This document shows positions 1-64,000 of a stretch of DNA of 64,000 bases, piece by piece. The notes beneath the pieces are model-generated. The model did not search any database. It worked only from the letters and a program-made list of their open reading frames with translations, and was not told the DNA's origin. The translations under genes were made by a program, and so were the position numbers. Origin of the DNA: Boswellia sacra (lineage: Eukaryota > Streptophyta > Magnoliopsida > Sapindales > Burseraceae); NCBI GenBank assembly GCA_013180625.2, contig SNVD02003354.1, positions 112,102 to 176,101 on the forward strand, read 5' to 3'. How positions within the stretch are numbered: position 1 is the first letter of the stretch; each line of letters starts with the position of its first letter.

Positions 1-931
1 CATTTTTCTCTTTCAACATAAAATTAGGGGAAAAAAAGAGATATATAAACAGAATTTTTAATAAAATTTTATCTGCACTTATACTTTTATTTCAAGCTAA
101 CTTATTGATAATCAAATATAACTTTTGCGAAAATTATAATAAAATGATAATTTAAAGAAAATAAATATTTATCAAATGAAATCCCTTTTTTTCAATAGTT
201 TACATTGCAACTTCAATAATAAAATTAATGGTTATTAACTAATTTTTATAATTAAAAATAGAAGAAGCTTAAAATGTGATTGCTCTAGCATGTTTATATA
301 AGTTTTTTATGAAAGTAAAACTTAATCTTTATATAAAAGAGTAACTTTATAAAAATAGACAGATCCTTAAAAGAAAAAAAAGATACATTAGAGATGTTGA
401 AACCACAATACACCAAGAGTTCGGAAATTAGTTAATTTGATGCCAACAGTTTTTAAATTTTTATTACTGCAAGGCTTCTTTAAAGTTCTCTAAAGGCTTC
501 ATCAAATGCACCAAACCACTTAGGACTATTCTGCTTAAAGCTTAAACATTCTAAACAAAAAATCTGGAATTTTAATACTAATAAACATCACTCAAATAAA
601 TCAGTTTCTATTGTATTAGCAGCTTCACATTTTTTTTTGAGTACAAAGCAATGTCCTTTAACTAATGTTGATAGAGAAATGATGATCAAAGCACCAAGTG
701 CAAATATGATAAATTGTTTATGTAATAGTATATAGAAATCTCAATATCTCCCAACAAAACAATTTCCAAATAGGTAGATAGAAAATCTTAGAAAAGATTA
801 TTATGTCAAATCAAATGTATTATCAAAGAAACCAAAGGATAATCCTCATTTTCTAATCTTTAACTCTTAATAAACTAATGCTTATATTGATATTAAAAAT
901 ATATGGCTTTCATCACCTCCTTTGATGCAGT
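1..931. other. AT-rich DNA, no gene seen
   Basis: I see no open frame, RNA gene or element terminus here. The stretch is AT-rich with short homopolymer runs. Confidence 0.6.
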
Positions 932-1333
932 AAAATTTTTGGGATAGTAAATACTGACTTGAAGATGTTAACATAATTTTTTGATATAATAAATATGCTA
1001 AAGAGGTTGATTTGAATATTTAATTTATATGTATTATCGATGTCAGAGTACACAATCCTATATGATTTTAAAAAAAAATCAAAACTTGAAAAATCATGAT
1101 TTTAAAAGTAGCAATTTATTATAAGCATGATTTAAAAATTTTTGGGATAGTAAATACTGACTTGAAGATGTTAACATAATTTTTTGATATAATAAATATG
1201 CTAAAGAGGTTGATTTGAATATTTAATTTATATGTATTATCGATGTCAGAGTACACAATCCTATATGATTTTAAAAAAGAATCAAAACTTGAAAAATCAT
1301 GATTTTAAAAGTAGCAATTTATTATAAGCATGA
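932..1333. repeat. Two-copy tandem duplication, 203-bp period
   Basis: The segment 932-1130 is repeated almost without change at 1135-1333. The landmark GGGATAGTAAATACTGACTT begins at 941 and again at 1144, and both copies end in ATAAGCATGA. The unit is AT-rich and noncoding. High identity between copies suggests a young local duplication, or an assembly duplication. No terminal repeats mark it as a transposon. Confidence 0.9.
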
Positions 1334-2084
1334 AAGAGCTACAGCTTTCATGTGCACAATTACAATTCTATGTTGCTTATGTCGAGAGACTGAATTATAT
1401 TATGGTTTCAACCACATCTAATGAACATAGTTAAGCTTTTACAAGCAAAAAGACATTGCACAACATCTAATGCTCATTGTTCAATGATCTTCCTTGTTCA
1501 TGATATCCCATAAGACAACACACCTACACATGTTAAAGGCATTTAGAAATATGCATTCTATTGTAAACTGTTGAAAATGAATTTTCTTATAGTGATTAAA
1601 ATTAAAGCGATTAAATACATCCTTTAGGAACTAAAAGATAATCTAGACTTGAGAATTATATTTGAAAGAAAAATAGTGCAGCACGTGCTTTCTTAGGGTA
1701 GTTCATCCTAATTGGGAATGTGATTTGATCCAAAGTAAGGTTTAGAAGTCTAAACTCTAAAACCAAATATGTTTTGACTAAGATACAACTTAATTTAAAA
1801 GCTTAAGCTAGAAGAGAAAAACCTAAGAATAGTACTAACTCCTGTGACAGCCCTTTCACACATAAAATGAATAAACTAATCTAATATGAATCAAACTCAA
1901 ACTCACGCATAACATGGACTAAACCGGTCTAGGCCGAATCAAACTAAAACCTTACTTGTAACAAAAACTAAACTGGTTCTAGTAGAATCAAACTTGAACC
2001 CAATCATAAATAAACAAATAAAAAATTAATATACTACACTTTATGATACCATTAAATAGTAATATTATCAAGTTCTTATTTAAT
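1334..2084. other. AT-rich DNA, no gene seen
   Basis: No supported coding, RNA or repeat structure was found by eye. Confidence 0.5.
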
Positions 2085-2180
2085 AGCTTAAACTTTTAGA
2101 TTAAGTGGCATCTTAATATGGTATCAAAGTAAGAGGTCTCAAGTTGAAACCCCAAGCATGTGTGTGTATACATTTGTTAC
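2085..2180 (+). repeat. tRNA-like SINE or related repeat remnant
   Basis: The text has an A-box-like TAGATTAAGTGG near 2098 and a B-box-like CAAGTTGAAACC near 2142, spaced as in a tRNA-derived pol III promoter. The intervening TGGTATCAAAG also resembles the initiator-Met primer-site motif of copia/TRIM elements (TGGTATCAGAGC), so a TRIM or copia remnant is the alternative. No clear 3' tail or target duplication is visible. Confidence 0.35.
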
Positions 2181-5100
2181 CTTTTCTGTTGGTCATGCCC
2201 AAGTGTAATAGTCAGAGTGCAATTGACTTAAGCAAAAGTGAAGTTTCCATTTCATATCAATTTACACAATGTGCAAGATAATGGGTTTAGATCCCAAGTA
2301 TCATTTCGTACTGTAAGATTTTCACTGTTTAGTTTCCTGTATTGAAGATTTCCTCTTATTGTATGAAATTTATCGAAGGCAATGAAAATTAGCTAGGTCA
2401 TTCCAGCTTCTTGTCTTGACTTCCTTTCAGCCTTTAGGACTTTTTAATGGCTTTGGTGGATGAATAAGGCAAAATCTTTACGTTATAGTTATGTTGTTTT
2501 GGCTATTTTGTATGTGATTTGTAAGAAAGAGATTGTTATATTGTGGGACATTCATCTTCTAACTTCTCCTCTGGCTTCAATTTCAAAAAGTGTCTTAAGA
2601 AACTTTTTTCTCTTCATAAACTTAAGCGGGGAAGGAATTTTGAGTTAACTTTGATAGTTGGCTCTTGTATTTGTGGTATGTACTCACGAAACTATAATTA
2701 CAAGATTATATCCAAACCTAAAATATTTTTCCTTTATTATGATACAAAAAGCAACGTTATTCTTGTCTTCATAATTCTTGTCTTCATAAAAATTTAACAC
2801 AATTTGACATTGAAATTTACGCATGGGAGAAAGCAAGTCATAAAAAGACAGAAGTAGAAATGTTTAATACTTTGAAAGGGAAAAAGGAGAGGAAGGAGGG
2901 GGTTCTCATTATAACTTGAATCCTAAAACATATATTAAAAAATTTTTATTAGGAAATGACGAAACCATATCAAAAAATAAAAATTAAAATCTAAAATTGA
3001 TTCTGGAACATAATTCATTACGTGCATAATTCTAAACCAGTAATGATAGTCCTAAATGATAAATAGAATTTTCTTAATTAAATTTTATTGAAATCTCATT
3101 ATCATATGTGTTAATAGTAAAATCTGCAAAACAATTTCATTTACATCTGTTAATGGTATTTTTTGGGACCCTTTGTTAAAGGATTAAAATGCCCTCTCAA
3201 TTGAATTCAATGCCTCTCAAAGACCAAGTTATAGACCTTCAAAGCAATTTCATGACGATATAAAGATGCTGACAGATTAAAGTTTTTTCTCAAAGCTAAC
3301 CTTCAAGTCATTCTCCACCTAATTGAAAGTGCCAGCATCAAATTAATGACACCTAATTGAACCAGTCTGCAAACCAGAAAAATAGGTTTGCATCAGTTGA
3401 CTAAGTGGCAGCCTCCTCTCTTTTTCTCAAAATTAGGGCCTGAAAATACTTGGGAATTGTCTAAAAGGCCATATAGGCGCTTGAGATTGTGACACTTCAT
3501 ACTAATGGATGGCTAAGATCCATCACATAGGCCTATTTAAGCACATTTAACCTCCAAGGCAAAGGATTCCAATCTCATCCTTCTCCCTCTTATGGATCTC
3601 CTCTATAGAGCTCCCCCTCTCCTCCATCTCCATGATTCCCTTATCTCTCTAATAAGACCACTCTATCGTTGTGCTGTAGCTGTATTGCAACTACTGTGAG
3701 GACTCTGATGGCTGTTAAAGCAGAGAACCACCATTGGAGCTGTTAGAGCTAGTTCGAGAAGGAGAAGTCTAGTCATTCTCGTCCATCAGAGAGCTATCTC
3801 ACTACCACCCTGCACCGCCAGAAGCATGTCCCCTCATTAAAACATGTCCACATTGAACAATCAGTCCAGTGACTATCGCTCCACCAGACACCTACCACTC
3901 TGTAGGCTATCACTCTAACTATCATCTTCAATCAATATCCTTAGTCGTCTTTGAGTGCTTAGTCTGTCAATCTCAAACTCCAAACTACCACTCTCAGTCA
4001 TGAGTCTAATCCATTCAATCATCCAACATCAGTTATTTTCATTCATTCATCTCTAGTCAATCTCTTGGCATTAGAAGAGTTATTTTATTGTGCTATTTGC
4101 TACTATAATCTCAAGGGGTATTTTTATCTTTTCGCTATTACTTATTGCGATGTATACAACTCAATGTTAGCCCCTTTTTTGACATCAAATTACTTCTAAA
4201 GTGTAAAGGGGAAGGGGAAGGACAGTTGTTCAAGCACCTAAGCATATATCTTTTGAGTAAAACTAAGAATCCTTGAAATGACTTCTTAAATATCAAAACT
4301 TTAATTTACAAGTCTTGCTTCTTACCGAAAAGGGTATCAGTCAATTGGTTGTATCTAGCTTTAAATTTTTTTACATAGAAAGTGACCCAAAAATATAAAA
4401 TTAAGAATATCTTTTATTTATAAACATATAGCCGTAAATAAATATATACAGATAATTAATCTTACCCATAAAAGTAAAGAATCTTCTAAAAACGGTAGCT
4501 ATTATATGTTTAGATAAAAGTGCTACAGTATATGGTTTTACTACAAAAAAGGCTTAGTGTTATAAAATAACATTGGGACAATTTAGAATCTTTAAGAAAA
4601 GCCTAAAACTTGTCAAAGAATTCAAGATCAAAATTCAGCAGCTTTAGATTAAATTTTTTGACTCTTCATAATCTCCTGAAGGGGCTTATCAAATAACTTT
4701 ATAACTTTTGCAAACGCCAACCTACAAATATTAGAGTTTATATATACAACACGGGATGATAAGATTCCTAACCAACAAAGCTAGAAATGGACTCACAGTG
4801 CCATGCATATACTTATTCCTTTTCTGCCAAATGCATAAATTTGTTTGTGCAACTCTTTTCTCTAATATTTACACTTCATATAGCTCATCAAGAAGTTGCG
4901 GTTTTTTGCTTCTTAGTTTATGATGATCTCACCATTACTTCTTGAGAGGTTGTTTATAGATCATGCTAATCTAAGTTGATCATTGAAGTGATCAAATCCC
5001 AAATCTTTTTCTAAATCTTTTGAAATCTGGATAATCTTTGCATGAGCAATGCAAAGCGCAAGATATATATAACTCTCCCTCGAGCTACAAAGACAAGATC

Positions 5101-7506
5101 CATATCTTGATCGAGCTGAAGGCCCGAAGGTTGAGATTGGCATGGAGCTTTCTCTTAGTTGGATAAAAAATTATGAAGAAGTTCGACCATATGCAACTTG
5201 GCGTGAGTTATAACCCTAACCTAAACTTCATTAATTGAATATGTAGAACTTACAGGAACTAAAGATCCTGATAAGATGAATCAAGAAAAAATCTTGTTAC
5301 CTTCCGAAAGGATATCTAGTTTTCCTTCAATTCTCTGGCTAAGAATTCTCTATCTACTCTGATGAAGTTTTCACTACTCTTAAAAGAACTTTTAGATGTT
5401 CATGGTTCAAAGTTATACACACTAATAAAACCCAAAGTTAACCTTTTGGGTGCAAGCTAGTGTCAAAATCATAAATGCTCTTATAATTGTGATAGAGCCG
5501 GGACTAAGCCTCAAATTAAGTTTATTTATTCTAGACGTAAGAAATAAATTGTTAGTAAGGGGCAGATAGGGAATGAAGTTTTTGTTTTCTATTATTTTAG
5601 TTTTTTCCAATTAGCTGGAAGTTAGTTATTTTGTTACTGAGCTGGAAAGGAGGGAAGTTAGTTAGAGTATTAAGGAGAGGGAATGGAAGGGAGGGAAGGC
5701 TATCTAGAACCTGGAAAAACATACTTGAGCTGAGCTCATAGGAGGGCTGGCAGACCTCTCGAAAGTCTGCCTAGCCACCATATCAGAGTTGTATTGATTT
5801 TCTGTCTATGCAATTCCGGCTACTAATTCAGCATACCTCTAAATTTTTACTCTAAGCCTACTGATTTGTGTTCGTGTGTGTGTGTGTGAGTGGTGTGTGA
5901 GAAATTATTTTGTGTGGAACACATCAAATTGTAAGCATTTATGCATGAGATGGTGAGCATTTAATTTCGTTTTACAAAGAACAACATACAAGTACAAGAC
6001 TTCTATATAGGAAAACCAGTGTTCTCCCATTATGCTAATATTATTCCTTGAAGAAATAATACCACATAAGGGCACATTTTATTTTAATAGTTTCATGAGG
6101 TAGGAATTAGTATCAATGTGATGCATGCTTCCAAAAAAAGTAAAGTATATTTGTTGGCAAATTTCCAATCCAATAAGTAGCTTCTTCTTAGATTAGATCC
6201 TCTCTGGACTCTCATGTCTATGTCAGCATAGATGGGCGCCAAAGGGAATTTTGGATGTGGTAACTTTGCGGGGGTAAGAGAGAGAGAGAGAGAGAGAGGA
6301 CGATACCAACAACATTAAAGGAAGCACACTTTGGTATGCAGATGAGAAAGAGGGAAGCATACATGAAATACATACTCTTTCAACAAATTCAATGGAAATT
6401 AAAGATTTTATGTGTTTTCTATGCATGTAATTACAGTTTCTATCCTTTCATATGTTCATATCTGATCAAGGAAAGTTTTCTCTTAGATTACTTAACTGCC
6501 TTAGATTACTTAACTACCATTTTTCTCTCAATTACAAAAGGAAAAATATCATCTAATATGAGACATATTATGTCCTTTAATATCCTAGAAGCTGTTTGCT
6601 TATGCTATTAACCTATCTTATATAAAGTAGAGCACATAGCTCTTCCTTGTCTTTTATAAACAAGCTGATCTTCAACTTGATAATCGCATCCTTCTCTTAC
6701 AATTTTTATACTTTTAGACATCAATCTAACCTTTTCTAATCCTCCAATATAATATTTCACGGTAGCCTGTTTTTGTTTATACATACATCACATATTGTAA
6801 AATATACAAGATCCTCCACTTACCTGTTTTGGAAGGATAAAGATTCTCTCCCTTTTCTCTTATAGTTAAACTTTTAAGAATCTCTCGAAAAGAATCAATT
6901 TTAACTTCACTTAGAATATTATTAGCAAGTTAGGGTGGCATCAAGAGCTTAGTCATATAAAAACATTTCATACACATTTTAAGTACCAAAAGCTTTCTTT
7001 AACGAGTGAATTGCAACCCTCACTTCAAGAAGCCCTATATTATTTTACGAAAGCATATTCATTAAAATGTAACTCTTGTTTGTTAGTATAATACTAAAAG
7101 CAGATTCCAAGCATTGTATTTCATGTTGGAGGAGAATATACAAAGACTTTTAGATTGTAAATATATGGAAAACTTTAAAACTTCTAGAATTGGAATATCC
7201 CATGAGCTATACACAGGGCCATATAGAATCAAACTTCCATTACTGCACATAGCAACATACACAAATATATTGTTGAATAATAGAGGCAAAGGTACAAAAA
7301 GCTAAGTAGGGCAATAACAAGATAGAAGATGCAGTATATAACTAGTTCATCAATAGAATGGAATTGTCCTAGAGCAAAGTGAGCAACAAACATCGATATA
7401 TACCTAGCTTCCTATGGCAAAACAAGACAAGAACAGACACAAAGCCAGGGTTTAAAATAACTAGAAAGGATCATTGAGTGGTAGCAAACAATTATATATC
7501 AAACTT
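2181..7506. other. AT-rich intergenic DNA, no gene supported
   Basis: Only short chance frames occur. A GT microsatellite lies near 5874-5888 and a GA microsatellite at about 6276-6299. Text around 5620-5830 looks like it could belong to a decayed LTR, but I found no matching termini. Short frames at 4961-5143 and 6336-6611 show no family resemblance. If the MADS gene at 8.1 kb is complete, this region would be part of its long first intron, but I see no K-domain exon here. Confidence 0.45.
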
Positions 7507-7575
7507 TCATGGGATTCTACTCTCCAAATTGACAACCGAAGCCATATAATACGGCTCACTCTCAGTCTCTGCACC
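7507..7575 (-). CDS. Possible orphan 3' exon near the MADS exon
   Basis: On the minus strand an acceptor-like CTGCAG at 7576-7581 is followed by an open 22-codon stretch ending ...NLESRIP and a TGA at 7507-7509. It is acidic and then ends at a stop, as small C-terminal exons of MIKC genes often do. It lies in the same orientation as the MADS exon, 0.5 kb downstream. The intervening 0.5 kb cannot hold the I, K and middle exons, so this is either chance or a remnant of a deleted gene. The call rests only on frame and splice-site appearance. Confidence 0.15.
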   Translation of the reverse strand, partial: GAETESEPYYMASVVNLESRIP

Positions 7576-7632
7576 CTGCAGCTACTGATATAGATAGATA
7601 GGTCAAGCTAATAGCAGCATCACATGAGAGAT

Positions 7633-7779
7633 ATGCTACACTACAGCAGCTGTACCCATCCAGCCACGATTTTGGTAAAAGAAGTTGGAAATCATGTAAA
7701 AGAAGTTGTAAATGAAACCAAAAAAAAAAATGTTGTAAAAAAAGCAGTTGTAGCCATACAGCTGCTGTACTTTAGCCAA
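7633..7779. mobile_element. MITE, family A copy 1 (about 147 bp)
   Basis: The ends form an inverted repeat: GCTACACTACAGCAGCTGTA on the left (from 7635), and the complement of GGCTAAAGTACAGCAGCTGT on the right (to about 7777). The inside is A-rich with repeated GTAAAAGAAGTTG. A related, diverged element lies at 49780-50006. The short frame across it is not a gene. Confidence 0.6.
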
Positions 7780-8059
7780 ATCCTCATGTTCATGATAATA
7801 TCTTAATCATGTAATGTGAAACTAATTTCATCATATCCCTTAAAGTCTCCTCTCTCGCCGTGGACCATAAATTAATCTTGTTAATCCATTGTTTTTGACG
7901 AACAATCCTAATCAATATATACAGCAAGTCTATCCTCTATCTGACGCCAGCACAAAACCGTTGCTAAATGCAATGAATTAACAAACAAAATGACTGCTAC
8001 GTTCAATTAATATCAGAAAGAGTAATAAATGAGAGAGAGACGGAGAAAGAGTAAGAAAC

Positions 8060-8241
8060 CTTGAGCTGGAGTATTCAAAGAGCTTTCCTGTTGCGGAAAA
8101 GCCTAACACTGCTATTTCAGCATCACAAAGAGTTGAAAGCTCATGAGCCTTCTTCAAAAGCCCTCTCCTTCTCTTTGAGAAAGTAACTTGCCTCGCCGTC
8201 GGATTGTCGATCTTCTTGATCGGAATCTTTTGCCGTGTCAT
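8060..8241 (-). CDS. MADS-box transcription factor, exon 1 (SVP/AGL24-like)
   Basis: Reading leftwards from ATG 8241-8239, 60 codons encode a full MADS domain. It starts [13 protein letters not shown], carries the core [18 protein letters not shown], and ends KLFEYSSS. These are the DNA-contact helix and first beta strands of a type II (MIKC) MADS protein. The MTRxKIxIKKID start and [13 protein letters not shown] end are typical of the SHORT VEGETATIVE PHASE/AGL24/JOINTLESS clade, which regulates flowering time and meristem identity from the nucleus. The exon ends CTCAAG before a GT donor at 8059-8058, the usual MIKC exon-1 position. I cannot find exon 2 or any K-domain exon in the 8 kb downstream. 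The gene therefore has a first intron running past the left edge, or it is a truncated duplicate. The frame itself is intact. Confidence 0.85.
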
Positions 8242-8980
8242 TTTCCCAAGAAAAGCTAGACAACCCTTCAAAGCAAACCAACCAAAGCTTCAGCCAAATG
8301 GTACAGAGGCTTCGTACTTGCATGAAAATATAGAGAAACAAGATGCTAAAAATGCAGAATGATACTTAAACAAACATTAAGCTTCGGAGAAGTGTGTTTG
8401 ATAGCTTGTGGGTTTACAACACAAGCTCAAACTGTGAGATTTAAAAAACAAAAATCGTTTTTTAAGAAAAACAAATAAAAACAAAAACAAAAATCCCATT
8501 TGTTCATTAAGGGATAAATCAAGTTTCAGTGGCATATGTGAAAGAGTTGTACAGCACATGATGAGGAAGCTTGAAGAGGCAAATGCAGATTGCAGAGAAA
8601 TCTGGCATGCCAAAATCAGAAAAAAAGGTAGGAAAAAAAAATATATATATATATATATAAATGGATTCGTTAAAAAGGAGAATTAAAAAAAAAAAGATAG
8701 AGAATAATTAAAGAGAGAATCTGGATTAACAAGCCCTAGATATATATAGGTAAAAAAGAGAAAAAAACAAATATTCCAGGATGTGAAAAATTAGCTAAAG
8801 AAGAAAAGAATAAAAACCTGCCAAGCCAATCTAAGCCAATCTAAGCCAACCCAATTTGGATAAAAAACGGAGAGGAAGCTTTATGGATATCTGATCTCTA
8901 TCAAGTCTCACCTTTGTTTTTGTATTGTCGTTTTTAGTGTTGTTGACACTTGACAGACTGGCTAAACGCAAAGCTACCAA
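8242..8980 (-). promoter_or_regulatory. Likely 5' leader and proximal promoter of the MADS exon
   Basis: This is the stretch directly upstream of the MADS start codon on the minus strand. It holds pyrimidine-rich leader-like sequence (minus strand) and an AT microsatellite near 8642-8660. No CArG box or TATA box could be assigned with confidence. The call rests on position only. Confidence 0.3.
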
Positions 8981-11980
8981 TGGAGTTTGGACAGAGAAGA
9001 AAAACTGGAAAGATTTTTGAGAGGTTAGAGGTTGAGTTCCTTCAGCTAAAAAGGGAAGACCTGTGATGTGTTCAAATAAATAAATAAATCACCCAATGGA
9101 TAGAAAGGCTCTGCATCTGCTGTTGCAGTTCCTGCTGGTCTAAAAATGATTACAAGGAATTTTTTCAATTTATTTTATATTTCGGTGAACAATTTCCGTC
9201 TTCGTTAATTAGAATAATATAAGAATTATAATTCATCTATAATTAAAATTTTATATAATTTAAATTAATAAAATATTATTAAATAAATAATTATTATATT
9301 ATTTAATTTAATATCTCTTATATATTTTATTTTTTATTTATCTAATAATAATTTGCTACCTCAAATTATATAAAAAATAATTATTATAAAAGAGTTATAA
9401 ATATAACATTGTCACATTAATTAAGCCATTGAATTTAATAAGCTACATATTTTTTACATCATAATAAATTAAATCCATAAATAGGAAATATTTAATTTAT
9501 GTAAACTTAATTTGGTAATAATTTTATCTTGTTTTTGTTTTTAAATAATTTTAAAATAAAAATATTTATTTAAAATATCACATATTTAAATGTAATAGAT
9601 TTTCAAAATAACATTTAAAAACATAATTCAATAACATTTTTTTAAAATAATATTTTTCTTTGCAATGGAAATGATATACAAATTTTGATTTCAAAACTTT
9701 TGTCTTAATCGATATAAACGGATTGATTGACTTAATCAGATTAAAAATAAATAATTTGATTTAATTTTAATATATATGTTAAAATTGAATTTGAGATATA
9801 AGAGAATAGTTTATTTATTATTATATAAATATAGTAATATTACATTTATCAAATTTGTATATAAAATTAATATAACATCACTTGTTCAATATCACATAAT
9901 TTAATAATATTTATCAAATTAAAATCTCATATTAATTTTTTATTTACTTGATATTATATTAATTTTATATATAAATTTTATAAATAGACTTTGTATTGAT
10001 ATTAGGTCGAAGTTTTAAAAAGAATTGTTAAATTATATTTTTTAAAAAGAAAAGAAAATAAATTATTGAAGAGTTTTGTTACGTTTTCTTTTCTTTTCAA
10101 CTCTTTGCTTTTTAAGGAATTTGTTTCCAAAACTGAAAAGAAGAAACGTTTTCCATATTTAAATATACGGTAGATTGTGAATCCGTACAGGGGGCCCATG
10201 TGATTGGTCAGTTACTGCGCGATATTATGACACATTTGTACCCTCGTACCAATCTTGTCCACGCATATCACTCTCTTCCATATCCTATCGCCCCATCCAT
10301 AAATATTTTATTTTATTATTCTTGTCTATGTGGTTTATCTTTCCCAAGTGTACAAAAAAATATATTTTAAAAAACTTTTTAAATTTTTATCATTTAAAAA
10401 ATCTTTACCAAATATCAATAAAAAAATTACAAATTATTTTTAATTTCAATTAGAACATTATCGATGGTTATTAAAATAACCTAAACGCGAGATAAGTTTG
10501 GGTACATAATGCAACACCGTGTACCTAATCTCCAAGCGCCTAGAGCGGTTATGCGTCCAATCCTTTTCCGCTAAATAGCTATAACAATATGGGTATATGT
10601 TACACTCAACAGCCTAGGATTTGTCTAATTTTTATCATCGTAGAAAAAAAAAATCTATCAATATACATCTACATTAATTGAACAAAAATATAAACATTCA
10701 TAAAGCATCTTAGTTGCTTGTAAAATCTTGATAAGAATTTTTAAAATAAGAATTTTCAAGTGAAATATATATTTATTGAACAAAAAACGTTTTGATACAA
10801 ATACTTTTAATACACGTTATCATTAATCTATTTTGATATAATACTATGAACAAATACACAAAAATATCTATATTAAAATTATATTTCATTAATTATTATG
10901 TAAATGTGCGAAAATCAATTTGAGTGTAAGATAAGAAGTAATGATACTCTTCTGAAATTTTAATTCCAAATGACTTAACAAGAAATGCAACATTACTAGT
11001 CATTTATTGTATCATCCTATGATCTATATAATAAACAACACTTTACTTATTAAATCATTTGCAATGAGATTTCGGAAAAAACTTTGAGAAGGGTATTATT
11101 ACTCGTATAATATGTATTGGATAAATATATATCCAATTAATGAAAACCAGTATCTTGTACATAGTTTTTGCTGATCTAATGTATATGCGTGGGGGCAGAC
11201 TACAAATTAGGTACGGGGACCCAAGTAGGTGGGGAGTAAGTAGTAGCCTAACCTTAATTGTGGATAGTATGATAGTCTCCAAATGTGGTTTTTGGACCAT
11301 CCATCTTGAGCACGACAATATTTCTATAAGAAGATCAGAGAGGTGTGATGAGACACTGATAAAGTCGTATCAATAATTATCTTTAACAACGTTTAAGAGT
11401 TTGGACCACAACCACTAATGTCTAACATTACCAATTTTATGGTTATGACGTGCCTTTGCTGCTACTTCTCTGAAATCAATTAATGTTGTACAAAGCCATC
11501 AGTAAGGATGGCAATAAAGCCCAATCCATTAAATAAAAATTTGTAAAGAAGATCCATTTTACATACCATGAGATGTTAAAAATTAATAATAAATTTTGTA
11601 TTATAAGTTATTCAATAATTTTGAATTTACTTTGTTTTATATGATTTTTTTTTTCCTTTGTATATAGTCGATTTACCAATGATAAAATTATATTTAATGA
11701 AATATATTAACAAGAGTTGATGATAAAAGAGGTCTGCCACACTTTTCGAAGTCAAGTCAGGGCGACTATTGGGACTTTGACATGACTTTACGGGAGAGAC
11801 GTGAAATCTACCTTATTTATGTATGATTTTACAAACCCCAAAAAAAAAAAGAAAAAAGGAACGGCTAGAGCCAATCTAAAACTAGGAAAAATAACAGTAG
11901 CAATTAGTTCATTAATATCCAACCTACCCGAAACTCGATTTAGGATTACACTTTTTTAAGGGGTACTTTGACCTGTGGAC
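8981..11980. other. AT-rich intergenic DNA, no gene seen
   Basis: Very AT-rich with no supported coding frame. The frames at 10002-10199 and 11055-11376 are short and resemble nothing I know. Confidence 0.5.
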
Positions 11981-13668
11981 CAAATTGACCATTCCTAGTG
12001 AATACATACATATTGAGAGAAAATCATTTTTAAGGTTGTTTTGAAAACCTTTTTTCTTTTTTGTTTACGGGTTAATTTCAAAAACTACAATTGAAGTTTG
12101 GGGTCGTTGACTAATTAATAAATGAAAACTAACTACATTATTTTGATCTAAAACACTCATGAGGTCACACGATTTTAATCATCCATCACATCATGTCATC
12201 TCCAAACCATAATGGGAGCTTAAAAAGATATTTTTACCCTCATTATAAAATTAATTATATTAGTTAAATAAAAAACTAATTCTTATTGGAAATCTTAAAC
12301 CTAATCCAATTGAAAACTCTAAATCTAATCCAATTCAAACCCTAAATCCCAACTAATTAAAAACCCTAAACTCTAAATCCTAATGTCATTGCTACTACTG
12401 AATGCTAAGTTGTCAATCAGATCATTTGTTTGTTGATATGACGTGTTGAGATAGTGATTCGATGGTGTTTGACTTGATGTTGGGTCTGTGCTCAATGGTT
12501 GTGTTTTGGTTTGATTGACGGTAACTAGCTAGAATGTTTACGGGTATTGTGGTCATTTTATGTGTGGTTTGGACGGATGGCGGTTGTGCAATATTTTATG
12601 ATTACCATTGCTACTATTGATTGTTACATTGTCGGTCAGATCATCTGTTGTTGATGTGATATGCTGAGGTAGTGATTCGTTGGTGGTTGACTTGACGTCA
12701 ATGGTTGGGTTTTGGTTTTAGTGATGGTGGCAAGCTAACATGTTTAGGGGTATTATGGTCAATTTATGTGTTGTTTGGACAGATGGTGGTCATGCAATAT
12801 TTTATGTGTGCTATTACTCATGTTCAAATTGATCACCCCTAGTGAATACATACATATTAAGAGAAATCATTTTTAAGGTTGCTTTGAAAATCTTTTTTTT
12901 TTACGGGTTAGTTTCACAAACTACAATTGAAGTTTGGGGTCATTGACTAATTGATAAATGAAAACGGACTATATTATTTTGATCTAAAACACTCATGAGG
13001 TCACACGATTTTGATCATCCATCACATTATGTCATCTCCAACCATAACGGAAGCTTAAAAGGATATTTTTACCCTCATTATAAAATTAATTTTATTAGTT
13101 AAATAAAAAAACTAATTCTTATTGGAAATCCTAAACCTAATCCAATTGTAAACTCTAAATCCAATCTAATTCAAACCCTGAATCCCAACTAATTAAAAAC
13201 GCTAAACTCCAAATCCTAATGTCATTGCTACTATTGAATGCTACATTGTTGGTTAGATCATTTGTTGTTGACGTGATGTGTTGAGATAGTGATTCGGTGC
13301 TATTTGACTTGATGTTGGGTCTGTGTTCAATGGCTGTGTTTTGGTATGAGTGATGGTAACTAGTTAGAATGTTTAGGGGTACTGTGGTCATTTTATGTGT
13401 GGTTTGGACGGATGGCGGTTGTGCGATATTTTATGATTGCCATTGCTACTAGTGATTATTACATTGTCGGTCAGATCATCTGTTGATGATGTGATATGCT
13501 GAGGTAGTGATTCGTTGGTGGTTGACTTGACGTCAATGGTCGGGTCTTGGTTTTAGTGATGGTGGCAAGCTAACATGTTTAGGGGTATTATGGTCAATTT
13601 ATGTGTTGTTTGGACGGATGGTGGTCATGCAATATTTTATGTGTGCTATTACTCATGTTCAAACTGAA
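11981..13668. repeat. Nested tandem duplication: 844-bp unit x 2, each with an internal ~215-bp duplication
   Basis: Copy A (about 11981-12824) and copy B (about 12825-13668) align at an offset of 844 bases; the landmark TAGTGAATACATACATATT starts at 11996 and 12840. Within each copy a subunit of about 215 bp, starting CATTGCTACT and ending CAATATTTTATG, occurs twice (near 12386 and 12604; 13224 and 13440). So there are four diverged subunits in two higher-order units. AAACCCTAAA motifs occur in both copies. No gene is apparent. Confidence 0.85.
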
Positions 13669-13962
13669 TATGATTTGGCCTAAATTCTAATTTTTTCCAT
13701 TTTTAATTAAGTTAGATTGTTTACTAAGAAATTTTAATTTGAAATAGTTGTTGTTTTATGGTGAAATACTTGTTTTAATTTTTTCATTAGATTTTTATCT
13801 AACAAAATTTGTCAATTGATCACTTTTGTGTAATCCCAAAGGTGTTTCTTTTTTTAATTAAAACAACATATTTTTGTTTCCGTTTATCAATTGATCAAAC
13901 CTTAATTGTAGTTACTGATATTAACTCGATACTTAATAGTTTTTCAAATGAAAATAAACGCT

Positions 13963-13967
13963 ATATA

Positions 13968-14022
<55 letters not shown>

Positions 14023-14040
14023 TATATGTATATATTATTT
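13963..14040. repeat. TA microsatellite
   Basis: Alternating TA with a few TG interruptions. The frame at 13809-14042 is a by-product of this repeat. Confidence 0.95.
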
Positions 14041-15552
14041 AAAAGTGTGGGTTGCGTGAACCCTTAAGTATACTCTATAAACCTCATTTCTCATAAGCCT
14101 CATTAATGAAATTTAAAAAGTTAAAATATATTTGATCAACCCCTTTAAATATCATATATATCTCCATTAAGTTTAATAAAAAGAAATCTGATTAATATAT
14201 TACTAAAATATAATCCATGAAATTTAACGACTTAAGGATTGTTAACTCTTTCAATTAAAATTAATTCATTTGATTATTTAAATTATTCTTTATTTGATTC
14301 ATCTTCGAATGTTTTCGAAGTATGATGTAGCATACCAAATACCTTCTTTTAGTAATTTTAGCTTTATTTTATAATAACAATTTCAAAAAAGAAATAGTAA
14401 AAATTAGGTTTGTACACATAAGCATAGATTAAAAATCAGCGCATAGAAAATACCAACAGCCTCCATATTGTAATAAACTTGAATAAGCTACACTTACAAA
14501 ATAATTTATAAATTTTTATAGGGAGTTTTAATATATGTGTTTATAATACACATTAATTGTTGAAATCTAACTAGTTTTATTTATAAATTATTTGACAATT
14601 ATCTTCAATGATTTAAAATTTATGGAAAGAAGTAATTTATAGATAAAAATTATTTAATATAACATCAAAATGATTTTTGTGATAAAACTGTACAATCTTT
14701 AAGTCATAAGCACAAATTGTATCAAGGGTAATCGCATCTAAGCCCTCAATATTTGCCCCTTCAAGGCCCCGAACTTTTCAGAAACTCATGGAACCCCCAG
14801 ACTCTAAGCATCATTCCGTTAACCATTAGAACTAAGGATAGCATATGAGTAAAGTTTCTGTAATCAAATAATAAAAAAATTAGGAAATATGAAAAACAAA
14901 AGGGCAAGTTGACCTTTTTGTATCTCAAACCCATTTGTGCATTTTCTTCTCCACCAAGACAACCACATGCCTTCCATGTAAACACTAGTTCAACAACTTT
15001 CTCACAAAAGAAAGAGAAGGCAAAATGATGCCACTATACAATTGTAGTGGTTATTGTAGTGACCAAAGTCGAAGAACACTGGAGTTAAGGTTTTGTAAGT
15101 GTACAAAGTACTCTACATTAAGGGCAAAACTATTACAGGTTTGAAAGTTCTTCCAAAGTATTTTTTTTTTTTAAAGTTCTCCCAAAGTAACTTTTTTTGG
15201 TCTTCTTTCTATTTGTTTTGAGTCGAATATGTTGTTATAGGACTGCAATGTTGTTTTCGTGACTGATTTGATCGAAAACATATAGAATTTGTTTTGTTTT
15301 TGTATTCATTTTGAAAAAACTGGCTTTTTCATTTGTCATTGAATGTACCATGAGTGTGTTAACTTATCTTGATGTTGCATGAATAATGGTGTTTTCATTA
15401 CTTATTTGAGTGAAAAGGTACGAACTTTCTTTTATATTTTGAAAGGGTTTTAAAAAAGTTAGGTATTTTGTCATTTAATCTATCATGAGTGTCATTGAAT
15501 GAGTTTTTTTTCATGATTAACTGTTAGTTAGTTATCGTTCATGGCAAAGTTT
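14041..15552. other. AT-rich DNA left of the CACTA element, no gene supported
   Basis: No convincing gene. A frame of 74 codons on the minus strand (14761-14985) shows no family signature. An exon-like stretch ending GGTTTTGTAAGTG near 15091-15103 has a consensus-like donor but no recognisable product. Confidence 0.4.
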
Positions 15553-15565
15553 GACTACAAGAAAA

Positions 15566-15790
15566 TGTGCCTTTTACGGCGAGCCGAAACCGCCGTAAAA
15601 AGCCTTCTATGGCGGGCATACGGTGGTTTAAGCCCCCCGTATAAAATGGCGCCGTAAAAACGCATATCACTTTTTACAGCGGTTTTGGCCCGCCGTAAAA
15701 ATCCTTTTACCGCGGGCTCTCGGCCCGCAGTAAACATTTGTGGTGTGGTTGGAAAGCCTTTTACCGCGGGCTCTCGGCCCGCCGTAAAAG
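15566..15790. repeat. Left subterminal repeats of the CACTA-like element
   Basis: At least seven copies, in both orientations, of a motif around CCGCCGTAAAA / TTTTACCGCGGG. Two long near-identical copies include CCGCGGGCTCTCGGCCCG (near 15710 and 15763). This is a much higher GC and CpG content than the surroundings and matches the transposase-binding subterminal regions known for En/Spm elements. Confidence 0.75.
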
Positions 15791-15799
15791 GCCCATCAT

Positions 15800-16106
15800 A
15801 ATACCGAAAACAGCTAGCGTAGGAAAACCATATGGGGTCACAGGTCCATATGAAAATCCATCAGCACCCATCATCACAGGAGGAAATCCTCGCATCCTAG
15901 GCAGAGGTCTAGCACCACGTGCTAGTGGCATGTGAGGGGCCCACATGACTCCTCTGCCCTGAGTTGCAGTTCCAAAACTCTCATCCTCTTATTCGCTTTC
16001 TTTTTCCTCCTCTTCTTCATTGTTCTCAAATGGTACTATGTCTGGGTTGTCCCCTCCGTTTTCTGGATTAACTCCCTTTGCTTTTTCCTCTTCTCTTTTG
16101 CTTCTG
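15800..16106 (-). pseudogene. Captured exon fragment, probably CPSF30 / YTH-type polyadenylation factor
   Basis: Minus-strand reading after an acceptor-like TTGTAG (16107-16112) gives an acidic stretch (NPENGGDNPDIVPFENNEEE), then a proline/glycine/methionine-rich stretch (HMPLARGARPLPRMRGFPPV, then MMGADGFSYGPVTP). A TAA interrupts the acidic stretch where the text suggests a glutamate codon. This composition and order resemble the disordered C-terminal part of plant CPSF30-L, the zinc-finger/YTH subunit of the mRNA cleavage and polyadenylation complex. The match is from memory of the family and is not certain. The fragment runs directly into the CACTA subterminal repeats on its left. It is a captured, nonfunctional exon. 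Confidence 0.5.
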
Positions 16107-16224
16107 CTACAAGTGATATAGCCTATATTCCATGAAAAAAGAAGCACACAATGAAGAACCATTTAGCTCTAACATAACACTGAAGAGAGCATGCTATAAT
16201 ACAGCAAAATAAAAAGCTTTACAC

Positions 16225-16351
16225 TACGTCCATTAGCTTTCTCAACCACAAACTCAACCAATTTCAAAAACCCAGAACCTATTCGATGGGTATTAAATGT
16301 CCTGGTTACTGTCCAAACTGGACCACTAAAAGGAGTAAATGGACAGTACAT
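16225..16351 (-). pseudogene. Unidentified captured exon fragment
   Basis: On the minus strand an open frame reads MYCPFTPFSGPVWTVTRTFN, then HRIGSGFLKLVEFVVEKANG, before entering AT-rich DNA. It reads like real protein and lies between two other captured gene fragments in the same orientation, so it is probably a third or fourth captured piece. I do not recognise the family. Confidence 0.35.
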
Positions 16352-16997
16352 GAATGTTTAACCAATAAAAATGAAGATTAATGTGAAGGAAACACTAAAC
16401 TAGAGTTAAGATGCCTAATATATTTCTGAATTTAAGTAGATAAAAATGAATGTATGCTATTATATTTTAAATAAAAAAGACCATCAAATAACATTCCACC
16501 TTCCATTCCAAATGATCTTAGAAAATATAATTCTTCTCAAAAGAAACAACACTCCTAACAAAATTCAATATGCTTCTCATTTTCCTTTAAATTTTTCTTA
16601 TTAAATTGTACTGTCATGCATGCTACAAATTCCATAAACTGTTTGAAAGTTCATGACAATACATCTCTATTTCATTGCAATCATAGGCAAAGAATTTAGT
16701 ATAAGCCAAGATTTAAACCATGAAAAAGTCTGCTAGATAACTATACCATAAGTTCATTACTTTAGTTTACTTTAAACAAGTTGTAGTTTTGACATAAAAC
16801 TACAACATGAAAAGTCAATCCAATGTAAACAAGTTGCACAGGGTGGGAAATGCATAAAGATAATATCAAGGCTACTAGTTTTGACTTTAAACTTAATTGC
16901 TATTGTCCAAAACACCAGACATCATGCTGCAAATTTCTAGTCTGTTATTTTAAAGGTCAATATAAATTTCAATTTCATCATCAGTAAAAATGTATAC

Positions 16998-18028
16998 CTG
17001 AACACATAGAGCAATAATATCGGCAAAGCGTGACAGAGGCTTTGCAGGATACATGCCATTCAAGGCAGGATCTACCATTTTCGCCAATGCGTCTATGTCA
17101 TGTAGCTGGGGAGTAGCCCATCGGACAAGTGATTGTTCTAACCTTGGCCTTGAACTAAAGAACAAGTAATACAAGAACAAGCATGTAAACCACAACCCAG
17201 AAATTAAGCATGATAATAACAGTTTAGTAAAAACAAAAAACTTAGCACTAAACACAAGATTTACCTATCCAGCGGCTTCCGACAAGTTAAGAGCTCTAAC
17301 ATTACAACCCCAAAGCTGTATACATCACTTTTCACGGTGTATATTCTTGACAAGGCAAATTCAGGAGCGTTATAACCAAATGCACCAACCATCTATGTGG
17401 AAACCTGTCAACATTAAAAGAACAACACTTATCAAGCTAGTGTATAATAAAAGATATTTAAAGAACAAGTCCCAATAAGTAGAAAACATTTTCATGTCCT
17501 ATCCCTATTAATTACCTATCTTTCAATGTTTGGTGTTAGTGCAGCTAAACCACAATCTGACAAGTGGGAATTGAGCTCTTCATCAATTAAAATGTTTGCC
17601 GACTTGAAATTTCTATGTACAACAGAAGGCAAGCATACTTCGTGCAAGTACCTGACAAATAGAGCTACAGTTTAGAAAGGATCCACACGTCCTACATGGG
17701 GGGGTGAGGAGAAAAGTCTAGAGAGAGACATAAAATGTCATACACAGGTAACATACCCTAAAGCCCGGGCAGTTCCAAGGGCTACCCTAACACGTGCATT
17801 CTAAGTCAGATTCTTACTGCTATCATCAGCAAAGTGCAGCATATCATGCAAACTACCATTTCCTACATATTCATATACAAGAAGACGTTGGCCATGCTCA
17901 GCACAGAATCCAGCCAATGTAACAATGTTTGGGTGCCTCAAGTGCGACATGTTAGAAACAGCTTCTAGAAAATTATCTTCCTTCTGTAATGAAAGTGCTG
18001 CGTTGTCGATCTTCTTAACAGCCATTAT
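16998..18028 (-). pseudogene. Captured STRUBBELIG-receptor-family (SRF) kinase fragment, four exons
   Basis: Four exons can be read with GT/AG sites: 18028-17757, 17651-17516, 17404-17265 and 17154-16998. In order they encode the kinase-domain lysine strand (AVKKIDNAALSLQKEDNF), the hinge (LLVYEYVGNGSLHDMLHF), the catalytic-loop region ([20 protein letters not shown]), the DFG-equivalent (LSDCGLAAL), the activation/APE region ([14 protein letters not shown]), and the C-lobe ([20 protein letters not shown]). The changed HRD/DFG motifs (HRN, DCG) are normal for SRF atypical receptor kinases, which are plasma-membrane leucine-rich-repeat proteins. It is dead: a tryptophan codon is TAG near 17804, another stop lies at the end of exon 2, and a glutamine codon is TAG at the start of exon 3. 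The ectodomain and last exon are absent. LTR element 1 sits about 10 bp upstream of the first exon, in the former intron. Confidence 0.88.
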
Positions 18029-18039
18029 CTAGCTCCAGC

Positions 18040-19449
18040 TGATAGGTGTCTATTTATGTATTACTTTCATATCAATTTGTCCATGTTTCTTTGCTATATT
18101 CCTTGGTATTTTTATGGTTTTGTGTGGTTTTGATGTTTGTAGGAGTTTTGGAGCAACTTGCACAAAAATGGAGTAAAACCCTTCATTTTCACCTCTGCTA
18201 GTCAACCATCTTCTCGGATTTAATTGTATTGATATACAATGAACCCGATGACATATCATATACCGTTGAAAAGCTCTCGAAGTCTACTTTTTGGAGAAAT
18301 TTACGGTTTATGAATCCATTCAGTGTACCGAAAGTTGTAATCAAAACAGTGTGAGAAGTGTAGAAATGTAATTCCACACATCACTGTAGCATGTATAATA
18401 CGGGACACTGTAGCACGTTACTGTAGCAGAGTAATTAAACACATTTTAGGGTTTTATTTTCATAACTTGAAGGGGGAGAACGTGGAGGAAGGCTGCAGCT
18501 CTGGAATTCTTTCATCTCTTGGAGTTCTTGAAGGAGAAAGGAAGCTTGGAAAGAGGAAGAACTACAATCCAAAGAGAATTACATCAAATTTGCTAAGTTT
18601 TTCCCTTCCTTTCATTTTCTGGAATGTCTCCATGTTGTATTGTATTTACCACGTTCTTAAACATATGTAACTGAATCTGAATTGGTTGAGGGTGATTTCA
18701 AAGCTCCTGATAAGGTTTTTGTAAGTTGATTGTGCAAGAAGTTGTTATCCAATTCTCTAATTGAATTTGCTTGTATTTTCCTATATCTAATGCTTATGAT
18801 TGCTTGCTGGATTGTATTTCGAATGGCCAACTGAATATAATCTGGTTGTTGTCTACTGCTATACTAGAAATCTTGATCCGTAATTGTCTTGAATTTCTAA
18901 TCCTTAGTAGCAAAATTGTGATCAGAGATTGCAATTGGAGAATACAACCTAAGTTAAATAATCCGAGCTTGTGTGTTTATTGCTTAGATCAACCTATCTT
19001 TCTTATCGTAATGCATCCATTGAATTAAATTTAGAAAGCTTGTTCTAGGTTGTTTAATGGATAGAGATTAAATAAAGAGCCTGTTTTATTTAACAACAAA
19101 GTAAGGAAAGATTGGGATAACAGAGCTTGTTGTTATCTACGGTTGATAATTTCAATGGTGTAATTGGATGACAATTCTACAATTAATTTGTAAATCTATA
19201 TCTTGTGGTAGAGAAGGATCCCTTAACCAGATTTCTCTCATTGATCTTTCATTCAAATTAACTTTTGTTTTGTTATTCTTAATTTGCATTCTTATTTCAT
19301 TTAGTTAACCATTCAACAAAACTCCCCCATTTATCTGTTGTGGCTGTAAAATAACAAATTTAGTTAGAATCAATCCTCGTGGGAACGATATCTTACTCAT
19401 CACTTTATTACTTGTGCGACTAGTATACTTGCTAGTTTCGAACGCATCA
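18040..19449 (+). repeat. 5' LTR of element 1
   Basis: Begins TGATAGGTGTCTATTTATG and ends GTTTCGAACGCATCA; the termini form a short TGAT/ATCA inverted repeat. The end is followed after six bases by the primer site. It is nearly identical to the LTR at 57318-58726 and to the right LTR of this element. Repeated ACTGTAGCA-type motifs lie near 18380-18430. Short frames within LTRs (for example 18467-18670) recur in each copy and are not genes. Confidence 0.93.
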
Positions 19450-19455
19450 AGTTTT

Positions 19456-19473
19456 TGGCGCCGTTGCCGGGGA
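19456..19473 (+). promoter_or_regulatory. Primer-binding site (tRNA-Asp type), element 1
   Basis: TGGCGCCGTTGCCGGGGA is complementary to the 3' end of plant tRNA-Asp(GUC), ...CCCCGGCAACGGCG plus CCA. It lies six bases after the LTR end. Athila-type gypsy elements use this primer. Confidence 0.9.
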
Positions 19474-19562
19474 TTGATTTTCTAATCGATTTGTTATTTT
19501 GTTTTCATTGTTTATTCATATTTTCTTTTTTTTTCTTTTCTGATTGTTTGTGTTTAGACAAC

Positions 19563-21581
19563 ATGGCAGTAAACTTCTATCAATTCAGTAGCGGATTTGA
19601 GCCACAAGTACATTGGAGAGTAAATGAGGTAAGCACTCCGAACATTGAACAACAACTTTTCGAGCTAACCTCTCTTGTGGAAAACATGGCTGTAGGAGAT
19701 ATGCAAAAATCTTATGAATGTGGGATATATTCTACGATGGAGCATCCAATCGACATGTATCCAACTTTAAAAGAAGAATATATGGAACAAGCCAATGCCA
19801 TGGGTGGATTTCCAGGACAAACAAGGCAATGGTATGATCCCTTCTCTAATACTTACAATGCCGGATGGGGAGATCACCCTAATTTTAATTACTGGAATCA
19901 TCAACCAATCGCCCCAAATGCCATACCAAATCGGCCACAAGGTTTTAATCAACCTAGAGTGCAGCAACCATTTCAAATGCAACCACCACCAATGCCACAA
20001 CTAGCACCACAACCAGCTCCAGAAAACTCAGGTATGTCACTCCAGGATATTGTTAATGCACTTGCCACTAACACAATGCAATTCCAGCAGGAAACTGGGG
20101 CAAGTATCCAAAATCTGGCAAATCAAATGGGACAATTGGCTACTAGCATGAGCAAATTCGAGGGCCAAGGCTCAGAAAAATTATCTTCTCAAACGGTGAT
20201 CAATCCAAGAGAGAATGCTTATATGATAACTTTGCAAAATGGAGAGCAATTAGATGTCCTACCAAAGAAATCATAAACTGATGGAGAAGATGACACCACT
20301 TCCACCATGAACAAGACATCATCCTCTGAGGTAAGTCTTAAAACTGCTATTCCTTCTTATGTTACTCCTCCACCTTTTCCTAGCAGATTGGCAAAATTGA
20401 AGAAGAAGGAACAAGAACAAGAAATCCTGGAAACTTTTCAAAAAATCAAGGTAAATATACCACTTCTGGATGCTATCGAGCAAGCACCTCGTTATATAAA
20501 ATGTCTCAAGGAGTTATGCACTAGCAAGAGAAAGTTAAAAAGAAATAAGAAAGTAAGTGTAGGAAAAAATGTTTCAACTGTACTACAAAGAAAAATTCCT
20601 CCGAAATGCAATGATCCAGGTACGGTCACCATTCTATGCACCATTGGTAAAACCAAGTTTGAAATAGCTATGTTAGATTTAGCAGCAGTTATTAATGTCA
20701 TGCCATTTATTTATGCTTCTTTAAATCTTGGACCTTTTGCGAAAACTGGTATTACCATTCAACTTGCTGATCATTTTAATGCATATCCCAAAAGAGTTGT
20801 AGAAGATGTGCTTGTGCAGGTGAATCAATTGGTTTTCCCAGCAGACTTCTATGTCCTTAAAATAGAGGATGAGACATCTCCTAATCCAACTTCGATTCTT
20901 TTAGGAAGACCATCCTTGAAAAATGCTAGAACCAAGATTGATGTTCATGATGGCACTTTCACCATGGAGTTTGATGGCAAAATAATCCGTTTCAATATTT
21001 TCGAGGCAATGAGGTACCGTTGTAACTTGCATTCTGTTTTTGCAGTTGACATTATTGATTCTTTGCCACAACAATGTTTTGAGTTAACTCGCAAGGATGG
21101 ATTGGAAATGGCTATTAGTGAGCACATAGGGACAGAAAATTCCAAAGAACCAAGAAGGTTGATACAAGTGTCCAAAGAAATGGAGGAAGCTATGGCATGC
21201 TTAGATGAGACTATAGCTATAATCACAAACAGGTATGATGTTTCGTACATTGAATTGCCTTTATCTAATGAGAAACTTCTTCCTTCTGTGATGAAAGCCA
21301 ATACCTTGGAGCTTAAGCTACTTCCAGATTATTTGAGGCATGTGTTTTTGGGTGACAAAGATCCTTTGCTAGTTACAATAGAAATGGGCCTTGCACCATT
21401 ACAAGAAGACAAACACGTCCGAGTACTTAGAGTTCACAAAACAGCTATTAAGTGGATGATTGCTAACATCCAAGGCCCAGCCATATACTTGCACCATTTT
21501 TTGTTGGAAGAAGGATCCAAGCCCACTAGAGAAGCACAGTGGAGATTGGATCCTCCCATGATGGAATCAACGTTGGGCTGA
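19563..21581 (+). pseudogene. Truncated gag-protease frame of element 1
   Basis: ATG at 19563 begins MAVNFYQFSSGFE. One in-frame TAA at 20274-20276 (CAA in element 3) splits a single 672-codon frame. Order: short N-terminal piece; a degenerate CCHC knuckle near residues 53-66 in which the second and fourth cysteines are tyrosine (ECGIYSTMEHPIDMY); a Pro/Gln-rich linker; the SIQNLANQMGQLATSMSKFE helix typical of Athila gag; then the retropepsin-like domain (IPPKCNDPGT ... LLGRPSLKNARTKIDV). The active-site strand is MLDLAAVINVMP where the family has DLGAS. The frame ends with the linker that normally precedes reverse transcriptase (LEEGSKPTREAQWRLDPPMM) and stops there. The capsid domain and all of RT, RNase H and integrase are missing. 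It is unlikely to make active Gag or protease. Confidence 0.85.
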
Positions 21582-22023
21582 GGACGTTAAACCAAGCGCT
21601 TATTGGGAGGCAACCCAATGTTTTTGAATAATTAAAAAAAGAAGAAAAGAAAAATAAAATGAGGTAATAATGATCGATTTTTGTGTCTCGAGGAGATTCC
21701 TTTCGTAGGCCATCAAATTGATCAGGTTTTATCTCTCTTTGCCATCTGTCTTATTTGTTTTTATTTTTTTTACTTGTTTTTGACTTTTGTTTGTTATTGT
21801 GTTGTTATCTCTTTAATGTGTCTTTAGTTTCGTTTCTGCTCTTTTCTTTTCCTTCCTTTTGTTTAATTTGATTATTTCGTACTTCGAATTCATTTGTGCA
21901 ACAGCTTGAGGAAACATCCAAAGGGGAGCTGAAACCATTGCCCGAAGGTTTGAAACGTGCATATCTGGGAGAAGAACAAACTCAATCGCATTATCGGTAA
22001 TATCTCTCCTTTTCTCTTCTTCA
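21582..22023 (+). other. Post-pol region with conserved hairpin, element 1
   Basis: Right after the stop is GAGGACGTTAAACCAAGCGC followed by the hairpin ATTGGG-AGGCAA-CCCAAT (21602-21619). From memory, this block follows pol in many Athila-type elements. A pyrimidine-rich stretch then ends TTGTGCAACAG at 21894-21904, which looks like a splice acceptor. It is followed by a short open stretch (LEETSKGELKPLPEGLKRAY) similar to the protease-RT linker of gypsy polyproteins, ending at TAA before ORF2. The same layout is at 60880-61294. Confidence 0.6.
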
Positions 22024-22560
22024 ATGGATGCCGATATCTTTCTGTCGAACCTTTGTAAATATTTTCCTTCACTTCCTCAAAATGCTGTGCTTAAAATTTA
22101 TAAAGTACGGATGACTAGACTTAATCTGCCTGCGGATATCCAATGGCTTATTGAAGCCAAGGTGAGATTGTCCGGTGAGCCTGACATTAATCTCGCAAAA
22201 TACATGTCTGGTCTAGGAAAAAGCTACTACGCCAAGAGGCGAAGAGCGAAAAGGTTACAAGTATGTTATAAATGTGCTAGATGGAATTGTAACCAGACTT
22301 GTCGTTCATTAGGTTTTGCGTCCAGGAATAGAGAAGATAAACTTTCATTTATTAAGAATGGTTTGAGTAATGAGTCGCTGGATAATGTTTTGTTAACTCT
22401 CGAGTCACATTCTTGTGGACTTGTTCAGCGTGAATTGCTTAATCTATGGACACAATTTCGTGATGAATTGCAGTGTTATAGTCTAGGGAATCTGACTAAA
22501 AACGACCCTGTTTGCCAGTTTATAAGAAAACTGGATGGGAAGCAAATCCCCGACTCATAG
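22024..22560 (+). CDS. ORF2: unknown 178-residue basic Cys-containing protein in the env-like position
   Basis: ATG at 22024, TAG at 22558-22560, uninterrupted. I do not recognise the family. Visible features: no signal peptide or membrane segment; a basic stretch YAKRRRAKRLQ (about residues 69-79), immediately followed by C81-X2-C84-X4-C89-X3-C93 (CYKCARWNCNQTC), which could bind a metal; then an alpha-helix-like, leucine-rich C-terminal half (NREDKLSFIKNGLSNESLDN; LTLESHSCGLVQ; LLNLWTQFRDELQ). A second copy at 61295-61849 keeps most of the C-terminal sequence but has frame damage and a stop. It sits between the post-pol hairpin and the LOG gene, where Athila elements carry an env-like ORF. 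It could be a remnant of that ORF or a second captured host gene. Confidence 0.6.
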   Translation: MDADIFLSNLCKYFPSLPQNAVLKIYKVRMTRLNLPADIQWLIEAKVRLSGEPDINLAKYMSGLGKSYYAKRRRAKRLQVCYKCARWNCNQTCRSLGFASRNREDKLSFIKNGLSNESLDNVLLTLESHSCGLVQRELLNLWTQFRDELQCYSLGNLTKNDPVCQFIRKLDGKQIPDS

Positions 22561-22785
22561 AAGGCGTTTCAGCCGTTACTGGACGTAAAACCAGAGGAAG
22601 ATGTGAGCCACAATCACAACTACTTGTATATTTGAATGTGTGTTGTTGTTGTCGAATTTTTTTTCTTGTTTCGTTTGATCTGATTATCAATGTTGTTTTT
22701 GTGTTGTTGTTGTTTGTTGATTTTGTTTGTTTTAATTTCAAGTTTTCTTTTTGACAAACCATATGACTACCCTATGGCATAAGTA

Positions 22786-22986
22786 CACGTGGGAGACAAG
22801 TGTGGAGGTTTTGTCAACCTCCACCGAAAGTATATCTCTACTTTCCATGCTTCACGTGGGAGACAAGTGTGGCGGTTTTGTCAAACCCCGCCGAAAGCAT
22901 ATCTCCATTTTCCATGCTTCACGTGGGAGACAAGTGTGTAGGTTTTGTCAAACCTCGCCGAAAGCATATCTCATTTTTTCAAATCT
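22786..22986 (+). repeat. Array of three 67-bp hairpin units upstream of LOG, element 1
   Basis: Units start at 22786, 22853 and 22920 with CACGTGGGAGACAAGTGTG and contain an inverted repeat around the core TTTTGTCAA, then CCGAAAG. Unit 1 folds as GTGGAGGTT-TTGTC-AACCTCCAC (22802-22824). Unit 2 folds as GGCGG...CCGCC with an inner TTT/AAA. Unit 3 is weaker. A partial fourth unit (AACCCCCACCGAAA) follows near 23010. The same array with the same period is at 62081-62281. Confidence 0.85.
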
Positions 22987-23178
22987 TGGGGCGATAAATC
23001 TGCACGAGCAACCCCCACCGAAATTATGTCCCCATGTGTCAAATTTGAGAGTTTTACGTGTGTGTATATATCCATTCTTCATATTTTCAAATGTCATTAT
23101 TATAACCTGTCTTACACTTGAAAAGCATATTACCTAACGTGCATCATTGTCTTACACAAGGTTAGAGCACTTGTAGAA

Positions 23179-23828
23179 ATGGAGAAAACACCAATTCGGC
23201 GATTCCAAAATATATGCGTATTTTGTGGATCGCAATTTGGTAAAGATGGAGAGTTTACAACAGCAGCTCTTGATCTTGGTAGGACATTAGCTGCGAGGGG
23301 TATTCATTTGATTTATGGAGGGGGTAGTCTTGGGTTAATGGGGTGTGTGTCAACAGCTGCATCCCTAGGAGGGAGCAAAGTTCTCGGCATTATCCCTAAA
23401 CCATTAGCTGTACGAGATATCGTAGGCAACACCATGGGGAAGAGTTACAGGTTTCTAGTATGCATGAGCGTATTGCACATATGGTCATTAAATCTGATGC
23501 ATTTATAGCTTTGCCCGGTGGTTATGGTACATTAGAGGAGATATTTCAAATCACCTCTTGGGCACAGCTAAACATCCATCGGAAACCCATTGGTTTGTTA
23601 AATGTCAATAATTTTTTTGATGGTTTGTTGTCTTTTCTTGATCAAGCAGTAGAAAAAAACTTCATCTCACAGTCGGCGAGGCAAATCCTGGTTACAGCTT
23701 CAACTGCAGGGGAGTTAATTGACAAATTACAAGCATTCGTCTATTCGCCTGATCCAACAATAGCTCGGATAGATTGGTTTGGAGAAGGCAATAAGAGGCG
23801 TAAACTGGATTTAACGCTCCATCTGTAA
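23179..23828 (+). pseudogene. LOG-family cytokinin riboside monophosphate phosphoribohydrolase, captured copy 1
   Basis: Family role: LONELY GUY enzymes release free-base cytokinin from its riboside 5'-monophosphate in the cytosol. ATG at 23179 starts a frame with the nucleotide-fold start NICVFCGS (residues 11-18) and YGGGSLGLMG (46-55). After a one-base deletion near 23435 the reading continues in another frame with MHERIAHM (the MHxR arginine is kept), then PGGYGTLEE (residues 113-121 of the original frame), [10 protein letters not shown], and a C-terminus ending at TAA 23826-23828. Original length about 216 residues, normal for LOG proteins. Plant LOG genes usually have several introns; this copy has none, as expected of a reverse-transcribed transcript. 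It lies in the retroelement between the hairpin array and the 3' region, in sense orientation with the LTRs. As it stands the frameshift disables it. Confidence 0.9.
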
Positions 23829-24078
23829 TCTCTATCTGCTGGTTTGCTTCATTTTCGTTTGCTTTCTCTTTATTGTGTTTATTTGAGTTTTTTTTATGTC
23901 ATTTCTTTTGAGTTTTTCAGGTTGTTTCTTTCACCCCAGGTAATATTTTCTAATCTTGGCTTTTAGAGTGGTGGCTTAAAAAGTTCAAGTTCTCTTGAAA
24001 CGCATTCTGGAGTTCTTTAATCCATAATGGCTGAATAAGGAGGCTAACTTCTAAACTTTTTAGACCCATAATGGCTGA
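23829..24078 (+). other. Residual 3' region of element 1 with deletion junction
   Basis: The sequence follows the same order as the 3' region of elements 2 and 3 up to TTTTAGACCCA (24056-24069). It then jumps to TAATGGCTGAATAGGTG and the LTR. The string CATAATGGCTGAATA occurs at about 24024 and again at the junction near 24068. The polypurine tract seen in element 2 is absent. Confidence 0.7.
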
Positions 24079-25487
24079 ATAGGTGTCTATTTATGTATTA
24101 CTTTCATATTAATTTGTCCATGTTTCTTTGCTATATTCCTTGGTATTTTTATGGTTTTGTGTGGTTTTGATGTTTGTAGGAGTTTTGGAGCAACTTGCAC
24201 AAAAATGGAGTAAAACCCTTCATTTTCACCTCTGCTAGTCAACCATCTTCTCGGATTTAATTGTATTGATATACAATGAATCCGATGACATATTATATAC
24301 CGTTGGAAAGCTCTCGAAGTCTATTTTCTGGAGAAATTTACGGTTTATAAATCCATTCAGTGTACCAAAAGTTGTAATCAAAACAGTGTGAGAAGTATAG
24401 AAATGTAATTCCACAAATCACTGTAGCATGTATAATACGGGACACTGTAGCAGGTTACTGTAGCAGAGTATTTAAACACATTTTAGGGTTTTATTTTCAT
24501 AACTTGAAGAGGGGAGAACGTGGTGGAGGCTGCAGCTCTGGAATTCTTTCATCTCTTGGAGTTCTTGAAGGAGAAAGGAAGCTTGGAAAGAGGAAGAACT
24601 ACAATCCAAAGAGAATTACATCAAATTTGCTAAGTTTTTCCCTTCCCTTTCATTTTCTGGAATGTCTCCATGTTGTATTGTATTTACCACGTTCTTAAAC
24701 ATGTGTAACTGAATCTGAATTGGTTGAGGGTGATTTCAAAGCCCCTGATAAGGTTTTTGTAAGTTGATTGTGCAAGAAGTTGTTATCCAATTCTCTAATT
24801 GAATTTGCTTGTATTTTCCTATATCTAATGCTTATGATTGCTTGCTGGATTGTATTTCGAATGGCCAACTGAATATAATCTGGTTGTTGTCTATTGCTAG
24901 ACTAGAAATCTTGATCCGTAATTGTCTTGAATTTCTAATCCTTAGTAGCAAAATTGTGATCAGAGATTGCAATTGGAGAATACAACCTAAGTTAAATAAT
25001 CCGAGCTTGTGTGTTTATTGCTTAGATCAACCTATCTTTCTTATCGTAATGCATCCATTGAATTAAATTTAGAGAGCTTGTTCTAGGTTGTTTAATGGAT
25101 AGAGATTAAATAAAGAGCCTGTTTTATTTAACAACAAAGTAAGGAAAGATTGGGATAACAGAGCTTGTTGTTATCTACGGTTGATAATTTCAATGGTGTA
25201 ATTGGATGACAATTCTACAATTAATTCGCAAATCCATATCTTGTGGTAGAGAAGGATCCCTTAACCAGATTTCTCTCATTGATCTTTCATTCAAATTAAC
25301 TTTTGTTTTGTTATTCTTAATTTGCATTCTTATTTCATTTAGTTAACCATTCAACAAAACTCCCCCATTTATCTGTTGTGGCTGTAAAATAACAAATTTA
25401 GTTAGAATCAATCCTCGTGGGAACGATATCTTACTCATCACTTTATTACTTGTGCGACTAGTATACTTGCTAGTTTCGAATGCATTA
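24079..25487 (+). repeat. 3' LTR of element 1
   Basis: Homologous along its whole length to 18040-19449 with scattered substitutions and small indels (for example GAAGGGGGAGAACGTGGAGG versus GAAGAGGGGAGAACGTGGTGG). It starts with ATAGGTG fused to internal sequence and ends GAATGCATTA, where the 5' LTR has GAACGCATCA. It is followed by CTAGC. Confidence 0.9.
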
Positions 25488-26019
25488 CTAGCCAAACACA
25501 AAAGGACTTTGTCATTGAGTGAAAATTATAAGGAATGAATATATGCATGGCCCAGAAAAACCTGAGTAATGAATGCCATAGTATTCAATACTCTGACAAC
25601 TTCTATATTTATCCAAGTTAAAATATAACCATACCATAAGTTTACTATCTGGTTCGAGATAAAGCAAGGAAACTTGTCTCTCTCTCCAACTCAACAAAGC
25701 TACCGGCTCAGCATTCTGTTCTCAGGCAATGCCGTAAATCTATCTCTCCTCCTCTCATTCTCGGCTCCTAGAAAGAGCTTCTCACAGACATGCAAGACAA
25801 AACTATATAGTACGAGATGTAAACAATATGCAAGACAAAAATTACATATATTTTTAGTATTAAAATTTTATATATTGAGATTCAAAGTGGAATACATAAG
25901 CAGATCTGTAAAACTTAGCAGCCTCCAGATCCCCGAAATACATTAATTAAAAAAATGGACACAAGAATCAAAAATCAAAACCCAAATCAATGAAAACAAG
26001 AGAAGAGATGGAGCATTAC
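25488..26019. other. CACTA internal DNA between element 1 and the CPOX fragment
   Basis: On the minus strand this continues the intron interrupted by element 1, and the intron after the CPOX exon. Open stretches near 25680-25800 (minus) read like coding sequence in places but match nothing I know. The upstream SRF exon that should precede 18028 was not found. Confidence 0.4.
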
Positions 26020-26432
26020 CGAGCTGACACCACAGCAAAAAAGGGAATGGGATCAGGCTTCTGATCGTCGGCAGTAGCCTTGGCAGCTCTATAAGCTTCA
26101 GGAGGCATGACTCCATACACAACGGAAACATTGACACCAGCCTTTTCAAAAATGACACCTCTTGGAGAACTCTACTAATACACCCCCACCACCAGGCCTT
26201 AACCAAACATCCTCCTTGAACTTGCCCTCTCCATCAACAGCCTCAATGGCCTGGCAAACGCTGTTTTGAGCGTCCCTGAACATTTTCTCAAAGCAGGCCC
26301 TGACAGAGGAGGAAGAAGAGCTTGAGGATTCCTGGTCATCAGAGTCTCGAAGAAAAGTGTTGGGGCGCTCGGCTTCTGGGATTTCCTTCTAGATGAAAAC
26401 GGTGACGCGAATGTGGAGGTAGAGGAGTGCAT
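26020..26432 (-). pseudogene. Captured coproporphyrinogen III oxidase (HEMF/CPOX) exon 1 fragment
   Basis: Minus-strand reading gives SVRACFEKMFRDAQNSVCQA, IEAVDGEGKFKEDVWLRPGG, then, after small indels, [15 protein letters not shown] and a DDQKP-x-PIPFFA stretch, ending in TCAGCTCG before a GT donor at 26019-26018. These are the first conserved blocks of plastid CPOX, the heme/chlorophyll pathway enzyme that decarboxylates coproporphyrinogen III. The N-terminal serine/threonine-rich part (from ATG 26432) resembles a plastid transit peptide. The glycine-rich loop after RPGGGG has lost bases and at least two frame shifts follow. The downstream exons are missing. It lies at the right end of the CACTA-like element in the same orientation as the other captured pieces. 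Confidence 0.85.
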
Positions 26433-26599
26433 GTGAAAGGTTGGGAATTTAGGATTGAATGGAAGAGACGAGATGGAGATAGAAGTTAGGGATTTAGAGA
26501 GAGATTAGGAAATTAGGGATTTAGAGGTAGAAGGGCTTGAGGAGCAGGCACGATAGAGACAGAGAAAAGGAGAAAGGAAATGACCAATATGATTACCTT

Positions 26600-26731
26600 C
26601 TATTTAAAACCGCGGTAGATATAATAATTTTTTACTGCAGGAATGATAGCCCGCGGTAGATTTTTATTTTTACCGCATTTTCAAATGCCCACCGTAAACG
26701 AGTGTAGTAAAAACTTACTTTTCTAGTAGTA
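26600..26731. repeat. Right subterminal repeats and terminus of the CACTA-like element
   Basis: Contains ACCGCGGTAGAT, CCCGCGGTAGAT, TTTTACCGCAT and CCACCGTAAACG, mirroring the left end, then the inverted terminus TTTTCTAGTAGT (26719-26730). Confidence 0.7.
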
Positions 26732-27511
26732 TATCTTATTGCTGTTGTTACATGTGACCATTATCTTGACTGTTGATTTGATCTTTATTTTTGTGTTTAA
26801 CTATTTTGTTTGCATGTTTGGTGATAGTGATGGAATGGTTTCATGATGGGTTGATCTTCTAGACATATGGGTTATTTAATAGTTTTAAGCTTTTGTTCTC
26901 TAAGTTCTTAAAAAGTTAGCACTTGTATATTGCATTGTTATTGCTGCTGTTGTTGCTTTGTTAAGAATTTAAGTACTAATTGTGAAAATGTTTTGTTTGT
27001 GCAATGGATTAAAAATGCTTCCTCTTCTGGTTAGAGTGAGTATTTTAGTTGAAGATCATTTACTAAGTATATAGACCTTGATTCGTGTAGCTTGTTCACT
27101 CTAATATGAAAGGCAAAAGTGAAAGCCGACTTATATGGAATGGTAGATTCAAAAGTCAATGTCAGTTTACATGTAATTTGGCCATGGAATGGTTTGACTT
27201 TTCATGTGAACAATAATCAGGAGTTACTATACACTTGAAAAATTTTAGATGACCATAACAGCCTAGGAGTTTATTTTATAGTACATTGTGGTCCATTCCA
27301 AGTGGAATTTCTTGTCCAATACCACCTCTATTAGCATTGCCATTCCATTTAGGGAGCAATGACAATATTATAACTAATAACGTTATAAATGATGTCGTTA
27401 GAGGCGATGATGCTATAGGTTATGTTGAAAAGGCTTTGGGGAATGTTGAAGAATTTATGGAGAATTACCATGGTGGTAAGGATGACATTTGAGATTTTAG
27501 AAAGTGAGAAT
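26732..27511. other. Flank right of the CACTA element, no clear gene
   Basis: AT-rich with exon-like patches. A 68-codon frame (27286-27492) ends shortly before the foldback element. It could be the N-terminal part of the MULE gene that resumes after 28300, but I cannot match it to a domain. Confidence 0.35.
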
Positions 27512-28298
27512 TGTGTAGCAAATGAGGCCGGGAGAAAGTCTTGGGTACAATGGATGTACCACGTCAAATTTCTACATCTGCCTAATCAATTTCTGCCATG
27601 TGGAATTTTTTGAAAAAAAATTATTATTATTATTTCTTGGTTCCCATCTTCATGCCGCATTCCTTCTTTCTCTACCCCTTTTCTTCTATTTCAGTTCCTA
27701 TCTTCACTGTTCTCCATCTTTATTTTATAAGGCCCTGCATCTAACAACTCCATCTCTATCTCTCTTGCCCTCTATATCGTTCTTTCTCAGTACAACTTCT
27801 ATTCATCATCTTCCCCAGCCTTCCAACTATTATTGTTATTTTTTTTAAAAGAAACGAGGAACCGAGTTAATAGCCCATAAACGTAGATGACAATTTTTCA
27901 TTGGAGAGATTTTTTGAAAGAAAATAAGATAGAAACAAAAAAAAAAGGTTATTGACGCATGACCTAAATAGATCTGAAATTTGAAATTTTAGATTAGATT
28001 TTATGTGGGAACAAAAATTATTGATTCTAACATAATGTGTAGTTATGTGGATGTTTGATTTTACTTGAGTGTGTTGTGTTGTGTTTTCAAATAATTAAAG
28101 AGGAAGAGAGATGTTTGTTGACAGCCCTTGTCATCATGAATGGTTCAAAGAGAGGAAGACGGTTAGAAAGTGAAGGAATGTAGGATGAAGATGGGAACCA
28201 AATTAATAATAATAATTTTTTAAAAAAAATATCACATGGTAGAAATTTATTGGGCAGATGTACCACATCTAAAACTCACGTTGTACATTTGCTATAAC
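27512..28298. mobile_element. Foldback/MITE-like element with ~130-bp inverted ends
   Basis: The left arm (TAGCAAATG ... GTACCACGT ... ACATCTGCC ... TTTCTGCCATGTG, then a TTATTATTATT tract and TTGGTTCCCATCTTCATG) is matched in reverse complement by the right arm ending near 28298. Arms align over about 130 bp with mismatches. The middle is pyrimidine-rich on the left and noncoding. It separates two halves of a MULE-like coding region. Confidence 0.7.
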
Positions 28299-28320
28299 CA
28301 AGACTTTCTTTGAGGTTGAT

Positions 28321-29245
28321 AGTGGAATGAATGAAATTGATCAGCTTGTTGTTCAACCTAAAGAGAGGCTAGTGATGAAAGAGATATCCTAAAGGAAGAT
28401 GATGAAGTGTCCAACAATGATAAGCTTCTATTTAATTATGAATCTGGAGATGAGGTTTCTATTGGCCTTGTCTAAATGGGGAATATGATATTGAGGATGA
28501 CAATGGTCCTACTAAAGTAGCAAAGGCATTAAGGGGAGGGAGGTCAAGTGAGAGCGAAGAATATAGGGATATTGAATTCAAGGTTAGAGATGTGTTTGGA
28601 AATATTTATCATTTTAAAAAATTGTTCAAGGATTTTATGATTCAAGAAGGATTTCAAATTAAAAAAGTAAAAAATGATAGTGACAAAATTTCATGCAAGT
28701 GTATGGATGATGAGTGCCCATGGAGGATATACCCATCCTTAGTCAAAGATGGGTCTTTCCAAGTCAAGATATATAATGATGAGTTTATGTGAGAGGATTC
28801 CCAATCCACTTGAAACCACTTCACCATGGATCGCCAAGACACTTGAAGAGGTAGTCAAGAACAACCCATCAATGCCACATATAGCTTTGGAGGCAATGCT
28901 AAGGAAAAACTTACACATTAAAGTCAAACCAAAAAGATTATATACGGCTAAGCAGAGAATTCTAAACAACATTAGACGAAACCTCAAGGAAGTTCAGCAA
29001 GCTATACAAGTATGAAATCATAATTTTGGAAACAAATAGAAGTGTTATTATGAAGATATTGGATGATATGGAAGCTCCAAGAGTGAATCCAATTTTTAAA
29101 ATGTATTTTATGTCGTTTCCCACTAAGAAAAAGGGATTCTTGGAAGGATCTAAGAGATTCATTGGAATGTATGAGTTCTACATAAAGGGACTATAAAAGG
29201 AGATGCTATTATCTGTAGTATCACTAGATTCCAATAGAGGTATTT
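28321..29245 (+). pseudogene. MULE transposase N-terminal fragment
   Basis: Reading with several frame changes gives an acidic leader (SEEYRDIEFKVRDVFGN), then FKDFMIQEGFQIKKVKND, CKCMDDECPWRIYPSL and DGSFQVKIYNDE, the plant MuDR transposase N-terminal DNA-binding region. A zinc-knuckle-like CX4CPW is present. Then follow SPWIAKTLEEVVKNNPSMP and RLYTAKQRILNNI, and near the end LLSVVSLDSNRGIFP, equivalent to the start of the MULE catalytic domain (LLSAVSLDANNGLFP). The rest of the catalytic domain is gone. In-frame stops and frameshifts make it a pseudogene. Confidence 0.82.
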
Positions 29246-30197
29246 TTCCTAGGGGTGCATCTGGGTCGGGTCGGATTAGGTTTCGGTGGATCCAACTCAA
29301 CCCGATCATGCATCGGGTTCAGAAAACGCACCGAAGATCAAGTCTTCGCAAGAGAAAAATTGATATGTAACTCGTGCCTCAGGTCAATCGGGTTGGTCAA
29401 CCTAATCAGGTTGGGACGAAAGAAACAAAGTAAGCCTCCTCAAATATATCAGGTTGCTCCTTAGTTACAAAACCCATTCACTATATGTAAGCAACACCAT
29501 TTCAATCCTTAAAATAATAAACAAATGAATAGAACAACACATATCAATATGTCAAATTGAAGTAACAAACTACAATTAACATGCAGTCTCAAACATATAT
29601 ATAATGCAAGAATGTGAACCCCATCAGTTCAATTGGTAAATCAATAATGAATTAACAATTATAGACACACACCCACACACCCACAAAAATATTTATTTAT
29701 ATATTTCTAATTATATTGAATAAAATGAATAACATAGTAATAAATAGGAAAGGAGAAACCCTAAGTGACCTTGGTGACAAAACTGATGTCGCATTCGATT
29801 TGCAGATGTAGCAACGACAATTGTTGCAAATTAAATGTAGTCAAGCGACGCATGTCGAGTAGGTAGAGGCTGAGACGAGAGCCATGGTAGCAAGTGCAAG
29901 AGAGGAGAGTGATGGCCTTGAGCACGAGAGAGGGGAGTGGAGGTCGCGAGCACAAAGGAGAGCAGAGGTCATGAGCAGAAATGAAAGAGGTAGAGGCGGC
30001 TAAGGCTTATGACGGAGAAGAGCAGTAGAATTAGGGTTGAAGATGAGAATGATATAAATTTATAGAACTTATTCGACGTGGCAAGGTCTACAATAATATT
30101 GTGCTTTCAACTAATGATAGACTGAAACATGGAAAGTTTGATTTTTTTTAAGAAAAAATATAGGTTGAGTCAGTTTTTGTCAGGATACATAAAAAAA
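29246..30197. other. Mixed repeat debris between two MULEs
   Basis: Starts with CTAGGGGTGCATCTGGGTCGGG, like the end of hAT-type elements that begin TAGGGGTGGCAA, but no matching right end was found. Short frames (29255-29464, 29761-29955) are not supported as genes. CA-rich repeats occur near 29660. Confidence 0.4.
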
Positions 30198-30639
30198 GGG
30201 AAAAATTCAAAATATAGAAAAAATTAAGGGCCTTTACTGAAATATGGACGCATTTTGAAAACTTTTGATGCCATAGATACTTTGAACGTGAAATAAATAA
30301 AATGCCCGCGTTCATTCATTATTGAAAAGAAAGAAGAAAGAAATATCCATCACTCCTTCCTCCACTGTCCGAAACACCCTTCAACACCTTTATTTCATCT
30401 CATTGTTTAATCTTAGAGTTAAAGCTGAGCAACAAGATAAGACAACTCTCTATAATCTCTCTCTAAATCGAGTAAGAATATTGAAGTAAGTTGTGATGTT
30501 TTCGTTATTTCTTGTTTTCGTAGCTTTCAACCATATTGTCTAGCTTAAATAGGGATATGTATGTGAACTACGCTTATACATAGTGCGATTTTTGCCAATA
30601 TTTTTTAAAAAATTGGAAATCATAGAAAAAAATCTGGAA

Positions 30640-30905
30640 TCACAGGCGAGGGGGAAGAAGACTTGACGCAGTCGAGCGAGATCGCTCAACAAATATGTCA
30701 TGTGTTGAATATATAAGATCGACGCTCAACATGTCGATGGGTCATTGTCGAGTGTCGAGGGAGTGTGTCGAGGCTATGGTCGAGTGTTGAGTTAGTACGT
30801 CAAGTGGAGTGTCGAATGTGTCAAGTATCGAGTGTCGTGTGTAGTTTGTCGAGCGTCAAGCGTCGAGCATCGAGTTAGATTCCATCGAGATATGTCGAGC
30901 ATTTT
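30640..30905. repeat. Left subterminal TCGAGTGTCG repeat cluster of the KI-MULE
   Basis: More than ten copies of variants of GTCGAGTGTCGAG / CGACGCTCAAC in both orientations. The same motif is dense at 38400-39170 and in the small MULE at 43833-44793. Confidence 0.75.
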
Positions 30906-31041
30906 GGCAGAATTGTCATTCTTGTGACCTATTTAAGCAATTTCGTAATAATTTTTTGTCCACAACTTTATATGATATGTCTCTATCATGCAGGATATAG
31001 AAACTTTACGCATACTTATTCTATACAATGGTTCTTAGATT

Positions 31042-33727
31042 ATGCAAGAGAATGGTGGTTATTTATACACCGGTAAGAGGGCAAAGCCAATGATAATTCG
31101 TAGGTGTACTACTTATAATGAGTTGGTTCATTGTATTAGTACTGAAATGGGTTAGGATTGTCGTAAGCATAACATAAATTTAGAGGTTCAATTTGCTTTT
31201 AAGGGTGTTCCGCTATTGCTGACTCCTATTGAGACTGATAAAGATTTTTATTTTTTTATACAATTTGGAGGACCAACAGTCATATACACCACTAATTGTC
31301 AAAGTTGAAGATAGGGACAAACAAAGACAGAGGTCAAGATCTAATGCAGTATGAAGGCAGTAAAGTTCTTCTCAACCCTCTTTGTTTCGCTCAGTAAGTG
31401 GAAGCAACCAATTAAGTAAGTCCACTTCTGTTTGTGCACAACCACAATTATATGATGACGTTGACATTGACTTTGAGCAATATTCAGGACATGCAGGGCA
31501 TAACTCAGTTGGGGTGTTATTTGAAAATGAAGAAGAGGTGCCCATGTTGATGCCATTGAGATTAGCATCTTGATATCATTAGAGAGTTTGAGAGTTTAGG
31601 CAATATTGATGTTAATAATGCTAGTGATGATATTAATGATGACGATGGTGGTGATGAAGATTATGATGATACTAGTGATGATGTTAGTGAGCATGGTGAC
31701 GATAAGAATGATGATTGCACTATTCGTAGTACAAATTTAGGTGAGGGTTTGAATACTTTTACTGTTGATGGGTAGAGTGTAGACAATTCACATTTTGATA
31801 ATGATGAACAGACGGAGATTTTGAATGATGTGAACTAGATTGTGTCGTTTACCTTTCCTTCTCCAATTCACTCCACACCTACTTCTTCGCTATGCAAACA
31901 TCAACAAGATCCGATATTGAATAATGAGCCAGGAATAGATGCATATTCTATACATCAAGAAGCTAATTTGGGCTTTGAAAATGACAGCCTTCGGGCTAAA
32001 ACATTTAGGTGGATGGCGCCTATTGTGCATTCATCATCCACAATTGACGATGATGCTACATTATTTATAGTTGATGGGATTAAGGTTGTAGTTCGGCAGA
32101 TGTTTAACAGAAAAACCAAGCTTTGTGAAGTTATCAAATTTGGCATTAAAACGCAACTTTCAATTCGATGTGAGGAACTCCAACGGAACAAGGTTTGGGG
32201 TCGTATATCATGTTGAATCTTGTAAATGGTGTTTTTGTGCCACAAAGGTAGTCGATTCACATTTCTTTCAAGTGAAAAAGTATAAGAACCATCACACATG
32301 TTCTGGAGCCAGACGTCACCCAAATCACAAACAGGGAACTGCACATATTATTGGCAAACATATTAAAAACAAATTCATTCAGGCATCAAGAATATACTAT
32401 CTAAAGGATATTATGTTTAATGTTCAAGAGTCATTGGGTGTTAATATCATATACAACAAGGCATAGAGAGCAAAGGAGATAGATTTGCAAGAACTTCACG
32501 GATCTCATGAGAAATTATTCACACTACTCCCCCGGTATATGTACATGATTGAGAAAGCAAACCCGGGGATCAAAATTACTTTAGAAACTGATAACAATAA
32601 CAATTTCAGATACTTTTTCATGAGTATGAGACCTCTATTACCGGATTTCCATCATCAATTAGGTCAGTTATCGCAGTTGATGGATCTTTTCTGAAAGGAA
32701 ACTATAGAGGTACAATGTTTTTGGCTTCTTGTTTGGATGGAAATAACCAAATATACCCATTAGCATTTGAATTTGGGCATTCTAAAAATGATGGCTTGTG
32801 GAACTGGTTCATCAGACAGTTATATGATCATGTAGTACGATGTTTGAAATCTTGTTTTCATTTTCGACCGTCATCGTAGCATTGAACGAGCTATTGTAGA
32901 AGTTTTTTCTCATGCACTACATAGATTGTGCACTTATCATTTGAAGGGTAACTTAAAGGCCACGTTCAAGGACAAGACTTTGTTGGATATATACTCCCAA
33001 GCTGCAAGGACATATGAGTATACTGATTTCAACTATCATATGCGACAAATTGAATCGTATATGCCCGCAGTCGCAATTTATCTTCGAGAGATTGGAGTGG
33101 ATAAATGAGCACGTTCATAGTTTCATGGCTGACGGTGTAACATCATGACAACAAATACTGCTGAGTCGATGAACAAGTGCTTGCGACATGCGCGATTCCT
33201 TCCAGTTACACTGTTAGTAGATTATTATCGGGCGAACTTCCAGCAATGGTTCCACAAGCTTCAAGAGTTATTTGCTAACTCAAAATTACATCTCTCGTCG
33301 TGGGTTAACAAGTTGATGGAAGAGAGTTTAAAGGAGGGTGGACGTATGAGAGTTACTGCTATCTTTGTTACTATGTACGAGATGAGAGGTAACGACCATG
33401 TCAACGTCGTTGACATACACGCTCGGACATGCACATGTATTAGTTGTTTGCAAACGTATAAACCTACTGATGTGCCATGATTATTGTGCCCATTGGTATA
33501 CAACTAAAACATTACTAAATGCATATACTCTGCCAATTGTTCCTATTGAAGTTAATGAGGATTGGATGGTTCTTGATGAGGTACACAGCAGAGTGGTTTT
33601 ACCGCCAGTCATGAGGAGACCAGCAGGTCATCCTTAGAGGAAACGAATCCCTTCCGTCGGTGATTCTAGTTCGTCTCAAAATTGCGGGCTTTGTGAAAGT
33701 TCTGAGCACAATCGTCAGACTTCCTGA
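31042..33727 (+). pseudogene. KI-MULE MuDR-type transposase remnant
   Basis: Order of recognisable parts: N-terminal region (MQENGGYLYTGKRAKP ... TTYNELVHCIS); acidic Asp/Asn-rich spacer near 31600-31830; DNA-binding domain (QMFNRKTKLCEVIKFG, RISCESCKWCF-like CX2C, HTCSGARRHPNHKQ); MULE catalytic domain with the first Asp in a VDGSFLKGNYRG-like string near 32680-32710, the second in FDRHRSIERA near 32862-32890, and LCTYHLKGNLKATF; then NTAESMNKCLRHARFLPVT; the SWIM-type Cys/His region (TCTCISC, CHDYCAHWYTT); and a C-terminal basic tail with a GLCESSEHNRQT knuckle. Several stops and frameshifts break the frame. Family role: cut-and-paste DDE transposase binding the TIRs. Confidence 0.87.
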
Positions 33728-34279
33728 AACCCAATTCTACTCAATGTTGTTGCAGGGGCGCGATATGATAGGGGATGATATCTGCCAAATGTATGCACCG
33801 GTATTTTTCTTCATGTAATATTATTTGTTTGCTTTATGCGATGTAGTGTATTTACATTATTCTATCAGAGGATATTTCAAATGACTTCTTTTGTCAATGT
33901 ATAAAACATTCATGTATGAAACATGAATTTATCTACTTTGTCAATTTATAAAACATTCATGTATAACATATATCTGACAAAATACAAGTATGTATCAATA
34001 CATCCAAAAAAAAATGTATTTACATTTTTGCATACTGACCTTTTCAATTGTCAATACAAGTACGTAACAATGTACATGAAAAAAATGTGCTAGTAGACAA
34101 AATGTGTAACTATACAAAAATGTGTGTCACTACAAAAATGTGTAACATGTATCCAAAATCATCGGACAATACTTTACCATGCATGACACAAAATCATGGT
34201 AGAGTCATACTTGGCTGCAGCTCAACATCGGCGGACACAACATTGGTAGGCCCTATTGTGTCTGAGACGGCCTCCTCCG

Positions 34280-37200
34280 TTTGTAGAAGAACACGATAAG
34301 TCCAAAGATATAATGCCATTCTTCGCCGAAGTGTCTCGTACGTGAATGCCTTAATGTCTACCAACGGAATGCCTTAGGCTAAGAACTCCATGAACTTCAA
34401 ACAACGCCGCAGACTCCTCCCCTAACCTCCTGCTGTGGTACCTCGAACGAATCCTTGATGTGTTCAATGTCATACGGGGTTGCGGGGTACTCAAAAAGAC
34501 TGTAAACATCCATTGATACCATACATGGTATCATCTCTGTCAAGTACCAGACTGCGTCTCTCATTGTGTCGGTGGAATTATATGCAATATATGAGTCATA
34601 TATAACTATCACACAGCAATTCAAATCCACCTTGGCTGCCACCCAATGTTCGCTTTCAATGTTAACAGGGACATAGAGCTAAAAAGAAAGTTTACAACAT
34701 GGAAATTAGTCACAACATTTTCACTAAAACAACACATATTAACATATTAAATATAAATAGACTCACCCTATCTATATCGACCCATGGTCATCCAAAGAGG
34801 GGCATCTCTCCAAGGAGAAACTGGACAATATCCGACTCGTTCACACAGTCAATATCATTCAATTTGTCTGAGAATCGTGTCCACAACAACTAAACTTTTA
34901 ACTACAATTTTATGAGTACAGTTAGCTAACGCTCGAACAAACACAGGCATGGAATCATAAATATACTATAATTTCATATGTTTTGCAAATACCTACCCAA
35001 AAAGTTGTGTCCAGGAAAGCAGACCTCTGGACAACACCTGCCCCCATATCTCAAGCTTTACAGTGTAACATCCAAAAGTAACTGTCAATATGCTGCATAT
35101 AGTAATAGTAATCAATAAATATTGCAATAGTATATTGGTCAGGAGGAGACGACAGGGATTGAAACAAACCTCATATCTAAGCCACTCGGTCGGGGTGGTC
35201 AACATGATAATGAACTCACGCCCAACAAGGCAGGCGCCCAAGTCAACATTGCCTGATGCCTCACTTATCCACATATCAAAGCTTATGCAATCAGCATCTG
35301 GTGTGGGGGCATGTGGGTCAAATAGTGAAACCTGAGTCCACTAGACGCTATCGGATACATTGTTTGCATCTTGTGACACCATCTCCCAATGCTGTAAAGT
35401 AGGCTCCTCCGCGGGCTGAACAACTAGACCGTGGGCTAAATAATCGGGTCCTTTGCAAGCCGAACAACTGGGTCCTTGGGCTCTACATGTGGAACATCAT
35501 AGGCTATCTCGTATGGCACGACCCTCGCTCTCTTTCTATCCGGGAGACTAATAAAGGGGCTTTGTTTATACTTTTCTAAAAATAGTCGTCGACCTCGAAA
35601 GGAAACGAAGCCCGTGGGAATAGTATCAAGGAAATGAACACTCTTGTCCACAAGGTCAGGTTCCTTTGCCTCTTGACCATCATCGTCATCGTCCATACCA
35701 CCATCCGAATCTTGCATTACAGCAAACCATCATGATAGGTTAAGTGTTGTGATATCATGAAAATCATTAATTACGTTATTAATTTGTGCGATGTACTATG
35801 GCAATGTATCCAAAATGGTCACCCAGTAGTTCAATAGCCTGATGCAGAAGTACTATCTCTTTCCACATGTACTTGTTCTCCGCCCGTAACATTGTTATCT
35901 CCTCTGAAGTCCCACAAGCTCACACAAAACTTTGCTTTCGAACCCATCATGGAAAGGTTGCACTGTATATCATTATTCACAATCAACATAGAAACCAACC
36001 AACTAGTAATATAAACAAAAAAGTATACGTAGTAAATTTTCAACATGTACCTTTGAACTAGAAGGTACATCATGTATAAAAGAGGAAATGTCACCGTAGG
36101 TGGTTGCGCGGCCCAAAGGAGGAACCGATTCGTGTGCAAGACCATAGCTCTTGAACGTGGTAAGTGCAGGACTAATAGGGACCGCGACGGACGAAGACCG
36201 CACCCGATCATATGGTAGACTGGCTGTGTCGATGACTGCCCTCACATCAGGTCTATCGACAAAACTGTGCCCAACGAGATGAGTTCCTGCTAGATCATCA
36301 TGAACATGACTCTCGTATGCGGGAGGTGTAGGACTAAAGGGTGAAGCAAGTGATAGAGATCGCACCTGATCATCTAGAGGACTGACTATGTCGTTGACTG
36401 GCCCCACGTTAGGTCTCTGACCAGGAGGAGGCGGAGCTGATGGTTCTTCTGTGGTAAGTGGCTCAATCCTCTTATCGGATAACAAAAGATTATCCACAAA
36501 TGCCGCCCATGCCATATGTGCACCTCTCCGGATGTCAACTACTGCAGCAAGCCTAATGTACCAATCAGTGGTCTGCTCTGCCTCAGATAGCTCCAAAATG
36601 ACAAGTGGATGAGTATGTATCATCAAATAAGCCATCAAATTAAACAGTGATTCGCTGCGATCAATAACAAAAAAAAATAATCAGTGGAACCTGACATACC
36701 CTTCTTCTAACCAACATGATATTGCGTTTGACGATGTCCTCTGAGGAGGTTTTTTGTGTCTCCCACTTCAACAAGTGTGGTATCCTCTCCACAAACACCC
36801 CGTCCGCTCGCCTATATGTTGCACCAATGTATGACACAGCCTCGTACAACCAAACTTTAATAACATAATGTTTTTTAGTGACAATAGGTATTTCAAAATG
36901 TAATTCAAAGAAACTAATAAACACGTCCAACATTTGTTTTCAGTATGTATCTGAATAGCGTAGGGGCACCCTTCTAAGTTACATGTCTCGTTTCCTTATT
37001 ATCTTCTTCTTCTTTGCTTTCGCTCATTTCTTATACTTTTCCAACCTCCCATCCAAAGCTCTTTTCATCCCTTTCAGTATCTTATCATAAGATATCGAAC
37101 CCCCACAGATAATCGTTAAAACTATCCAATGTGTTAACAAAATTTAACCACTTATGGGAGACATATCAGCGTCGATCCTATGCCATGAAAAACCGCTCGA

Positions 37201-38340
37201 GAACGTAATACAAAGCCATCTTTACAACATCCTCATCTAGCATAGCTGACACATTTAATGCCTAAAGTCTCGAATAGAAATGCATGAGTTCCATGTCCTA
37301 ACCCCCAAAGTACGTATTTAACAAATGGCACGAATTCAAAACATTGGGTATTGGTGGCACGGGGGTAGCAAATTTCAAACTGGTCACCATACAGAACTCG
37401 TGGGCACAAAAACGAATAAGTCTTGTTAGAAAAAAAAAAGAAAAAAAAGCATAGAAAGCCAATAATATTAAAAAAAATAAAACTACAATGATCAAATGCT
37501 AAAAAATAAAATTAGTTAACTATATTGTAGTTCAAACACAATATTTTTACTAGGGGTGGCAATCGTGTCGTGTCGTGTCGACCCATGTAATTATTCGTGT
37601 CAAAACATGAAACCCAAACCCACCCAATTATTAAACGTGTTACCCACGTGTCGTAATCGTGTCATATTTAATTCGCATAATTTACTTAATTATTTAAATT
37701 AGTTATACATAATATATTATATTCTCTATATTTAAATCAATTAAAATTATTTTAGAATATAAACCATTGTTAGTATAAAATATTATTAAAATCATCGTAA
37801 TTTATTATTTTATAAATTAATTTATTTTATAGTATAAAAATTTCAATTTTATAATATATATATTGTAAGTAGGTTATAATTTATATCATTAAATGAATTT
37901 ACATATTAAGAATGTACAAAATATATTTAATTATTCGTGTCATTAAACGGGTTGGCGTGTTGAACACCTTCAACACTAACCCGACCCATTTATTAATCGT
38001 GTAACGTATTCGTGTCGTGTTCGTGTCGTGTTCACGGGTCGTGTCAAAAATTGCCACCCCTAATTTTTACCTTCAATAAGGAACCACATTTCTTCATCAT
38101 ACCCCACTGTGTTAAACTCCCACTTAAGCACATTGTGTACTAACTGAGACGGGAAGGACAACTCTTGAATGTCTAGGAGAAACCTATAACATGTATTACA
38201 AAACATGTTTTATTGTCTCTTATTCAACTTAGCACGAATCCATTCTATATAGTCCAAACTGGCTAACTTTATGATAATCGCATGATAGTGCTCACCATAC
38301 AGAGTCTTCAGGGTGAGGGAGAATCCAAATTCATTTGTCA
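34280..38340 (-). pseudogene. DUF1985-ULP1 (C48) cysteine protease gene of the KI-MULE, decayed
   Basis: Reading right to left on the minus strand: DUF1985-like text (TLYGEHYHAIIIKLASLDYI ... WFLIEG) at about 38310-38075; hAT MITE insertion; FCMVTSLKFATPVPPIPN, YFGG and DEDVVKMALYYVLERFF at 37400-37180; IKVWLYEAVSYIGA near 36865; a long linker (36638-35436) with Pro/Ser-rich and acidic parts; then the C48 fold: YVPVNIESEHWVAAKVD (catalytic His, about 34645), VIYDSYIAY (Asp, about 34597) and GGVCGVV (Cys, about 34411). Just after the catalytic Cys a few bases are missing and the frame shifts before KFMEFLA. Intron-like gaps separate the blocks. Family role: SUMO-protease-like domains carried by plant MULEs and some CACTA elements, of unknown use to the element. 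Confidence 0.82.
37551..38062. mobile_element. hAT-type MITE with perfect 8-bp target duplication
   Basis: Ends TAGGGGTGGCAAT and ATTGCCACCCCTA. Both flanks carry the direct repeat ATTTTTAC (37543-37550 and 38063-38070), the 8-bp duplication expected of hAT elements. CGTGTCGTGTCG-type subterminal repeats occur at both ends around an AT-rich core. No coding capacity. It splits the DUF1985 part of the protease gene. Confidence 0.95.
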
Positions 38341-38399
38341 TTTACTTTAACCTGGAAAAAAAATAGTACGATATAGTTATTTATGATGAAAAAAAGGCA

Positions 38400-39175
38400 A
38401 AAAACAAGCAATCTGCCAAAACGCTCGACATAACTCAACGGAACATGACATGCTCAACAGAGCTCGAATAAAGAAACCGACGCTCGATGAACTCCATCGA
38501 GTGTCCAAAGAAACTTTTGTCGGATTCTTGGAACCGACATACGTGAGGTTAGGCATCCGACTATATGACTATGTCGGATGTCGGCCTCGTTGAGTGTCAG
38601 ATTCAGAATCTGACAAACTATACTCTTCGAATTCGTCTGCTTGGGTTTAAGTGACGTTTGATTTTTTATCCGACACTCAATGTAAGTCATTTTCACTTTC
38701 ATCGATTATCGATTTCACGTTAACCGATAACGACATCTGAAGCCCATGAAAGCGACACTTAACGTTCGCCAATTATATTTCGTTGAGTATCGATACATAG
38801 TTTTGGTGCACCAAATGTCAGTTTACATGAAACCGACAGTCGATGTCGTCTATGTAAAAGCCTTGATGGCAAGTGTCGATTGCGACATCCGATGGGACTC
38901 GACACATTTTGTCGACGTAACTAGTTTCACTTTCATTAAGTGCCGATTTTATATTAACCGACAACTGACTTTGAAGCCATGAAACCGACGCTCGACATTT
39001 CCAATTACATCATCGTCGAGTGCCGAATAAATTGTTTTGATGCACCCAGATGTCGGTTTACACGAGATTGACACTCAATGTCTTCATAAATGCCTTGATG
39101 GCGAGTTTCGATTGATGAATTCGACGGGACTCGACATATTCTGTTGAGTGTCGAGCGTAAACCAACACTCGCCAT
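38400..39175. repeat. Right subterminal CGACACTCGACA repeat cluster of the KI-MULE
   Basis: Dense variants of CGACRCTCGAY and TGTCGAGTGTCG, partly arranged as imperfect long direct repeats: the order ACCGACA..., CTCGAT, TCGTTGAGTATCGA, GTGCACC, ATGTCGGTTTACATGA is repeated around 38740-38840 and 38965-39070. Related to the left cluster. Confidence 0.7.
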
Positions 39176-39815
39176 CATCTACGTCACGACGAAACGCATC
39201 GGTTTTCACCATTTTTATATGCATCCAACCAAAAAAGCATTCGAATCACACTCCATTTAGCCCACGAACACAAAATAAGCACAAAATACGATCAAAAACT
39301 CAAATCCCACAATCAAAATCCCTAAATCTAGCCCAAATCTCTAATTAATTCAAATGTGTAAATTTCCTATGTACATCTCTAATCTTTCAGGTTATGTCTA
39401 ATCTAAATATTATTTTCAATCTTCACAAGACTAATATCACTTCAAACGGTCAAGAAAACAAGAAAAAAAAAAACAAATACTAACTTACCCGAATGCTCTT
39501 GCTTCTCTCCTCAAAGGTTCCAAATGGAGTGTGATCCTTGGGTGAGCAAACTTATATATATTTTTTCACGGTGCAGCATTTCAGACTGTTAGCTTTGATA
39601 GTGTCGAGGGGTATTGGAAGTTCAACAACAGACGGTTATGGAATAGGACGAGATAAATGGAGGGAAGAGGAAAATAAAGAGTGTTAGAAATAAATTGAAT
39701 TTTCAAGGGCATTTTAGTCATTTCACGTTCAAAGTGTCTATGGCATCAAAAGTTTTCAAGATGTGTCCATATTTTAGTAAATGCCCCTAATTTTGTCTAT
39801 TTTTTGAATTTTCCC

Positions 39816-41540
39816 AAAAAAATTTGATCACAACTTGATCCTTATGAAACCCAAACTTTTAAACCCGATTTCGGGTTTTTTTCCAATATATATAGCCCAA
39901 CTATAATATGACCAACTCGACAAAACTTGATCATAGAAATTTTATTGTAATTAAAAAAGTTTAATAATATTTTAGTTACTTAAGTTAAAAGTATAATGGA
40001 AATTACAAAAATATTAATTATATAATATATTTATTAGTAATATGAAAAACAATTATTATTGTATTCTATATTAATTTGAGGAGATTATATATTTTTATTA
40101 TTATCATATTATTAATTATAATTAAAAAGTATTAAAAAATGTAGTCCTAATTCTACAGTAAAGAGACCCGTCGAGGTGGGTCTCTTTGTCCCAAAAATTT
40201 GCGAAGATTGGTGGAGGTGGGGACTAAAGAAGCTATCCTATCCCAATGTCTAGATTGGACATAAACACCAGGCGTGGACAAATTTTGGAAAAAAAAAAAA
40301 AAAGAGTCCCAATCCCCGTTAGTCCTGCATCCCAAACGTGGCGTAAAGGTAATTGCTGACTTGTGTGACAATAATTCAACTAGTTCCAAATAAAAGCACT
40401 TGGCCTAAGGTTGAGCGTGAAAAGTTAGACCAACTAATTGTGAGAAGACCATCTAGTTGGCCAAGAATTGAAAGGAAGGGGAAAAGTTAGGAGAATGCTA
40501 AGAAAACAAAGGTTGGCTCCTTTAAATATGGCATGTGTAGTCAACTTGTCATAGCAAAAGAACTTGTCCTAAGCTTAAGAAGACTAAAATAGTGAAGGTG
40601 AGGTTACTATTTTACTTGGTTTTTATTATTGCAAACTATATATACATTAATAAAGTTGAACTTGGTTATTTATTGTACAGAGTTAAAGGCTCATCAAGAG
40701 AACATGAAGGTCAAATGAATGACCAACATGCAATTAAAACTGAAATAGTAAGCGCACAAGATCATAATCAATTCAACCAAAGGGTAAGTCAACCCCAACC
40801 ATCTTAACAGCCAACTCAACCTTAAATTGAAGGGTGTTTCTCTGAGAAAGGTACTATATACAAGTCATTTAGCTTTCATTAACCAAGCTACAGGATTTTT
40901 GTTTCAATTCGTATACACTGCTCTTATATTCCATGCAGATGGAGTAGGTTGATTTTCTATTGGATTAGTAGCTTGGAATGCTACCATTTTGGGTAATTTT
41001 GTACAGACAGCGGTACAGTTTAAAGTTAAGATTGTGTGAAGTTGTTTAAGCCTATATTTTGGGTTAATTGGATGTTTGACCTTGTTATTTACTAAATTAG
41101 ACCAGATACACCTAGGGATGACAAAATCTAGGACCGGTGCGGGTGCGGGTGCGGGTGCGGGTGCAGGTGCGGGTTTGGCATTTCCGCAGCACCTGCATCG
41201 GATAAAAAAGTTCTTCTTCGATCCCCATAAAATCTCCGGATTTTTTCGTGTTTTTACAGGAGCGGGTAATTACGGGTTTTGGAATGCAACACCCATACCT
41301 AGAAAAAATACTCAGACTTTTCCCGCTTTTTTTTTTTTAATTTTTCAGGCCTTGAAATTGTATAAATAATATAATATTGCCAAAAATGCCTAAGCGTGTG
41401 GCTGGCAATAATGGTGAAGCCTCCTTATGGTGGTGTGTTGTGACCCAAGTTTGAGTCACAAGTCTGTTGGAGATGTTAGTTTTAATTAAATATACAAGTA
41501 AATTCATTAATCAAGGTTGTTTGTAATCATTAAAGTAAAA
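39816..41540. other. Repeat debris with no clear gene
   Basis: A perfect 10-bp hairpin AAAGAGACCC(8)GGGTCTCTTT lies at 40161-40188. Around 40861-41038 an open-looking stretch reads INQATGFLFQFVYTALIFHA then, after a TGA, FSIGLVAWNATILGNFVQTA; it may be a decayed membrane-protein exon that I cannot identify. An exon-like acceptor TTGTACAG precedes 40681. None of these is firm. Confidence 0.35.
41136..41174. repeat. GGTGCG hexanucleotide microsatellite
   Basis: About six tandem GGTGCG units with one A substitution. It is preceded by CCTAGGGATGACAAAA, which resembles the end of a hAT-like element. The alternating Gly-Ala frame over it is not a gene. Confidence 0.85.
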
Positions 41541-41720
41541 AAGTCATGTGGCCTAGTGGTGTATGGCTGAACTCCAACCTTGAGGTTTTGAGTTCAAGCC
41601 TTGCATGTGACAAATTTTTACTTATAAAACTACAAAAGGGTCTGCAGGGCCCTATGTGCACTTAGCAGCCCCCTCCCCAAGGCCTGATCACCGAAAATCA
41701 GGGTTTTTCTTGGTTGGGCC
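41541..41720 (+). repeat. tRNA-derived SINE
   Basis: An A box TGGCCTAGTGGT (41549-41560) and a B box GAGTTCAAGCC (41590-41600) are spaced as in a tRNA gene, after AAGTCATG. A GC-rich tRNA-unrelated body follows. No 3' tail or flanking duplication could be fixed, so the right end is approximate. Confidence 0.6.
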
Positions 41721-42004
41721 GAGTACTTGCTACCAATTACATTTACATTTGTTACCAGTATCAAACTAATATACGTATTTTAAATCTTTTTTTATGCTTT
41801 TGGAATTTATGGATTTTATATATGGAGATTATGCATGTTATCTATGGGATTTATGCATTTTATTTGTGGGATCTACCCTTTATTGTACTATTTCACTATT
41901 GAGAGCTTCCATGTTATTTTATTACTTAGGATGTATAAGAATTGAGTTCTGATCCCCGGATTTCATAATCTACTATCACGGTCTCCTCCTTACTTCATTG
42001 GAAA

Positions 42005-42098
42005 AGGCAATTGTGGAGAGTCGAACCAATGATTTCATTGTAGCCTTACCAACTCCCTCCTGGGCCATCTTTGCCACTTGAACTAACCTATTATGGCA
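42005..42098 (-). repeat. tRNA-like SINE head, minus strand
   Basis: On the minus strand TTAGTTCAAGTGGCA (A box, about 42072-42087) is followed by TGGTTCGACTCTCC (B box, about 42016-42030). The gap between boxes is longer than in a tRNA gene, and no folded tRNA is apparent. Confidence 0.5.
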
Positions 42099-43832
42099 AA
42101 GATATATGAAGTATCCTTATTTAATTATCCATATGTAAATACGAAGTGTCAATGTCTTCATATGAAGGATCCTTATTTAGATACGAAGTATCACTTTCCT
42201 ATTTAATTAAATTTTAAAAAGAATATATAATTAATAATATATATAATTTAATTAATAATATATATATATATTCAATTATTTAAAATATCAACTATATGTT
42301 TATACAAATAGATTTACACAAAATATATTTGGGAAGGCTGAAATAAATAGGAAAATCACGTATTATATATCTATTATATTAAAATTTTAATTTAATTTAA
42401 TGATTTATTTTGGCCTGGCAGGGCTCGGCCCCCTTGGGCCGAAGAGTAGTTAGCGGCTGCCTCTAGTTGCATTTCCTCAATTTAGTCTTCAACCAACTCA
42501 CTTTGTGGGTATATTCATCCTTGTCTGGTATCCAAAATGAGTAGTAGTTGCATGTTCCATTAAAAAAAAAAAAACACACACTTGTGAGATTCTTGGTTGA
42601 CCATGGTATCATAATGGCTGCACTCTTGCCACACTCGCACCACCTATTGTTGAATTTGATCTTCCCACCATTGATTCTCTCTTTCTTTGAGTAACTCAAA
42701 GTGTTCACTAACTAGATTTAAAGCTTCAGCCATCAAAGCTTCAATTGTTTTAGACCATGAATCACTAAAAAATGCAAGATAAGTGAGAATAAGAAGGGGC
42801 AATGGGCCTGTATAAGCATGTTTTGTAGACCTCTTTGTCACAAAAGTATTGCTACCATATGATCATTGGGATTGGCAATCCAACGGTCAATTTTCAAGCA
42901 ATTGATGGTAAATTAAAATAAAACAAGGGCAAATATGTGATTTCAGAAGTTGTATTATGTACAAAATTGGCAACAAAATGTTAAAGTGATAACTTTTCAA
43001 ACTAATAATGACTAGATGGCATTTAGTCATTTCTTGCCTTTTAAATTGAAGTATGCGCCTCGAAAGGATACTTTGGTCATTGCAGATTCTAACGCACAAA
43101 TAGCCATGGCTTAACGAAACGACACTTAACATCTGGGGATTCCGTATAGAAACTAGAAAGTCTGGGGGGTCGCAGAGATCTCCAAAAATATGTTTATAAT
43201 TTTGATTTTATAATATTTATCCTTTTATTTTCTTTATGACACGTCAGGGGGGGATCCATATAGTGGCTAGGGAGGACTCCGGCCCATGCAAAAATTCAGA
43301 AAAAAATAAAATATAATAATAATTTACACTAAATTTTAACAAAAAATCAAGGGCCCTGCAATTTCAGATTTTTTGTTTGTTGGCCCCTCTAAGCATTACA
43401 TTATGGATCCAGCCCTATGACACATAAGGGCGTTTGGTATAAGGTTTTACTTTCATAGGAATAGGTTTCAAATAACTGAAAAACTGAAGAATGGGAATCT
43501 GATATCTAGAAAACTAATATTACTATGTTTGATTATTCATCATAATCTTATTCAAGAATTCTATGGGAATCAGATTTCAATGTTTGGCTATACATGGAAA
43601 TGTCAAAAATACTAATGTTATTTTTTATGTTCTAATGTAATAAAAAAATTAAAATAAGTGAGGTTAATAATTTTGAAGAAATTTAAATTTATTATAAATA
43701 TAGCCAATTAAAGTTTTATAACAAATTCTATATAAATTCTAGTCACATAGAAAAGTCTTAAAAAATCACAATTTTTTTTATAAAAAAACATGTAAACAAT
43801 TAACCCCAGCTTCTGAAATTCCAAACAAAAAA
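42099..43832. other. AT-rich DNA, no gene seen
   Basis: No supported gene. Short frames on the minus strand near 42463-43132 do not resemble known proteins. The end of the stretch (43792-43821) is duplicated at 44849-44880, on the far side of the small MULE. Confidence 0.4.
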
Positions 43833-44793
43833 GGGAAAATTAAAAAAATGGACACAATTAAGGGTCTTTGATAAAATTTGAACACATCCTGAAATATTTT
43901 CATGCCATAGACACTTTGTAGATAAAAAGTCTAAAATACCCTTACCCTTATGTAGTAAAATATCCTTTGAAACTCAAACTTAAAAAAAAAAAAGACACGT
44001 TTCGTCGTGACGAAGAGGACACTCGACATTTTGAATCATGTCTGATGTCGAATCATGTCAGATGTTTCAACCGACACTCGACATCATCGCCGGTGTTCAC
44101 TCGACACTAGACATAACGTGTCGAGTCTTGTCGGATGCACGGACCGACACTCGACATAACGTTATATCGAGTGTCAGTCAGTGCATTCGACAAGACTTGA
44201 CACGTTATATCGAGTATCGGTCCATGCATCCAACAAGACTCGACACGTTATGTCTAGTATCGAGTGAACACCGACGATGATGTCGAATGTCGATTGAAGC
44301 ATCTGATAGGACTCGACACGTCGAGTGTCTTCTTTATCACGACGAAACGCGACGATTTTTGCCATTTTTACACACATCAAACCAAAAAATCAACCAAATA
44401 ACACTTCATTTAGCTCCACAAACATAAAAAAAAAATACAAAATACAAGCCCAAACTCAAATTCTCAAATTCAAAATCCCAAAAATCTACCCCAAATCCCC
44501 AAACACAGAATAAGTTTCTCGCTCCTCTTGCTGCGTTTCAGACAACGTTTTTGATGGTGTCGAAGGGTATTGAAAGCTGGACAACAACAGACGGTTATGA
44601 AAATAAGACACGGTTATGAAAATAGGAAGAGATAAGTGAAGGAAAGAGGGAAATAAAGAGTTTAGGAATAAATTGAATTTCAAATGATATTTGAGTCTTT
44701 TTGTCAAGAAAGTGTCTATGGCATGAAAATTTTTCAGGATATATCTAAATTTCATCAAGGGCCCCTAATTGTGTCCATTTTTTCAATTTTTCT
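43833..44793. mobile_element. 0.96-kb nonautonomous MULE related to the KI-MULE
   Basis: Left end GGGAAAATTAAAAAAATGGA. Right end is the complement of AGAAAAATTGAAAAAATGGA. TIRs of about 130 bp include TTCATGCCATAGACACTTT and match the TIRs of the 9.6-kb element. Flanks carry AACAAAAAA on both sides (43824-43832 and 44794-44802), a 9-bp target duplication, though of simple sequence. The middle (44000-44345) is a large palindromic cluster of TCGAGTGTCG-type repeats. No gene content; the mirrored frames at 44038-44280 and 44174-44380 reflect the palindrome. Confidence 0.85.
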
Positions 44794-44802
44794 AACAAAA
44801 AA

Positions 44803-45805
44803 AAACCTAACGTTAATTCAAAAAAAATTCAAAAATTCATATATATAAAAAACAATTAACCCCAGCTTATGAAATTCCCAAAAAATAAAACAACAAAATC
44901 CACAAAAAAAAATCAACTCTTCCTTTTGCCATACTCTCTCTCTCTCTCTCTGCGTCTCTTTGTTGTTCTGCTCTCCTTCCTGCTAGCCATAGTCGCCTTC
45001 TACCTCCCCCCCTCCCCCTCCCCTTTCAAGTCTCTTTTTCGCTCTCCCTTCCGCTCTCGGTCCCTTAACCTCGCTCCGTCTCGCCACCATACCAGCTATG
45101 CTCCAAGCGCTGCCCAGAAAGGAAGGAGGAGAAGAAGGCATCCGGGTCCTGTGGCGGCGAGATTCCAACTCCCGCTCCTGGTGTTCGTTTAAGGTGGCTT
45201 CATGGGTTTCCTTTAAGACAAATTCGTGATGATTTTTAGTTAAGGTGAATTCTCCTTGTTATTATACATTCTTCTTCTTCATCAATATGAACCCAGAAAA
45301 TTATCTTTTGTTTGAGCAAATTATTGGTAAGGTTGATGCGATTCTGGTGTTTCGATTTATAATTATGTGATTCGGTTTGGGGGTGGTCATTGATGAATAA
45401 TAGTTGTGGAGAGAGAAAGGAGAAGAGACATAGAGGTTTAGGAGGGAGTGCGGAGACTGGAGAGAAATGAGAGAAATTGTGAAATGGCTTCTAACATGGG
45501 TTTAGGATGTCGGGTAATCTGAAACTCAAGTTACGAGAGGTATTGATCTTACCCCCATTGGGGATTATTTGATTCTATAGTGAAACCAGATTCTCGGATT
45601 AAAAAAATTTAATAAACATACCAAATAAGGGGTAGTATTCAAATTCCCATTCCCACACTCCCTTACCCGCATACCAAACGACCCCATAAATTAATGCTAT
45701 TACTTTAGTATCCAATTAACATTACCAGACAGTCAGTGATACCTTAGAGGTAATATCTCCAAGTCAATCAGAGAATCTGTGTTGAGTATGCACACTGACG
45801 TGATA
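44803..45805. other. Low-complexity and AT-rich DNA, no gene supported
   Basis: A CT-rich stretch at 44935-45070 gives a Ser/Leu/Arg-rich frame (44869-45192) with no domain. It could be leader DNA picked up by a transposon, but nothing proves it. Confidence 0.35.
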
Positions 45806-46182
45806 CTGACATGACGCTCCCTCGTAGGCCTGGGGGCGCCATTGCCTCTAGGGCCCGTTTGACTGCCAGGACATAAGGGGGACTGGACAAGATTTTGGAA
45901 CTAATAATTTTAGTCTTTTGTTTGGAGCCTTTTAAGGGATTGGGATTGGGACTAATCTTAGTCCCAATAGTAGCAAATCTTTGGGACTAATAGTCCTATG
46001 GTGAACCATGGGATTACTTGTCCCAAGCTTGCACAAATAATTTTTTTATTTTATTAATCATTATTAATTATATATATTATTATTAATTATATTATATAAG
46101 TTATAATATTAGTGAAATTAATATAATAAGTTGAATTCTGACATGACGCTCCCTCGTAGGCCTGGGGGCGCCATTGCCTCTA
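45806..46182. repeat. 45-bp GC-rich direct repeat flanking a ~290-bp insert
   Basis: The 45 bases 45806-45850 (CTGACATGACGCTCCCTCGT, continuing with a GGGGGCGCC core) recur exactly at 46138-46182. The insert begins GGGCCCGTTTGACTGCC, like MITEs starting GGGCCYGTTTGG. Another start of that kind (GGTCCCATTTGGCAGATG) follows near 46209. A 45-bp duplication is too long for a standard target duplication. Confidence 0.7.
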
Positions 46183-47025
46183 TTGGCTTAATGTACCCAA
46201 AGGACAAAGGTCCCATTTGGCAGATGGGCTAGGGGCGGGATTGGACTGCTTCCTGTAACTAATTGTTTTAGCTTCTTGTTTGGCTGATTTTTTTAAGCAT
46301 GGGATTGCACTTGATGTTGTCCCAGTAGTTTTGTCTTTTACTCATCTTACGGGACAAGGAGTCTTGAGTAAAATTGTGGGGCTCCTTGTGCAGGAGTTAT
46401 ACTAAGATTTAAAAGTTAATAATAATAAAATATTTATTAAATAAGCATTACTATAATATAATTTTATCAAATATATATTTTATAATATTATTAAAATCAT
46501 AAAATATGTAAATTTTATATTTTTAATGTATATTATATTATAATAATATTATTAAACTAATTTTTTAATTTGTCAAATTTAATATTATTTTTTATGAACA
46601 AAATAATGTGGTAATAATAAAACTTAATTATATAATATAAAAATTAATTATATAATATAAAAATCCGTATAATATAATATAATAACACTTAGTCATTTTT
46701 AAATAAACTATATATTTTTATTATATTTAAATATTAAATATTTTTAACTAAAATTAATCTTCACTATTTAATTATAAAAATTATGCACTAATAATATAAC
46801 AATATAAACAATGATATTAAATTGATTCAAATTTTATTAAATAAAATTTTCAATTTATTATTTCTATGGGAAATATTAACATCATCTAACATTCTTATAT
46901 TAAATTAATTTTTATTCAAATTAAACTTGAATAAAATAATAAATTAGTTAATATTAAAAAATTTATCATATACTAATATATAGTCTAATCCTATAGTATA
47001 CTAAATATAAGACAGTGTTATCTAT
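46183..47025. other. Very AT-rich DNA, no gene seen
   Basis: AT-rich with ATAATATA-type runs and no supported feature. Confidence 0.5.
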
Positions 47026-47357
47026 GGGGAACGAGAGAGACAGAGGAGATTAGAAAAAAGAGGCGAGAGAATGCATATACTAACAGTGGTTATGCGGCCT
47101 TAACCCAAGGGGAACGAGAGAGACAGAGGAGATTAGAAAAAAGAGGCGAGAGAATGCATATACTAACAGTGGTTATGCGGCCTTAACCCAAGGGGAACGA
47201 GAGAGACAGAGGAGATTAGAAACAAGAGGCGAGAGAATGCATATACTAACAGTGGTTATGCGGCCTTAACCCAAGGGGAACGAGAGAGACAGAGGAGATT
47301 AGAAAAAAGAGGCGAGAGAATGCATATACTAACAATGGTTATGTGGCCTTAACCCAA
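47026..47357. repeat. 83-bp tandem repeat, four copies
   Basis: Copies start at 47026, 47109, 47192 and 47275 with GGGGAACGAGAGAGACAGAG and end with GGCCTTAACCCAA. Copies 1-3 are nearly identical; copy 4 has a few changes (ACAATGG, TGTGG). Purine-rich first half. No frame spans the array. Confidence 0.97.
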
Positions 47358-49779
47358 GGTACCTCTTGAGATAACTTATACAATCCTTATACGCTTCTCT
47401 TGCAATTTTTTACACTTCCATTTTACTTTATTTGATTGCTAAACAGAGGTTTTATTTTATTGTTTGTATAATCATTCATTTATACTATCCTAACCGATTT
47501 GTCAAATACGTCGGGTCGAGACTGCGGGAGAATAAAAAAAGGAAAAACAATTAAAGTACTTTTTGTTAAGGGTTCTTTTTTCTTTTTTCTTTTTTTTAAA
47601 TAAAAACACTTAACTTATTTATCTTTTTTTATCTTTTTCTAACAAAAAAAATCATTACTTGTGAATTATGATAAGGCCTAGTGCTTTTACCTTTGAATTT
47701 TGTTTTATGAAATTATCCTTTATCAAGTGAAATTTGTTATTCAACATCATAGCCATTGCCGCTGCAACAACCGTATTAACTTCTCCGTCACCATTAACCC
47801 TACCACCCACCCTCATTGTCTTGTCACAAGAGAGTAATGTGAAAGCATTTATTAATTATTTATATAGATGTTTTATTGATTAATAAAATCTTAACGTGTA
47901 TATTTATATTTACAAAAAAAAAACTTAAAAAAAAGTATAAATACTTTATATTTATGTAATCAAACTTTAACCAAATTCTAATACTATTTGAACTTAGTTA
48001 TATAAACCTAGAGACAATAAGCCTACTTTCTTAGAGGTTATATTGAATTTTGTATTTTATTTTCAAGAAATGTTATGAAAATAAAAGACTAAATTAAAAT
48101 ATTGTATGTTGGAGATTTGAATGTTTATAATGAATTATTGAGACGATAGTATAATTTTTTAGTTGATAATGCTATCAAATTACTTTTAAAAAATTAATAG
48201 AAAGATAAATAAAATAATATTTGAAGTAATATATATTATTTTATTCAAAATTAAATAAACATAATATTTTTTAATTTCAAGTAATATTAATTTTATATAT
48301 ACTTAAGCAACTAAAAATAATTTAAGTTTTTTAGTTAAAATTTTATTCTATTTCAAAAATACATTGTAGAATAATTCAAAAGACTCCACAATTATAAGTA
48401 ATTATAACCCAAAAAAAAAATCAAAAATTTTATTCAAAATGTTTTAGCTTTGCTTGTACCTATTTTGAGCTTGAAAACACCAACAAAGAATTGAACATAT
48501 TTTTCTTATAAATAAAAAATTAGACTTAAAATTTATCCAAAAATATAAATAAATAATTGATTCATTTTCCTTTTTTTGTTTTTTAAACTAAAGAAAGGAA
48601 TCCAAATCTTTCTGCAATTTCTTTCCCCTTCATTTTTCTTTCCTTATTATATTATTCTTTTTCTCCTCTTTCACCTTTGTATTAGAAGAATGCCAAGTGA
48701 AAAAAAAAAAAGTTGCAAATAAATATTAATTAACCAAAAAAATTAACAAGAAGCCCAAATTTATAATATATAAGGTTCAATTTCTCGAATAATTTAATTA
48801 TTTGATAACAACAACTCCTAGTTCAATTTTTTTTCCTTCTTTTTTTTTTTTTTTTTTAATTGAAGAACACTAGAGCAAATACTATTGGGCCGATTAAATC
48901 CAAAGAGCCTAATCAGGAAAATGAAAGCCCGGCCTCTCAAGAGCCCACTAAGCATGCATTTACTTCAAACTTTTTTATTAGCCCAATGATTGGTCCAACG
49001 ATGAAACAATTATATAACAAGGAAGGACATGTCATCACTTTTTTTTTTTTTTTAATCCATCACTCGGTTAAATCTAATTCTAAATATTTAGATTTGAGTT
49101 CTTTGACTTTTGTTTGTTTTTCAAATTTATCTTTTAAAAAAGTGGTTTACTGTTTGTTCTAACAAGCGAAAATTTTCATATTAAATATAAATGATTACTG
49201 TCTGAACGACGGATAAAATTTTGATTGCATATAAAAGTTTGCAGTCCACAAAAAGAGCATAAAAACAATCATGCCAAATTTTTTTTTTAAAATTTTTTAG
49301 AATCATAGGATTTAAAGCATTTGAACTCATTTGAACTTAACATGTCACGAAAATATAAAACATTTTATACTACTGTACATATTGATTTACGGTTGACAGA
49401 TGTTATTGTGTATTTTTTAAATCTTAAAGATGAAGTGTATATAAGGCAAATCTCGGGAGTGATATTGCCATTTATCTATTAAGTGAAACAACAAATGGCA
49501 CTTAAGTTTGGATATATTTCAAATGCTAAAACAGGAAAAGATATTAGCATTAGCAATAAGTTATTCAAAGCATTTGTTTTGATAATTGTGTTTTAAAGAG
49601 AAATTAAATTTATGTTTGAAGAATTTTGAGATTAATTTTTTTTTTGTTTTAAAATAAAAGATGCTTTTTGATTTGTAATGATGAATTTTGTTAACCATCC
49701 TTGAGCGGTGGCTTGACAATTACCAAGCCCGATAAATGGTATACAACCTTTCATACGACTTAAGCAAATATGGAGTCAT
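47358..49779. other. AT-rich DNA, no gene seen
   Basis: Long A and T runs, with no supported gene. The 100-codon frame at 48860-49162 is interrupted by a poly-T run and resembles nothing. Confidence 0.45.
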
Positions 49780-50006
49780 GCTACAGTACAGTTGTTGTAC
49801 TCATACAACAGTTTTATTATAGCATGTAAAAATCGTAAACGTATGTTTAAAAATCGTAAACCAACCGAAAAAAAATCGTATTTACGACTTTTATATGTTT
49901 TTCATTTACAACTTTTTTACATATAACTTTTACCCATTCGTTTACGACTTTTATAATGTGTTTACGATTTTTATACAAATGAACAGTTATTGTACGATAG
50001 CATAGC
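49780..50006. mobile_element. MITE, family A copy 2 (about 227 bp)
   Basis: Left end GCTACAGTACAGTTGTTGTA and right end complement of GCTATGCTATCGTACAATAA form imperfect inverted ends akin to the MITE at 7633-7779. The interior holds several direct and inverted copies of AATCGTAAAC / GTTTACGACTTTTA. Confidence 0.55.
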
Positions 50007-51506
50007 AAAATCTGCAAATATGCCTTTCAGCTTTGGATTATGATAAATGAGAAATGCACAAGGCCCCACCACAGTCTTTATTAGATAATTAAAATTTATA
50101 CACTTTTTTTTCGTATAAATTTCTTATCTTTTGGTGATCGATGATGGCGCGATGAATTGCTAAAGGTTGGAGATGGAGCGGATTCTCGAAGATCTTCGAC
50201 TCTATTTTTTTTAATTATTTGTTGTAAAATTTCTTATTCTAAAATTATTTGTATATTTACCGTAATGAATTATAATTACCTTTCAATAGAAATATATTAA
50301 AGTTAATTAGAACTGGTTCTTATCTTGGAAAAGAAAAACATTTGAATACTAAAGTTGAAAATTAAAATTACGTAACAAGAAATTGCGAGATATTGGATCA
50401 ATAAAATTGAAATATATATTTTGGATAAGCTTATGAAGTTTTTGTTTGTATGTTTTTTGTTTTTTAATATTTTTATCAAATATTTGTTTTTTGATTTTTT
50501 TTAATAATAGTATATTTGTCATTGCACCTAGTCTTAGGGATTGGTGGACAGAATTGGCTAACAGCAGGCGGAAATGGGGTCTTACTGTTACTTTCAGAAC
50601 AGCGGGGGTGGCCAGTGTTACTGTATAAAGCTTTTGTTTGCTAGGCTTTTTAACACATGTTTTATTTTGCAAATCAACTGTAATATCATCTAAATCAATG
50701 TCAAGATTAGCTCTAAATCCTTGATAAAAAAATAAGCAATCCATGTGATGTGCACTCAACTTAAGAGCATGTAACAACTTATGTGTCAACTACGATATAT
50801 GTCTTGATCGTGAACCTCTCTATAGTTATCATTTTGGAGATGAATCCTATAAATTACCTGCGTTTTTAACCTGGATTTGGTTGTGTCTGGCTTTTGTTAT
50901 AGAAATTTATGTATAAAAATGAAAATAGAGGATTTGTTTCTTTTAAAATAAACCTTTTTTCTTTTTTGTAAACAATTCATTATTGAATTTGTATCTTATT
51001 TTACATATTTTTTCTATTTTAAAACAAAAATACCTATTCAAACGTGTTTTATTCATTTGTCCAAGACACCCAAACAAAATTGAAAACAAGGAAATGGCTA
51101 TCCAAATATCAATGTCATGTTGGATACTAAAGTCTTTTAAAACCTTGTCTACGCTATTAGATATCTATATAGGTTTGAAATTTATCTGATCATTTGAATC
51201 ACGCCTTAACTCATTACTTGTACAAAACATTGCAAATTTGATCGTGGGATTTTCCTTTTCGTGAGGTTCTCTCTCTTTTAATTTTTGTTGACTAGCTAAA
51301 CAAAAATACTTAGTTAATTTTTAAATAACACGGACGACGTCCGGACTTGCAACCCTTTGATCATGATTGTTATGTCAGCATGTTAAATTTGCTATTTTTC
51401 TAAAAGTTTAAGTTTACAGATGTAGGTTCGACTTTAATATTAAGCATCTAATAAGTTGAATTCTTGTTATTGTATTTAATTGTTGAGTTTTTTTAGGATT
51501 ATTAAT
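50007..51506. other. AT-rich DNA, no gene supported
   Basis: A 146-codon minus-strand frame (50349-50789) has a Lys/Gln-rich C-terminus from poly-T DNA. It shows no domain I recognise, so I do not call it a gene. Confidence 0.4.
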
Positions 51507-51699
51507 AGAGAAGTGCTACTCTTACAAACTATCCATATAAACTCACCTATACAAAACTACGTGGTATTATTGAATGACTGCCACATTATTTACATTAATT
51601 AATGTAATCAAAATTTGAAATTCACTAATTCAATTAAATCATGACTAGTTTGTATAAGAAAGTTCATATGGATAATTTGTAAGGATAGTATTACTTTTG
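51507..51699. mobile_element. MITE, family B (about 190 bp)
   Basis: Inverted ends of about 45 bp: left AGAAGTGCTACTCTTACAAA then CTATCCATATAAACT; right is the complement of AAGTAATACTATCCTTACAA then ATTATCCATATGAACT. The interior is AT-rich with no coding capacity. Target duplication not resolved. Confidence 0.75.
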
Positions 51700-53576
51700 T
51701 TCAAAAGCGGACCTAATAAGGGACCCAGGGGGCCCATGCTCCTTGTGAAACTTTAAAAATTTCTCTTACTCCGTTGTTGCTCATAGTTTACAATTACACC
51801 CTTCTTGAAAAATAGTTTTTAAATTGTTTTTCTTTCTTTCTTTTTGAAACTAGTACCCTACCAAACGTATATTTCTATAACTATATTATATATCATATTT
51901 GTATTATTTCTTTTTCTTTATAATTTATATGTGCCAAAAATAAAAATTATGATCGAGTCTTCTAATTTTTTTATGCATTTATAGCCTTTTTGAGTAAAAT
52001 TTAATGGTTATTATAAATTAATAATTTTTGAGAAAAAAATTTCAAGAGATATTTAAAAAAAAAATTCTTTTTTAAGTTGACGTCATCATATCTAAGAAAA
52101 ATATTAACAATTCAATACAAAATTATCTTGAAATTAATGTAAATGTTTGTTTGCAAATTTCGAATGTATAACTCAAATTTTAGATTATAATGCTAATATA
52201 GGATTATAAATAAAAAAAATTTATACATGATAATGAAGTAATTATGCAACTGTTTCTAAATATAAATACTTATCAATGACAATAACTAATATGTATTTCT
52301 AAAATAAATTGTAAAGTATTAGTATTTTATATTTTGGTTCATTATATTATGATTATTTAATTTTAAAAGATAAGATTTATTATGTTTCCTATATATCTAT
52401 ATCTATTCTTTTTTTAAACAATTTTTTTTTGTAGTATTGAGGTTTTTTTCAAACATTAATTTTAAAATATTAGATATTTTCACCCATTATTTTTAATATA
52501 TTTATAATTAAATTGTAAAGATTAGATTTTTTGAAAAAATTATTTTCATAATTCTAAGAATAATATTATATAGCTAGCATAATTAAATTCTATAGCCTAA
52601 TAGTTAAAAAAAATGAAAATTATTATAAAAATAGAAAAATTGCATAAACTATGTGAAATATTAATAAAAGTATTTTTTATAAATAATTTTTCATATTAAT
52701 TTTGACACATTTTTATTATTTTAATGAGGTGTCTCCCTCTTAAATTAAGAACGCAAATTTTATAAAATCAAACTTTTTGGATTTTGAACTTTAAGAATGT
52801 GTGTATTCTTTAGAATGTTCGTTTTTATTTTTTAATTAATTTATTTTTTTTGTAGAAATAGTCTTATAAAAAAAAAAAAGAGAGAATAAGATAATGAAAC
52901 CAGATAAGTTTAGGTGACGTTCAATATTGGATTGTTAAAGTAAACGTTGAATTTTGAACCAATATGTATATATATTTTTTAAAAAATAAATATAATAGAT
53001 TTTAGTAACCTTTGTTGATTAAAGTACTCCTATTTTTTAAAGAAAATAAAATAAAATAATATAAATATTTTTAATTTAATTTAATTATTATTTTTGATAT
53101 AATATTATTTTAGAATTTACATATTTACACGATAATTTGGTCAAATTGATATTGGAAATTCTATTTAATAGAATATAATAATCAACATTGATAATAAGGA
53201 AGTTTTGTGAAATCCTTGGAAACCAAAGGGGAAATTTCATGCTCTTCTCAACTCCAATAAAAAAGGCATTCCCATCGTCACCCAAATAGCCATTCTAAAA
53301 ATAATAACGCTAGACTTACAATTTAAATACAACTCAAAGTCTATAACCTGATGTGGTAGTCTAAATAATAAAAATTTACAGGAAGAGAAAAAATAAAAAT
53401 GAAAGAGGGAAGTTTAGGATTTTGCCACTTAGGCTTCTACATTATGATGTAGACTTTAGGTTGTATTTGAGTTATAGATCTAGAATTATTGTTCTAAAAA
53501 TGCAAAGCAAGATGGAAATTTCCCAAATTGAAAAAAAAAAAAAAAATCACCATGTCCAACCCACTCCAAAGATTCT
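51700..53576. other. Very AT-rich DNA, no gene seen
   Basis: No supported coding or RNA gene. Long A/T homopolymers. Confidence 0.5.
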
Positions 53577-55002
53577 TGATGCGTTCGAAACTAGCAAGTA
53601 TACTAGTCGCACAAGTAATAAAGTGATAAGTAAGATATCGTTCCCACGAGGATTAATTCTAATTGAATTTGTTATTTCCAGCAACAATTAACTAAACAGG
53701 GGGGGATTTTTGTTGGTGATTAACTAAACTTAATGCAATGCAAATGAAGAATAACAAAACAGAAATAAAACGATGAAAAATCAATGGGAGAAACTGGTTA
53801 AGGGATCATTCTCTACCACAAGATATGGATTTGCGAATTAATTGTAGAATTGTCATCCAATTACAGCATTGAAGTTATCAACCGTAGATAACAACAAGTT
53901 CTGTTATCCCAATCTTTCCTTACTTTGTTGTTAAATAAAACAAGCTCTTTATTTAATCTCTATCCATTAAACAACCTAGAACAAGCTCTCTAAATTTAAT
54001 TCAATGGATGCATTACGATAAGAAAGATAGGTTGATCTAAGCAATAAACACACAAGCTCGGATTATTTAACTTAGGTTGTATTCTCCAATTGCAATCTCT
54101 GATCACAATTTGCTACTAATGATAGAAATTCAAGACAATTACGGATCAAGATTTCTAATCTAGCAATAGACAATACCCAGATTATATTCAGTTGGCCACC
54201 CAAATACAATCAGCAAGTAATCATAAGCATTAAACATGAGAAAATACAAGCAACTTCAATTAGAGAATTGGATAATAATTTCTTGCACAATCAACTCACA
54301 AACACCATATCAAGGGCTTTGAAATCACCCTCAACAAATTCAGATTTAGTTACACATATTCAGACACAATACAAATACAATACAATACATAGCAATTCCA
54401 GAAAATGAAAGGGAAATGAAAAACTTAGCAAATCTGATGAAATCTCTTAGGATTTGTAGTTCTTCCTCTTTCCAAGCCTTCAATCTCCTTCAAGAACTCT
54501 AAGAGATGAGAGAAATCCAAAGATGCAGCCTCCTCCACGTTCTCCCCTCTTCAAGTTATGAAATAAAACCCTAAAATGTGTTTAAATACTCTGCTACAGT
54601 AACTGTCTCTTATACACATCTAGATGTGTATAAGAGACAGGTATTATACATGCTACAGTGATGTGTGGAATTACATTTCTACACTTATCACACTGTTTTG
54701 ATTACAACTTTCGGTACACTGAATGGATTCATAAACCGTAAATTTCTCCAAAAAGTAGATTTCGAGAGCTTTACAACGGTATATGATATGTCATCGGGTT
54801 CATTGTATATCAATACAATTAAATCCGAGAAGATGGTTGACTAGCAGAGGTGAAAATGAAGGGTTTTACTCCATTTTTATGCAAGTTGCTCCAAAACTCC
54901 TACAAACATCAAAACCACACAAAAACATAAAAATACCAAGGAATATAGCAAAGAAACATCGACGAATTGATATGAAAATGATATATAAATAGACACTTAT
55001 CA
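53577..55002 (-). repeat. 3' LTR of element 2
   Basis: On the minus strand it runs TGATAAGTGTCTATTTATAT ... GTTTCGAACGCATCA. Same family as the other LTRs but more diverged in places (TAGAAATTCAAG block, loss of several bases near 54200-54300). It contains the adapter sequence described separately at 54603-54640. Confidence 0.92.
54603..54640. other. Tn5 mosaic-end pair: Nextera mate-pair junction adapter (artifact)
   Basis: CTGTCTCTTATACACATCT (54603-54621) is followed directly by its reverse complement AGATGTGTATAAGAGACAG (54622-54640). This is the Tn5 mosaic end in head-to-head form, the junction adapter of Nextera mate-pair libraries. In the other LTR copies this spot holds ordinary LTR sequence (about 17 bases around GTGCTACAGTGTCC), which is missing here. 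It is a synthetic sequence in the assembly, not plant DNA. Confidence 0.97.
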
Positions 55003-55015
55003 AATTCCCCCACAC
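55003..55015 (-). promoter_or_regulatory. Polypurine tract of element 2
   Basis: Minus strand GTGTGGGGGAATT sits immediately before the LTR start TGATAAGTG. This is the expected plus-strand priming site in reverse transcription. Confidence 0.75.
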
Positions 55016-56955
55016 GTAGACTTTGCTAGTCCTCGAGCAACTGCGACAATATGAAATAAAACTAAACCGAAACAGAATCAACAAAAAAATTAAAACACAC
55101 AAATGCTTTATCTTGCAAATAGGCCTCAAAGATTGTACATAATTATAACCCAAGGAAAACTTCAAAATAATGCACTTGATCAAGAATTTTTTCTCAAAGA
55201 TTAGTTTCGCTTCACTTCAATTCCTCAAGTGTGTGTGTGTAGAGCCATTCTCACCTAATCACTTGTAACCCGGATGAGTTTATGCATAAAAATGAATCAT
55301 ATTTAATAGTGAAGATGTGTGTATAAATGAACTCCATAGGCCTGCTTTTTAAATCACTCTCCACTAATGTAGACATGCACAACACCAAGGATCAAGTAGG
55401 GCTTTATTAAGCTTGTAACGTTTGGCTTGGGTGAAGGTATGATAAAATATAATAATTTAGCTCAAATCACCCGCAAACACATAAATCATTCAAGATTATG
55501 TAGAGCTCAACCACATAACATAAAAAAAATTCGTTTGAATTCACCAAGTGACTCCCCCAAACTTATTCAAAACACTCAATCTCTCATTTTATTATTGTTT
55601 TTTTTTTTAACACAAAAGAAACTACACCCCCACACTTTGTTGTTTCATTCTTTTTAAGAACACTCAAGGGTATAGATTTGTTTTCTTTTTTTTCTTTTTT
55701 TTTTCTTTAACTGCAATTCTCTTCCCCCACACTTAAACAACACATTGTCCTCAATGTTTAAGTACGTGGAAGATAAGACAGATTGTTTTTTTACAAACAC
55801 AATAAAACTCACTTGCATTGCTCATGGCACAATCCAACCTCCTCTAACTTCCCAAAACCAGAACATAGCTCAAAATATCATCGTGAATGATCTACATGCT
55901 CATAGGTAAGGGACAAACTGTTTGGGGAAAAAAAATTCATTTGAGGTTAGGAATCTTTTAGTGAGTTAGCAAAAAAAAAAAGCTTACAGAGGCTCAAAGG
56001 GGTAACTAGGGATCAATTTCAATTAAGGTTGGCTATTAAGGCTCAAACGGTCCAAAGATGGCCTAAATCATTTCCCCAATGTTGCACAGCCTAGGATTTC
56101 GCCTCGAGTGACCATCAAACAAGTTCTAGAATTCATTGAAATCTGAAGAAACATTTAAATTACATAAACTTTCTCTAAGTGAACAAATAACTCAGTGATA
56201 ATAGCTCAGTGCTCAATGTTGCGCAAGGAATCAAAAGCAAAGCGAAAACCAATAAACATTTCAAGCACACAGATCCATGCATCATTTATCATTTTCCAAG
56301 AGTTATTCTTAATTCAATCATTATCTTATCATCGACCCACAAAATGCAAGAAAAGAGGTACGTGGCGTTGTTACACCTGAGTCAAGATTGTATATTTCAA
56401 CAATCCTTAGGACCAGTAGCCCGCAGACTTAAGGTTTCCAGCCTATATACCTTTATTATAAAAGAACAAAACGAGAAACAAGACACTTCAAACAACATGA
56501 AATAAATAAACTACAGATTTATTTAGAGAGAATGCGTTTCAAGGGTTAAAGAAAACCCCATATTCTGCCATTCTCAGGTTGTTCCCCAATTGTTTTTTTT
56601 TAATCGAAACTGGTAAAGATAAAAACACATAACAACTCTAAATTACGCAAAACTAAACTCACTCATAAAATAACAAAGTTCAACAAGTCAGCAAACAAAA
56701 ACAAGTTAGTTAGAATGGGTCTACAAAGTTTAGAAGTTAGCCTCCTTATTCAGCCATTATGGATTGAAGAGATCCAGAATGCGTTTCAAGAGAACTTGAA
56801 CTTTTTAAGCCACCACTCTAAAAACCGAGATTAGAAAATATTACCTGGGACGAAAGAAATAACCTGAAAAGGCTCAAAAGAAATAACATGAAAAATCTCA
56901 AATAAACACAATAAAAAGAAAGCAAACAAAAGTGAAGCAAATCAGTAGATAAAGA
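55016..56955 (-). other. 3' region of element 2 between LOG and polypurine tract
   Basis: About 1.9 kb without a long frame. It is collinear in reverse with 63120-64000 of element 3: a shared landmark is the complement of GAAATATACAATCTTG, near 56385-56400 and at about 63666. Several T- and A-rich runs lie near 55600-55720. Short frames (55427-55657, 56195-56505) are not conserved as proteins. Confidence 0.6.
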
Positions 56956-57317
56956 TTACAGACTTAGCGTTAAATCCAGTTTACGCCTTTTATTGCCTTC
57001 CGTAAACCAATCTATCCAAGCTATTGTTGGATCAGGCGAATAGACGAATGCTTGTAATTTATCAATTAACTCCCCTGCAGTTGAAGCTGTAACCAGGATT
57101 TGCCTCACCGACTGTGAGATGAAGTTTTTTTCTACTGCTTGATCAAGAAAAGACAACAAACCATCAAAAAAATTATTGACATTTAACAAACCAATGGGTT
57201 TCCGATGGATGTTTAGCTTTGCCCAAGAGGTGATTTGAAATATCTCCTCTAATGTACCATAACCCCCGGGCAAAGCTATAAATGCATCAGATTTAATGAT
57301 CATATGTGCAATACGCT
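56956..57317 (-). pseudogene. LOG C-terminal half, captured copy 2, cut by element 3
   Basis: From 57317 leftwards the frame is open to the TAA/TGA-type end near 56956 with no lesion: [62 protein letters not shown]. Against copy 1 only a handful of residues differ (for example AQLN to AKLN, SARQ to SVRQ, IARID to IAWID). The N-terminal half is separated by the insertion of element 3 and lies outside the window. Before that insertion this copy may have been intact. Confidence 0.9.
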
Positions 57318-58726
57318 TGATAGGTGTCTATTTCTGTATTACTTTTATATCAATTCGTCCATGTTTCTTTGCTATATTCCTTGGTATTTTTATGTTTTTG
57401 TGTGGTTTTGATGTTTGTAGGAGTTTTGGGGCAACTTGCACAAAATGGAGTAAAACCCTTCATTTTCACCTCTGCTAGTCAGTGATCTTCTCGGATTTAA
57501 TTGTATTGATATAGAATGAAACCGACGACACGTTATATACCGTTGGAAAGCTCTCGAAGTCTATTTTCTGGAGAAATTTACGGTTTATAAATCCAGTCAG
57601 TGTACCAAAAGGTGTAATCAAAACAGTGTGAGATGTATAGAAATATAATTCCACAAGCCACTGTAGCATGTATAATACGGGGTACTATAGTAAGTCACTG
57701 TAGCAGAGTATTTAAACACATTTGAGGGTTTTATTTTCATAACTTGAAGAGGGGAGAACGTGGTAGAGGCTGCAGCTCTAGAATTCTTTCATCTCTTGGA
57801 GTTCTTGAAGGAGAAAGGAAGCTTGGAAAGAGGAAGAACTACAATCCAAAGAGAATTACATCAAATTTGCTAAGTTTTTCCCTTCCCCTTTATTTTCTGG
57901 AATGTCTCCATGTTGTATTGTATTTACCACGTTCTTAAACATGTGTAACTGAATCGAATTGGTTGAGGGTGATTTCAAAGCCCCTGATATGGTTTTTGTA
58001 AGTTGATTGTGTAAGGAATTGTTATCCAATTCTCTAATTGAAGTTGCTTGTATTCTCCCATATTTAATGCTTATGATTGCTTACTGATTGTATTTGAGTG
58101 GCCAAATGAATATAATCTGGTTGTGATTTATTGCTAGACTAGAAATCTTGATCCGTAATTGTCTTGAATTTCTAATCCTTAGTAGCAAAATTGTGATCAG
58201 AGATTGCAATTGAAGAATACAACCTAAGTTAAATAATCCGAGCTTGTGTGTTTATTGCTTAGATCAACCTATCTTTCTCATCGTAATGCTTCCATTGAAT
58301 TAAACTCAGAGATCTTGTACTAGGTTGTTTAATGGATAGAGATTAAATAAAGAGCTTGTTTTATTTAACAACAAAGTAAGGAAAGATTGGGGTAATAGAG
58401 CTTGTTATTATCTACGGTTGATAAATTCAATGATGTAATTAGATGACAATTCTACAATTAATTCGCAAATCCATATCTTGTGGTAGAGAAGGATCCCTTA
58501 ACCAGGTTCTCTCATTGAGTTTTCACTCCAATTAACTTTCTGTTTTGTTATTCTTTACTTGCATTAATATTTCATCTAATTAATCAATCAACAAAAACCC
58601 CCTCATTTAGTTTATTGTTGCTTTCGAATAACAAATTCAATTAGAATCAATCCTCGTGGGAACGATATCTTACTCATCACTTTATTACTTGTGCGACTAG
58701 TATACTTGCGAGTTTCGAACGCATCA
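57318..58726 (+). repeat. 5' LTR of element 3
   Basis: TGATAGGTGTCTATTTCTG ... GTTTCGAACGCATCA. Collinear with 18040-19449, with substitutions and small indels. Confidence 0.93.
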
Positions 58727-58732
58727 AGTTTT

Positions 58733-58750
58733 TGGCGCCGTTGCCGGGGA
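58733..58750 (+). promoter_or_regulatory. Primer-binding site (tRNA-Asp type), element 3
   Basis: TGGCGCCGTTGCCGGGGA, identical to the site in element 1, six bases after the LTR. Confidence 0.9.
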
Positions 58751-58839
58751 TTGATTTTCTAATCGATTTGTTATTTTGTTTTCATTGTTGATTCATATTT
58801 TCTTTGTTTTTCTTTTCTGATTGTTTGTGTTTAGACAAC

Positions 58840-60879
58840 ATGGCAGTAAACTTCTATCAATTTAGTAGCGGATTTGAGTCACAAGTACCATGGAGAGTAA
58901 ATGAGGTAAGCACTCCGAACATTGAACAACAACTTTCTGAGCTAACCTCTCTTGTGGAAAACATGGCTGTAGGAGAAATGAAAAAATCTTATGAATGTGG
59001 GATATATTCTACGATGGAGCATCCAATCGACATGTATCCAACCTTACAAGAAGAATATATGGAACAAGCCAATGCCATGGGTGGATTTCCAGGACAAACG
59101 AGGCAATGGTATGATCCTTTCTCTAACAATTACAATGCTGGATGGGAAGATCACCATAATTTCAGTGACTGGAATCATCAACCAATCACTCCAAATGTGA
59201 TACCAAATCGGCCACAAGGTTTCAATCAACCTAGAGTGCAGCAACCTTTTCAAATGCAACCACCACCAATGCCACATCCAGCACCGCAACCAGCTTCACA
59301 AAACTCAGGTATGTCTCTACAGGACATTGTTAATGCACTTGCCACTAACACAATGCAATTCCAGCAGGAAACTGGGGCAAGTATCCAAAACCTGGCAAAT
59401 CAAATGGGACAATTGGCTACTAGCATGAGCAAATTCGAGGGCCAAGACTTAGAAAAATTATCTTCTCAAATGGTGATCAATCCAAGCGAGACTGCTAGTG
59501 TGATAACTTCACGAAGTGGAGAGCAATTAGATGTCTTGCCAGGAAAATCACAAACTGATGAAGGAGATGACACCACATCCACCATGAATAAAACATTGAC
59601 TTCTCAGGTAAATCCTATAACTCGCATTCCTTCATATGTTACTCCTCCACTTTTTCTTAGTAGATTTGCAAAATCGAAGAAGGAGGAACAAGAACAGAAA
59701 ATATTGGAAACTTCTCCCAAAATTGAGGTAAATATACCACTTCTGGATGCTATCGAGCAAGTACCTTGTTATACAAAATGTCTCAAGGAGTTATGCACCA
59801 GCAAGAGGAAGTTAAAAGGAAATGAGAAAGTAAGTGTGGGGGAAGATGTTTCAGCTGTATTGCAAAGGAAAATTCCTCCAAAGTGCAACGATCCAGGTAC
59901 GTTCACCATGCCATGCACCATTGGTAAAACCAAGTTTGAAAGAGTTATGTTAGATTTAGAAGCATCTATTAACATCATGCCATATTCTATTTATGCTTCT
60001 TTAAATCTTGGACCTTTTGCGAAAATTGGTATTACCATTCAAATTGTTGATCGTTTTAATGCATATACCAAAAGAGTTGTGGAAGATGTGCTTGTGCAGG
60101 TGAATCAATTGGTTTTCCCAGCAGACTCTTATGTTCTTGAAATAGAGGATGAGACATCTCCTAATCCAACACCGATCCTTATAGGGAGACCATTCTCGAA
60201 AACTGCTAGAACCAAGATGGATGTTCATGATGGCACTCTCACCATAGTGTTTGATGGCAAGGTGATATGTTTCAATATTTTTGAGGCAATGAGGTACTCT
60301 AGTGACTTACATTCTGTTTTTGCAGTTGACGTTGTTGATTCTCTGTCACAACAATGTTTTGAGTTAACTCGCAAGAATGGATTGGATATAGCTATTAATG
60401 AGCACATAGGGACAGAAAATTCTAAGGAGTCAGAAATTTTGATACAAGTGTCCAAAGAAATGGAGAAAGCTGTGACAAGCTTGGATGAGACTATAGCTAT
60501 CACCACAAATAGGTATGATGTTTCGTACATTGAATTGCCTTTATCTATTGAGAAACTTCTTCCTGTGTGATTGAAAGCCAATTACCTTGAGCTAAGTCAC
60601 TTACAGATCATTGAACATGGATTCTTGGGGTGAGAATGATACTTTGCGAGTTACAATGAAATGGGCCTTGCACGAATACAAGAAGATAAACTCGTCCGAA
60701 TAATTACAGATCACAAAATAGCTATTGAGTGGACAATTGTTGAAATCCAAGGCCCATCCATATGCATTGACCGTATCTTGTTAGAAGAGGGATCCAAGCC
60801 CATTAGAGAAATCCAGAAATCCATTAGAGAAGCACAACAGAAATTGGATCCTCCCATGATGGAACCAACGTCGGGCTGA
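58840..60879 (+). pseudogene. Truncated gag-protease frame of element 3
   Basis: ATG at 58840 starts MAVNFYQFSSGFE. The frame is open for 576 codons to TGA at 60568-60570. It is longer than in element 1, where the same frame is cut by TAA. The knuckle reads ECGIYSTMEHPIDMY, with the same two Cys-to-Tyr changes as element 1. The protease strand reads MLDLEASINIMPYS, with Glu in place of the usual Gly. After frame damage near 60570-60660 the protease-RT linker continues at 60661 (DHKIAIEWTIVEIQGPS; EEGSKPIREI) to a stop at 60879, with a small internal duplication of KSIRE. RT is absent at the same junction as in element 1. This frame could still produce a protein of about 64 kDa, without capsid or a normal knuckle. 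Confidence 0.85.
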
Positions 60880-61294
60880 GGACGTTAAACCAAGCGCTTA
60901 TTGGGAGGCAACCCAATGTTTTTGAAAATAAAAAAAAAAGAAGAAAAGAAAAATAAAATGAGGTAATAATGATCGATTTTTGTGTCTCAAGGAGATTCCT
61001 TTCGTAGGCCATCAAATTGATAAGGTTTTTTCTCTCTTTGCCATCTGTCTCAGTTGTTTTTACTTCATTGCTCTTGGTTTTTATTCTTTATGTGTCTCTA
61101 TTTTATCTTTTATTTTCTTTTCTTTTCTTGTGTTTAATTTGATTATTCCGTGCTTCGAATTCATTTGTGCAACAGCTTGAGGAAACATCCAAAGGGGAGC
61201 TGAAACCATTGCCGAAAGGTTTGAAACGTGCATATCTGGGAGAAGAACAAACTCAATCGCATTATCGGTAATATCTCTCCTTTTCTTCTCTTCA
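60880..61294 (+). other. Post-pol region with conserved hairpin, element 3
   Basis: GAGGACGTTAAACCAAGCGC and the hairpin ATTGGG-AGGCAA-CCCAAT (60900-60917) are identical to element 1, followed by the pyrimidine-rich tract and TTGTGCAACAG (61164-61174). Confidence 0.6.
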
Positions 61295-61849
61295 ATGGAT
61301 GCTGATATCTTTCTATCGAACCTTCGTAAATATTCCCCTTCACTTCCTCAAAATGCTGTGTTTAAAATTTATAAAGTACGGATGACTAGACTTTGGGCAT
61401 TGATGCTCCTAAATGTGACTACTGATATCCGATGGCTTATCGAAGCCAAGGTGAGATTGTCCGGTGAGCCGGACATTAATCTCGCAAAATACATGCCTGG
61501 TCTAGGAAAAGAGCTACTACGCCAAGAGGCGAAGAGCGAAAAGGTTACAAGTATGTTATAAATGTGCTAGATGGAATTGTAACCAGACTTGTCGTTCATT
61601 AGGTTTTGCATCCAGGAATAGAGAAGATAAACTTTCATTTATTAAGAAGGGTTTGAGTAATGAGTCGCTGGATAATGTTTTGTTAACTCTCGAGTCACAT
61701 TCTTGTGGACTTGTTCAGCTTGAATTGCTTAATCTATGGACACAATTTCGTGATGAATTGCAGTGTTATAGTCTAGGGAATCTGACTAAAAACGACCCTG
61801 TTTGACAGTTTATACGAAAACTGGATGGGAAGCAAATCCCCGACTCATA
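61295..61849 (+). pseudogene. ORF2 copy in element 3, broken
   Basis: Same start (MDADIFLSNLRKYSPSLPQN) as ORF2 of element 1. It differs by about 18 extra bases around RLWALMLLNVTTDIRW and a frame shift near KYMPGLGKE. It resumes with CYKCARWNCNQTC and the conserved C-terminal half. A TGA at 61803-61805 replaces the cysteine codon of DPVCQF. The unknown C-X2-C-X4-C-X3-C motif and the leucine-rich tail are conserved in sequence with element 1. Confidence 0.6.
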
Positions 61850-62080
61850 GAAGGCGTTTCAGCCGTTACTGGACGTAAAACCAGAGGAAGATGTGAGCCA
61901 CAATCACAAATACTTGTATATTTGAATGTGTGTTGTTGTTGTCGAATTTTATTTCTTTCTTGTTTCGTTTGATCTGATTATCAATGTTGTTTTTTATGTT
62001 GTTGTTGTTTGTTGATTTTGTTTGTTTTAATTTCAAGTTTTCTTTTTGACAAACCATATGACTACCCTATGGCATAAGTA

Positions 62081-62281
62081 CACATGGGAAACAAGTGTGG
62101 AGGTTTTGTCAACCTCCACCGAAAGTGTATCTCTATTTTTTATGCTTCACGTGGGAGACAAGAGTGGGGGTTTTGTCAACCCCCGCCGAAAGTGTATCTC
62201 CATTTTCCATGCTTCACGTGGGAGACAAGTGTGTAGGTTTTGTCAAACCTCGCCGAAAGCATATCTCATTTTTTCAAATCT
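62081..62281 (+). repeat. Array of three 67-bp hairpin units upstream of LOG, element 3
   Basis: Units start at 62081, 62148 and 62215. Unit 1 keeps GTGGAGGTT-TTGTC-AACCTCCAC. Unit 2 folds as GGGGGTT-TTGTC-AACCCCC (62166-62184). Compared with element 1, bases on the two sides of unit 2's stem changed and pairing was kept and even improved. Unit 3 matches element 1. Confidence 0.85.
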
Positions 62282-62463
62282 TGGGGCGATAAATCTGCAT
62301 CGAGCAACCCCCACCGAAAGTATGTCCCATGTGTCAAAATTTGAGAGTTTTATGGGTGTATATATACATTCTGCATATTTTCATATGTCATTCCATAACC
62401 TGTCCTGCAATTGAAAAGCATAATATCTAACGTGTCTTACACAAGATTAGAGCACTTGTAGAA

Positions 62464-63119
62464 ATGGAGAAAACACCAATTCGGCGATTCCGCAATATAT
62501 GCGTATTTTGCTGATCGCAATTTGGTAAAGATGGAGAGTTTACCACAGCAGCTCTTGATCTTGGTAGGACATTAGCTGCGAGGGGTATTAATTTGATTTA
62601 TGGAGGGGGTAGTCTTGGGTTAATGGGGTGTGTATCAACAGCTGCATCCCTAGGAGGGAGCAAAGTTCTCGGCATTATCCCTAAACCATTAGCTATACGA
62701 GATATCGTAGGCAACACAATCGGGGAAGAGTTACAAGTCTTAGCATGCATGAGCGTATTGCACATATGGTCATTAAATCTGATGCATTTATAGCTTTGCC
62801 CGGTGGTTATGGTACATTAGAGGAGATATTTCACATCACCTCTTGGGCACAGCTAAACATCCATCGGAAACCCATTGGTTTGTTAAATGTCAATAATTTT
62901 TTTGATGGTTTGTTGTCTTTTCTTGATCAAGCTGTAGAAATAAATTTTATCTCACCCTCAGCGAGGCAAATCCTTGTTACAGCTTCAACGGTAAGGGGAG
63001 TTACAATTGACAAACTACAAGAATCGTCTTTCGCCTGATCCAACAAAGCTCGGATGATTTGGTTTGAGAGAAAGAAGGCAATAAGAGGCGCGTAAAACGA
63101 TTTAACACTCCACCTGTAA
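62464..63119 (+). pseudogene. LOG-family gene, captured copy 3, broken
   Basis: ATG at 62464. The codon after CVFC is TGA (62512-62514) where copy 1 has glycine. YGGGSLGLMG and [13 protein letters not shown] are intact. A frame shift lies near 62741, where copy 1 and the family read into [21 protein letters not shown] (about 62799) and [10 protein letters not shown] follow in the next frame. The C-terminus after [14 protein letters not shown] has several small indels ([11 protein letters not shown]) and ends at TAA near 63117-63119. No introns. The lesions differ from those of copy 1. Confidence 0.88.
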
Positions 63120-64000
63120 TCTCTATTTGCTGGTTTGCTTCGTTTTTGTTTGCTTTCTTTTATTGTGTTTATTTGAAGTTTTTCATGTTATTTATTTTGA
63201 GATTTTTCAGGTTGTTTCTTTCCTCCCAGGTAATATTTTCTAATCTTGGTTTTAGAGTGGTGGCTTAAAAAGTTTAAGTCCTCTTGAAACGCATTATGGA
63301 TCTCTTTAATCTATAATGGCTGATAAAGGAGGTAACTTCTAAGCTTTTAGACCCATTCTAACTGACTTGTTTTGTGCTGACTTGTGGAACTTTGTTATTT
63401 ATGAGTAAGTTTAGTTTTGTGTAATTTGGAGTTGTTATGTGTTTTTGTCTTTATCAGTTTCGATTCAAAAAAAAAATTGTGGAAAAAACTTGAGAATGGC
63501 AGAATATGGGGTTTCTTTAACCATTGAAACGCATTCTCTCTAAATAAATCTGTAGTTTGTTTATTTCATGTGTTTGAAGTGTCTTGTTTCTTGTTTTGTT
63601 CTTTCATAATAAAGGTATATAGGCTGGAAACCTTAAGTCTGCGGGCTACTGTTCCTAAGGATTGTTGAAATATACAATCTTGGACTCAGGTGTAACCAAC
63701 GCCACGTACCTCTTCTCTTGCATTTTATGGGCCGATGATAAGGCAATGATTGAATTGAGAATAACTCTTGGAAAATGATAAATGATGCATAGATTGTGTG
63801 CTTGAAATGTTAATTAGCTTTTGCTTTACCTTTGATTCCTTGCACAAAATTGAGCACCGAGCCATTATCAATGAGTTATTTGTTTACTTAGAGAAAGTTT
63901 ATGTAATTTAAGTGTTTCTTCAGATTTTAATGAATTCTAGAACTTGTTTTATGGTCACTCGAGGCGAAATCCTAGACTGTGCAACATTAGGGAAATGATT
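63120..64000 (+). other. 3' region of element 3, continuing past the window
   Basis: Collinear with the reverse complement of 55900-56940 in element 2. No long frame. Neither polypurine tract nor LTR is reached. Confidence 0.6.

Follow-up and report, generated by a model that had tools for sequence, protein, structure and literature searches.

A virus-type NABP gene and a LOG-family gene in the env-like position of an Athila-type retrotransposon family of Boswellia sacra

We describe a family of LTR retrotransposons in Boswellia sacra in which two genes, NABP and then LOG, fill the env-like position downstream of pol. The first is predicted to encode a zinc-finger protein belonging to the nucleic-acid-binding protein (NABP) families of carlaviruses, and the second is a member of the LOG family, with putative cytokinin nucleotide phosphoribohydrolase activity. 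The order of pol domains and the lack of a second RNase H in a fuller copy, L018, place the lineage, as judged from sequence, among Athila-type Ty3/gypsy elements. We give even chances to the reading in which such a lineage carries NABP and LOG as accessory genes that serve the element, suppressing silencing and promoting cell division.

Anatomy of the copies in the window

The window (the whole 64,000-nucleotide stretch analysed, from contig SNVD02003354.1) contains three copies, which their sequence identifies as internally deleted members of an Athila-type Ty3/gypsy family. Their features are as follows.

18040-25487, + strand: copy 1, whole element, LTR-bounded and internally deleted
18040..19449, + strand: copy 1 5' LTR, TG...CA ends, about 1,410 bp
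19456..19473, + strand: copy 1 primer-binding site, TGGCGCCGTTGCCGGGGA
19474..20276, + strand: copy 1 gag remnant, resembling the first long frame of L018
20307..21581, + strand: copy 1 protease region to the start of the RT-encoding frame (as in L018); relatives in L014, L012 and L018
22024..22560, + strand: copy 1 NABP gene (earlier 'ORF2'), open frame, 178 aa
22477..22625, + strand: copy 1 conserved nucleotide element over the NABP stop (last ~26 codons plus 62 nt)
22786..22972, + strand: copy 1 array of hairpin-like 67-nt units
23179..23828, + strand: copy 1 LOG-like gene, sense to the LTRs, frame broken
24076..25487, + strand: copy 1 3' LTR
53577..55002, - strand: copy 2 3' LTR, including a sequencing-adapter junction
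55003..56870, - strand: copy 2 internal tail, its polypurine tract GTGGGGGAATT adjoining the LTR
56956..57317, - strand: copy 2 LOG 3' part, cut by the insertion of copy 3
57318..58726, + strand: copy 3 5' LTR; the element continues past the window end
61295..61850, + strand: copy 3 NABP, interrupted
62464..63119, + strand: copy 3 LOG, with an early stop and a frame break further on

The two LTRs of copy 1 are separated by a K2P distance of 0.025, and by eye an imperfect 5-bp repeat (CCAGC/CTAGC) flanks the element. The primer-binding site recurs in copy 3 at 58733 and is putatively of the tRNA-Asp type; a search for a tRNA gene within the window found none. The stretch 19474-21581 is similar to the L018 frames before and at RT and gave zero matches in a Pfam scan; it presumably represents a gag tail and protease. 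The remainder of RT-RNaseH-INT is deleted, and a further deletion of about 1.7 kb, removing the tail and the polypurine tract that copy 2 retains, precedes the 3' LTR. The LOG gene of copy 1 is split into two overlapping frames (23179-23508 and 23460-23828).

A preliminary description of the window had reported three gene-carrying copies sharing LTR, primer site, gag tail and protease, ORF2, hairpin array and LOG, and this stands in part. The shared anatomy holds for copies 1 and 3. Copy 2 is only partly shared because copy 3 inserted into its LOG; what the window contains of it, from 57317 down to 53577, is the 3' end of LOG, followed by the tail and a single LTR, its 5' part lying outside. 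ORF2 is indeed common to copies 1 and 3, but it is not anonymous: its identity as a virus-type NABP had been missed. In the window, LOG is broken in copies 1 and 3 and cut in copy 2.

The two accessory genes and their place in the family

Against the Pfam families, ORF2 matches Viral_NABP (E 8.1e-11, 42.7 bits, cut-off 23) and Carla_C4 (E 1.7e-5, 25.1 bits, cut-off 20.9), and among 19 aligned NABP members 18 match the former and 17 the latter at E <= 0.001. The copy 1 protein has a CxxC...C...C finger and a KRRRAKR basic stretch, and it lacks 6 aa that most aligned relatives have at an internal position. Alignment columns of the finger and basic stretch are invariant or nearly so; the finger pattern is found in 97 and the basic pattern in 103 of the 120 listed relatives, and the finger in all 12 open NABPs from the Boswellia sacra genome. 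These features, the two Pfam matches, the zinc finger and the adjacent basic stretch, are shared with flexivirus NABPs such as chrysanthemum virus B p12. Unlike those proteins, the element NABP, of about 180 aa and of putative function, sits between LTRs in a plant chromosome and not in a flexivirus genome. Searched against PDB, the NABP profile found nothing better than E 0.73, an IMG/VR scan returned 34 pattern stretches of which 0 were confirmed, and the predicted structure (pLDDT 51) is too poor for fold testing.

The direction of transfer bears on this likeness. The NABP relatives (135, of which 120 are listed) include annotated proteins from six eudicot genera, as expected if flexiviruses acquired NABP from plants, out of a retroelement or a host gene, and the element did not acquire it from a virus. 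Nothing decisive speaks against that direction; both Pfam families, judging by their names, are presumably built mainly on viral proteins, and we regard this direction as somewhat unlikely.

The halves of the window LOG match PF18306 at 1.8e-7 and PF03641 at 4e-31 in Pfam; for PF03641 (cut-off 27 bits) the 3' frame scores 108.4 bits and the LOG of L018 135.4. In a PDB-sequence search they match two solved Arabidopsis structures of LOG type, 2a33 and 1ydh. Both searches agree with the LOG identity first proposed from motifs, and the sense orientation of the gene and its env-like position inside an LTR element were likewise correctly recognised. The element LOG is intronless, a single frame of 216 aa, and 16 host-like LOG places in the genome have open frames of 49-101 aa. 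PGGxGTxxE, YGGG and M[HY]ER are present in all 34 open LOG copies of Boswellia sacra, which were chosen by LOG score, and FCGS in 32 of them; the whole LOG Pfam domain is present and free of stops at 150 of 150 scored places, these being the best scorers among 10,198 loose candidates.

A genome search for copies returned 3,931 occurrences of an exact 27-mer located after NABP and 2,368 of an exact LOG-start 24-mer in the 638.6-Mb genome, with 0 occurrences of the reversed-control k-mers for both. The element has multiplied, as had been claimed, and its copies are not assembly duplicates: the window copies are about 90-94% identical to one another (90% for the internal regions of copies 3 and 1), and the family occupies thousands of places. 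In the fuller copy L018/L019 the order is gag/protease region, RT-RNaseH, broken INT, NABP and LOG, with the L018 NABP broken near its start. Pfam matches in L018 follow the Ty3/gypsy order of RVT_1, RT_RNaseH and Integrase_H2C2; rve, at 25.1 bits, falls short of the curated threshold of 32.6, and the protease is without a Pfam match. An additional RNase H (aRH) marks Tat, according to PMC6317226. A search of four L018 gag/pol frames, from one interrupted copy, found no second RNase H. Athila4 and Calypso resemble the family in Ty3/gypsy domain order, in that no second RNase H was found, and in extra ORFs that occupy a large 3' region behind INT; the Athila primer site is of the Asp type. They differ in that their 3' gene is env-like or Athila ORF-1, whereas the Boswellia sacra element has NABP and LOG.

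A second subfamily repeats the INT-NABP-LOG order in L024 and L028, and L055 is flanked by its own LTR pair (98.1% identical). Across the fetched loci, LOG is preceded by a NABP match in 43 of 47 (the other 4 have no NABP match) and in 8 of 8 picked by the 27-mer. This recurrence in two subfamilies, together with fused NABP and LOG gene models in other species (Rhamnella P0083; Orobanche P0101 and P0104), argues strongly against the window copies or the NABP-LOG adjacency being assembly artefacts. The assembly is imperfect, because an untrimmed transposase adapter junction was left inside copy 2 at 54603-54640; even so, an artefact is scarcely credible.

Two further sequence features accompany the genes. 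Synonymous conservation in the element across the NABP stop gives one-sided Fisher P values of 0.003, 0.001 and 0.06 for three lineage pairs, over a stretch chosen after the alignment had been inspected. Two compensatory pairs occur among 45, folds of single sequences score weakly (z -1.63, -1.18, -0.45), and an Rfam scan of 18000-25600, up to E 1, gave no match. In three lineages the frame past the NABP TAG runs about 22 codons before the next stop. Read-through of this amber stop was considered and rejected: by eye, most differences after TAG alter the amino acid, and we therefore read the conservation as nucleotide-level constraint and not as a protein extension. The 67-nt array units are found in 52 of 57 sources, and two of them fold well (z -3.88); a selected hairpin structure was rejected for the array, as 313 of 1,000 shuffles of the partners pair at least as well as the true ones.

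Selection, decay and the origin of the pair

A signature of purifying selection is seen both among the open copies that were chosen and in comparisons across lineages. Spectrum-corrected N/S ratios are 0.25-0.39 for LOG and 0.16-0.63 for NABP, and LOG ratios between subfamilies are 0.41-0.44; these within- and between-subfamily values come from uninterrupted copies only, in pairs that are not independent. The LOG ratio is 0.51 outside the stretch used for choosing copies. NABP ratios between three lineages are 0.40-0.47, and codon-position identities of the L001 NABP to Boswellia sacra are 0.72/0.81/0.56.

A different picture comes from eight copies not chosen by LOG, in which LOG is uninterrupted in 2 of 8 and NABP in 0 of 8, with N/S ratios closer to neutral (0.65, 0.72); NABP is open in 12 of the 47 loci, a sample picked by LOG score. 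Such decay would fit NABP and LOG as passengers, captured long ago and amplified with the element, having no role in its success. The same reading gains from L001, in which NABP follows INT and LOG is absent from the 983 bases examined, so that LOG is not obligatory, and from the listed LOG relatives, where the catalytic motif PGGxGTxxE is present in 88 of 120 and missing in 32. At least 175 aa are retained by 26 of these 120 relatives, with FCGS in 11 of the 26 and YGGG in 23; many relatives are evidently decayed, since motifs are missing in many of the 120. Set against passengers are the LOG ratios within and between subfamilies and outside the copy-selection stretch, the NABP ratios between lineages, and the recurrence of the pair in the Rhamnella and Orobanche gene models. 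On balance we consider passengers unlikely.

Relatives of the element LOG occur in several plant orders, which removes the earlier suggestion that uptake was an event of this element. Plant LTR elements do transduce host genes, maize Bs1 being an example named in PMC7264820, and LOG could in principle have entered elements by independent, recent captures in several plant lineages, the source each time being a LOG gene of the host itself. Three results make this very improbable. The tree with host LOGs, proposed earlier, places 28 element-like LOGs on one side of a single split (100/100) and 20 host LOGs on the other, with 2 of the 28 element-like rows shown inside elements and host paralogues sampled in part. 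The LOG part of Orobanche P0104 is 56% identical to the element LOG and 37% to an Orobanche host LOG, and the NABP-fused gene being nearer the element LOG implies that the pair is old or has spread horizontally. Finally, identity to an Arabidopsis LOG3 piece is 70-91% for the 16 host-like places versus mostly 53-60% for element copies.

Known systems, a possible mechanism and its meaning

Maize Bs1, a low-copy case involving other genes, and other transducing LTR elements likewise contain host gene sequence, and the Boswellia sacra family differs in its thousands of copies and in having LOGs that form a clade distinct from those of hosts. Steinbauerova is said to have described, in 2011, two Athila-like elements similar to LOGL4. 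The preliminary view that a LOG in an LTR element lacked precedent does not hold, as LOG (YgdH) domains have been published for Gypsy consensus sequences from two Citrus species and, under a looser filter, from poplar (PMC9289625, which also cites a 2011 report). With a LOG-type domain inside a Gypsy LTR element, these very probably belong to the same type of element as the Boswellia sacra family. The section of PMC9289625 on these domains differs from our account in containing no NABP companion, host-LOG comparison or pair conservation, and our literature search found no report of NABP, or of the NABP-LOG pair, in such elements. AlkB-like domains occur in plant RNA viruses too. Gypsy elements of orchids that contain an RNA demethylase (AlkB-like) domain (PMC9289625) are similar in having an extra enzyme domain shared with plant RNA viruses, and differ in that the gene is another one and the Boswellia sacra element has two accessory genes.

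If the accessory genes serve the element, LTR-driven full-length RNA, perhaps spliced or reinitiated, would yield NABP, which would bind RNA and blunt host silencing of the element. Chrysanthemum virus B p12 is described as a silencing suppressor and transcriptional activator, and as inducing hyperplasia (PMC12172455); by analogy, NABP might also activate transcription that promotes cell growth. Local release of active cytokinin by LOG would move the cell towards division or meristem identity, and in dividing or meristem cells new insertions could reach the germ line. Internally deleted copies of the window type may be mobilised by proteins of fuller relatives, with their accessory genes carried passively. 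A more specific version remains tentative, at somewhat less than even chances: a two-gene host-manipulation cassette, combining a NABP silencing suppressor with a cytokinin-activating LOG, in which both genes and the RNA element at the NABP stop are under selection, and which was kept over the rosid-asterid divide or spread horizontally.

Because the NABP and LOG families have tested functions, the reason why some plant LTR elements have extra 3' genes becomes directly testable here, in the form of whether an element benefits when silencing is suppressed and cytokinin raised. Relatives bear database names such as 'cytokinin riboside 5'-monophosphate phosphoribohydrolase' and 'hypothetical protein', and they may inflate eudicot LOG gene counts if their element origin goes unnoticed. 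The NABP-LOG pair ties plant RNA viruses to retroelements via a shared gene family. Were the two genes to form a host-manipulation cassette, the element would simultaneously counter RNA silencing and promote cell division, and the link between plant RNA viruses and retroelements would be a direct one.

Copies in the window and across the genome

Copy 1 of the Athila-type Ty3/gypsy element carries a nucleic-acid-binding protein gene (NABP) and a gene of the LONELY GUY (LOG) family, whose enzymes activate cytokinin.

18040-25487: copy 1, with two LTRs of about 1,410 bp
19456: primer site of copy 1
22024-22560: NABP of copy 1, followed by a 67-nt array
23179-23828: LOG of copy 1, followed by the 3′ LTR

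Copy 1 also holds what we take, from similarity to the fuller locus L018, to be a gag remnant and protease region reaching the start of the RT frame. Copy 3 starts at 57318, inside the LOG of copy 2, which lies on the opposite strand; copy 2 is therefore interrupted rather than truncated. The 5′ part of copy 2 lies beyond the window, and its tail and polypurine tract are missing from copy 1.

A fuller copy on another contig, C975 (L018/L019), has the order 5′ LTR, primer site/gag start, gag/protease region, RT-RNaseH, INT, NABP, array, LOG and tail, read up to the tail. In it ~1.4 kb of other sequence splits the protease region, INT is broken, and NABP is disrupted close to its start. Contigs C1783 and C4244 hold copies with both LTRs and internal deletions. 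The K2P distances of the LTR pairs (0.025 in copy 1, 0.026 in C1783 and 0.003 in C4244) indicate that the family moved recently, the divergence in copy 1 corresponding to ~1 million years at the rice rate of 1.3e-8.

A second subfamily, with LOG 67-69% identical, shows INT-NABP-LOG in two loci (L024 and L028), and a third, L055, stands between LTRs 98.1% identical (C6751:580346-581873 and 587013-588543), between which no pol match was found. INT followed by NABP also occurs in L001, a contig of 3,330 bp deposited as part of a bacterial genome (Candidatus Nomurabacteria), with no LOG within the remaining 983 bases after NABP; its plant-like Gypsy integrase and NABP make it a probable plant contamination of that public genome. 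The preliminary description's family of multiplied copies is borne out by exact matching, which gives lower bounds: the genome has 1,968 + 1,963 occurrences of a 27-mer that follows the NABP stop and 1,208 + 1,160 of a 24-mer across the LOG start (reversed controls, 0 for each).

Several further features were seen in the window. Beside copy 1, on the minus strand, is an exon that matches protein kinases (PF07714, 1.1e-12; 17801-18039 and 25488-25560), and by eye the insertion lies close to an intron-exon border. Past the pol remnant, at 21560-21620, GACGTTAAACCAAGCGC..TTGGGAGGCAACCCAA is hairpin-like, in a layout resembling the element after NABP (GACGTAAAACCAG...). Directly before NABP, at 21915-21985, and outside the main protease/RT frame, is a second fragment that by eye is similar to the PR-RT linker; it suggests that template switching had a part in how the deleted form arose. 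Inside the LTR of copy 2, at 54603-54640, a 19-bp transposase mosaic end (exact match) directly abuts its own reverse complement, presumably a junction of the Nextera mate-pair type; this is untrimmed adapter left in the assembly. At 47026-47359 an 83-bp unit is repeated in tandem four times almost unchanged (98% matches).

LOG of the element and LOG of the host

The naming of the window frame as LOG holds: its 3′ frame matches PF03641 (4e-31) and the solved plant LOG-type protein 2a33 (4.2e-34), and its 5′ frame matches the same 2a33 chain (6.5e-24). Open copies outside the window encode 216 aa. Among 10,198 loose LOG-domain candidates in the genome (638.6 Mb, 7,431 contigs), the best 150 were scored, and in all 150 a single frame without stops spans the entire domain. 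PGGxGTxxE is kept in 34/34 and FCGS in 32/34 open LOGs of the genome, and PGGxGTxxE in 88 of the 120 LOG relatives listed.

Matches to a 45-residue piece of Arabidopsis LOG3 (150 scored of 7,559 candidates) split into two groups. The first 16 places are 70-91% identical to the piece, each matching residues 1-43; their open frames, 49-101 aa long, could not hold a complete LOG, which is what intron-bearing host genes would give. Beyond a gap, nearly all other places have 53-60% identity and extend to residue 45; two exceptions (60% and 63%) end at residue 43. One branch (support 100/100) of a 48-protein tree separates 28 element-like from 20 host LOGs; the element-like ones are so called by search similarity, and only two of them, L018 and L055, were demonstrated inside elements. 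The proposed comparison with host genes, made on part of the host paralogues, separates the two sets. An NABP-linked LOG of Orobanche (P0104) is 56% identical to the Boswellia element LOG versus 37% to an Orobanche host LOG.

NABP and the conserved stretch at its stop codon

The NABP frame, the ORF2 of the preliminary description, matches Viral_NABP (42.7 bits, cut-off 23) and Carla_C4 (25.1, cut-off 20.9), as do 18 and 17, respectively, of 19 aligned members, in which the finger cysteines and basic stretch vary little or not at all. Among 5.8 billion proteins searched, 135 relatives came up; annotated proteins from Populus, Xanthoceras, Acer, Citrus, Rhamnella and Orobanche, as well as many nameless ones, are among the 120 listed. 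Three of those listed join NABP and LOG domains in one gene model (P0083, Rhamnella; P0101 and P0104, Orobanche). Neighbouring Rhamnella locus tags are LOG (RR03511, P0121) and NABP (RR03512, P0067), and by eye a further Rhamnella protein, P0057, joins an integrase C-terminus to NABP.

The final 26 NABP codons and ~62 nt past the TAG stop are conserved beyond what the protein needs. For this stretch, picked after inspection of the alignment and with codons 146-158 excluded, the share of identical codons at common amino acids is 18/21 versus 47/92 in codons 1-145 for L001 and Boswellia (P 0.003), 20/22 versus 51/93 when the two subfamilies are compared (P 0.001) and 15/19 versus 56/98 for a third lineage pair (P 0.06). 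Compensatory change affects 2/45 predicted pairs, the one within NABP being two synonymous changes (by eye), and fold z-scores are weak. The stretch could help in expressing LOG, or could be left over from the 3′ end of a virus. The 67-nt array is present in 52/57 sources and 0/3 second-subfamily loci; covariation does not support pairing in it.

Selection and possible function

Of 47 loci picked by good LOG scores, 34 have an uninterrupted LOG, 12 an uninterrupted NABP and 4 no NABP match. Pooling all pairs gives a pN/pS of 0.175 for LOG (496 pairs among 32 main-subfamily copies) and of 0.334 for NABP (66 pairs among 12 copies). Relative to a placement null that preserves both substitution type and CpG/CHG context, ratios for uninterrupted copies, in non-independent pairs, are 0.39, 0.28 and 0.25 for LOG and 0.16, 0.40 and 0.63 for NABP over three bins of rising divergence. 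The LOG ratio, again for uninterrupted copies in non-independent pairs, is 0.51 outside the Pfam stretch used for selecting copies and 0.41-0.44 between subfamilies. The NABP ratio among L001, L055 and the Boswellia genome is 0.40-0.47, and L001 NABP identity by codon position is 0.72/0.81/0.56.

An open LOG frame, whose frequency the preliminary description proposed to test, is present in most loci picked by LOG score. Among eight loci from the 27-mer search, taken in list order, LOG is uninterrupted in two and NABP in none. Ratios there are 0.65 and 0.72, and nonsense changes stand at 0.56-0.57 of expectation. This is what would be seen if active lineages under selection were mixed with copies in decay, but it also leaves room for NABP and LOG having been carried along by an amplifying element without a role in its success.

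LOG inside an LTR element, which the preliminary description called unusual, is already in print: a study that cites Steinbauerova (2011) found the YgdH/LOG domain in Gypsy consensus sequences from two species of Citrus and, with a looser filter, from poplar (PMC9289625). The accessible parts of the literature on LOG, NABP and silencing suppressors with retrotransposons yielded no account of an element-borne NABP or of the NABP-LOG pair. Flexivirus replicase-like sequence is described in cucumber, in available text that lacks the term 'nucleic acid binding' (PMC3136472).

For the carlavirus cysteine-rich protein CVB p12, both activation of transcription and suppression of silencing are described (PMC7588395), as is hyperplasia caused by its expression (PMC12172455). 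LOG enzymes activate cytokinin. NABP and LOG may both favour dividing cells, and NABP might additionally blunt silencing.
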